Position numbers and translations under genes: made by a program
IMG/VR virus record: IMGVR_UViG_3300025120_000173
Location: 1 to 39,178 of that record
DNA from: a virus
DNA: 39,178 nucleotides
Strand: one strand, 5' to 3'
Shown: positions 1 through 39,178 of the stretch, piece by piece
How the letters are laid out: every line of letters begins with the position of its first letter
How positions within the stretch are numbered: position 1 is the stretch's first letter
Notes under the pieces: model-generated
Seen by the model: only the letters and a program-made list of their open reading frames with translations
Told to the model about the DNA's origin: nothing
Database searches by the model: none

Positions 1-245
1 CTCATCTTTTGTGGATACCTTCCCCCAAAAGATATAGAGTCGTGCCTGAAAAGATACGACACCATACCCTAATAAGTGTTAGTACACAATTAGAAATCCT
101 TAGTGGTCGCTAATGTAGGACATTGTAATGCTTGAGTCAAAAGCGAGGTGTACTAGCAACTGAGTATCATAACTCGCTAAATTACAATAAGACTGACAGT
201 ACGGAAAGACGACTCCCTTAGGGGATAACTTTAAATAAATAAATT
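1..245 (+). ncRNA. Candidate structured RNA or control region before the early genes
   Basis: No convincing ORF. By my count GC is about 39% over 1-240, against roughly a third in nearby coding lines. Exact complementary arms seen: ATCTTTTG 4-11 with CAAAAGAT 26-33; GTCGT 39-43 with ACGAC 56-60; TTAG 100-103 with CTAA 110-113 (extended by TCC/GGA); ATTGTAAT 122-129 with ATTACAAT 181-188, enclosing AGCGAG 142-147 with CTCGCT 173-178. TAGTACAC 80-87 also pairs with GTGTACTA 148-155, crossing the 122-188 helix (pseudoknot). GAGTCGT 37-43 pairs with ACGACTC 209-215 as a possible closing helix that competes with the 39-60 hairpin. It could be a structured RNA, a replication or packaging site, or a divergent promoter region; strand is not determined. 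A near-consensus -7 box lies inside it at 226-233. Confidence 0.35.
226..233 (+). promoter_or_regulatory. Near-consensus Bacteroidota -7 box before the early operon
   Basis: TAACTTTA matches TAnnTTTG at five of the six fixed positions and ends 12 bases before the first early gene. No clear -33 TTTG lies about 20 bases upstream. If used, the transcript would start about 237-240 with a very short A-rich leader, so the structured region upstream would not be in this mRNA. Confidence 0.3.
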
Positions 246-854
246 ATGGCAAATTATTGTTGGAATCACGTAGTGTTTAATGGAGACGCTGCAAAGATTA
301 AAAAATTACAAGAAAAGTTTTCAAAATACGAAGAGACAAATTACTTTACAGAGTTTGGAGATTATGTTTTAGACAGGGGAAAGATTGGTGATGATGAAGA
401 AACACTAAAGCAAAGGCACGATGACTTAGGATATTCATATGGAACAAGGTGGTGGGACTTTACAATGGACGACATATACCCCTCAGGAATCGCAGAAGAC
501 ACTGAACTTAAAATCATGGGCGACAGTGCGTGGTCACCTCCTATTATGTTAATAAGTGAAATCTCAAAAGTATATAAAGTAAAGGCAGAAATAGAATATG
601 ACGAACCTGGTATGGACTTCGCAGGTAAATTTACCTGGAACGAATTAGGTGCAAAAACTAGCCAATGGGAGGGTTCATCATGCGAGATGAGATACAATGA
701 GGATAAAATAGGCTGGATAGAAGACAGAATGTTTTGTTATGAAGGTGAGGACAACTCAGAGTATACCTATAAGAAGCTAAGAGAAGACTATCCTTATGCC
801 ACCAAAACACACATCAGAAATTTAAGAGAGCAAATAATTAAACTAAATGAATAA
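246..854 (+). CDS. Api92-like/YubB ferredoxin-fold-domain protein
   Basis: 202 residues. The N-terminus (MANYCWNHVVFNG), the tryptophan-rich YGTRWWDF at residues 65-72 and GDSAWSPP at 92-99 resemble the ferredoxin-like domain of Api92/YubB (DUF1281-type) proteins, common on phages and plasmids and of unknown molecular role. The acidic C-terminal half continues the fold with further aromatic residues. No catalytic motif or membrane segment is visible. The ATG follows an A/T-rich leader with no Shine-Dalgarno sequence, as is usual for Bacteroidota. It is the first gene of the rightward early arm and sits just after the structured region at 1-245. The family call rests on motif recognition; a role in early takeover is only inferred from position. 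Confidence 0.7.
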   Translation: MANYCWNHVVFNGDAAKIKKLQEKFSKYEETNYFTEFGDYVLDRGKIGDDEETLKQRHDDLGYSYGTRWWDFTMDDIYPSGIAEDTELKIMGDSAWSPPIMLISEISKVYKVKAEIEYDEPGMDFAGKFTWNELGAKTSQWEGSSCEMRYNEDKIGWIEDRMFCYEGEDNSEYTYKKLREDYPYATKTHIRNLREQIIKLNE

Positions 855-902
855 ACCAATAATAAATGATAAAGGAATATTAGTGCAATAAATAAAAATA
901 AA

Positions 903-934
903 TTTGCATATAAATAAAAAATAACTTATTTTTA
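903..934 (+). promoter_or_regulatory. Possible promoter in the 855-956 intergenic gap
   Basis: The 102-base gap is almost entirely A/T. TTTG at 903-906 is followed after 20 bases by TATTTTTA at 927-934, a loose match to the Bacteroidota TTTG-N(17-23)-TAnnTTTG arrangement. Low-complexity AT sequence makes chance matches likely. It would drive the recombination genes from 957. Confidence 0.22.
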
Positions 935-956
935 CTAAACAATAAAACTATACTTT

Positions 957-1100
957 ATGGGAAGATCAAGTGAAGAGTTTATTAAGCAAAGAGAGAGGGA
1001 GAATAACTCACTACCTCCCAGTGTCATTGAAGACATTTGGACAAACTACTTTGAATTCATAAATCAAATAAAATCAAATAATGAAAAGAGGAATATTTAA
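957..1100 (+). CDS. Small hypothetical protein, 47 residues
   Basis: An open frame from ATG 957 to TAA 1098-1100 gives a charged, soluble 47-residue protein (starts MGRSSEEFIKQRERENN, ends QIKSNNEKRNI). It has no recognisable domain. It fills the space between the first early gene and the DnaA-like gene and overlaps the latter by 20 bases, the same overlapping style seen further along this arm. The A-rich leader before the ATG fits the other starts. Glu/Arg/Lys content and lack of hydrophobic segments suggest a small cytoplasmic accessory protein. Function is unknown. Confidence 0.5.
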   Translation: MGRSSEEFIKQRERENNSLPPSVIEDIWTNYFEFINQIKSNNEKRNI

Positions 1101-1392
1101 TAAATATGTAGACTACATTTGTCAAGAGATGAATGTAAAAAGGGCACAGCTATTTTCTAAAAATAGAACAACCAGAGTTTCAACAGCAAGGTTTTTATTA
1201 TACAGTATTTGTTATCAGCGACCAATGACAATCGTTCAGATTGTAGATTTAATGGCTGAAAACGGATACGATATAGCACGATCTGGAGTGGAGTACGGCA
1301 TTAAAAAATACGAAAACACTGAAGATGTGGATGTGGATTACTTCATAGACACAGCAGCTAAGGCTTGTGAAACAGAAAGTTTGTATGTATAA
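1081..1392 (+). CDS. DnaA domain IV-like DNA-binding protein (divergent)
   Basis: 103 residues. Residues about 18-78 (NVKRAQLFSKNR, then STARFLLYSIC, IVQIVDLMAENGYD, ending VEYGIKKYE) follow the helical pattern of DnaA domain IV: a basic first helix, an ARxxxxYxxC-like second helix, then a helix-turn-helix. The usual RDHST recognition motif is replaced by DIARSGV, so box recognition may be lost or changed. No AAA+ ATPase part is present, so this is a domain IV-only protein. A second, better-conserved copy lies at 8391-8786. It probably binds DNA during replication or regulation; a role in recruiting host initiation proteins is inference. It could also be a generic HTH protein. Confidence 0.5.
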   Translation: MKRGIFNKYVDYICQEMNVKRAQLFSKNRTTRVSTARFLLYSICYQRPMTIVQIVDLMAENGYDIARSGVEYGIKKYENTEDVDVDYFIDTAAKACETESLYV

Positions 1393-1765
1393 GCATAGTA
1401 TGAACACTCTTTGGCAAGATGTTGTTGAAGACTCTAAGTGTATAGCTGTTCATGGAAACAAACAGAAAGCATACATATACAGAGGAATCAAAATAATTAA
1501 TAACTCAGAGGGTATTAAAATATATAATACTAAAAAATCTGGACTTAATTACAAAGAGATAACAGAAGAACATTACTATTATTTTTTACAATATGGGTTT
1601 AAAAAAGGTGTGTCTATAGTTTTAAAGAAAACTTACACAGAACAAATCGACAAGCTCAATGAGAAAATACAAAGTGAAGTAAACAATCGTAATAACAAAA
1701 AACATTACGACTCTTTAAAACAAAGAAGAGAAACATTAATAAATAAATACAGTAAATTAAATTAA
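1385..1765 (+). CDS. Hypothetical protein with basic coiled-coil C-terminus
   Basis: About 126 residues from ATG 1385, which overlaps the previous stop by 8 bases. A GTG at 1367 and an ATG at 1400 are alternative starts. The first half (KQKAYIYRGIKIINNSEGIKIYNTKKSG) looks like a small beta-rich domain. The C-terminal 45 residues (QIDKLNEKIQSEVNNRNN onward) are highly charged with heptad-like spacing, suggesting a coiled coil. I recognise no family. It ends 3 bases before the annealase gene, so it is probably co-transcribed with the recombination genes. Confidence 0.6.
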   Translation: MYKHSMNTLWQDVVEDSKCIAVHGNKQKAYIYRGIKIINNSEGIKIYNTKKSGLNYKEITEEHYYYFLQYGFKKGVSIVLKKTYTEQIDKLNEKIQSEVNNRNNKKHYDSLKQRRETLINKYSKLN

Positions 1766-1768
1766 ATT

Positions 1769-2359
1769 ATGGGAAACACAAAATCAACATTCAAAGAACT
1801 TACCTCAATAAATGTAAAGGGTAAAGTAGAAAAGAAAGGAAGATTCGATTACTTGTCTTGGGCATATGCTTGGGCAATAGTAAAAGATATGTATCCAGAT
1901 GCCAACAGAAAAGTATATGAGTCAGAACACACAGGACTTAATTACTTTAGTGATGGAAACTCAGCCTATGTAAAGGTTGGAGTAACTATAAATAATGTAG
2001 AACACATTGATTACCTGCCTGTTATGAGTAACAACAATCAATCATTAGGTATGGACAAGGTAACTTCTTTTGCAGTAAACAAAACTATTCAGCGTAGCAC
2101 AGTTAAAGCTATTGGTATGCATGGATTAGGTTTATCATTATGGGCAGGAGAAGACTTGGTTGATGTTAGCGAGTCTGCTCCAACAGTAAAAGCAAAATCA
2201 AAAGACACCCTTAAAAAAACACACGCTAACTGGGGTAGTGTAGTAGATTATGTGAAGAGCAAAAGCAATCAGCCTTTCTCAACTACTATCAAAACAATCG
2301 AGCAAAAATATACAATACCAACTGCATTAAAAAAAGAACTTGGAACATATGTCAAATAA
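1769..2359 (+). CDS. DUF1071/Sak3-type single-strand annealing protein
   Basis: 196 residues. FDYLSWAYAW at 26-35, followed by VKDMYPDA, is the hallmark N-terminus of DUF1071 proteins, which belong with Sak3-type phage single-strand annealing proteins. A core MDKVTSFAVNKTIQRSTVKAI and the glycine-rich GMHGLGLSLWAGEDL also fit the family. The last 60 residues are lysine-rich and probably a flexible DNA-binding tail. Such proteins coat single strands and anneal complementary DNA during phage recombination. The next gene, overlapping by 11 bases, is a RecE-like exonuclease and the one after that an SSB-like protein, so the three form a recombination set. Confidence 0.78.
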   Translation: MGNTKSTFKELTSINVKGKVEKKGRFDYLSWAYAWAIVKDMYPDANRKVYESEHTGLNYFSDGNSAYVKVGVTINNVEHIDYLPVMSNNNQSLGMDKVTSFAVNKTIQRSTVKAIGMHGLGLSLWAGEDLVDVSESAPTVKAKSKDTLKKTHANWGSVVDYVKSKSNQPFSTTIKTIEQKYTIPTALKKELGTYVK

Positions 2360-3086
2360 TATAATAGAACAACTCAAAGATGACGCAAACTATTATGGAA
2401 AACTTGGACAAGAATACTTGTCTAACTCAGACATATATAGTTTGCTTAATAATCCTAGGAATTTTAGGAATACAGAGAAAAGCTTACCTCTTCTTGAGGG
2501 AGGATATTTTCACACAGCAATGATAGAGCCTCACAAATTAGATTCATATACAGTTATGGATGTTTCCACAAGAAGCACTAAAGCATTTAAAGAGTATATA
2601 GAATTACATAATTTAGATCCTTATGACGTTCTACTAAACAAAGAAGTAGAAAAGATTAATAAATGGATTGATGCAATGAAGTCTAACCTTACAATGTACC
2701 AAGATATTTTTGCGATGAACAATATATATGAACAACCAGGTGTAGCAGAAATATTTGGTATGCAATGGAAAGGTAAGGCTGATATCATTACAAAAACTCA
2801 CGTAATTGACATCAAAACTACAGCCAATGTAGACAAGTGGAAGTGGAGTGCTAATGATTATAATTATGATAGTCAAGCATACATTTACCAACAAATTTTT
2901 GGTAAGCCTGTCATATTTTATATAGTAGATAAGAAAACTTTGAAACTTAAAATAGCTACACCATTAGAGGAAACTATATTAAGAGGTAGAGAAAAAGTTA
3001 TTAAAGCTATAGACATTTACAATAAATTCTTTAGTAAAGATTCTAAGGAAGATTTAACTCAATACGTTGAGTACGAAGAATTTTAA
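2349..3086 (+). CDS. RecE-like PD-(D/E)XK exonuclease
   Basis: 245 residues from ATG 2349; a longer start would use TTG at 2340. GGYFHTAMIEP (about 51-61, with His55) matches the early motif of RecE/exonuclease VIII C-terminal nucleases (DUF3799/PDDEXK_1 type). Catalytic residues are Glu134 (GVAE), Asp145 (KGKAD) and Asp154-x-Lys156 (IDIKTT), followed by YDSQAYIYQQIFG at about 173-185 as the usual Gln/Tyr helix. It should resect double-stranded DNA 5'-3' to give the strands used by the adjacent annealase. The 11-base overlap with the annealase gene suggests translational coupling. All nuclease residues appear intact. Confidence 0.8.
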   Translation: MSNNIIEQLKDDANYYGKLGQEYLSNSDIYSLLNNPRNFRNTEKSLPLLEGGYFHTAMIEPHKLDSYTVMDVSTRSTKAFKEYIELHNLDPYDVLLNKEVEKINKWIDAMKSNLTMYQDIFAMNNIYEQPGVAEIFGMQWKGKADIITKTHVIDIKTTANVDKWKWSANDYNYDSQAYIYQQIFGKPVIFYIVDKKTLKLKIATPLEETILRGREKVIKAIDIYNKFFSKDSKEDLTQYVEYEEF

Positions 3087-3138
3087 ATAATGGAGATTGT
3101 GCTGCTCCTTTACAGCATTAACATTTAAAAACAACACT

Positions 3139-3399
3139 ATGAGTATTTATGAAAACAAAGCAGGTAGTTTTTCCCTGTTTAAAAATGAAAACAGAACTGA
3201 TGATAACAACCAACCACATTATAATGGCAATGGAAAAGATATGAATGGAAAAGACTTTCAAGTATCTGCTTGGGTAACAACATCTAAGGCAGGTACAACT
3301 TATTTTTCTTGTAAGATGCAAGAGCCTTATAAAAAAGACAAAACTCCTGATTTAGAAATTGCAACTAAGACTCACTTAGAGCCTGACTTGCCATTCTAA
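3139..3399 (+). CDS. Small SSB-like single-stranded DNA-binding protein
   Basis: 86 residues from ATG 3139; a TTG at 3097 would extend it but lies in a cysteine-rich, unlikely leader. The order ENKAGSFSLFKNE, then HYNGNGKDMNGKDFQVSAW, then KAGTTYFSCKMQEPY resembles small DUF736-like/OB-type phage proteins. The protein ends EPDLPF, an acidic tip like the D-D-x-P-F tail of bacterial SSB that binds replication partners. It closes the annealase-exonuclease block and is followed at once by a strong terminator. It probably protects single strands made by the exonuclease and helicases. The tail match is the best evidence; the fold assignment is weaker. Confidence 0.6.
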   Translation: MSIYENKAGSFSLFKNENRTDDNNQPHYNGNGKDMNGKDFQVSAWVTTSKAGTTYFSCKMQEPYKKDKTPDLEIATKTHLEPDLPF

Positions 3400-3413
3400 C
3401 CAACTAGAGAGAG

Positions 3414-3453
3414 AAATAGGGGGGTTTCGTGGTTGACTTCCCCCTTATTTTTT
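3414..3453 (+). terminator. Rho-independent terminator after the recombination block
   Basis: AAATAGGGGGG at 3414-3424 pairs with CCCCCTTATTT at 3440-3450 (11 pairs with one G-U), with a 15-base loop and a T run at 3448-3453. It lies 15 bases after the SSB-like gene, is correctly oriented, and ends the first early transcription unit. Confidence 0.85.
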
Positions 3454-3454
3454 G

Positions 3455-3557
3455 TCTTGTCTATGTTGAAAATGTCAATTATTTTCCTTAGATGTGGCAA
3501 AAAAAAATAAATATAATTAATACACAATATATATATATATAGTAAAATAAAATCGAC
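3455..3557 (+). promoter_or_regulatory. Intergenic gap expected to hold the promoter for the helicase operon
   Basis: 103 bases between a strong terminator and the primase-helicase gene, so a promoter is expected here. The region is A/T-rich, with an A run near 3500 and an alternating AT run at about 3527-3541 just before the start. I found no clean TAnnTTTG box. Confidence 0.3.
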
Positions 3558-5987
3558 ATGGAACAAAATCAAAATCAAGTTACTATATTTAGGAACATTA
3601 GGGATACCTCTACCCCTTTCTTTCGAGACCTAAACTCTATACTAGAAAGAATAAAAGATGGTAAATCAAAAGAGTTAATAAAGCAAATACGTTCTGAGAA
3701 GAATAAAGAAGTAAGGCAAGAATTAAAAAAGAATTTGCCTGCTATATGTTTTTCTGGAACATTCAATAAAAGAAATGATGATAGCTTAATTGAACACTCT
3801 GGATATATATGCTTAGACTTTGATGGATATAAAACTAAAAAAGATATGTTGTCCGAAAAAGACAGACTATCTAAAGATAGGTATGTGTTTACAGTTTTTG
3901 TTTCGCCTAGTGGCAATGGATTAAAAGCTGTAGTTAAGATACCTAAAGAACCTGCAAACCATAAGAATTATTTTATGTCATTAGATAAGTACTTCAATTC
4001 ACAGTACTTTGATAAGACTAGCAAAAATATTTCAAGAGTTTGTTATGAATCTTATGATCCTTTGATTTACATAAATATAAATTCTAATTTATGGACAAAG
4101 ATAGAGGAACAAGAGTATAAAGTTGTAGATAAATATTCATCACGACCAACTATACCAGTTACAGATGAGAATAAAATTGTAGACATTTTAATGAAATGGT
4201 GGACTAAAAAGTATGGGTTAGTTGAAGGAGAACGAAACAATAACGTCTATATACTTGCCGCTGCTTTTAATGACTATGGTGTTAATAAATCTTTAGCTGA
4301 GTATATTATGTCACAGTTTGAAACTAAAGGCTTTACAATGCAGGAAATAAAGCAAACAATAAATTCTGCATATACACAAACACAAAACTTTGGTTCTAAG
4401 TATTATGAAGATGAAGATAGGGTGAACCAAGTACGGATGAAACTAAAACGTGGAGTATCAAAAAAAGAAATTCGTCTTCAACTATCTGACTCTCAAATTG
4501 AAGACGCTGTAATTGATTCAGTTATAACTTCTATTGAAGAAGATGAAACTGATAAACGTTTTTGGAACAAGAGTGAAAAGGGAGTTATAACTATAATACA
4601 TTATTTGTTTAGACAATTTTTAGAAGACCATGGGTTTTATAAGTTTTGTCCACAAGGTAGTAGGAACTTTATATTTGTTAGAGTAACTAATAATTTAATT
4701 GATCACACAAGCGAGGAAGAAATAAAAGATTTTGTGTTAGGTTACTTAGAAGACTTAGACGATATGTCTGTTTATAATTATTTTGCAGATAAAACAAGGT
4801 TCTTTAGGGAAGAGTTCTTATCACTATTAGGCACTGTTGATGTTTACTTTATTGAAGACGATAAACATTCAGCTTATTTATATTACAGAAACTGTGCTGT
4901 TAAAGTTACTAAGTCTAAAAAAACCGCTATAGATTATTTAGATTTAGGAGGTTACGTTTGGAAAGACCAAGTCATTGACAGAGACTTTGATATGTGTGAG
5001 TCTTTTAATTGTGACTACAAAACTTTTATAGAAAACATAGCAGGTAATAATAAACAGACCGTACAATCTATGAGAAGCACAATAGGATTTATGTTACACG
5101 CATATAAAAATTTATCTTATTGTCCTGCAATAATTTTAAACGATGAGGTTATATCAGATAATCCAGAGGGTGGTACAGGTAAAGGTTTATTTATCAATGC
5201 TTTATCTCAAATGAAAAAACTTGTAGTTATAGATGGGAAAGCTTTTAATTTTGAGAAATCTTTTGCATATCAATTAGTAAGTGCTGACACTCAGATACTT
5301 TGTTTTGATGATGTAAAGAAACATTTTGACTTTGAAAGATTATTTAGTGTTGTTACTGAAGGATTAACTCTTGAAAAGAAAAACAAAGATGCTATTAAGA
5401 TACCATTTAGTAAGTCTCCAAAGGTTGCTATTACTACTAACTATGCAATCAAGGGTAGAGGAAACTCTTTTGAAAGAAGAAAGTGGGAGCTTGAGTTTAA
5501 ACAATTCTATACTAAAGACTTTACACCACTTGTTGAGTTTGGAAGGCTTTTGTTTTCTGAATGGAACGAAGAAGAATGGTGTGCTTTCGACAACTATATG
5601 GTAGAGAATTTAATGTTCTATTTAAGTAAAGGACTTATCAAGGCTGACTTTAAAAACTTAACAATAAGAAAGTTATCAGCAGATACTTGTCACGAGTTTA
5701 TAGAATGGTGTGGATTGGTTGGGCCAGAGAACCCTAACGAAGCCATAAGGTTTAATGAGAAAATATACAAGAATGATTTATATCTTGAATTTATTCAAGA
5801 CAACCCTGACTTTGCACCTAAAGCTAAAAGAACAATATCTAGGACAGAGTTTTATCGTTGGTTAAATTCATTTGGAGTATTCAAGACAGGATTCAAGCCT
5901 GAAGAGGGTAGAGACCTCAACGGAAGATGGATTACATTTATTACTAATACAGAAACAAAAATAGAAAATGAACAGATTGTATTCTGA
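3558..5987 (+). CDS. BT4734/VirE-N-type primase fused to SF3-like helicase
   Basis: 809 residues, probably the central replication protein. Residues about 60-175 match the BT4734-like/VirE N-terminal domain, a relative of archaeo-eukaryotic primases: ICLDFDG at 84-90 carries the acidic residues and SPSGNGLK is at 116-123. A helical linker like a primase C-terminal domain follows (about 200-275). The C-terminal half is a superfamily 3-like ATPase with a P-loop NPEGGTGKG near 535-543 and a Walker B ILCFDDV near 579-585; SKSPKVAITTNY may be sensor 1 and GNSFERRKWE an arginine-finger region. The P-loop ends GKG rather than GKS/T, which is unusual. It leads the second early unit. No DNA polymerase is seen in the window, so it probably serves the host replisome. 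Confidence 0.75.
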   Translation: MEQNQNQVTIFRNIRDTSTPFFRDLNSILERIKDGKSKELIKQIRSEKNKEVRQELKKNLPAICFSGTFNKRNDDSLIEHSGYICLDFDGYKTKKDMLSEKDRLSKDRYVFTVFVSPSGNGLKAVVKIPKEPANHKNYFMSLDKYFNSQYFDKTSKNISRVCYESYDPLIYININSNLWTKIEEQEYKVVDKYSSRPTIPVTDENKIVDILMKWWTKKYGLVEGERNNNVYILAAAFNDYGVNKSLAEYIMSQFETKGFTMQEIKQTINSAYTQTQNFGSKYYEDEDRVNQVRMKLKRGVSKKEIRLQLSDSQIEDAVIDSVITSIEEDETDKRFWNKSEKGVITIIHYLFRQFLEDHGFYKFCPQGSRNFIFVRVTNNLIDHTSEEEIKDFVLGYLEDLDDMSVYNYFADKTRFFREEFLSLLGTVDVYFIEDDKHSAYLYYRNCAVKVTKSKKTAIDYLDLGGYVWKDQVIDRDFDMCESFNCDYKTFIENIAGNNKQTVQSMRSTIGFMLHAYKNLSYCPAIILNDEVISDNPEGGTGKGLFINALSQMKKLVVIDGKAFNFEKSFAYQLVSADTQILCFDDVKKHFDFERLFSVVTEGLTLEKKNKDAIKIPFSKSPKVAITTNYAIKGRGNSFERRKWELEFKQFYTKDFTPLVEFGRLLFSEWNEEEWCAFDNYMVENLMFYLSKGLIKADFKNLTIRKLSADTCHEFIEWCGLVGPENPNEAIRFNEKIYKNDLYLEFIQDNPDFAPKAKRTISRTEFYRWLNSFGVFKTGFKPEEGRDLNGRWITFITNTETKIENEQIVF

Positions 5988-6243
5988 TTTAAAATGGTGC
6001 ATAGAAAATGACTTTCAAGTTTATATAAAACCTGTAACAAATACAGGTCAATGCAACATAGCAATTAGAAAAGGAGGCATCTCAACGGAGGGACTGCCCT
6101 CAAAATATAACGAAGAAAAAGGTTTAACTTTGTATAGTACTGAAACTATTGGAAGTGTTACTTACAAGAATCAAAAAGAAGCTAGTAAAAAACTTCCTGA
6201 AGTGTACAAATATCTAAAAGACACCTATGGAAATGTACGATGA
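5968..6243 (+). CDS. Hypothetical protein, 91 residues
   Basis: ATG 5968 lies inside the end of the primase-helicase gene (20-base overlap) and the frame stays open to 6243, overlapping the next gene in turn. The protein (MNRLYSDLKWCIENDFQVYIKP... KLPEVYKYLKDTYGNVR) looks like a small alpha/beta protein with mixed charge, no membrane segment and no motif I recognise. Its place between two replication ATPases suggests a replication accessory. The tight overlaps argue that it is real. Confidence 0.6.
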   Translation: MNRLYSDLKWCIENDFQVYIKPVTNTGQCNIAIRKGGISTEGLPSKYNEEKGLTLYSTETIGSVTYKNQKEASKKLPEVYKYLKDTYGNVR

Positions 6244-6469
6244 ACACGATCAAGTTTATCTAGGAATGTTAAATTCCTATGACATAGTAGTATACAAAGT
6301 GCCTTATTCTGAACTTGCCATTACTGATACAAGTTTTTTTATTCATGATATTACAAAGCCCATCACCACTGACGTGATTGATGACCTTATGTTTTATTTT
6401 GAACAAGAAGAAGATTATGAGAAATGCCAAGCATTAAAAGATATAAGACATGAATACATTTCAATATAG
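6227..6469 (+). CDS. Small acidic protein with a UVR-like helical hairpin
   Basis: 80 residues; ATG 6227 and ATG 6233 are both possible. The C-terminal 30 residues (LMFYFEQEEDYEKCQALKDIRHEY) have the spacing of the UVR motif, the two-helix hairpin through which UvrB and UvrC interact (consensus-like L...A...E.YE.CA.L.D.I). The N-terminal half is a short beta-rich segment. It overlaps the helicase gene by 20 bases. It may be an adaptor that contacts the helicase or host repair proteins; this is inference from a short motif. Confidence 0.6.
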   Translation: MEMYDEHDQVYLGMLNSYDIVVYKVPYSELAITDTSFFIHDITKPITTDVIDDLMFYFEQEEDYEKCQALKDIRHEYISI

Positions 6470-7694
6470 AAATTATCAAACCCAAATTATAAAAAGGGGA
6501 GCAAGTATCCTGGAGGAACAAGGCTTTGTGTACTTGTCAATGGAGGTAAGAACAGGTAAAACTCTTACCTCTTTAGGAATCCTCAACAAGATGATGAGTG
6601 TGAACAAGGTGTTGTTCATCACGAAGAAGAGGGCTATAGGAAGTATAGTCCGAGACTTTGATTTACTTAAGCCAAGATTTGAAATTGAAATTATTAATTA
6701 TGAAAGCCTACACAAAGTTGATCAAAAAGGTTGGGATGCAGTAGTGTGTGATGAAGCACACAGTATGGGAGCGTTCCCTAAACCAAGTAAGAGAGCTAGG
6801 CAAGTCAAGACGTTGTTGTTAAGAAACAATGCTTTTGTAATTTTATTATCTGGTACGCCCACACCTGAATCCTTTAGTCAAATATACCATCAAGTATATG
6901 GAATACCGTTAAATCCATTTAGCGAGTACACTACATTTTATAAGTTTGCAAGAAAATTTGTAAATGTTACTCAAAGAAAAATAAACGGATTTATGATTAA
7001 TGACTACACAAAAGCAAAAGAAAATGTTATAGATGAAATGAAACCTTTTATGATTTCATACACTCAACAAGAAGCAGGCTTTGAAACAACTATTGAAGAA
7101 AAAGTTCTTTTAATAGAGGCTCCAGAAGCCATACATCACATGTGTAATAAGCTTAAAAGAGATTTAGTAGTAGAAGGTAGGCAAGACGTAATATTGGCTG
7201 ATACGAGCGTAAAACTAATGCAGAAGCTTCATCAAATGTATAGTGGAACTGTTAAATTTGAAAGTGGCGCGTCAATGGTGTTGGATACATTCAAAGCTGA
7301 GTTTATAAAAGATTATTTTAAAAATAAAAAAATAGCTATATTTTATAAATTTAAAGAGGAGTACAACGCATTAAAACAAGTCTTTGGAGATTCAATTTGC
7401 AACACCTTAGATGATTTTAATAACACAAAAAAAAATATTGCACTTCAAATAGTAAGTGGTAGAGAAGGAATATCTTTAAAAGAAGCTGACTTTTTAGTCT
7501 ATTATAATATAGACTTTAGTGCCACAAGCTATTGGCAATCAAGAGATAGAATGACTACTAAAGATAGATTAAAAAACAATGTGTATTGGGTTTTTACAAA
7601 CAAAGGTATTGAGCCAGATATATATAAGTCGGTAAAGAAAAAGAAAGACTATACTTTAAAACATTTTAAACGAGATTTATTAACTTTAAATTAA
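6450..7694 (+). CDS. Superfamily 2 DEAH-type helicase (SNF2-like)
   Basis: 414 residues. Motifs in order: RNYQTQII near 7-14 (Q-motif-like region), P-loop EVRTGKT at 32-38, DEAH at 101-104, LLSGTPTPES around 132-141 (motif III), GREGISL near 336 (motif V) and SYWQSRDRM near 360-368 (motif VI). The protein is compact, with only the two RecA-like lobes, as in phage SNF2/DEAD-type helicases. It should use ATP to move on or remodel DNA during replication or recombination. It overlaps the UVR-like gene by 20 bases and is followed by a VRR-NUC gene; SNF2 helicase plus VRR-NUC neighbours are a known pairing in phages. Confidence 0.82.
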   Translation: MNTFQYRNYQTQIIKRGASILEEQGFVYLSMEVRTGKTLTSLGILNKMMSVNKVLFITKKRAIGSIVRDFDLLKPRFEIEIINYESLHKVDQKGWDAVVCDEAHSMGAFPKPSKRARQVKTLLLRNNAFVILLSGTPTPESFSQIYHQVYGIPLNPFSEYTTFYKFARKFVNVTQRKINGFMINDYTKAKENVIDEMKPFMISYTQQEAGFETTIEEKVLLIEAPEAIHHMCNKLKRDLVVEGRQDVILADTSVKLMQKLHQMYSGTVKFESGASMVLDTFKAEFIKDYFKNKKIAIFYKFKEEYNALKQVFGDSICNTLDDFNNTKKNIALQIVSGREGISLKEADFLVYYNIDFSATSYWQSRDRMTTKDRLKNNVYWVFTNKGIEPDIYKSVKKKKDYTLKHFKRDLLTLN

Positions 7695-7699
7695 ATACA

Positions 7700-7906
7700 A
7701 TGAAGTTTATAAAATTTTTATTAATTTGGATTAGCCAAAATTTAGCTATACCTTTTTGGGTGGTAGGTCACATACATTTATCATTTCACAACTTTCATGA
7801 TGTGGTTGAAATATTGTCATCAATAGGAATGAATTTAATAGTGGCAATTGGGTTCATATTAGATTATAAAAATGACAGAGCAACAAATACAAGCAAAAAG
7901 AATTAA
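7700..7906 (+). CDS. Small membrane protein with two predicted helices
   Basis: 68 residues. Two hydrophobic stretches (about 3-24, FIKFLLIWISQNLAIPFWVV, and about 40-55, IGMNLIVAIGFIL) are separated by a histidine-rich loop (GHIHLSFHNFH). The C-terminal tail is basic and polar (DYKNDRATNTSKKN). Small size, two membrane helices and a charged tail fit a holin, but they also fit many early phage membrane proteins. Its place among replication genes, with no lysin beside it, makes lysis only a guess. It overlaps the VRR-NUC gene by 35 bases. Confidence 0.55.
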   Translation: MKFIKFLLIWISQNLAIPFWVVGHIHLSFHNFHDVVEILSSIGMNLIVAIGFILDYKNDRATNTSKKN

Positions 7907-8111
7907 AGAGTTGGAGGCTGAAGGTTATTATGTAATCAAGCTAATAAAAACAAACAAAAATGGTATACCAGATATAGTGGCTATACCACCAAATTGTAAA
8001 GTAATTTTTTCAGAGATTAAAAAACCAAATGGCAGAGTGTCTGCCATACAACAATATAGAATTAAAGAACTAAATAAACATGGAGTCAAAACAGAAATAT
8101 ATAGAGGATGA
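7872..8111 (+). CDS. VRR-NUC domain nuclease
   Basis: 79 residues, the usual length of stand-alone phage VRR-NUC proteins. The order GIPDIVA (31-37, catalytic Asp34), VIFSEIKKPNGRVSAIQ (44-60, Glu48-x-Lys50 and Gln60) and a final helix KELNKHGVKTE is a complete VRR-NUC signature within the PD-(D/E)XK fold. Such proteins are related to Holliday-junction resolvase and FAN1 nucleases and probably cut branched DNA. It lies directly downstream of the SF2 helicase and overlaps both neighbours. All catalytic positions are present. Confidence 0.85.
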   Translation: MTEQQIQAKRIKELEAEGYYVIKLIKTNKNGIPDIVAIPPNCKVIFSEIKKPNGRVSAIQQYRIKELNKHGVKTEIYRG

Positions 8112-8394
8112 GTTTGAATTAGATGAGTATTTTATTAAACAAATACATAGATTTAGAAACGGTTCGTCTGTAAGAATTGCGTCACAAATAGACAAAATGT
8201 TTGGGTTTAAATCTACTAACGGAAGAATGAAAAACATAGCAGGACATGTTAACGATCATTTTGACAACCCAGTTTTTTTTATAATAGATTATTATAGAGA
8301 GGAAGATGAATCACCTTTAGTTCTAGTTGATATAAGACCAACTGACGTGGATAAATATTTAGACTTTATAAACTTAAACAAATATATAAAATGA
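8080..8394 (+). CDS. Hypothetical protein, 104 residues
   Basis: Starts with an ATG inside the VRR-NUC gene (32-base overlap), and its stop overlaps the next start as ATGA. It is acidic at both ends with a basic centre (RIASQIDKMFGFKSTNGRMKNIAG) and ends with a beta-rich stretch VFFIIDYYREEDESPLVLVDI. No family is recognised. The double overlap with two nucleic-acid genes supports a real gene in the replication unit. Confidence 0.6.
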   Translation: MESKQKYIEDEFELDEYFIKQIHRFRNGSSVRIASQIDKMFGFKSTNGRMKNIAGHVNDHFDNPVFFIIDYYREEDESPLVLVDIRPTDVDKYLDFINLNKYIK

Positions 8395-8786
8395 AAGTTT
8401 TAAGAACTTCAGGAACAGTAGATGACAAAAGAATTATAGATGCTGTAGAAGCTGCAACAGGTATTCAAAACATAAGACTTACTACTAGGAAAAGAGAATA
8501 TGTAGATGCCAGAAGAATTGCATACAAAATTTTTAGAGTAACTAAAATGTACTCATATTCAAAAATAGGATCATTATTTGACAAAGACCACGCAACTATA
8601 TTGTTTGGAATTAAAACAGCAGAAAATTTATTAGATACTGAACCTAGTTTTAAACATAATTATTTAGAAGCTTTATCAGTAATAGGAGGCCTGGAGGGCA
8701 GAAAAGCAAGAATTATGGAAAGAATTAATCAATTAAAAAAAGAGTTATTAACAATAGAAAAAAAAGAAAATGGAATACAATTATGA
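8391..8786 (+). CDS. DnaA domain IV-like DNA-binding protein
   Basis: 131 residues. Residues 33-80 match DnaA domain IV well: KREYVDARRIAYKIF is the basic first/second helix region, and YSKIGSLFDKDHATILFGIK (57-75) is the helix-turn-helix including the KDHATI equivalent of the RDHST box-recognition signature. A lysine-rich, probably coiled-coil tail follows (MERINQLKKELLTIEKKE). There is no AAA+ domain, so it can bind DNA but not form an ATP-driven initiator filament. It may mark a phage origin, compete with or recruit host DnaA, or act as a repressor; the choice is inference. It is the better conserved of two such genes. Confidence 0.75.
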   Translation: MKVLRTSGTVDDKRIIDAVEAATGIQNIRLTTRKREYVDARRIAYKIFRVTKMYSYSKIGSLFDKDHATILFGIKTAENLLDTEPSFKHNYLEALSVIGGLEGRKARIMERINQLKKELLTIEKKENGIQL

Positions 8787-9003
8787 AGATATTGAAAAAA
8801 TATTAAATTTTAAAAGTTGGACAAACAAAAGAAAAATTGATGAATTATTGCAAATAGATTGCAATATGTATACAAACATGGGGATAGATAGTTCAAAAAA
8901 AGACCGACAAGATACAAAAAAACGTTCTAAAGCAATTTATAAGTCAATCTCTAAAGTTGACGAATCTATTGGACATAGTCTTATAAAGGCGATGGATAGT
9001 TAA
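8770..9003 (+). CDS. Hypothetical protein, 77 residues
   Basis: ATG 8770 overlaps the DnaA-like gene by 17 bases. The protein is small, mostly helical-looking and charged (EDIEKILNFKSWTNKRKIDEL, then SSKKDRQDTKKRSKAIYKSI). There is no motif I recognise, no membrane segment and no secretion signal. The basic central stretch could bind nucleic acid. It closes the chain of overlapping genes that began at 3558. Confidence 0.55.
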   Translation: MEYNYEDIEKILNFKSWTNKRKIDELLQIDCNMYTNMGIDSSKKDRQDTKKRSKAIYKSISKVDESIGHSLIKAMDS

Positions 9004-9059
9004 TAACTTTTAGGTGTGTTGTTGTTTATTTTTTTGTAAATTAAAGAAACAATAAATCA

Positions 9060-9248
9060 ATGACTATCCAAAAAAACAATCATAATTCTATAAACTTCAT
9101 CAATCTCTTGATGAAAAGAATTAATTCATTGACTGATGATGTTTATGAATCCTTGATGGACGAGGACTATGATATGCTCAAGACTACTATTAAAGAGCTC
9201 AATCTTGTTTTAAAGGATACTCAAAAACTTGCAGAAGATGAAATATAG
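9060..9248 (+). CDS. Small helical hypothetical protein, 62 residues
   Basis: Starts at ATG 9060 after a 56-base A/T-rich gap. The protein (starts MTIQKNNHNSINF, ends LVLKDTQKLAEDEI) is acidic and probably a two-helix bundle, with no recognised motif. It overlaps the phosphoesterase gene by 11 bases and ends in the same region as that gene's first codons, suggesting coupled translation. It may be a partner subunit of the phosphoesterase, but nothing beyond position shows this. Confidence 0.5.
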   Translation: MTIQKNNHNSINFINLLMKRINSLTDDVYESLMDEDYDMLKTTIKELNLVLKDTQKLAEDEI

Positions 9249-10254
9249 ACCTCGCTTAAGTGAAGAGGAATATGCTTTAGTTACAAAACACAGAGCTCTA
9301 CAAAAAGAATGTGAGCTTTCAGGAATTCCTGTTAAAGATGTAAACCATTATTGGTATAAAGGAAAGCATTTCTCATTACACGTTAAAAACAAAGGAGTTT
9401 CTCCAGAGGAATTGAGAGATGATATTATTAAGGCAATGGATAAACATTCGCCTACTTATTACAAGATTAAAAGAAAAAAATTAGAAAAAGGTCATCTTTT
9501 AGTTATAGATCCTGCCGACATACATATAGGAAAACTTTGTTCTTCTTTTGAAACAGGAGAAGAATATGACTCACAGATTGCAGTTAAAAGAGTTAAAGAA
9601 GGTGTTAAAGGAATTTTAAATAAAGCAAAAGGTTTTAATATTGATAAAATACTTTTTGTTGGTGGTAATGATATACTACACGTTGACTCCCCTAGAAGAC
9701 TTACAACATCAGGAACACCACAGGATACTGATGGCATGTGGTATGAAAATTTTATGACTGCAAAAAAATTGTATGTAGATATATTAGAAATGTTAATTAG
9801 TATAGCTGACGTTCATTTTGTATACAATCCAAGTAATCATGATTACATGTCTGGGTTTATGCTTTCAGATTCAATACAGTCGTGGTTTAGAAAATGTAAA
9901 AACATTACATTCGACTGTTCAATTGCACACAGAAAAGGTTTTAAGTATGGAAGTAATTTAATAGGAACAACTCATGGAGATGGAGCTAAAATTCCTGACT
10001 TGCCATTAATTATGGCTAATGAATTTGCACAAGAATGGGCAGACACTAAACACCGCTATGTGTATACACATCATGTGCATCACAAAACAAGTAAAGACTT
10101 TCATGGTATAACTGTAGAAAGCTTAAGGTCTCCAAGTGGAACAGACTCCTGGCATCATAGAAATGGATATGGAATTGGAGGAGTAAAAGCAATTGAAGGA
10201 TTTATACATTCAAAAAAACATGGGCAAGTAGCTCGATTAACACATATATTTTAA
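9238..10254 (+). CDS. Calcineurin-like metallophosphoesterase
   Basis: 338 residues from ATG 9238; a TTG at 9229 would add three. Metal-binding motifs appear in order: DIHIG at 94-98 (motif I), GGND at 142-145 followed by ILH (motif II), PSNHD at 198-202 (the GNHD motif III), then THGDG and finally THHVHH. This is a complete calcineurin-type active site, near to phage and SbcD/Mre11-like phosphoesterases. The N-terminal 85 residues form a separate, basic region. It may be a DNA nuclease or end-processing enzyme in replication; the substrate cannot be read from sequence. It lies at the downstream end of the early arm. Confidence 0.8.
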   Translation: MKYRPRLSEEEYALVTKHRALQKECELSGIPVKDVNHYWYKGKHFSLHVKNKGVSPEELRDDIIKAMDKHSPTYYKIKRKKLEKGHLLVIDPADIHIGKLCSSFETGEEYDSQIAVKRVKEGVKGILNKAKGFNIDKILFVGGNDILHVDSPRRLTTSGTPQDTDGMWYENFMTAKKLYVDILEMLISIADVHFVYNPSNHDYMSGFMLSDSIQSWFRKCKNITFDCSIAHRKGFKYGSNLIGTTHGDGAKIPDLPLIMANEFAQEWADTKHRYVYTHHVHHKTSKDFHGITVESLRSPSGTDSWHHRNGYGIGGVKAIEGFIHSKKHGQVARLTHIF

Positions 10255-10256
10255 CA

Positions 10257-10418
10257 ATGATAAAAAAAGAATGGCTATTTATGAATGACACTAAAAAAAA
10301 CAACAACGCAATAAAAAATATTATATTAAATCAAGTTCTTCAAGAAAAACAAAAGGAACATCCTGATGTTAATTTGATACGAAAACTTCAACAACTATTA
10401 GATAAAAACAACAAATAA
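10257..10418 (+). CDS. Small charged hypothetical protein, 53 residues
   Basis: ATG 10257 follows the phosphoesterase stop by 2 bases, and the frame runs to TAA 10416-10418. The protein (starts MIKKEWLFMNDTKKNNN, ends RKLQQLLDKNNK) is basic and rich in Lys, Asn and Gln, with a probable amphipathic helix around VLQEKQKEHPDVNLIRKLQQ. It ends one base before the stop codon of the convergent giant gene on the other strand. The short length lowers confidence; spacing and compositional fit support it. Function is unknown. Confidence 0.5.
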   Translation: MIKKEWLFMNDTKKNNNAIKNIILNQVLQEKQKEHPDVNLIRKLQQLLDKNNK

Positions 10419-10428
10419 TTTATTTGTT
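10410..10428. terminator. Possible bidirectional terminator at the convergent junction
   Basis: AACAAATAA at 10410-10418 is the exact reverse complement of TTATTTGTT at 10420-10428, around a single T. The palindrome contains the stop codons of both convergent genes. T runs follow on each strand (+: about 10434-10440; -: across 10404-10408). The stem is A/T only and the T runs are slightly displaced, so it would be weak. Confidence 0.4.
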
Positions 10429-13400
10429 CATCATTTTTTTTAATCTTTCTTCTTGCTCTTTAAGTTTCTCCATCTGCTTTTTATACTTTGGATTAGATTC
10501 TCTTCTTTGTTTATTCTTTATAAGTTTTTCATATCCTTTTGGATCAAATTCTTTCATCTCCTTTAAGCTAAATGGCTCTAATTTACCAGGCTCTTCTTTA
10601 TACTCTTCTTCCAAAAATCCTCTTCTTATATCTCTATAAAAAGGTACGCCACCAAACATATTAGCTATTTCAATAGCTGTTCTCGATGAAAATAATTTAT
10701 CTAAGTTTTCCTGTTTACTTTCTTCTGTACTGTTGGAGAGGCCTCTGGCTAATAACTCGCCACCTCTAATTGCTGATTTCATGTATGGATTAAAAGGCCC
10801 AGACGCTTGAATTAGAAGGGCTTTTGATAAGTTTCTTTTTGCATTATCTGGATTTATTGTTGCATATAAAAGAGCATCTTCAAATCCATTATATTCTTCT
10901 TTTGACCTTAATCCTAACTCATATCCAAAGTCTTTATTCAATTGCTCTATGGTAAAGTTAAGAGGCATCATAGGAATATTTCCAGCCACACCTCTACTCA
11001 AAAGAGAAGTAGCTGCTCCTACACTTTGACGAAAACCTAACTCTTCATAATCTGTATCATCTTTATCATCTCCAATGCCTAACATTCCAAACATACCTTG
11101 ACCAAAATATCTTAACAACATAACATACATTGTCATTCTCAATCCTACTCCAGCTAATGTGCCTGCGCCCCTTACAACTCCTAGTTGTCCTTGTCCCATC
11201 ATTGAGGCAACAGCTTGTCTTGCTGTGGCATATTCATTTAAACTAAATTTAGACATATATGAATTAATCATTCTATAAAAATTCAATGCTCCTTCCCCAT
11301 CCTGAGCTTGATTTTTTAAGACAGCAGAAAAAGGATCGTTAGATGTAGCAGCCATAGTTACAAACCCATCTGCTTTTCTTGTAGCTTTTTTTATTGCATC
11401 TGAATATTTATTCATATAATCCGAATCTTTATCAGCTATTTTATCAAAGTTCACTTCAGTCCCTGTTTCAGCTTTAAAACTTGTTGCAAAAGTTCCAAAC
11501 CATAAAGGTCTTGAAATCATTTGATCAGGCTTAGTTATTAATACTTCTCCAATTTTATTTACTACTTTTGGAATATATTTTACCCCTGTATTTCTTGCTA
11601 AAATTTCAGCAGCTGATCCTAATTTGCCTTTAGCCTTTGGAGATGATTTTTTGCTTTGAACCCCTTGTGTTTCTGCTTTTGAACCACCTAATTGTTCATC
11701 AGCATATAATTTAGTTTGGCTAGTTGAATCTACATTTTCTACTACAAGTCTACCTCTATTGTTATTGTTTGTATCCATACTGTAAGGAAGATACTTAGTC
11801 ATACCTAAAGTTATTTCACCAGGGGCAGATAATGCTGCAAAAGCAAGGTTAGATGCAAGTTCAGCTCCAGCTCTTGGAATAGAAGCTAAAGTACCATAGT
11901 ACCCTAAAGTTTTAAGACTATTCATAAATTCACCACCAATAACTTGACTACTCATATTATTTGATACAACATTATTAAGTGATTCACTATATATTTTATT
12001 TAAATCTAAAACAGCTTCATTTAATTGGTCTTGCTTTTTAGATGACAATTTATTATTTTGTGTTATGCCTTTAAGAGAATTCATTGATTGTCTTGTGGAA
12101 GCTATTTCATTGCTTAAATAAAAATCCATACCTGTGGATTTCGTTGCTCTTAATGCAGTATTTATAGGATCAAAATCAATAGCAGTATTATTTGTTCTTT
12201 CAAAAGAAGTTTTAGATTTTGTTCCAGGGTTGTTTATATAACTTACAGCGTCTTGATAGCTAGCATCATTTCTTTCCTGTCCTTGAAATACTGCTTTATG
12301 ATGAACGTAATTATTAATCAAATCAATTTCGTTTCCTCTAACAATTCTAGTAGCATATGCCTGCTTACTACCTAAGCCTGCGTAAACTTTTTCTAATAAT
12401 TGCAATGCTCTTTTTGTTTTAGTAGACATTGATTCGTCCATTTTTTTAAGTGAAATTTGACCATTATCACTATATTTTTTTGCTATCTTAGAAAGTATAT
12501 CAATACTAGCTTGATTATATTTGCTAGATTTTTTGTCACTATTATATTTATCTATAGTTCCTTCTATAAACTTAATAGCAGGATTAGTTCCTTTTTTATT
12601 TGAATTAGATTCAAATTCTTTTTGAAGAAGATATGTAGTCAGCTCAAATCTTCTTTGAACGGCATTGTTTATACTTTCTGTTCTGCTTGGAGCTATTAAT
12701 GACTCGACTGCGTCTATAATATCTGTTTGTTCATTCATGAAGTTTTTAAATCTAGCATGAGCTTCAGCAGTAGGTCTTATAAGATTTTCATTAATTGCAT
12801 TGTTCTTGTAATTACCAAACATATTGTCTATAACATTTAAAGGATTAGACCTTATCATTTGCCCTACAACTCCAATTGATTTAGAAGATTTACCTCCAAC
12901 TCCAGCTTTACCTAAAGAATTTTTCATACTAGCAACTGCATATTGTCTCATTGTAGAAAATTTACCTTTAGCTGTAAACATCTTATTTAACACAGGAGCA
13001 ATATTTACTGCTCTTTGATTTCCTTCTACTTTTTGTGCAATTTTATTCGCGTAGTAGGTATAAAAACCTTCAGATATATTTTCCAAATGAACATCTAATT
13101 CTGCTAACTCACTTCCTGTTAACATAGCCAACTGTCCTTTGTTTAAATTTTTCAAAGTCTTTGGCCCAATACTTTGTTCTAAAGAAATTTTGCTTAGACC
13201 ATTGTTGAGGTTTAGTTTTTTAGATTTTTTTGCAGTGGTGTTTATAAGAGATGCTCTGTTTTTTGCGTAATCATTTACAGCTTCAACAACACCAGAATTG
13301 CTTTCGTTTTCAGATGAATTTACTTTATCAACTAATATTTCTAAAGTACCAGAGTCTAAAGCATCTAATTTTTTTTCTATAAATTCAGAATTTTCTTCTA

Positions 13401-16400
13401 TTAATGTTTCACCACTTATATCTGGATTTAGTATTTTATTGATTATTTTTTGAGTTCCTTCTTTATAAACAAACTGTCCTTTTGTTTCATCAAATTCTAT
13501 TTCAGATTCAGTATTAATTTCTTGTGGCTTAGTAGATTTTAATAAATCATTAGCTTCTTGAACTAACTCGTTATTTAGCTTAGTAGTTTTATTTTGTTTA
13601 GCAATTTTAGCTAAAAATTCATTGTAAGATTTTAAAGTAGCAGGATCTAAATCAGTTAAAGGTGTAGTAACTAATTGAGATACAGCTGCCTCTAAATTAG
13701 AGTTATCACTCAGCTTTCCTGAATTTAATCTTTTAGTTGTTCGAGCAGCAAGATTATTTGCTATGTCTAAATCATTCGCATAATCTGCATTGCCAAATAT
13801 TTTTTCAGCATACTCTTGAACTCTTTTTACTTGAATAGGGTTGTCTAAGTTTACCTCGTTTATTTTATTTATAATAGCTCTTGTTTGTGCTGGTGTAATA
13901 GTCCCTTTTCTTTTCTTTGCATAAGCTTTTATACCATCATTTAGACTTTTCCTTTTTTGCTTCAAGTCCATTTTCTTTTCTTTGGCAGACTTATTCCAAG
14001 ACTTCCAAAATCTTTTTCGTTGAGCATTTTCACTTTCTGGCTTCGCCATGTCTTGTCTAGTCGTGCTCTTAGTTGAAGCCAGTATAGCCTTATATGTTTC
14101 TGGGGTTATAGTTGTGTTACTGGTTTGACCAATTGCTTCAACCTCAGCTTGAACCTCAGCTTCAGAACCTGCATACAAATCTATGTCTGCATTTGAAAAC
14201 TCAGTATCTCCTCTAGCTATTTTTATAGCTAAAGATCTTTCTCTTGATTTATCTTTAGGTACATTTTTTTTCTTTTGGGATACAGCATTGTCAATAGCTT
14301 CTTTGTTTTCTGCATAAAACTGAAGAGCATCTTCTGAAAAATCTTGAGTACCATCTTGCTCAACTATTCTATTAGCAAATGACTCTACCGAATTTTCATT
14401 GTTCACACTCATCACTTCCTCGTTAGTGGATGTGTCCACTGTGGGGGAAGGTGTTGATTTAGCAGCATCATTCGCTGCAATTTTTTCGGCATAAGCTTTA
14501 GCCTCAGCTGAGGTTTTAAAGTTTTTAGTTAAAGCTTTGCTTCTAGTCATTTGACCACCTTGATTTGTATTAACTCTTACTTGAAATCTATAATCAGTAT
14601 CTTTGCTAGTAGATCCTTCACCTTTATCATTTTGAGCTGAAATAGTTACTTCCACTTTATCAGAAGAATAGTTTTCAAATCTACCCTCTGAACCAGGACT
14701 ATTAGGTGTTAGAAAATCTTTTGTTTCTTCAACCTCCTCATCAGTGGATGTGTCCACTGTGGGGGAAGGTGTTGACTTAGCAGCATCATTCGCTGCAATT
14801 TTTTCGGCATAAGCTTTAGCCTCTTTAAAATTTGAAAATTTCTTCGAAACGGTCACACCATCTTTTGTAACCTCAACATCAAAACCACCAGTGGGTGCAT
14901 TTTTCTTATTAGTTTCAGCGTTTAAATACACCTCGGCTGTATCTGAAACATAGCTTTCATATAAACCTGAAGATTGTTGTGAATTTGGTGTTAGTAAATC
15001 TTTTGTTACTTCAACTTCTTCTTGCGTTTCTTCAGAAGACTCCCGTACTTCTGTCTCCACTTCTTGGCTATCTTCGGATGATTGATCTGAAGATATATTT
15101 CCTGTTTCTTGCTTTTGAACGGCATCTTCTTTTGTTTTATCGGTTTTTAAATCTGATTTATTTAAGTCAGTATATTCCAACTTAGTGTCTACATCCATAA
15201 CATTAAAGTTATCTATAGCTCTTTGAGTTATAGCTCCATCACTTATAGTGTAGTTTGTTTCTCCTCTTTCCTCAGCTTCTTGAACAAGCTCTTTACCAGC
15301 TTCATCTTTTAATTTTAATTTTCCTTTAGAATTAACGTAATCAAATTGAGTTCTACTTCTTATCTCATTTCTTAAGTTTTGTATCTTTTGATCTATTTCA
15401 GGGTGAAAAGATTTATCTCTCTCTTTTTTTAATTGTTCTTGTTTTTGAATTTCATTAATGCTATTCATAACAACTAATGATGTTTCTGGAGATAAGTTCG
15501 TAGGAATACTATTAATTGTGTTTACATATAAATCAATATCTCCAAGCAAATTAGAAACTTGTTCTTCAGTGTAAACATTTTGCTGCACCATACTGTTTAA
15601 AAACTTAGTTGTTTTATCAACATCTTTAGACAATCCATGCAAAGCTTCCATTCTGTCAATTGCTGCTGCTCCTGGGTTAAAATTAGCTTTAATAGATGTT
15701 GACGTAGCAGAAACCATGTCTCCACCAAAAGGCATTAATAAACCTGCTGCCCCTGCTAAAATAGTTGTGTTAGTGTACTCAGCACCAGTAATAGTGTTGT
15801 TCATTATCTCTCTTCCAGCTACCTCATTAACATTATCTGCTATAACAAACGCTTGACCTGCCTGCTGAACATTTTCTTGAAAAACTTCTTTTCCACTTTC
15901 TTGAATGTACACAGGGTAGTTTTGTATTATTTTCTGTTGTATTTTTTGAAAATAAGCATTTAATCCTTTATCTCCACCTTTTTGATATGCGTCAACAAGT
16001 CCTTTTGTAACTTTTTCAGTAGCTTTTGAACCAAATATTTTATTCATTGCTACAGCTTGTGTAGATATTGGCGCTGTCATAGTTCCTAAAGCAAATCCTT
16101 GCATCCCTGCTTTTTGTCTTAATTCTACTGCTGTAGCTTCATCTAAACCATTTGAAATAGCTTGGTCGTAAGTACTACTGGCTAAGTTTGTTGAAAATAA
16201 AGTTCCTTGAGCAATCATAGCTGAAGCTGTAGTTGCCTTCATTGGAATTGATTTTAAAATGTTTACGGCTTTAGTTCCTTTATCAAAAGATCCCAAAAGT
16301 GCAGATCCACCTCTTCCAACATTACCCACTCCACGCGTTAAAGCAATTTGAAGCAACATATCAGTAGCTATTCCTGTTGTGGCTATTACTGTACCTGAAC

Positions 16401-18093
16401 CACTAATGCTTTTAAATGTATCATTGCTTTGACTTACACTATTTTTTATCGAGTCAGCCATAGGCCCACTTAATACATTTGTTACATTTTTTTTAATTTT
16501 TAAATCATATATTTGACCTCTCTCATCAATACCATATTCTCTACCATTAACAAGTGCTTTTTTTCCACTAGCATAAGCATATCTCATAAAGTCATCTCTT
16601 TCTAAATCGTCCTGAGCATCTCTCATTCTTATTTCATCAGCGACACTATTCATTCCAATAAAACCATATACTCCTTTTGAAAAGCTATGTATTCTATCTT
16701 CCACTGAACGCCATCCTTGTTTGACAGATTGAGTAAACCAAGGATTTTCACCATCTAAATATTTTTGATAATTTTCTTGATTTTCTACGTCTTGATTTTT
16801 TAATCTAGCTGTTAATGAAGGAAACTGTTCTTCTATGTAAGTAGCCAAAGCAATATCATCAACTCCTGTACTAAAGTTTAATTGAACTCCGTCAAAAGAT
16901 GGATGCTTCCCACTATTATCAGCTTGATATTGTAATACTTGTGACTCAACATTTCTTTCAACTTGATTATTTATATAATTTGTTAAGTATTGAGCCTTTA
17001 ATCTTTCTGATGCTAGAGTGGGATTGTAGTTTCCAGACATATCATAACTTCTACCGTCTTCTGATATAGTCTCATCTTCTAAAAGCTGCATATATTTATC
17101 CATATACCCCTGCTCTTTTAAATACCCATCAAAATCTTTTATATTAAAACCTTTTACGTTTTTTAAACCTTGACTGTCATACATCATATGAATGTCAGAA
17201 TCTTCAAATCCCGTTGGGGTATAATCATCTTCTACTAATTCATATTCTTTTTCAGTTACAAAGTTTGGATCATCAGGTCTATTTATAAGAGCATTTAACT
17301 CATCCCCTGTAGCATTTGGATTTTTTGCTTGAAGCCTCGCACTTTCAGCATCGTAAGCTTTAATTTTATCTCTAATAGATTTTTTAGCTTCAGCTTCTCC
17401 TTCAGGAGAAACAAACTCACTTAACTCTGAAGAGGATTCGTATGCATAAGGAACATTTAATTTTTTAGAATTTAATTCTTGCGTATAGGTTTCAGATCTT
17501 TTTACAGATAACTGTTGAAGTTTTTGAATAGCATTTTGATTTCCTTTAAGAGCTGACTCAATAAGTTTTTCGTCTATAACTCCATTTTCTAATGCCTTTG
17601 ATATATTAAAATCAGAAAGTAATTTTTGTTTTAAGACTGGATCAATTTCTTTTTCTTTAACAGGAACAAATTGAGGGCCATCAAAACCTTTACTATAAAA
17701 CACTTCTTCTTTTGGAGGATTATTTAAAATATTAAATTCATCTTCTAAATAATCATAATCGTCTGTAACAACAGGTTGTTCATCGCTTCCCTGCAAAGAA
17801 GCCAAAGAGCCAGGACTTGTTTCCGTTTCTGTAATGGATTCCGTAAGAACCTCTTCCCCATTTGAAGAAGTATCGATTGGATTTTTTTTTTCAACCTGAC
17901 CTGATATATTAACTTGATCTTTATAAGAAGGATACTTTGCTATAATTTTATTTGTAAGTTCAAGATTATCCATGTCTTTATATTGAGGATATTTTGCTTT
18001 TATTTTTTCAGCAAACTCATCTACACTTAACAAGCCATTATCCGAAGGTGGATCTTGAGTTATTTCTTCTGTGGTTGTAACTTCTTCAGTCAT
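10420..18093 (-). CDS. Giant internal virion/ejection-type protein (large polyvalent-like)
   Basis: 2557 residues, the last gene of the late arm and the position of T7 gp16. The N-terminus has a short repeat: AKYPQYKD and AKYPSYKD about 20 residues apart, typical of giant phage ejection proteins. A hydrophobic, glycine/alanine-rich zone lies around 560-760 and another (MTMYVMLLRYFGQGMFGMLG) around 2310-2335, both able to contact membrane. The centre (about 1000-1300) is acidic, low-complexity and contains a recent duplication (residues about 1090-1119 and 1196-1225). The C-terminal 400 residues, including MISRPLWFGTFATSF, resemble large polyvalent protein-associated (LPD-type) regions. I see no RNA polymerase DxDGD motif and no clear lysozyme motif. 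Entry into the host with the DNA is inferred from order and composition. Confidence 0.65.
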   Translation of the reverse strand: MTEEVTTTEEITQDPPSDNGLLSVDEFAEKIKAKYPQYKDMDNLELTNKIIAKYPSYKDQVNISGQVEKKNPIDTSSNGEEVLTESITETETSPGSLASLQGSDEQPVVTDDYDYLEDEFNILNNPPKEEVFYSKGFDGPQFVPVKEKEIDPVLKQKLLSDFNISKALENGVIDEKLIESALKGNQNAIQKLQQLSVKRSETYTQELNSKKLNVPYAYESSSELSEFVSPEGEAEAKKSIRDKIKAYDAESARLQAKNPNATGDELNALINRPDDPNFVTEKEYELVEDDYTPTGFEDSDIHMMYDSQGLKNVKGFNIKDFDGYLKEQGYMDKYMQLLEDETISEDGRSYDMSGNYNPTLASERLKAQYLTNYINNQVERNVESQVLQYQADNSGKHPSFDGVQLNFSTGVDDIALATYIEEQFPSLTARLKNQDVENQENYQKYLDGENPWFTQSVKQGWRSVEDRIHSFSKGVYGFIGMNSVADEIRMRDAQDDLERDDFMRYAYASGKKALVNGREYGIDERGQIYDLKIKKNVTNVLSGPMADSIKNSVSQSNDTFKSISGSGTVIATTGIATDMLLQIALTRGVGNVGRGGSALLGSFDKGTKAVNILKSIPMKATTASAMIAQGTLFSTNLASSTYDQAISNGLDEATAVELRQKAGMQGFALGTMTAPISTQAVAMNKIFGSKATEKVTKGLVDAYQKGGDKGLNAYFQKIQQKIIQNYPVYIQESGKEVFQENVQQAGQAFVIADNVNEVAGREIMNNTITGAEYTNTTILAGAAGLLMPFGGDMVSATSTSIKANFNPGAAAIDRMEALHGLSKDVDKTTKFLNSMVQQNVYTEEQVSNLLGDIDLYVNTINSIPTNLSPETSLVVMNSINEIQKQEQLKKERDKSFHPEIDQKIQNLRNEIRSRTQFDYVNSKGKLKLKDEAGKELVQEAEERGETNYTISDGAITQRAIDNFNVMDVDTKLEYTDLNKSDLKTDKTKEDAVQKQETGNISSDQSSEDSQEVETEVRESSEETQEEVEVTKDLLTPNSQQSSGLYESYVSDTAEVYLNAETNKKNAPTGGFDVEVTKDGVTVSKKFSNFKEAKAYAEKIAANDAAKSTPSPTVDTSTDEEVEETKDFLTPNSPGSEGRFENYSSDKVEVTISAQNDKGEGSTSKDTDYRFQVRVNTNQGGQMTRSKALTKNFKTSAEAKAYAEKIAANDAAKSTPSPTVDTSTNEEVMSVNNENSVESFANRIVEQDGTQDFSEDALQFYAENKEAIDNAVSQKKKNVPKDKSRERSLAIKIARGDTEFSNADIDLYAGSEAEVQAEVEAIGQTSNTTITPETYKAILASTKSTTRQDMAKPESENAQRKRFWKSWNKSAKEKKMDLKQKRKSLNDGIKAYAKKRKGTITPAQTRAIINKINEVNLDNPIQVKRVQEYAEKIFGNADYANDLDIANNLAARTTKRLNSGKLSDNSNLEAAVSQLVTTPLTDLDPATLKSYNEFLAKIAKQNKTTKLNNELVQEANDLLKSTKPQEINTESEIEFDETKGQFVYKEGTQKIINKILNPDISGETLIEENSEFIEKKLDALDSGTLEILVDKVNSSENESNSGVVEAVNDYAKNRASLINTTAKKSKKLNLNNGLSKISLEQSIGPKTLKNLNKGQLAMLTGSELAELDVHLENISEGFYTYYANKIAQKVEGNQRAVNIAPVLNKMFTAKGKFSTMRQYAVASMKNSLGKAGVGGKSSKSIGVVGQMIRSNPLNVIDNMFGNYKNNAINENLIRPTAEAHARFKNFMNEQTDIIDAVESLIAPSRTESINNAVQRRFELTTYLLQKEFESNSNKKGTNPAIKFIEGTIDKYNSDKKSSKYNQASIDILSKIAKKYSDNGQISLKKMDESMSTKTKRALQLLEKVYAGLGSKQAYATRIVRGNEIDLINNYVHHKAVFQGQERNDASYQDAVSYINNPGTKSKTSFERTNNTAIDFDPINTALRATKSTGMDFYLSNEIASTRQSMNSLKGITQNNKLSSKKQDQLNEAVLDLNKIYSESLNNVVSNNMSSQVIGGEFMNSLKTLGYYGTLASIPRAGAELASNLAFAALSAPGEITLGMTKYLPYSMDTNNNNRGRLVVENVDSTSQTKLYADEQLGGSKAETQGVQSKKSSPKAKGKLGSAAEILARNTGVKYIPKVVNKIGEVLITKPDQMISRPLWFGTFATSFKAETGTEVNFDKIADKDSDYMNKYSDAIKKATRKADGFVTMAATSNDPFSAVLKNQAQDGEGALNFYRMINSYMSKFSLNEYATARQAVASMMGQGQLGVVRGAGTLAGVGLRMTMYVMLLRYFGQGMFGMLGIGDDKDDTDYEELGFRQSVGAATSLLSRGVAGNIPMMPLNFTIEQLNKDFGYELGLRSKEEYNGFEDALLYATINPDNAKRNLSKALLIQASGPFNPYMKSAIRGGELLARGLSNSTEESKQENLDKLFSSRTAIEIANMFGGVPFYRDIRRGFLEEEYKEEPGKLEPFSLKEMKEFDPKGYEKLIKNKQRRESNPKYKKQMEKLKEQEERLKKMMNK
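14417..14505 (-). repeat. Direct repeat copy A in the giant gene
   Basis: 89 bases matching 14735-14823 with 3 mismatches by my alignment. The offset is 318 bases (106 codons), so the frame is kept. It encodes the EAKAYAEKIAANDAAKSTPS segment and the following threonine-rich linker. Confidence 0.9.
14735..14823 (-). repeat. Direct repeat copy B in the giant gene
   Basis: Partner of 14417-14505. The protein modules flanking it (LLTPNSQQSSGLYESYVSD and FLTPNSPGSEGRFENYSSD) are similar but more divergent. This indicates duplication of a whole module of about 106 residues, with the linker either newest or kept alike by gene conversion. Confidence 0.9.
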
Positions 18094-18096
18094 ATT

Positions 18097-20022
18097 TTAT
18101 TGTCCGTTTATATCTAAAGGATCAGGATTAGAATCTTGACCACCAACTTTTTCCTTAATGTATTTGTCTAGTTGCTTGCTAATTTCATCACTATCAAATC
18201 CAGCCATTTTCGTTTTATCCCCTTTAAGTGTTTTAACAACTACACCGTCTATCTTAATTTCAAGCTCGTTGTTATAAGGGTAGTTATTGTCTATTTCTTT
18301 AAGTTCAAATCCACTTAAGTTAACACCATATTCTGATTGTGCTTGACTAATAATTTTTTGAGTCGCACCTTTTAATTCATCTGCTTTACCATCTGCACCA
18401 GTTAATAAGTCATTACTTGTTACCATAAGACCATCTTTTTTTCCAAAAACAAACTCATCTATGCCTCCATATGTGCTTGTACTTCCAGAGAAACCTTCAA
18501 AACTAGAAAATCCACTATTTATGTTTCCGTCACCTGCTTTACTTTTTGTTTTATATACGTTCGGATCTAGACCAAATTCAGCTGATATTTGTGTTCCTAC
18601 ATCTTTTGCAGCTCCTGAACTAATATCTATAGGATTTGTTTTGTCTCCGTTTGCCTTAGTAAACACTATTCCATCCGATGTAATCTCAAAGCTTGAAATA
18701 TTTGGATATGCTCTTACAAGAGCCTCTAAACTATCTGAGTTACCATCTCTTACAGCCTCGTCTATCAAGATTATTTGATTTTTATCCTCTATGTTCTTTC
18801 GATAATTCGGATTACTATAAGGACTAAATTTTGTTTTTTGTGTACCTTTTGTAATTTTCTGCTGAAGACCAGATACTAAACTTGTTCTAACATGTGCTTC
18901 GGTTGCAGCAATTTGATCTTCGTCTACTTCAGGAACAATAGCATTGTTTTGATTAGCAGCAGCTACTTTTGCATATTTTTTATAAGTATAATTTTTTTCT
19001 TTAAAGTCTTCATCTAACAAAGTAACAGTAACAGTCTCTGCTTTTTGTTTATCAGTTAAATTATCCCATTGCGTAAAAGAAACTAATTTACCACCAAACC
19101 CATTTTCTTCTGAAAAATAACTTGCAATAGCTTCTACATTACCAGTTAAAGCTCCAACTTTATTTTTAATTAAATTATTTAATTGAGGATTATTTCTTGC
19201 ATTATCTTTTACATTTCCAATCATACCGTCTTGACTAAACATTGTCTGATAAGTTAACATTGTTTGATCTGAAAAATTTGCAACATCATTAATTAAATAT
19301 CTTCTATCAGATCTAGTGTTTGCTTTGTGGCTTAATGCCAGTACACTCATGTTTGGTTGTGTATTCGCTAAAGGTATTTTATTTCCATCTGCATCTCTTT
19401 TTGGTTGGTAAGTATGAGTAGTAGGATCTACTTCCATTTGAAAAAATGTAACATTACCCATTCCCTTTTCAGTAAAGTTTGTTTCTATACCTTGCAATGT
19501 TCCAATTTGTGTTTGAATTTCTTGTTTAATGGCTTCTAAATCACCAGATTCTGGCGGTACAAAAGTTTGTTTTCCAGTCTTTTCATCAGTTACATAATAA
19601 CCTTCAGCTCTTTTTTTAGTAAGTTGTAATTCTTCATCAAAATTATTAACCATATCGGCATATATCTCAAATGTTTGTTTGCCGTTTTCAAAAAATATTA
19701 AATTTTCCTCTGGTTTAATAGCGCCATTACGAACCAAGCGTTCGTTCATAAGCATCTGATCTTTGTATTTTGATAAATCTGCTAAGATTCGTGTTTTTGC
19801 CGTTTCATCTTGCGGCATATTTTCGTAAGCATATTTTTCTGCTTCACGAACTTGTGTTGCTGTATTTTGTTTTAATTCAAGACGTTGTTTATCAATATTG
19901 TTTTTCCAATCATTGACACCTTTAATACCTTTGTCTATTGCAGCAAACTTAGATTCTAAAGGATTACCTCCAATAAATTTAGCGTCTACTGCTTTTCCTA
20001 CTGCATTTAATGCGTTACCCAT
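18097..20022 (-). CDS. Internal virion protein, T7 gp15-like position
   Basis: 641 residues, 3 bases upstream of the giant gene and directly downstream of the gp14-like gene. The N-terminal 200 residues are helical and charged (KNNIDKQRLELKQNTATQVREAEKYAYENMP). The C-terminal part (from about 480) is glycine/serine-rich and then beta-rich (NNELEIKIDGVVVKTLKGDK). There is no enzyme motif. The gene order GNAT protein, small Ala-rich protein, mid-size helical protein, giant protein matches T7 genes 13-14-15-16, so a role in the ejection tunnel is likely by position; sequence similarity to gp15 is not evident. Confidence 0.55.
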   Translation of the reverse strand: MGNALNAVGKAVDAKFIGGNPLESKFAAIDKGIKGVNDWKNNIDKQRLELKQNTATQVREAEKYAYENMPQDETAKTRILADLSKYKDQMLMNERLVRNGAIKPEENLIFFENGKQTFEIYADMVNNFDEELQLTKKRAEGYYVTDEKTGKQTFVPPESGDLEAIKQEIQTQIGTLQGIETNFTEKGMGNVTFFQMEVDPTTHTYQPKRDADGNKIPLANTQPNMSVLALSHKANTRSDRRYLINDVANFSDQTMLTYQTMFSQDGMIGNVKDNARNNPQLNNLIKNKVGALTGNVEAIASYFSEENGFGGKLVSFTQWDNLTDKQKAETVTVTLLDEDFKEKNYTYKKYAKVAAANQNNAIVPEVDEDQIAATEAHVRTSLVSGLQQKITKGTQKTKFSPYSNPNYRKNIEDKNQIILIDEAVRDGNSDSLEALVRAYPNISSFEITSDGIVFTKANGDKTNPIDISSGAAKDVGTQISAEFGLDPNVYKTKSKAGDGNINSGFSSFEGFSGSTSTYGGIDEFVFGKKDGLMVTSNDLLTGADGKADELKGATQKIISQAQSEYGVNLSGFELKEIDNNYPYNNELEIKIDGVVVKTLKGDKTKMAGFDSDEISKQLDKYIKEKVGGQDSNPDPLDINGQ

Positions 20023-20043
20023 AGTTTATTTTTTATCCACCTC

Positions 20044-21033
20044 TTAGCTTTGGTATTGCTGAAAATTCAATAGAAAATCTAATGGATTAGATTTAGCTTC
20101 TTCTATTTCTTTATCTAAAGTATTTTCTAAGTAGTTTTTGTTTTTAATGTTAAATATGTCCATTGCACTGTTTTTTATTCCTTTTAAACCATCTATTAAT
20201 TGACTTCCCAAAGGATCTTTACCATTAACATTTTCATAACCTATTTCTTGAAGCATATCAGCCTCAGGTGTGGTAAAATTAAATGATTGTAATTGAGGTA
20301 ATTGAGGATCTAAATTATTTCCAGCTTTTGAAGCTAACCCAGTCATTGTTCCTGATTTACTAATTTGTCTTAAAGCTTTGTTTCCTAATCCGTCTACCAT
20401 ATTAGTAGCATCAGTCAAATTTCCAGCTTCACCACTATCGACTAATTTTTGAGCTGCTCTTCCTTCTGCTCCACCAAAAGCTCCTATTCCCGCTTTCAAT
20501 GCTGAAACTCCTGCGTCTATAAAAGCACCTGTGGAGGCTGCACTTAATTCATCTGCTTCATTTCTTTTAGCTTTCGCTTCAAGACCTGCGGCAGCTGCTC
20601 TATCATCTTGCAATGCTGCAATTCGAGCTGCATCCATTTCAGATGCTTCTGCTCTTTTCATGTCAATACCTAATTTTTGCATTGCCATTTTATCAGCAAT
20701 TTGCCCAGTACCTACATCTTGTACTTGCTTTACTTTACCTGCAGTTGCAGCTACTCCCCTCTGGTCTCCTTCTTGAGCAGCTTCTAAAATCTGAGAACCC
20801 TGTACGTTTGATAGTTGAAGTTGTTTGTCGTAAATATCGGTTGTAGCTCTAATTGCATCATAAAAGTTTTGCTCTAATCTAGCTACTGACTCTTGCTCAA
20901 GTCTTTCTTGCTCAATCTCTAATCTTCCTGCAGCTCTTGCAGCATCTTTTGCCGCATCACCTGCTAAAAAACCTTTTGCAGCTTGCCCACCCACTGCGAC
21001 TGTTGCTGCTGCTATTGTTGTAAATGCTGCCAT
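20044..21033 (-). CDS. Ala-rich internal virion protein, T7 gp14-like
   Basis: 329 residues. It begins with a hydrophobic, alanine/glycine-rich segment (MAAFTTIAAATVAVGGQAAKGFLAG), followed by a long helical region with many Ala, Glu, Gln and Arg (residues about 25-170, REAEQER-like heptads). A second small hydrophobic stretch lies near 170-190 (AFIDAGVSALKAGIGAFGG). This composition, membrane-active N-terminus plus long helices, is typical of gp14-type small ejection proteins that form a pore in the outer membrane of Gram-negative hosts. It starts one base after the GNAT gene ends. Confidence 0.6.
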   Translation of the reverse strand: MAAFTTIAAATVAVGGQAAKGFLAGDAAKDAARAAGRLEIEQERLEQESVARLEQNFYDAIRATTDIYDKQLQLSNVQGSQILEAAQEGDQRGVAATAGKVKQVQDVGTGQIADKMAMQKLGIDMKRAEASEMDAARIAALQDDRAAAAGLEAKAKRNEADELSAASTGAFIDAGVSALKAGIGAFGGAEGRAAQKLVDSGEAGNLTDATNMVDGLGNKALRQISKSGTMTGLASKAGNNLDPQLPQLQSFNFTTPEADMLQEIGYENVNGKDPLGSQLIDGLKGIKNSAMDIFNIKNKNYLENTLDKEIEEAKSNPLDFLLNFQQYQS

Positions 21034-21034
21034 A

Positions 21035-21445
21035 TTATAATAATTTCATCATTTCTGCGTTATATGTATCGGCTTTTATGTAGCCGTTTTTTTCATAAAT
21101 TTCAATTAAAGAATCTGCTTTTAATAAGGCATAACCATATTTGCATTTGCTTAACTTTAAAGTATGTGTTAACATTTGTACTAAAAAAGCTAAAGCTTCT
21201 TTTCTTTTTTTTCTGTCTTTATATTCAAAATTAGATATGATCCAATCGCACCATCCTACTTTTGAATTAGTTACATATATGTATCCTGCACAAACAGGTG
21301 TTTTTTTATCGTAAACCATAAAACCACCTTTTCCATTTTGTGGCAAAAAATCTTTAGGTGGAGCTGTCCACTTCCAATCTTTCCACCATTTTAGCAAAAT
21401 AGTTTCATAGTCATTTTCATTTAATTCTCTTATAGTAAATTTCAT
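21035..21445 (-). CDS. GNAT-fold acetyltransferase-like protein, T7 gp13-like position
   Basis: 136 residues. The start (MKFTIRELNENDYETILLKWW), a central beta pair (GGFMVYDKKTPVCAGYIYVTNS), a helix with KDRKKRKEALAFLVQML, and the final EIYEKNGYIKADTYNAEMMKLL follow the GNAT pattern, including the typical last 'YEKNGY' strand. The Arg/Gln-x-x-Gly-x-Gly/Ala acetyl-CoA loop is poorly kept (KDRKKRKEA), so activity is doubtful. T7 gp13 and similar podovirus proteins at this point in the gene order also have a GNAT fold and aid virion assembly. A consensus -7 box lies 6 bases upstream. Confidence 0.65.
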   Translation of the reverse strand: MKFTIRELNENDYETILLKWWKDWKWTAPPKDFLPQNGKGGFMVYDKKTPVCAGYIYVTNSKVGWCDWIISNFEYKDRKKRKEALAFLVQMLTHTLKLSKCKYGYALLKADSLIEIYEKNGYIKADTYNAEMMKLL

Positions 21446-21450
21446 TCACA

Positions 21451-21458
21451 CAAAGATA
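21451..21458 (-). promoter_or_regulatory. Bacteroidota -7 box before the ejection genes
   Basis: On the minus strand TATCTTTG is an exact TAnnTTTG match, placed 6-13 bases before the ATG of the GNAT-like gene. TTTA lies about 21 bases upstream as a weak -33. The transcript would be almost leaderless. Confidence 0.5.
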
Positions 21459-21465
21459 CAAAAAA

Positions 21466-22248
21466 CTAAGGATTACTTTTAAACACTTCGGAATCAACTG
21501 TAAAAAGTTCTACAGCAGCTTTATTGTCATTTGTTATTTTGAACTCTAAATAATACCCAGTCGCTCCATAAGACTCTGCAACAGGATCTTTTAATACTAA
21601 TATATAAGCATTTGCAGGTATTACTGAATTTAAAGGTAAAAAGTCTGTAGCGTCAACCGATAAAGTTAATCTGTCGCTAGTAATAGCTGTTACCTCTCCA
21701 ACCGAAGTGGGATTGCTGTAAGTATTTCCTGCAAGTGGTAAACTATAGTTTAACTCATCTCCTATACAAATCATATTTGAAACTCTTGAATTAAAAGTAA
21801 CTGTTATGGTACCTGGTGAAGCTCCAGTAGTTGAAACAAAAGTTCCTATTCCTTGTGTTGATCGTAATGCTAAATTTTTAGAACCTGATATTCTTTTAAT
21901 AAATGCAAAAAAACTTCCTTCTTTTAAAGCAAAATCAGAAGATGGCATAAACCCTGCACCTAAATCTGTAGTAATGTTTATATCCCAAGAGTCATCACTT
22001 TCTAGTTCAATAGTTTTAAAAACCTTTACAGTAGTAGGCTCTTGATTAAACACCCCTGTTAAAGTAGAATCATAATCCTCCTCATAATATCTATTTCTAA
22101 TATTATTTGTATTATGTCTGTATAAATTTCCTTGCTTAAAAGTATACAAATATTGGTTCATTCCTAAAATAAAATCAGGGAAGTAGCTGTAAAAAGATGG
22201 CCACCCTTGAACTGTTTCACTATATGTTACTGTATAATTTTTTGGCAT
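21466..22248 (-). CDS. Tail structural protein
   Basis: 260 residues. The N-terminus TYSETVQGWPSFYSYFPDFI, followed by NQYLYTFKQGNLYRHN, is a pattern I recognise from tail proteins of Bacteroidota podoviruses and crAss-like phages, where a 'trp-x-ser-phe' start precedes 'YTFKxGxLYxHN'. The rest is beta-rich with many Thr, Ser and Asn. There is no enzymatic motif. It sits between the fibre-like gene and the GNAT gene. It is probably part of the tail hub or a fibre attachment. The exact role is not visible. Confidence 0.55.
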   Translation of the reverse strand: MPKNYTVTYSETVQGWPSFYSYFPDFILGMNQYLYTFKQGNLYRHNTNNIRNRYYEEDYDSTLTGVFNQEPTTVKVFKTIELESDDSWDINITTDLGAGFMPSSDFALKEGSFFAFIKRISGSKNLALRSTQGIGTFVSTTGASPGTITVTFNSRVSNMICIGDELNYSLPLAGNTYSNPTSVGEVTAITSDRLTLSVDATDFLPLNSVIPANAYILVLKDPVAESYGATGYYLEFKITNDNKAAVELFTVDSEVFKSNP

Positions 22249-22258
22249 AATTTATATT

Positions 22259-23185
22259 TTATGTTGGATCGCAATTTTGTATATTGCTCACTACTCCATT
22301 TGTTACTGTTATTACTTGGTTATTATCCATTATATAATTTTGGTCTGTGGCTCTGTTAACCCCATCGTGGTCTAAAAAAATAGGGTTATTTAATATAGGA
22401 TAAGCATTAGTAGCGTTTCTAAACCTACCAAAATAAAAAGTTGTTGTAGAGGGCGAACAAGCTATAACACCTACACCTTTTGCCTCTCCAGTAAAAGAAG
22501 GTAACGCAGCAGGACAATCAACATCTAAACTCCACCCTGTCGTACCACAAGGCCCTAAAACTTGAACTGAAACAATCCCTGGTGAAGCATTTGGCTTAGG
22601 AACAATTAAAAGATTTAATTCATCTTGACCACCTCTAACATCATCACCTGTTTGTATTGTTACACTTTGAGGTGAAGGCGCGCCAAGATTCCAAGTTCCA
22701 CCTGTAAATCCTTGATAAAAAATGTAATTTCTAGTGTCTGGAGCTGTAGGAACGCAATTGTTTGCTGTATTTCCTAATATAGTAAATGAATCTGCAACCC
22801 CACTTGTGCTTTGTCTGTTTCCATTAGTAGGAGATGACAGTCTATTATAATACACTCCATCATATAAAACTCTTATACCATCTGGAACAGAAGCTGGGTT
22901 AAAATGTATAGATATAGCTCCTGTATCTGAAGCAGTTTGGCCTGCATCAAAATCTAATTGATACAATCCTTGTGCTCCATTTGGAGGATTGACACCTGCG
23001 CCGCAAGGATAAACACATTCTTCGCAAGTTACATTTGGGCCTAATAGACCATTTAACTGTCTTCTGTATATTCCGTTATCTTGATAATATCCATCTGAAG
23101 ATTTAGTAATTAAATTTACGTCTTCATAAACAGCTGTTGCTGTTGCAAAAGTAGAAGAATCAATATATTTATTTTGTAAACTCAT
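22259..23185 (-). CDS. Probable receptor-binding or fibre-type tail protein
   Basis: 308 residues, beta-rich, high in Gly, Asn, Ser, Thr and Pro. A cysteine cluster CEECVYPCG lies near residue 55-63. It is followed by GLYQLDFDAG and DGIRVLYDGVYYNRLSSPTNG, a segment I associate with surface-exposed tail domains of Bacteroidota phages. Further cysteines (CVPTAPD, GPCGTTGW, DVDCPA, IACSPS, QNCDPT) could form disulfides or bind metal. It lies 15 bases after the large hub gene and 10 bases before the next tail gene. A host-binding role is inferred from composition and place. Confidence 0.5.
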   Translation of the reverse strand: MSLQNKYIDSSTFATATAVYEDVNLITKSSDGYYQDNGIYRRQLNGLLGPNVTCEECVYPCGAGVNPPNGAQGLYQLDFDAGQTASDTGAISIHFNPASVPDGIRVLYDGVYYNRLSSPTNGNRQSTSGVADSFTILGNTANNCVPTAPDTRNYIFYQGFTGGTWNLGAPSPQSVTIQTGDDVRGGQDELNLLIVPKPNASPGIVSVQVLGPCGTTGWSLDVDCPAALPSFTGEAKGVGVIACSPSTTTFYFGRFRNATNAYPILNNPIFLDHDGVNRATDQNYIMDNNQVITVTNGVVSNIQNCDPT

Positions 23186-23200
23186 AATTTAATTTTTAAC

Positions 23201-26200
23201 TTATGCACAGTCACAACAGGCATCTGATGGACTGCTACTGTCATAACATAATTCTATTAATGTTGGTTCTCTTAAATCCCAGACTAAATACAAATAATCT
23301 TCCTGTGGAGTATATACAAAGCTAGCTTCATATTGCAAACCACTTGATGTAATTGGAGTTGCTGTATTTAATAATGGTAATAATGTATTTATTTGATTTT
23401 GATTGTAATTTACATCACTTGATAAATATTTAAATTTATCTTTTAAAGGATCAAAAATAAAACTTTGCCCAGCATCTTGTCTTGCTTGCATTATTACAGT
23501 TGCACCATCAGGTGGTAAAGATCCAAAAGAAGTATCTCCTGTGTTTTCTACAAACAACGAAACACCTGTATCGCTCAATACAACACTGTTAGTGCTATAA
23601 GGACTTAAATCTGAGTTAAGTTGCCATCTATATCTTATAGTTGTAGATAAATTAACATCTCCATTAAAATTTATAACTATTTTTTTAACTGTTACTTGTG
23701 GTGCAATTGGACAATTAAACACAGCAGTGTAACTAGCTGTTGATACAGGAGTTATTTTTACTGATGCATTAGCAGGATAATTTAATGTTTTATTAAAAGT
23801 AACAGTACTTAATCCGTTTATATTTCCACTAAACACTTGAACACCATTCCACTCAACCTCAACTTTAATTACGCCTGCAGTTACATTAAAATCAAAATTA
23901 ACAGGGCCTATAATTGTGCTCAAGTCAATTAATAAATCTTGAGCTATATCTGATTTGTTTACATCTAAAGTATATCCACAATTTCTTTCAGTAGGAAGTT
24001 GAGGTAATAATGTAGTGTTAGAACTTAAAACAAACTCATTCATGTAAGGATCAAATCCTCCTAATTTTTGAGTTTCAAAATCTTCTACAAATAAATCTCT
24101 AAACCAAGATCTCATTCCTACTCTAGATATTAAAGTAAGTTTGTCGTTTTTTGCAGAAGTTCCTTTTAGTTGAATTACAGAACTTCTTTTAGCGTCAGTA
24201 AAAAACACATCATAACCCCAAGATGTAAAACTTTCTGGGTTGTTGCTTATTCCATACTCCTCTGGTCTGGCAAGTTGCGTTCCTAAAACTTCAGGAACTG
24301 AGGTAATTGCTCCTCCAGCTGCAGCATCTGATAATAAATTTTTTCCTACTAATAAATTAGAAACCTTATCTTCTTGTAAAACTAATATATCTGTTTGTCT
24401 AGCGTGCATAACCCTAATTGGCCCATAGGCTTCTTCAAGAGTTTTAAAGTTTGCTAATGCTAAATTAAATTGATTTAGTTTGTTTAAGTTAGTTTCTTGA
24501 TTAAATACCCCACTATATGTTACGTCCGTTGTTCTTACAGCTTTTTGATATTGTTCTTCTGAAACTGATGTTACTTTTTCACCTAATTGCAAATATGGTT
24601 TAGTCAGTCCTGATAATACAAAATTTTCTTCAACTCCATTGCCAAAAGTATAGCAATTAAAAAATGTTAAATCTATTACTGCTGGTAAAGATGAGGTTTG
24701 ATTTTGATCGTTATCACCTGTTCCAGACATATGATATCCTCCTACAACATCAAAAGCTTGTTCATTTTCATAATAAAGTTCATCATTTGCATCTAATGGT
24801 TCAGTTTCAAAAACAGTTAAGCTAGATGCTCGTTCGAGTGTAAACGCTACACTACAATAAGATCCTCTTTTGTCAGGTGAGCTACACTTTGGAGTACCTA
24901 CTGACCACCATAAAAATAATTGATTAGTATTAGGTCTACCATCTGCGCTTGATGCATCTTGTCTTTGAAAACCAATATAACTTTGCCCATTGGATCCTCT
25001 TACAGAAAAGTCAGCAAAACCTTTTATATCATCATACTGATTAACTTGATTTATAGTATCATCACTACCAGTCGTAATTCCATTAGCAAGATTAACTCTA
25101 TCTCCTACAACCCAAGAATGTAAGTTATCGTAATCTCTTGAAGATACAAAGTTTTTTTCATAAGCATACTTTCTACTACCACATTTACTACCTCTCTTTC
25201 TTCTATTTGCATTAATTCTAATTTGAATTAATGAACCTGCAGGAATATCTATATCTATAAACTGAGTACCTGGTGCTCCAGTAGAATCAGGATTATCAAA
25301 AGAACAACTAGCGGTAGCAATAGGATAATCATCTCCATCACTACCTTTCCTTTCTACAAAAGAATTAGGTGGCTTGTTAGCTGCAAAATTAGAAGGCTTT
25401 AATCTCATGTAAGTTCCAGTTGGCTGTCCACATGTTCCTTCTACCACTTCATCATCTCTATTTCTTCTACATAAAAAATCTTCAGCTTCACTACCAAAAC
25501 CTAAAACTTTAGTAGATGCGCAATTTAAAACAGGCCCATTAGTATCTGATTTAATAAATAAAGTATCATTATCTTTTACCTTATCTCTATTGTCTCCATC
25601 TAATAAATAATAAGCATCTCCTGTTTCTTCTTCTCTAAAAAATATATTACTATAAATTGTTCTATAAAGACCTTTAGATTCCTTAATAACAAATTTATAT
25701 TTAGTTGCCCAATAAGGTGGGTAACTATTCATTGTTACTCTAATATTGTTTTTATCAATAGATTTATCACATCCTACAAATACCGTATTATCAGTATCAA
25801 CTAAGGCAGTTGATGCTCTACCATAATCATCTAAATACACCACTGCAACTTCATAGTCTCTATTACTGTGTAAAGATTCTTTTGAAGAACTTTGAGAATA
25901 CAAACCTGTTGCATTTACGCATTGTAAATATTCATATGCAATAGCTTCTGGAACTACAGGAACTGGAGGATCTACCGTTTGATCAAATTGTTGAAATTTA
26001 AGAGCTGGTAATGTAAAGCTAATTTCTGTACTACCTTGAGTTGCACCTATTTGAATTGGTTGCGGAGTTGCAGTAAGTCCAAACCCAACTTTTTCCCATG
26101 TGTTTTTAGAAACTGATCCACAAATAAATAAATCTGTAAGAGATGTTCCTTCATTTTCTAAGCCTGCAGGAAATAAACATGGGTTGTCTACAACAGGAAC

Positions 26201-27610
26201 AAAATCTTGTACCGCAGAAATAAATTCTGCACTCGTTGCCATTTCAAAAACACTTGAATAATCTTGTTGTAAAACAAATAAAAATGTTTCTACAAATTCA
26301 TTCGCAGGCTCTGTACCATCACTATAAGTAGCATCTCCTGTAAAACCAGCGCTTGTGAAATTAAAATCTACACCTATTTGAGCACCTTCTTCTAATATAA
26401 TATTATCTCCACCAAAATCAATAGTTGCTGTAGCATTTATAACTACATTAGAAATATCTATACTATATGTAAAATTACTAAGAGTTCCAGTTATTTCATC
26501 AGCAGTTAATGATTCGCTAATTAATTCTAAATCGTAATCTAAATATATGTCTTTGTCGTTTTCATCTACAATATCATATCCATCAACATAATTTCCATAC
26601 ATTAATCTATTACCCATTATTGTTTGAGCTTGAGATTTTAATGGTACATTATCAAAAAGCCTTAATAGTTGCGCTTCTGGTAAAGTAGTATATATTTTTT
26701 TGTTATTAAAACTTATTGATTGTTCGGTATTATCTAACCAACCTTCATTAACCTTGTTAAATCTTTCTATTACATTAACACTTTGGCTTGTGCTAAATTT
26801 AAAAATAACATCTAAATCTTTAACGTTTTTACCTCCAGTATTAAAAATTATATCTACTGTGTTAAAAATATTTCTCATTCCCTCTTGATTGTAATTGCTG
26901 TAATCAAATTGAAAAGGGCCTGGAGTAAATGCATATCTGCTAAAAGGAGACATAGCAGAGTATTCTCCATCTTCATACTGCCATCTATAAGCGAAACTAA
27001 TTAAAATTTCTTCTAAATAATTTTCACCTCCACCTACTTTGTATTGTTCTATTTTTGGAGCATTTAAAGGTGGAGCTAAAACAACTCCTATATCTTGTTC
27101 GGTTAAAGTATCTCCTGCTGCTGTTGGCAATGAATAATTTCTGGTAGTATTTATTTTTCTAGGAGGATTTAAATTGTCAGTAAAAAATAATAAATCACCA
27201 ATAAGATTTATACCATTAATTAAATAGTCTTTGTCAAAATTTAATATTGACGTAGAAATAACATGATAAATTAAAACAAATGTTCTTGTATTGTAAGAAA
27301 CAATCATGTCAACTACTCCAGTGGAAGAAACTGTGTTAGCTGGATCATTAACAAACCAATACATGGTTTCATTTCCACCATCTTCAAATGCTCCTATACA
27401 TTTAGCTTCAGAGCTAAGAGGTGAGTTTTCAAATTCAAGTTCAACTAAAAGTTCATTTCCCTTAGAGTTTTCTACTGCGCCTATTTCTGTGCCTTCTGTA
27501 GAACCTAAACGTATGTTTAAAGCATCAATATATTCTCCCTGCGGAACAAGACGTTCATCAACGCCTTTATTCATTCTTCCTTTTATAAAGTTTTTTGAAA
27601 TTTTAGGCAT
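23201..27610 (-). CDS. Large tail hub/nozzle protein (T7 gp12 / P22 gp10-like position)
   Basis: 1469 residues. The N-terminus ISKNFIKGRMNKGVDERLVP, then GEYIDALNIRLGSTE and EIGAVENSKGNE, matches the opening of tail tubular B/nozzle proteins ('F.gG...d.RL.pG.y.da.N...g..G'). What follows is long, beta-rich and repeat-like, consistent with a propeller core plus inserted domains. A basic, cysteine-containing loop (RRKRGSKCGSRKY) lies mid-protein. The C-terminal quarter contains Ig-like-looking strands and ends SSPSDACCDCA, an unusual cysteine-rich tip. At nearly twice the length of T7 gp12 it probably also carries host-contact domains. It starts 1 base after the tail-tube-like gene ends. Confidence 0.65.
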   Translation of the reverse strand: MPKISKNFIKGRMNKGVDERLVPQGEYIDALNIRLGSTEGTEIGAVENSKGNELLVELEFENSPLSSEAKCIGAFEDGGNETMYWFVNDPANTVSSTGVVDMIVSYNTRTFVLIYHVISTSILNFDKDYLINGINLIGDLLFFTDNLNPPRKINTTRNYSLPTAAGDTLTEQDIGVVLAPPLNAPKIEQYKVGGGENYLEEILISFAYRWQYEDGEYSAMSPFSRYAFTPGPFQFDYSNYNQEGMRNIFNTVDIIFNTGGKNVKDLDVIFKFSTSQSVNVIERFNKVNEGWLDNTEQSISFNNKKIYTTLPEAQLLRLFDNVPLKSQAQTIMGNRLMYGNYVDGYDIVDENDKDIYLDYDLELISESLTADEITGTLSNFTYSIDISNVVINATATIDFGGDNIILEEGAQIGVDFNFTSAGFTGDATYSDGTEPANEFVETFLFVLQQDYSSVFEMATSAEFISAVQDFVPVVDNPCLFPAGLENEGTSLTDLFICGSVSKNTWEKVGFGLTATPQPIQIGATQGSTEISFTLPALKFQQFDQTVDPPVPVVPEAIAYEYLQCVNATGLYSQSSSKESLHSNRDYEVAVVYLDDYGRASTALVDTDNTVFVGCDKSIDKNNIRVTMNSYPPYWATKYKFVIKESKGLYRTIYSNIFFREEETGDAYYLLDGDNRDKVKDNDTLFIKSDTNGPVLNCASTKVLGFGSEAEDFLCRRNRDDEVVEGTCGQPTGTYMRLKPSNFAANKPPNSFVERKGSDGDDYPIATASCSFDNPDSTGAPGTQFIDIDIPAGSLIQIRINANRRKRGSKCGSRKYAYEKNFVSSRDYDNLHSWVVGDRVNLANGITTGSDDTINQVNQYDDIKGFADFSVRGSNGQSYIGFQRQDASSADGRPNTNQLFLWWSVGTPKCSSPDKRGSYCSVAFTLERASSLTVFETEPLDANDELYYENEQAFDVVGGYHMSGTGDNDQNQTSSLPAVIDLTFFNCYTFGNGVEENFVLSGLTKPYLQLGEKVTSVSEEQYQKAVRTTDVTYSGVFNQETNLNKLNQFNLALANFKTLEEAYGPIRVMHARQTDILVLQEDKVSNLLVGKNLLSDAAAGGAITSVPEVLGTQLARPEEYGISNNPESFTSWGYDVFFTDAKRSSVIQLKGTSAKNDKLTLISRVGMRSWFRDLFVEDFETQKLGGFDPYMNEFVLSSNTTLLPQLPTERNCGYTLDVNKSDIAQDLLIDLSTIIGPVNFDFNVTAGVIKVEVEWNGVQVFSGNINGLSTVTFNKTLNYPANASVKITPVSTASYTAVFNCPIAPQVTVKKIVINFNGDVNLSTTIRYRWQLNSDLSPYSTNSVVLSDTGVSLFVENTGDTSFGSLPPDGATVIMQARQDAGQSFIFDPLKDKFKYLSSDVNYNQNQINTLLPLLNTATPITSSGLQYEASFVYTPQEDYLYLVWDLREPTLIELCYDSSSPSDACCDCA

Positions 27611-27611
27611 A

Positions 27612-28538
27612 TTACTTTATCCATTTATTTTGACCTCTTAGATTCATTAATAATCTACCAGGGTGTATATTACTCAATCTTAATTTTGCGTTTCTTAAAA
27701 GCGCTGTTTTCTCTTTTCTAAGCCTATTTACTATATACTCTTGAATTCCAATTTTACTATTTAATATATTGTACTTCATAGAAGCATATATAAACTCTTC
27801 AAAAAGTTTATTTACACTTACTTGAGAATCATTGCCTTTTTCCATTCCATCTGAAACATACTCTAAAATACAAAGTTCTCCTGCCATGTCAGAACTAAAA
27901 TTAATTACGCCACCTTTTCGGTTAATACTAAATGTAGGATTTTGATTGGCTGTTTCTGTATTTAATCCATATCTACCTCCCACTGGATATTCAAAATACC
28001 ATAAGCCATTATAAAAATAACCTTCTTGTCCATCATAAGGACTTTGTTCATTAAGATAAATAGATTTTTTCCCACCTGTTATTCTTTGTAAGTCAATTGT
28101 TGATGTAGATGGCTTTAGTATATTTCCTTTATCATCAAATAATATTCTACAATTATTGTCTTGTAAATAAGCATTACTCCAATTTGTTTGAATGTTTTCA
28201 GACAAAGGAAATAATGTTCCATTTTTATACATTGAAAGTCTTACCCAGTTTACAAAATCAGGCGGCATAACAAATCTTAAAGTATCGCAAACTTCTAATT
28301 CTAATATTTTAATTTCTTTTAAAGAGTCATAATTTAATTCTTGTATTGATCTTTTTGCATGAAAAAGTATATTGTATCTTTCAGAATTATTAATTAATTT
28401 ATCATTGCCAACATACATTAGCATAAAATTATTTACAATATCATCTATTGGAACAAATTGATAAGAGCCCCAATTAGCGCTTTCGCTATTAAAGTCTCCA
28501 TTGTTTTCGTAATAAGTGTAGTCGTTTATATATGCCAT
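27612..28538 (-). CDS. Tail tube/adaptor protein (T7 gp11-like position)
   Basis: 308 residues. FHAKRSIQELNYDSLKEIK followed by VCDTLRFVMPPDFVNWVRLSM resembles the part of gatekeeper/tail tubular A proteins where an N-terminal helical bundle meets the beta core. The C-terminal section is helical and basic (YIVNRLRKEKTALLRNAKLRLSNIHPGRLLMNLRGQNKWIK). It lies between the adaptor gene (2-base gap) and the nozzle gene (1-base gap). It probably forms the ring joining portal/adaptor to nozzle. The family call comes from motif spacing and order, not a full match. Confidence 0.55.
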   Translation of the reverse strand: MAYINDYTYYENNGDFNSESANWGSYQFVPIDDIVNNFMLMYVGNDKLINNSERYNILFHAKRSIQELNYDSLKEIKILELEVCDTLRFVMPPDFVNWVRLSMYKNGTLFPLSENIQTNWSNAYLQDNNCRILFDDKGNILKPSTSTIDLQRITGGKKSIYLNEQSPYDGQEGYFYNGLWYFEYPVGGRYGLNTETANQNPTFSINRKGGVINFSSDMAGELCILEYVSDGMEKGNDSQVSVNKLFEEFIYASMKYNILNSKIGIQEYIVNRLRKEKTALLRNAKLRLSNIHPGRLLMNLRGQNKWIK

Positions 28539-28540
28539 AA

Positions 28541-29605
28541 TTATTGTCCTTCTTGTTTGTTAGCTTCCATTTCTTCTGCTTTTCCAAATCCAGCAACTTG
28601 AGCGTCTCTAATTGAAACTCCAGCATATTGTAAAATCTTATTAATTAAATTTGTTTCGTCTGAATCTGGTAATTCAAAATTTTGATAATCAGCAGCAGTT
28701 TCATCAAAAGAAGGTTCTCCACCGCCAAATTGAACATATGTCCAATTAGGTATTTTAGGATATCTTATATATTGACAAAATATTCTCCCATAATATCCAT
28801 CAGTGTTGTTAGTAGATGTATTCATGTTTTCATATCCAAACTCAAAATTTTTAGGATATATTTGAATAGTTCTATTGTCTTGACTATATGCTGGGAATGA
28901 TTCAGTTGGTGTTGTTAAAGACGATTGATTTAACATTGTTATTTTTGATTGAGTAACTTTCTCGCACTCATTCATACCACTTCTTAAACTAAATATATTA
29001 TATGGAGTGTTAGAGGCTGGGAAAATACCAGATGATAATTGAATAGCATTTATAGGGTTAACGTAATTTACACTTATGTCTGTTACATAAGCTGTTTGTC
29101 CTGTTGTTAGGTTTATAACCAAATCACCAGGCTGAACACCTAATCTATAAAAATCTTTTGTAGTGTCTGTTAAAATATTTCCTACAGCTAGAGAGGAAGT
29201 ATTAGTACTTTGCTTAACTAAATACTTAGTTAGTAATAATATTTTATTTAATAAATAATAATCTGATCCAGTTGTATTTAATGTTGGAACACTAAACGTA
29301 GATGTATATACATTTGGAGGAGATAAAGTATAACTTGATAATTGAACAGGTTGTAGTATTTGTTGTTCAGAAAAAATATTAATTACTTCCTCTAAATTCT
29401 TAACTATATCTGCATAGTCGCTACCAGATATTCTTGCATTTTGTTTTACTATTTGAGAATTATATTGATAAAAATAATCTTCAAAAATATCTAATTGCGC
29501 TTGTTTTGCATACAAGTTAAAATCATTAGGAGTTATATACCCAAAGTTATTCTTATTAGCAATAGAAAGCACAGTAGCTCTGACTGTATTTATAAGTGAT
29601 GCCAT
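28541..29605 (-). CDS. Head-tail adaptor/connector protein
   Basis: 354 residues. The N-terminus SIANKNNFGYITPNDFNLYAKQAQLDIFEDYFY is characteristic of a structural protein placed after the capsid genes in Bacteroidota phages. A helical C-terminus (ETNLINKILQYAGVSIRDAQVAGFGKAEEMEANKQEGQ) could dock onto the portal. The centre is beta-rich with Thr/Ser. It is the first gene after a strong terminator and has its own -7 box, so it begins the tail operon. I infer connector function from gene order: portal, scaffold, capsid, then this. Confidence 0.55.
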   Translation of the reverse strand: MASLINTVRATVLSIANKNNFGYITPNDFNLYAKQAQLDIFEDYFYQYNSQIVKQNARISGSDYADIVKNLEEVINIFSEQQILQPVQLSSYTLSPPNVYTSTFSVPTLNTTGSDYYLLNKILLLTKYLVKQSTNTSSLAVGNILTDTTKDFYRLGVQPGDLVINLTTGQTAYVTDISVNYVNPINAIQLSSGIFPASNTPYNIFSLRSGMNECEKVTQSKITMLNQSSLTTPTESFPAYSQDNRTIQIYPKNFEFGYENMNTSTNNTDGYYGRIFCQYIRYPKIPNWTYVQFGGGEPSFDETAADYQNFELPDSDETNLINKILQYAGVSIRDAQVAGFGKAEEMEANKQEGQ

Positions 29606-29623
29606 TCGTTGTTTTTCTTTCTA

Positions 29624-29631
29624 CAAAGATA
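29624..29631 (-). promoter_or_regulatory. Bacteroidota -7 box before the tail genes
   Basis: TATCTTTG on the minus strand, an exact TAnnTTTG match, 18 bases before the adaptor ATG. The upstream -33 region falls within the terminator hairpin, so termination of the head unit and initiation of the tail unit are packed into about 45 bases. Confidence 0.55.
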
Positions 29632-29632
29632 A

Positions 29633-29666
29633 GAAAAAAAAAGAGGCCTCTTTTTTTGAGGCCTCT
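29633..29666 (-). terminator. Strong Rho-independent terminator after the head genes
   Basis: On the minus strand AGAGGCCTC (29666-29658), a 7-base A loop, then GAGGCCTCT (29650-29642) form a 9-pair stem, followed by a T run across 29641-29634. It lies 5 bases after the stop of the 248-residue gene and closes the scaffold-capsid unit. Each arm contains the palindrome GAGGCCTC. Confidence 0.9.
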
Positions 29667-29670
29667 ATTG

Positions 29671-30417
29671 TTAATCTAGTTTTGATTCTAGTATTCTTAA
29701 GACTTCTATGCCTTCATCACTCTGTAAAAATGATGCTAATATAAATAGAGGATCTTCTCCATAAGGAACAGTCATAAGCTTCTTTTTATTACCTTTTAAG
29801 TTGTAATAAACATCTTTGTTGTTTTTTAACATTAATAATCCTTCGCCAAAAAACTTAGCACATTTATTTTGAAGAGACAATAAAGGATCGTTTAAAGATT
29901 CCATAAAATCTTCAGGGTATCTTTTAGCGAACATTCTAACATCTCTTTTTAATTCTGCGGAAGACATTTTATTTATATTCAAACCTATAACTACTCTAGC
30001 TATAGTTTCCAACATTTCAATATCAAGTTCTTTTGCTAATAACTGTGATTCTAAAGCTAAATCCAAATCATCAACTTCAATTGAAGCATCTTTTTCTTTA
30101 TCAACTTCAACAAACTCTGTTCCATTAGCAGGGTGATAGTTTAAAAATTCTTGCAGGATCTGGTTTTGTTTATTTACTGTTAAAAATCCATCTTCAAAAA
30201 CAATAGGTTCTAATATTACATTTCCGTCTTGCTCATCTTCAAAAACACTTTTTTGATTTCTAGCATAACGTAATGCTCTATTTTGACCTGTTTCATCATC
30301 AAAATATAATAAGGATCTTCTTTTAGTATTCCTTGAAGGAATTGTATAGCTCAATGGAGCTTTATCTCTGGTAAGTTTATAGCTTTTATCAACAAAAGCT
30401 TTTTTGTTTTTTTTCAT
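29671..30417 (-). CDS. Head-associated protein, function unknown
   Basis: 248 residues. The N-terminal 50 are basic (MKKNKKAFVDKSYKLTRDKA). The middle FLTVNKQNQILQEFLNYHPANG has the 'G.l.v.k....L..FL..HP.N' pattern found in small structural proteins next to the capsid gene of several large phages. An acidic stretch (EVDDLDLALESQ) leads into a helical C-terminus with ELKRDVRMFAKRYPEDFMESLNDP. No enzyme motif is seen. It is downstream of the capsid gene, behind a hairpin that could lower its expression relative to capsid, and just before the terminator. Probably a minor head or assembly protein. Confidence 0.5.
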   Translation of the reverse strand: MKKNKKAFVDKSYKLTRDKAPLSYTIPSRNTKRRSLLYFDDETGQNRALRYARNQKSVFEDEQDGNVILEPIVFEDGFLTVNKQNQILQEFLNYHPANGTEFVEVDKEKDASIEVDDLDLALESQLLAKELDIEMLETIARVVIGLNINKMSSAELKRDVRMFAKRYPEDFMESLNDPLLSLQNKCAKFFGEGLLMLKNNKDVYYNLKGNKKKLMTVPYGEDPLFILASFLQSDEGIEVLRILESKLD

Positions 30418-30453
30418 TTGATTTAAATTTAATTTTAATAAAAGTAATAATTA

Positions 30454-30474
30454 CCCTCGTAATTTCAACGAGGG
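30454..30474 (-). terminator. Hairpin between capsid and downstream gene (possible partial terminator)
   Basis: CCCTCGT 30454-30460 pairs with ACGAGGG 30468-30474 across a 7-base loop. On the minus strand no immediate T run follows (only TTTT about 11 bases on), so readthrough is expected. It could cut expression after capsid or protect the capsid mRNA 3' end. A near -7 box (TACTTTTA) follows it, before the 248-residue gene. Confidence 0.5.
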
Positions 30475-30501
30475 CAACTACTACATAATTATACTCTTAT
30501 C

Positions 30502-31941
30502 TTATTTAAAGATAAAGAAGTTGTTTGCACCTAAAGTACATAAAGCTCTTTCAGATAAGAAGTTTACTTCCATAGCATCTAAGCTAGAAGTAGCTGCTCC
30601 ACCTGCTGAACCTGTAATCCAAGTCTTATAACGTCTATCTTCTGTTTCAGAAGCTCTATAACGAACGTGTAAGAATGGTCTCTTAGCATTTTTGCCAAGT
30701 ACTTGATCATATACTGTAGTTGAACCTGCAGGAACTAAAATTCCATTTATAGCTCCACCAACAATATCACCTCTCATAGTAGGATCATTAAGGTATTTCC
30801 AGTCAGACTTGTAAAAGTCATAACCTCTACGGAATCCTGTGAATCCTAAATTAAGAGCCATATCCTTGTCATTGTCAAATAAACCATAAGACGTACCATC
30901 AGCGGCTAATTGAGCAGAACCATTAAGTCCAGCTAACATGTCATCAATATCAAATCCAAATTGTCTGTTTAAGAAAATTACATTTTCTTCAATTGATCCT
31001 TGCTTGTCTAGTCTTTGAATGATTGCATCAAAGTCTGCAAGAGTTGTTGGGTTTCCAGCACTCCATACATTTCCTCTGTCTTCAACAACATAGAAAAGTC
31101 CTTCTGAACCTTTGTTACCAACACCACTAGCTACTCCTTCAACAACTGCTGCTGCTCCAGATCCTGCTGCTGCAGGTACTGCTTCAACCATTGCTGTTTC
31201 TAAGTAGTCTTCAAAACGAAGTCTAGTTTCATGTTCTGATTTTAAGTACCACAAGAAACCTGTTGCACCATTTTCAGTCGTTACTTCAATCCATCCAATT
31301 TGAGCCATGTCAGAACCAGATACTGCGTAACGGTCTTTAATGATAATTGGAGAGTTTTCAAATATGAAATCATCAGCTTCAAGTTGACCTTGCATACCGA
31401 TAGAACCTTTTTGAAATTCTGAACCATAAATAAATAACGAACATGTAACTGCTCCTGCTCCACCAGCCATTGCTTGACCTCCTGCTTCATAAAAAGCTAC
31501 ATCTATTGTCCCTGGCGCTGCTGTAGGCACTGCTGTTACAATAGCTTTGTTACTTAATACTGAACCTGCTGTGTTATCAGATAACATAATTGTTTGTCCA
31601 ACACGAATTGCAATTTGTCCAGTACCAGGTACTAAAGCATCTGCAATTGTAAGTGTTGCTGTATTTGAACCTGCTGCCTGTGCTGATGTTACACTAACAT
31701 ATTTAGTGTGTAATCTTCCTTGTTCTGCCCATTTAATAAGGTCAGAATTAGAAGGCATTTCAGCGCCTACCATTCTTAAGAATGATGCTACTGTACGATT
31801 ACCATATCTTTCAAATTCTTTTTCATATGTATCTGGAAGATACTGATTTAAGAAATCAAAATTGGTAATGTAGTTTGTCTGTAATAAAACCTGTTCCGAA
31901 CTTGGTTGTAAGTCAAACCCAGGTACTGCATCTACTGCCAT
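30502..31941 (-). CDS. Major capsid protein (HK97-like fold inferred)
   Basis: 479 residues. The N-terminal section NQYLPDTYEKEFERYGNRTVASFLRM, followed by VGAEMPSNSDLIKWAEQGRLH, is a pattern seen in capsid proteins of crAss-like and related Bacteroidota phages. Residues about 80-180 are Ala/Gly/Thr-rich and may be an inserted surface domain. The C-terminal part (FLHVRYRASETEDRRYKTWITGS then SLDAMEVNFLSERALCTLGANNFFIFK) fits the end of an HK97-type core. Composition is more Ala/Gly-rich than neighbours, as is usual for abundant capsid proteins. It lies directly after the scaffold gene, and both are likely driven by the -7 box at 33091. High expression is expected but not shown. Confidence 0.8.
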   Translation of the reverse strand: MAVDAVPGFDLQPSSEQVLLQTNYITNFDFLNQYLPDTYEKEFERYGNRTVASFLRMVGAEMPSNSDLIKWAEQGRLHTKYVSVTSAQAAGSNTATLTIADALVPGTGQIAIRVGQTIMLSDNTAGSVLSNKAIVTAVPTAAPGTIDVAFYEAGGQAMAGGAGAVTCSLFIYGSEFQKGSIGMQGQLEADDFIFENSPIIIKDRYAVSGSDMAQIGWIEVTTENGATGFLWYLKSEHETRLRFEDYLETAMVEAVPAAAGSGAAAVVEGVASGVGNKGSEGLFYVVEDRGNVWSAGNPTTLADFDAIIQRLDKQGSIEENVIFLNRQFGFDIDDMLAGLNGSAQLAADGTSYGLFDNDKDMALNLGFTGFRRGYDFYKSDWKYLNDPTMRGDIVGGAINGILVPAGSTTVYDQVLGKNAKRPFLHVRYRASETEDRRYKTWITGSAGGAATSSLDAMEVNFLSERALCTLGANNFFIFK

Positions 31942-31965
31942 AATAATAATTTTTTAATTTTTAAC

Positions 31966-33075
31966 TTATTTTCTTTTACTTCTAATTTTCAATCCTTTTC
32001 CACTTGTATCAGAAACTTGTCTTGCTTTAAATCCTGTGTCGCCTATTGCTTGAGGTGTTTGCCTTACATTCATGTTGATGTTTTTACTTTTCTTCGAAAC
32101 ATCTCCAATAGCATCTGCCTTGCCTTGCTCGTAAAAATACTGAGCAAATTTTTCAGGATTCATAGCTGCACTAAGTGCTCTATGCCATCCTTTAGCGTCT
32201 TTGATTAAACCATCATCACCTACATAATCTTTAACAAAATTATTAAGGTCTTTTTGTTTAGACTTCATTTCTAAAGAATCACCATATGCGTACGATATTT
32301 TTTTATCTCCTACATTGAACTCAAAACCTTTGAACTCGGAATCAAAAACTTTATCAGTTTGCTTCAAAAAGTAATCATTCTTTCTCTGGTTAACTTCTTG
32401 GGCGGTCTTAGATTGATTGATTAATTTCTTATAACTTTCCAACTCATTTAAAGTTTCTTTAGGAATAGAGCTCCCACTTGACTCAAGAGGAACTTTGTAA
32501 TTTTCCTTTAGCTCATTTAAATAGTTTTTAGCTTTAGAAATTTCTCGTTTTTTTGCAATACTCTTTTTCTTAATATCATTTTTATCATCAAGATCTTCAT
32601 CATATCCGAACTTATCGTCCATCAAATATTGAATATCCTCATTATCTAAATCAGATTCAGTTAAAGAATAGTACTCTTTTAATAGTTGTTCATCTGAAAT
32701 GTTATCATAGTTTTTATTTACTTTAACAAAATCATCAAAACCTCTACCTGTTTTCTTTTTAAACTCTAAATACTTAGACACTTCCTCAGGTAAATCTTGT
32801 TTGTTTTCTTTTTCTGCAAACAAATCATCGACTGAATCTATGTCTTTATTATATCTATTTTTAATATATGAAAGAACGTCTTCGTCTTTTAAAGTTGGAC
32901 GTTCAACTTCCGACTTTTCATCGGCACTTAGTTCTGCAGTTTGCTCTTCAACAACCTCCGCAGATGTTTGATTATCTCCAGATAATTCTTCATCATGTTT
33001 TTTAAGTAGTTTTTCTTCTACTTCCTGCACAGACTTCTCTGCAATTGGATTTACTTCTTTTACTTTAAATTCCAT
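31966..33075 (-). CDS. Scaffolding-like protein
   Basis: 369 residues, very highly charged. The first 180 are strongly acidic (EEKLLKKHDEELSG, DLDNEDIQYLMDDKFGYDEDLDD), followed by a helical basic stretch (DIKKKSIAKKREISKAKNYL). A region NPEKFAQYFYEQGKADAIGDVS and a basic tail ending GKGLKIRSKRK follow. An acidic helical body with a basic C-terminal end just before the capsid gene is the standard layout of a phage scaffolding protein, whose C-terminus binds capsid subunits during procapsid assembly. There is no protease signature. It begins 15 bases downstream of an exact -7 box. Confidence 0.7.
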   Translation of the reverse strand: MEFKVKEVNPIAEKSVQEVEEKLLKKHDEELSGDNQTSAEVVEEQTAELSADEKSEVERPTLKDEDVLSYIKNRYNKDIDSVDDLFAEKENKQDLPEEVSKYLEFKKKTGRGFDDFVKVNKNYDNISDEQLLKEYYSLTESDLDNEDIQYLMDDKFGYDEDLDDKNDIKKKSIAKKREISKAKNYLNELKENYKVPLESSGSSIPKETLNELESYKKLINQSKTAQEVNQRKNDYFLKQTDKVFDSEFKGFEFNVGDKKISYAYGDSLEMKSKQKDLNNFVKDYVGDDGLIKDAKGWHRALSAAMNPEKFAQYFYEQGKADAIGDVSKKSKNINMNVRQTPQAIGDTGFKARQVSDTSGKGLKIRSKRK

Positions 33076-33090
33076 TTGATTTTATTTTTA

Positions 33091-33098
33091 CAAAGTTA
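33091..33098 (-). promoter_or_regulatory. Bacteroidota -7 box before the scaffold-capsid genes
   Basis: TAACTTTG on the minus strand is an exact TAnnTTTG match in the 51-base gap between portal and scaffold, 15 bases before the scaffold ATG. The -33 region is A/T-rich with no clear TTTG. It would give separate, strong expression of the head genes. Confidence 0.5.
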
Positions 33099-33126
33099 CT
33101 ATTATATTTAATTAATTTTTTAAGGC

Positions 33127-35562
33127 TTATCTTGGCTCAAACTCAGCTAAATCAAAACCATCTAAACTATCTTCATTTGATTCAAAAGTAACAGGTGGTA
33201 AATTGTTTTTACGTTGTTCTATTAATTTTGACTGTTCAGTATTAGCTTGTGATATTCTACCAGCTTTAGCTTTTTCTCTTTTTTCTTCTCTTGTTTTTAA
33301 CCCTTCTTGTTGAACACCTTGAAGTTGCATTTGTAAGTTAAACTCTAACTTCATAAGTTCAGATTTAATCGCTGCCTCACCTTTCATTCTTTCAATAGAA
33401 TATTGAGCTTTCCCTTGTTCAATTTGCATAGATGCTTGAGTTTCCATTTGAAGCTTTTGCATAGCCATTTGAGCTGCCATTTGTTGAGACTGTTGATTAA
33501 TTTGTGCTTGTTGTTGAGCTGCAGCTTGTTTGTTTTGTTGTTCCTGATCTTGCTTTGCTTTTCTTCTAACTTTAAGCATTTGATTAGCTAACTTAATATT
33601 TCTAATTTCTCTAATATCAATTGCATCTTCTAAATTAATATCGTTTTTAGATAATGCCATTTGAATATTTTGCTCCAATAATTTTTCTTGTTCCTCATCT
33701 GGAGTAACTTCAATAAATATTCCAAAATCACTTAAATATAATTGAGATATCTCTTCCAAAATACCTACATTAAATTTACCTACTTGATTTACAAACTCTT
33801 CTCTAAAATCTGCATATTCTATTAAATCAGCAATTCTAGTTGATAAAGCCGTACACAATCTTTCAGTTACACCTATGCCTGCGTTTAAAACATGTCTAGT
33901 AGCAGTATTACTGCTTAAAGCTGCTAATTTTTGCAACCCAACTAAAGCATATGTGTCAGGTGTTGCTCCATCTCTTGCTTCGTTTAAGCCTGTTACATCT
34001 CTTAACATTTGCATGTAATGATTGTAAGTGCCAACTAAACTTTGTATTTTTCCTTGTCCTGAACTGCTATTTAATTGTTGAATAGGAACTTTTGCTTGAT
34101 TATAATCTCCGTCTTGTGTATAACTCCTACCAATAACACTACCTGTTTGAAAAAACATTCGCAGTGCGTCTTCAGGATTATATGCTTGCCCTGTTCCTAA
34201 ATCTACTTCATTTAATCCATCAGCATCAATAAAAACACCATCAGGAACAAGTCTTGATATTATTTGTTGTAATTTTAAATGAGTAATTTGTATTAAATCT
34301 GCAAATGTAATCATTCTTCTCACTAATGACTCTAATACACCTTTATACATTCTTGGAGCTGCTGCTATAAATTCTGGGTAAACTTCTTGAGATGCAGAAG
34401 CTGGTCGTGCCATGTTTTCTGCCATTTCCCATTTAAGTAAAATATTAGTTCCCATAACCATTACTCCCTCATACCAAACATCTATAGTTTTACTTATTTT
34501 TTCATAGTTACCTTCTTCCTGCATTTCCATACTAGGATCGAATGTGTCATCTTTTTCTATTACTTTTTCACCACCAACTGCATTAATTTTTTTCTTATAA
34601 GTAAAAGTGTTTGTGGTTTTGTAATTAAAAAATAAAACTGTAGCACTATCTCTACTAAATAAACTGTTATTGTAATATTGAGCAGTATTATTATAGTCGT
34701 ACCAACTTTGACTGTATTTAGATATTTCATCCATATCTGATCTTGTCAAACTAGTATCTATTTTTTTTAATTCAATAATTGGCAAAGTTTTAATTTCACC
34801 CCAATAAAAACAATCTTTAAAAAACGGATCTTCTGTATAACTATAAACAACATTTGCAGGATCTACATATTCTATTGCAATTCCAGAACCAGGTTTAAAA
34901 GAATGTTTACACATAGATATACCTAGAACCGTTTGATCATAATACATTTGTTTTTGTATTTCGTTATATCTATTTTCAGACAAAACAGTATTAATTGCTT
35001 CTTCTTCAGCAATTTCTATAGCTGGTTTGTATTTAATCTGCATATGTAAAGCAAGTTCCTCGTTGTTTTCAGGAACTTCTTCTTCACTCATTCTAAAAGT
35101 ATTTACACCAAAATCGCGTTGAACCTGTTTCATGATAGGTTTTGCTAACATATCTTTTTCAAGTTCTTCTTGATATTTACTTCTTTTGTCTAAAGACATT
35201 CCGTCTTGCGCATAAGCTTTTACCTTAAACAATCTGTCGGCCATTCCGTTTACTACGATGTCTACAAATTTGGGCACAATCGGAACAGGAGTCCAATCTA
35301 AATTTAAATAACTTAGATCTCCATCTATTGAAAATTCGTTTTTATATTTTTGAATTGACTGCTCACCTCTCGCATATAAACGAAGTCTGTGAAAATCAGC
35401 CCATTGATTGTAAAATCGACTTTGACCTCCATCTTTTCTAAACCATTCGTATTGTATGGCTTGACCTATTTGCAATCCAAATTCAAATTTCTTTTTTACT
35501 GAATCCGATACAAACTGGCTTGGGAACCCTTGAGGGTTTATTGAGATTTTAACGTCCTCCAT
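33127..35562 (-). CDS. Portal protein (crAss-like type)
   Basis: 811 residues. Early residues (YNQWADFHRLRLYARGEQSIQKYKN then PVPIVPKFVDIVVNGMADRLF) match the portal N-terminal clip/wing region. MRPASASQEV-like and SLVRRMITFADLIQITHLKLQQIISRL correspond to the stem helices. VTGLNEARDGATPDTYALVGLQKLA carries the classic portal segment before the crown. The C-terminal 170 residues are an extended, Gln-, Ala- and Met-rich coiled coil (about 660-770) ending in an acidic tail (SLDGFDLAEFEPR), perhaps a long barrel inside the head. It abuts the large terminase gene with no gap. Confidence 0.82.
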   Translation of the reverse strand: MEDVKISINPQGFPSQFVSDSVKKKFEFGLQIGQAIQYEWFRKDGGQSRFYNQWADFHRLRLYARGEQSIQKYKNEFSIDGDLSYLNLDWTPVPIVPKFVDIVVNGMADRLFKVKAYAQDGMSLDKRSKYQEELEKDMLAKPIMKQVQRDFGVNTFRMSEEEVPENNEELALHMQIKYKPAIEIAEEEAINTVLSENRYNEIQKQMYYDQTVLGISMCKHSFKPGSGIAIEYVDPANVVYSYTEDPFFKDCFYWGEIKTLPIIELKKIDTSLTRSDMDEISKYSQSWYDYNNTAQYYNNSLFSRDSATVLFFNYKTTNTFTYKKKINAVGGEKVIEKDDTFDPSMEMQEEGNYEKISKTIDVWYEGVMVMGTNILLKWEMAENMARPASASQEVYPEFIAAAPRMYKGVLESLVRRMITFADLIQITHLKLQQIISRLVPDGVFIDADGLNEVDLGTGQAYNPEDALRMFFQTGSVIGRSYTQDGDYNQAKVPIQQLNSSSGQGKIQSLVGTYNHYMQMLRDVTGLNEARDGATPDTYALVGLQKLAALSSNTATRHVLNAGIGVTERLCTALSTRIADLIEYADFREEFVNQVGKFNVGILEEISQLYLSDFGIFIEVTPDEEQEKLLEQNIQMALSKNDINLEDAIDIREIRNIKLANQMLKVRRKAKQDQEQQNKQAAAQQQAQINQQSQQMAAQMAMQKLQMETQASMQIEQGKAQYSIERMKGEAAIKSELMKLEFNLQMQLQGVQQEGLKTREEKREKAKAGRISQANTEQSKLIEQRKNNLPPVTFESNEDSLDGFDLAEFEPR

Positions 35563-37809
35563 TTATCTTATAATTTGGCTATAACTTCCCTTGTTGTCAT
35601 ATCTTGCAAAGTTAAGTTTTATTTTTGATTTATTTTTAATGGGCTGGTAAAGTGATTTCTGATTAGCCATTACTGCTAAACCAGAACTTATTGATGCATC
35701 AAACTTAGTTCTGTTGTTAATATTAAACCTAGCCCAGTCTTCTAAAGTTCTAGTAAAATACATTGAACCCATCGTATCTGAATCTCTAAAATCTCCTAAA
35801 AAATCTAATCCAACATGTTTTTCTATATAAGATTCTATTGCAGCTGCATGTGCTTGTTTTATATCTTCACTTGAATTAGGAATACCTCCTAACTCTTTTT
35901 CTGAACCAGATAATTTGTTGTATACACGATCAGGTCTGTTCATAGAGTAACCCCTATATCCTCTATTTTTAAAATGATATAATAATCTAGGCTTATTGTT
36001 TTCTATAAGTATGGGCATACCATAAAACACACAAGCCATTAAAACATCTTCAAAAAATATTTCAGCAGTTTGTGGTCTAGCTATGTATTCTAAAAAAAAT
36101 TCATTAGTAGGGCCTTCATCCATATGAAACTTGGTCATGCCATGTAATGCTCCATTAGATCCTCCTCCACCAACCACTCCAGATATATCATAACTATCAC
36201 AACCAAAAGCTCCCATATGTTCATTACCTGGATAACTTTTACCTTGTTTAAGAGTTTTTTTATTTTGTAAATGTTTATTGGGAGTCCAAGTTACATAAAA
36301 CCTTCCTCTATCATTTGGGGAAAATATAACTTCTGAATCTTTAACTCCATTTTTCCAAGAAAATGAACCTTTTGTAATAAACTGATCTTTAATTAAAGAT
36401 TCATTATAATCTATTTGTTGATATATTTTTTGAAGATTAAATAATGATTGCTTGCTTTCATCTCTAAACGCATGTGATTCTGATCTTGGAAATTGTCTGT
36501 AAAATTCATTTAAAGCATCTGCATCGTTTTTTAAAGACTCAACTTCATTTTCCCAGTAATCAATAGCACCTTGATTTATAATGTCTTTATATACATCAAT
36601 AGTTTTTTCTTTTGGTGAATAAAAAACAGGCATACCATATACGTCTATAAATCCTTCCATATTCCATTCCATCGGAATAAATAAAAAATACAATCCACTT
36701 TTTGTTTGTCCATTTGCATTTCTATTGTTTATATCTGAATCGTAAAATAATTTTTTAAATGAATCACCACCTTTTTCTAAAGAATTAGATGTACTTCCCA
36801 TCATACACTTGCCAATTACTTTACTACCTAATCTTAAACAAGTTTTAGTTACTCTCCAGTTGTTAAGAATATTATTTGGCCTTTCCCATTTACCTGATTC
36901 ATCATGAACTAATAATTTTAATTTTTCTCCATCATAACTATTATCTCCTGTGTTTTTCCAATCTATTGTTGTATCTAATCCTTCTACCAAATCTACTTCT
37001 TCAGAATACATATTTTTTTTAGTAATCTTAGATGCAGGAACTCTAAAAGCTAATTCTGTTTTTGGTTTATCCATACCATCTTGAACAGGTTTAAAAAAGA
37101 AAGGATAATTATTTGAAATTGGAACTACCTTATCTGTAAACATTTTCTTAGCATCTGCACCTGTTTTAGATAATATACCAATCCTAGAATCTTTAGATAT
37201 TGTAGCTATATTAGCACACTCTTCACTTCCCATATAAGAAAATCCTGAACGCCTAATTTTTAAATAACAAATTCCAAAGCTCCTAGTATCTGCTTTGCAT
37301 GCCTCCCAATAAATATAAAATAACCTGTTAGCTTCTCTAAAGTTAGGATATCCTATATCAATTTTAGTCCATTGTAAATACATGTAATGAGAACCAGTGA
37401 TGTAGGTTTTAATTCCATTATTATAAAACCAAAATCCTTCATCTCTTCTGTCAAATTCTTCTTCAATATAATCTACCCATTTATTTTTAAAATCGGAAGG
37501 AGTATCTTGCCATTGAAAAATTGATTGAATTTTACTTAATTGTTTTGATAACTCAAATCTTTCCCAGTACTGATTTGATTGTTTTGAATCTCTTTTAAAT
37601 ATTTTTGTTGGAGTTTTAGGAAGCGCAATATTTAATCCATTTATTGATACGATTTTTTCGATTTGACCTGATTTAGATATAACAATAATATCATATTTTT
37701 GATCATAACCATAGCTCCACGATTTAGCTTTATTCTTAATACTAATAACGCTTTTAGGAATATAATCTTTTAATTCTTTATATAAATTATGTTGATCTTC
37801 TTTCTGCAA
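35563..37809 (-). CDS. Terminase large subunit (crAss-like type)
   Basis: 748 residues, the packaging motor. The ATPase region has a variant Walker A near 182-193 (KIRRSGFSYMGS, without the usual GKS/T) and a Walker B LLVHDE near 297-302. The nuclease half starts with GCDSYDISG near 535-543, giving the first catalytic aspartate, followed by ILIENNKP and HVGLDFLGDFRDSDTM. The RRxGFSY P-loop variant and the N-terminal YITGSHYMYLQWTKID region are what I associate with crAss-like terminases. The only suitable start is TTG at 37807-37809 (next ATG about 143 codons in, upstream in-frame stop near 37852), overlapping the preceding gene by 23 bases. Confidence 0.85.
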   Translation of the reverse strand: MQKEDQHNLYKELKDYIPKSVISIKNKAKSWSYGYDQKYDIIVISKSGQIEKIVSINGLNIALPKTPTKIFKRDSKQSNQYWERFELSKQLSKIQSIFQWQDTPSDFKNKWVDYIEEEFDRRDEGFWFYNNGIKTYITGSHYMYLQWTKIDIGYPNFREANRLFYIYWEACKADTRSFGICYLKIRRSGFSYMGSEECANIATISKDSRIGILSKTGADAKKMFTDKVVPISNNYPFFFKPVQDGMDKPKTELAFRVPASKITKKNMYSEEVDLVEGLDTTIDWKNTGDNSYDGEKLKLLVHDESGKWERPNNILNNWRVTKTCLRLGSKVIGKCMMGSTSNSLEKGGDSFKKLFYDSDINNRNANGQTKSGLYFLFIPMEWNMEGFIDVYGMPVFYSPKEKTIDVYKDIINQGAIDYWENEVESLKNDADALNEFYRQFPRSESHAFRDESKQSLFNLQKIYQQIDYNESLIKDQFITKGSFSWKNGVKDSEVIFSPNDRGRFYVTWTPNKHLQNKKTLKQGKSYPGNEHMGAFGCDSYDISGVVGGGGSNGALHGMTKFHMDEGPTNEFFLEYIARPQTAEIFFEDVLMACVFYGMPILIENNKPRLLYHFKNRGYRGYSMNRPDRVYNKLSGSEKELGGIPNSSEDIKQAHAAAIESYIEKHVGLDFLGDFRDSDTMGSMYFTRTLEDWARFNINNRTKFDASISSGLAVMANQKSLYQPIKNKSKIKLNFARYDNKGSYSQIIR

Positions 37810-38065
37810 ATCCTCGTAATGTTTTATCTTTTTTTTCTTCAGTTGATTCTCCTAGCAATTCTTTTTCAGATTCAATTCTTGATAATATTTCAAACGCATC
37901 AAATATGGCTAATTTTTTGGTAGCTGCTGCATTTTTTAATCTATCAGCTGCAAGCTCATCATCAGGATCTGGTTTAATAATATCTTCTTTTGCAACTTTT
38001 ATTAATTGAGAAACAGCTTTATTTCCTGCTTTTATTATTTCTAATTTTAATTCTCTATTTGTCAT
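37787..38065 (-). CDS. Candidate small terminase subunit
   Basis: 92 residues, helical throughout (ELKLEIIKAGNKAVSQLIKVAKEDI, then DRLKNAAATKKLAIFDAFEILSRIESEKELLGE), with a basic end (KDKTLRGFAERRST). It lies directly before the large terminase and overlaps it by 23 bases; its start overlaps the preceding stop as ATGA. Small terminase genes usually sit here, and their products are short helical oligomers, so that role is reasonable. There is no clear HTH, and crAss-like phages often lack a recognised small subunit. Confidence 0.45.
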   Translation of the reverse strand: MTNRELKLEIIKAGNKAVSQLIKVAKEDIIKPDPDDELAADRLKNAAATKKLAIFDAFEILSRIESEKELLGESTEEKKDKTLRGFAERRST

Positions 38066-38625
38066 AATGCTAAAGTTATATTATTTTCAAACATTCTATA
38101 TAGTTTTTCTCCATCTACTATGAACTCATATTCACTATCTGGTTGAAAAGAAACTTTATCACCATTTTTAATTCCTTGTTTAAGTAGATATTTGTTGGTG
38201 TATTTTACTAAACCTACTAATGGCTCTTCTTCTTCGTGAGTTTTTAAATAAGTATTTTCTTTTAAAATAGGTTTTATCATACAATATTTAGAATGTGATT
38301 TCCATTTATTATTATGTTTAAACATAAAAAATTGATCTATTTCAATAAAAAACAAATTATCTTTAAAAAAACTTTTACCACTCTTTTCTTTTCCTTTCAT
38401 ATCATTATAATATTTAAAAACATTATGATGTACCAAAAGAATATCACCAGGTAAAATTTCTCCTAAATAATTTATGGGTACAGAAATTACTTCTGCATGT
38501 CTGTTTGATGAGGTATGATCTTCTTTAGAAGTGCTTGTTATTAAATTAACATTTCCAATTTTCTTTGTATTATCATACCTTTTATCATTGAGTGGTTTTA
38601 CAATGAAATAAAAAGGTGACTTCAT
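38062..38625 (-). CDS. GroES (Cpn10)-like co-chaperonin candidate
   Basis: 187 residues. The first half (FIVKPLNDKR, then RHAEVISVPIN, GEILPGDILLVHHNVF) follows the Cpn10 order of N-terminal strand, 'G.V..V', and 'GD.vl' turn. A second, similar section ends the protein (LVGLVKYTNKYLLKQGIKNGDKVSFQP, then FIVDGEKLYRMFENNITLAL), closely resembling the C-terminal Cpn10 strand 'dGe.l..m...dI.a'. It is about twice GroES length, suggesting two related barrels or an inserted loop. Phage GroES analogues such as T4 gp31 help capsid folding, and this gene is in the head-packaging operon. Overlaps both neighbours as ATGA. Confidence 0.5.
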   Translation of the reverse strand: MKSPFYFIVKPLNDKRYDNTKKIGNVNLITSTSKEDHTSSNRHAEVISVPINYLGEILPGDILLVHHNVFKYYNDMKGKEKSGKSFFKDNLFFIEIDQFFMFKHNNKWKSHSKYCMIKPILKENTYLKTHEEEEPLVGLVKYTNKYLLKQGIKNGDKVSFQPDSEYEFIVDGEKLYRMFENNITLAL

Positions 38626-38852
38626 TCAAAATTTATATTATATTCAATTGATACTGGCATGTTAGAATTAAATTCTTTCCAAAGAAATATTTCTTTTTCG
38701 TTATTTTCAATCCATATTTTTATAGAATTGTTTTCTATTTCATTCTTTATTAAATGTATGTAAAATTTTCCATTTAAAATTTCTTGATTTACAATATAAT
38801 GCATTGCACTAGACTTGTAATCTGCTCCTACTGATATTTTTCTTATTTCCAT
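38622..38852 (-). CDS. Conserved-looking hypothetical protein, 76 residues
   Basis: The N-terminus EIRKISVGADYKSSAMHYIV is a motif I recall from small unknown proteins encoded before the terminase of Bacteroidota phages. It is followed by NQEILNGKFYIHLIKNEIENNSIKIWIENNEKEIFLW, a strand-rich segment. There is no membrane helix, signal peptide or catalytic motif. It overlaps the next gene by an ATGA junction and lies 15 bases after the previous gene. Probably a small late or packaging accessory. Function is unknown. Confidence 0.6.
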   Translation of the reverse strand: MEIRKISVGADYKSSAMHYIVNQEILNGKFYIHLIKNEIENNSIKIWIENNEKEIFLWKEFNSNMPVSIEYNINFE

Positions 38853-38867
38853 TTTATTAAATTTTAT

Positions 38868-39155
38868 TTAAAAAGTACTTGCATTAAATATTCTGTATTT
38901 TAACTTTATAGATATGCTAACTAAATTAGTTGGGGTTGCGTTTGTACTTATTCTTGATAAAAATGTTGCTTTATTTGTGACAAATGACCTTCCATCATTA
39001 TTGTACAAAGGTAAATCTCTTGAATAAAATCCATAACTTGGATTTGCAGGGGCAGAACTCATTATAGTATTTATCTGACCAGAAGGTAATCTTGTTATCT
39101 CTGCAGTCGCATCACCGTTATGCGCTTGCCTTATTACAAAACTATTAGAAGACAT
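38868..39155 (-). CDS. Hypothetical protein at the right edge, possibly 5'-partial
   Basis: 95 residues from ATG 39155. The frame stays open upstream to the window end (KYSGTGT before the Met), so the gene could begin outside. If the molecule is circular, the frame meets a stop at bases 2-4 and the ATG at 39155 is the natural start. The protein (SFVIRQAHNGDATAEITRLPSG, then GFYSRDLPLYNNDGRSFVTNKATFLSRIS) is polar and beta-rich with no recognised family. It is first in the late arm as seen here. Beta-rich, Asn/Thr composition could fit a structural protein. Confidence 0.5.
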   Translation of the reverse strand: MSSNSFVIRQAHNGDATAEITRLPSGQINTIMSSAPANPSYGFYSRDLPLYNNDGRSFVTNKATFLSRISTNATPTNLVSISIKLKYRIFNASTF

Positions 39156-39178
39156 AGTACCTGTTCCACTATATTTTA

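Follow-up and report, generated by a model that had tools for sequence, protein, structure and literature searches.

The window analysed here is a virus record of 39,178 bases that encodes a Sak annealing protein, an exonuclease and a primase. Its first 245 nucleotides raise the question of whether the stretch ahead of the gene at 246 contains a structured RNA and, if so, what that RNA does. The original prediction had proposed a candidate new RNA with a possible pseudoknot, and both compensatory changes in 33 sequences and an excess of G-U pairs bear this out. Positions 77–225 of the plus strand are a real, evolutionarily conserved structured RNA with two interlocking pseudoknots, intergenic in marine phages.

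A conserved RNA with two interlocking pseudoknots

Positions ~77–243 are kept at 71–82% DNA identity, upstream of primase, in 17 relatives. The homologue comparison gave no counterpart for positions 1–75, and DNA similarity between the window leader and annotated phages yielded nothing informative. Exact matches to the 3' motif AAGACTGACAGNACGGAAAGACG were located in 36 viral contigs and in two contigs of bacterial metagenome-assembled genomes (MAGs), and 30 distinct close copies were compiled from them. A covariance model built from 12 of these copies recovered diverged members (L040, L044, L045, L047, L049/L051 and L086/L121); the copy in the L041 record (locus L241) was seen with this first model and scored higher with a second. 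The element is also carried by L121 and L122, contigs in MAGs named 'Bacteroidetes bacterium'. Both are probably phage, since at the element L122 is near-identical to viral contigs L020/L021 and L121 likewise to L086. The features of the window RNA and its flanks are as follows.

1–72, plus strand: upstream flank, outside the element and unmatched in relatives; two local hairpins can form here
77–87, plus strand: 5' arm of helix A, TGTTAGTACAC; pairs with 148–158 and crosses helices B and C (pseudoknot 1)
98–119, plus strand: hairpin H1, with CC/GG at 98–99/118–119, stem 100–104/109–113, loop GGTC at 105–108 and a conserved bulge TGTA at 114–117
106–108, plus strand: 5' arm of helix K, GTC in the H1 loop; pairs with GAC at 191–193 (pseudoknot 2)
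122–129, plus strand: 5' arm of helix B, ATTGTAAT; 7 of 8 pairs changed on both sides
142–147, plus strand: 5' arm of helix C, AGCGAG; covariation in the alignment
148–158, plus strand: 3' arm of helix A, GTGTACTAGCA, immediately 3' of the helix C 5' arm
173–178, plus strand: 3' arm of helix C, CTCGCT; pairs with 142–147
181–188, plus strand: 3' arm of helix B, ATTACAAT; pairs with 122–129
191–193, plus strand: 3' arm of helix K, GAC; loop/junction variants
194–198, plus strand: TGACA (UGACA), invariant and unpaired; first part of a widespread 3' module
199–213, plus strand: hairpin H4, with pairs 199-213, 200-212, 202-211 and 203-210, bulged A201 and loop GAAAGA at 204–209
214–225, plus strand: hairpin H5, TCCC TTAG GGGA; missing from some diverged members
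246–854, plus strand: downstream gene, a DUF1281_C / Api92-like protein, with its start codon 20 nt after H5

The RNA is read from the plus strand, because G-U pairs far outnumber A-C mismatches (33:2, not counting a single U-G pair that is present almost throughout) and because the loop of the last hairpin, H5, is UUCG or GAAA in several copies. As had been predicted, the element is richer in GC than its surroundings (0.38, versus roughly 0.32 for the whole window).

Both sides have changed in 23 of the 29 nested pairs of the 33-sequence alignment, and standard pairs make up 96.5% of paired cells, compared with 76% in shuffles. The covariation check on homologues that had been proposed gave a score of 0.536 against 0.158 (sd 0.012) in shuffles and 0.04–0.09 in slid versions; fitting the alignment to the model biases it towards the structure, and its sequences, being related, do not count as independent. 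Helices B, H1 and H4, however, are anchored to conserved flanks with few gaps. The two nested helices first noticed in the window, B and C, both carry two-sided changes in homologues: B is paired in 100% of cells, and in C such changes occur at 6 of 6 pairs, with a weak innermost pair. Pair 200-212 of H4 is found as T-A, C-G, G-C and A-T among members.

The crossing pair, originally placed at 80–87/148–155, really extends over 77–87/148–158. This helix, A, was assessed on its own with a control in which arms were exchanged among the sequences. The mean score was 20.4 for own arms and 13.8 (sd 3.0) for swapped arms, and 55% of sequences exceeded the control's 95th percentile; the control is conservative, as arms exchanged between relatives may remain complementary. 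The 5' arm is 8–11 nt ahead of H1 in most rows, and the 3' arm is beside C. Because helix A crosses B and C, the predicted pseudoknot is supported. The second pseudoknot, between the H1 loop and 191–193, had not been foreseen, nor had the recurrence of the 3' module in many other phages. Its helix, K, has 3 bp in the window (106–108/191–193) and 4 bp in diverged members, and different subgroups show TGTC/GAC, AAAGA/TCTT, AACGC/GCGT and CAACTTT/AAGT at the same positions. Helix K is well supported by these comparisons, to a lesser degree than A, B and C, given its 3 bp in the window and the small number, four, of variants.

The complementary arm pairs first reported are all present in the window. 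Three exact arms of at least 8 nt were counted against 0.34 expected (reached in 0.6% of dinucleotide shuffles), and five of at least 7 nt against 1.6 expected (reached in 2%). A comparison of fold energy with shuffled sequence had also been suggested; it favours structure for 1–245 (z = −2.3) but hardly for the conserved part, 76–228 (z = −0.97). Fold energy is a poor guide here and is not the evidence for the structure, because a nested folder cannot show pseudoknots.

Those parts of the original prediction that reach into positions 1–75 did not hold. The proposed closing helix, 37–43/209–215, lies partly in this non-conserved region, and its other arm belongs to the conserved 3' hairpins; the local hairpin 39–43/56–60 falls inside 1–75 and has no counterpart in relatives. 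The idea of two alternative folds thus involves two helices that are not conserved. Frame 1 is open in translation from the contig edge to a TAA at 70–72, and 1–72 may be the tail of an upstream gene, a weak case in that 23 open codons are not rare by chance. The strongest local folding is found here, in two hairpins at 4–33 and 39–60 (z = −4.7 for 1–75), which are absent from relatives and may belong to an upstream feature severed by the contig edge.

Genomic context in the window family

The element is intercistronic in co-directional early operons, and its neighbours are exchangeable. A start codon follows the motif by 27–40 nt in 30 of 30 close copies, and upstream genes are co-directional wherever they can be read. 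By this measure the locus is not the divergent leader it was first taken for. Sorted by eye, the downstream genes represent nine or more unrelated groups. Those upstream include phrog_21574, Sak, phrog_12644, phrog_6590, phrog_33624 and a DnaC-like loader. L096 has the element between its Sak and exonuclease genes; in the window, the DUF1281-like gene follows the element, and both of those genes come further downstream. In one subclade (L005, L006, L008, L010 and L013) the last codons of the upstream gene contain the 5' arm of helix A, and the stop codon follows within a few nucleotides.

Of 36 records searched, 16 had a match, with one copy in each. When the second covariance model was applied to 45 relatives, most of them previously without a detected copy, a single one matched.

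The suggestion that the leader separates divergent arms of a circular molecule is likewise unsupported. The primase has 185 relatives in viral contigs, many of them in records of 50–65 kb, and the window, which is not known to be complete, is therefore probably a fragment; in addition, the neighbouring genes of relatives are co-directional. Readings of the locus as an origin or a packaging site gained no support. Further into the window, positions 1081–1392 encode a small protein with a sub-threshold match to the C-terminal helix-turn-helix of DnaA, adjoining the recombination and replication genes.

A 3' module that recurs in other DNA phages and in RNA phages

The 3' part of the element consists of a helix ending just before UGACA, followed by a hairpin with a GARAGA loop. 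Positions 191–213 of the window fit this description, and the module recurs in many unrelated dsDNA phages. A relaxed pattern, TGACWGNNCGGARAGACG, gave at least 120 matches in viral contigs, compared with 32 in all for the reversed control pattern. Among the matches listed, complementary bases flank the fixed part in 115 of 119 forward sites; by the mirrored rule this holds for 15 of the 32 control sites. Module stems other than CG/CG were also seen. At 47% of sites, compared with 19% in a swap control, the stem directly before UGACA is complementary to sequence upstream, again among the matches listed, and GAA often precedes its 5' arm. A general pseudoknot scan upstream of 113 wider-module sites gave a weak excess, with 11.5% above the 95th percentile of controls made by mononucleotide shuffling; in the 25 sites where AA precedes the stem, 16% scored beyond a swap control's 95th percentile. 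No pseudoknot is claimed for the wider set, because this excess is weak; clear enrichment is confined to the stem adjoining UGACA.

With short consensus queries, the module mapped mostly to phage genome gaps that lack annotation, and the phages that bear it include those of Vibrio, Erwinia, Rhodobacter, Bacteroides, Mannheimia and Sinorhizobium as well as cyanobacterial phages. A looser pattern was near background in 295 genomes of one bacterial class (8 genomes matched, versus 5 control matches). The gap to the next start codon peaks at 20–30 nt (35 of 81 among the matches listed), and many copies lie 3–9 nt 5' of a tRNA. Adjoining genes encode DNA polymerases, annealing proteins, SSB, HNH nucleases, a T7-type endolysin, a GroES-like protein and portal proteins. 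Tandem copies 150–300 nt apart occur in L162, L166, L192, L217 and L248. For the module regions of L086, L143 and L145, DNA similarity to annotated phages was uninformative. Several GAAAGA-looped hairpins stand in a row within about 250 nt in L198, L199, L210, L218 and L229, which are prophage-like contigs.

The module is also present in ssRNA phages. L123 is such a phage (replicase, E = 1.7e-95), and in its clade (L123, L263, L264 and L372–L378) the UGACA/GAAAGA module lies in the 3'UTR, close to the contig end. The complementary stem before UGACA varies and covaries among the members of this clade. It is possible that the modules of DNA and RNA phages arose by convergence. Two ssRNA-phage contigs, L259 and L262, stop at the same point within the module (TGACAGNAC/GG, with the break at AC/GG), which could reflect cleavage, reverse-transcriptase stops or assembly.

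Known RNAs and possible functions

The Rfam 15 covariance models gave no match in the window (positions 1–1000 were also searched at E values up to 10), in keeping with a candidate new RNA, and none at the module in 40 module-bearing loci; one further search returned only a chance-level hit. No description of the element was found in open-access sources. Its novelty rests on these two absences and would be reduced by any description published in a subscription journal. The large ornate phage RNAs, such as GOLLD and ROOL, are likewise structured, non-coding and near tRNAs, but they are far larger than the element, and none has an Rfam match in the window or the tested loci. The loop CGGAAAGAC resembles 23S rRNA near 2055–2063, a similarity that was set aside as probably coincidental.

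The reading that we tentatively prefer, plausible though short of probable, is that the element and its module act in cis in RNA processing or stability. Gene-specific regulation is disfavoured because the neighbours are exchangeable. Translation control is disfavoured as a general role because copies occur before tRNAs and near ssRNA 3' ends, and antitermination of RNA polymerase because copies occur in ssRNA genomes. With these set back, the remaining role would be one on the RNA itself, by processing, protection or recognition. Two crossing helices (A over B and C, and the H1 loop with 191–193) lead into the unpaired UGACA and the GAAAGA-looped hairpin. The module may then act on its own RNA as a rigid block with a recognition site, and so mark, process or protect an RNA segment at a gene or tRNA boundary. 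In the subclade where the 5' arm of helix A lies in the last upstream codons, a ribosome would hold the pseudoknot open while terminating, so that it would fold after upstream translation. The structure, the co-directional setting, the exchangeable neighbours, the single copy, the spacing to start codons and tRNAs, the ssRNA 3'UTRs and the overlap of helix A with the upstream stop region in that subclade were all counted in favour of processing or stability. Against it, 44 of the 45 close relatives searched with the second model evidently either do without the element or carry a form that the model missed, and the tight start-codon spacing is also compatible with translation control. The confidence attached to this and the following readings is a matter of judgement, not measurement.

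A self-cleaving ribozyme, in which the pseudoknots and the near-invariant UGACA and GARAGA form a catalytic core cutting between genes or tRNAs, is unlikely, if still a serious candidate. The RNA is compact and pseudoknotted, with near-invariant unpaired bases, and its presence in phages of several bacterial phyla would require no specific host partner. The tandem copies, the proximity to tRNAs and the like ends of L259 and L262, possibly an assembly effect, also fit. However, conservation points to no cleavage site, an element that cut itself so close to the terminus of an ssRNA genome would come at a cost, and no known ribozyme family in Rfam 15 matches. Theta ribozymes, which are HDV-like, are small pseudoknotted phage RNAs often found beside tRNAs (PMC10879173). 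Their fold is a nested double pseudoknot in which P4 is followed by J4/2, with the catalytic C, and then by the 3' strand of P2, and they cleave at the 3' end of tRNAs (PMC10879173). Copies of the module, in contrast, mostly precede tRNAs or start codons. The element differs from the theta topology in that no strand 3' of the last hairpin pairs back, and there was no Rfam HDV match.

Processive antitermination, with the nascent RNA binding RNA polymerase so that terminators are read through, as for HK022 put or the EAR element, is improbable. A single copy in early operons, indifferent to its neighbours, would suit such a role, and in the wider set the module is often near early replication and regulator genes. 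HK022 put is indeed comparable: it is a cis-acting phage RNA of about the same size (~70 nt), is found in early operons and is indifferent to the genes that follow. However, putL, located in HK022 and compared, differs from the element in both sequence and fold, with neither UGACA nor a GARAGA hairpin. Its solved structure has two stem-loops joined at G35, a triplex and a 5' AGACG duplex, and no pseudoknot (PMC9378689). The module also adjoins portal and T7-type endolysin genes, and the ssRNA-phage genomes that carry it are not transcribed by RNA polymerase. The lambda-type nut site, with boxA and the boxB hairpin, similarly combines a short conserved box with a small hairpin downstream whose loop is rich in purines. 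In the element both box and loop are different, the window family has pseudoknots, and the module occurs in ssRNA phages; no N-like gene was identified.

Translational control of the downstream gene, by a riboswitch, a protein-binding operator or a coupling element at the ribosome landing site, is similarly improbable. The near-constant distance to the start codon and the overlap of helix A with the upstream gene end in one subclade would accord with it, but the downstream genes of the window family are of at least nine unrelated kinds, some copies precede tRNAs, and those in ssRNA 3'UTRs have no gene after them. Least likely is a role as a decoy or in trans, through binding of a host factor or defence protein: the module is common in DNA and RNA phages and near background in bacterial chromosomes of one class, and terminator-like hairpins sometimes follow it or several hairpins stand in a row, but it has no known partner, and in the window family the element lies inside operons.

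Taken across dsDNA phages of several bacterial phyla and ssRNA phages, the module may conceivably be an RNA catalyst not recognised before, or else bind a universal host machine as its ligand, with the double pseudoknot of the window RNA as its most elaborate form; on balance we consider this doubtful. A structured RNA common to DNA and RNA phages, and uncatalogued, would amount to a common tool for phage gene expression that has escaped annotation. The core is compact, and the predictions for each helix are open to compensatory mutants. Its cultured carriers, among them Nahant Vibrio phages, Erwinia phiEt88 and Mannheimia 587AP2, make its function directly testable. In one of the Vibrio phages, 1.033.O (L242), the module lies near position ~1501, where some 1.2 kb carry no annotation; most flanking genes are on the other strand, and together with the surrounding hairpins it is possibly a stand-alone non-coding RNA in a cultured phage.
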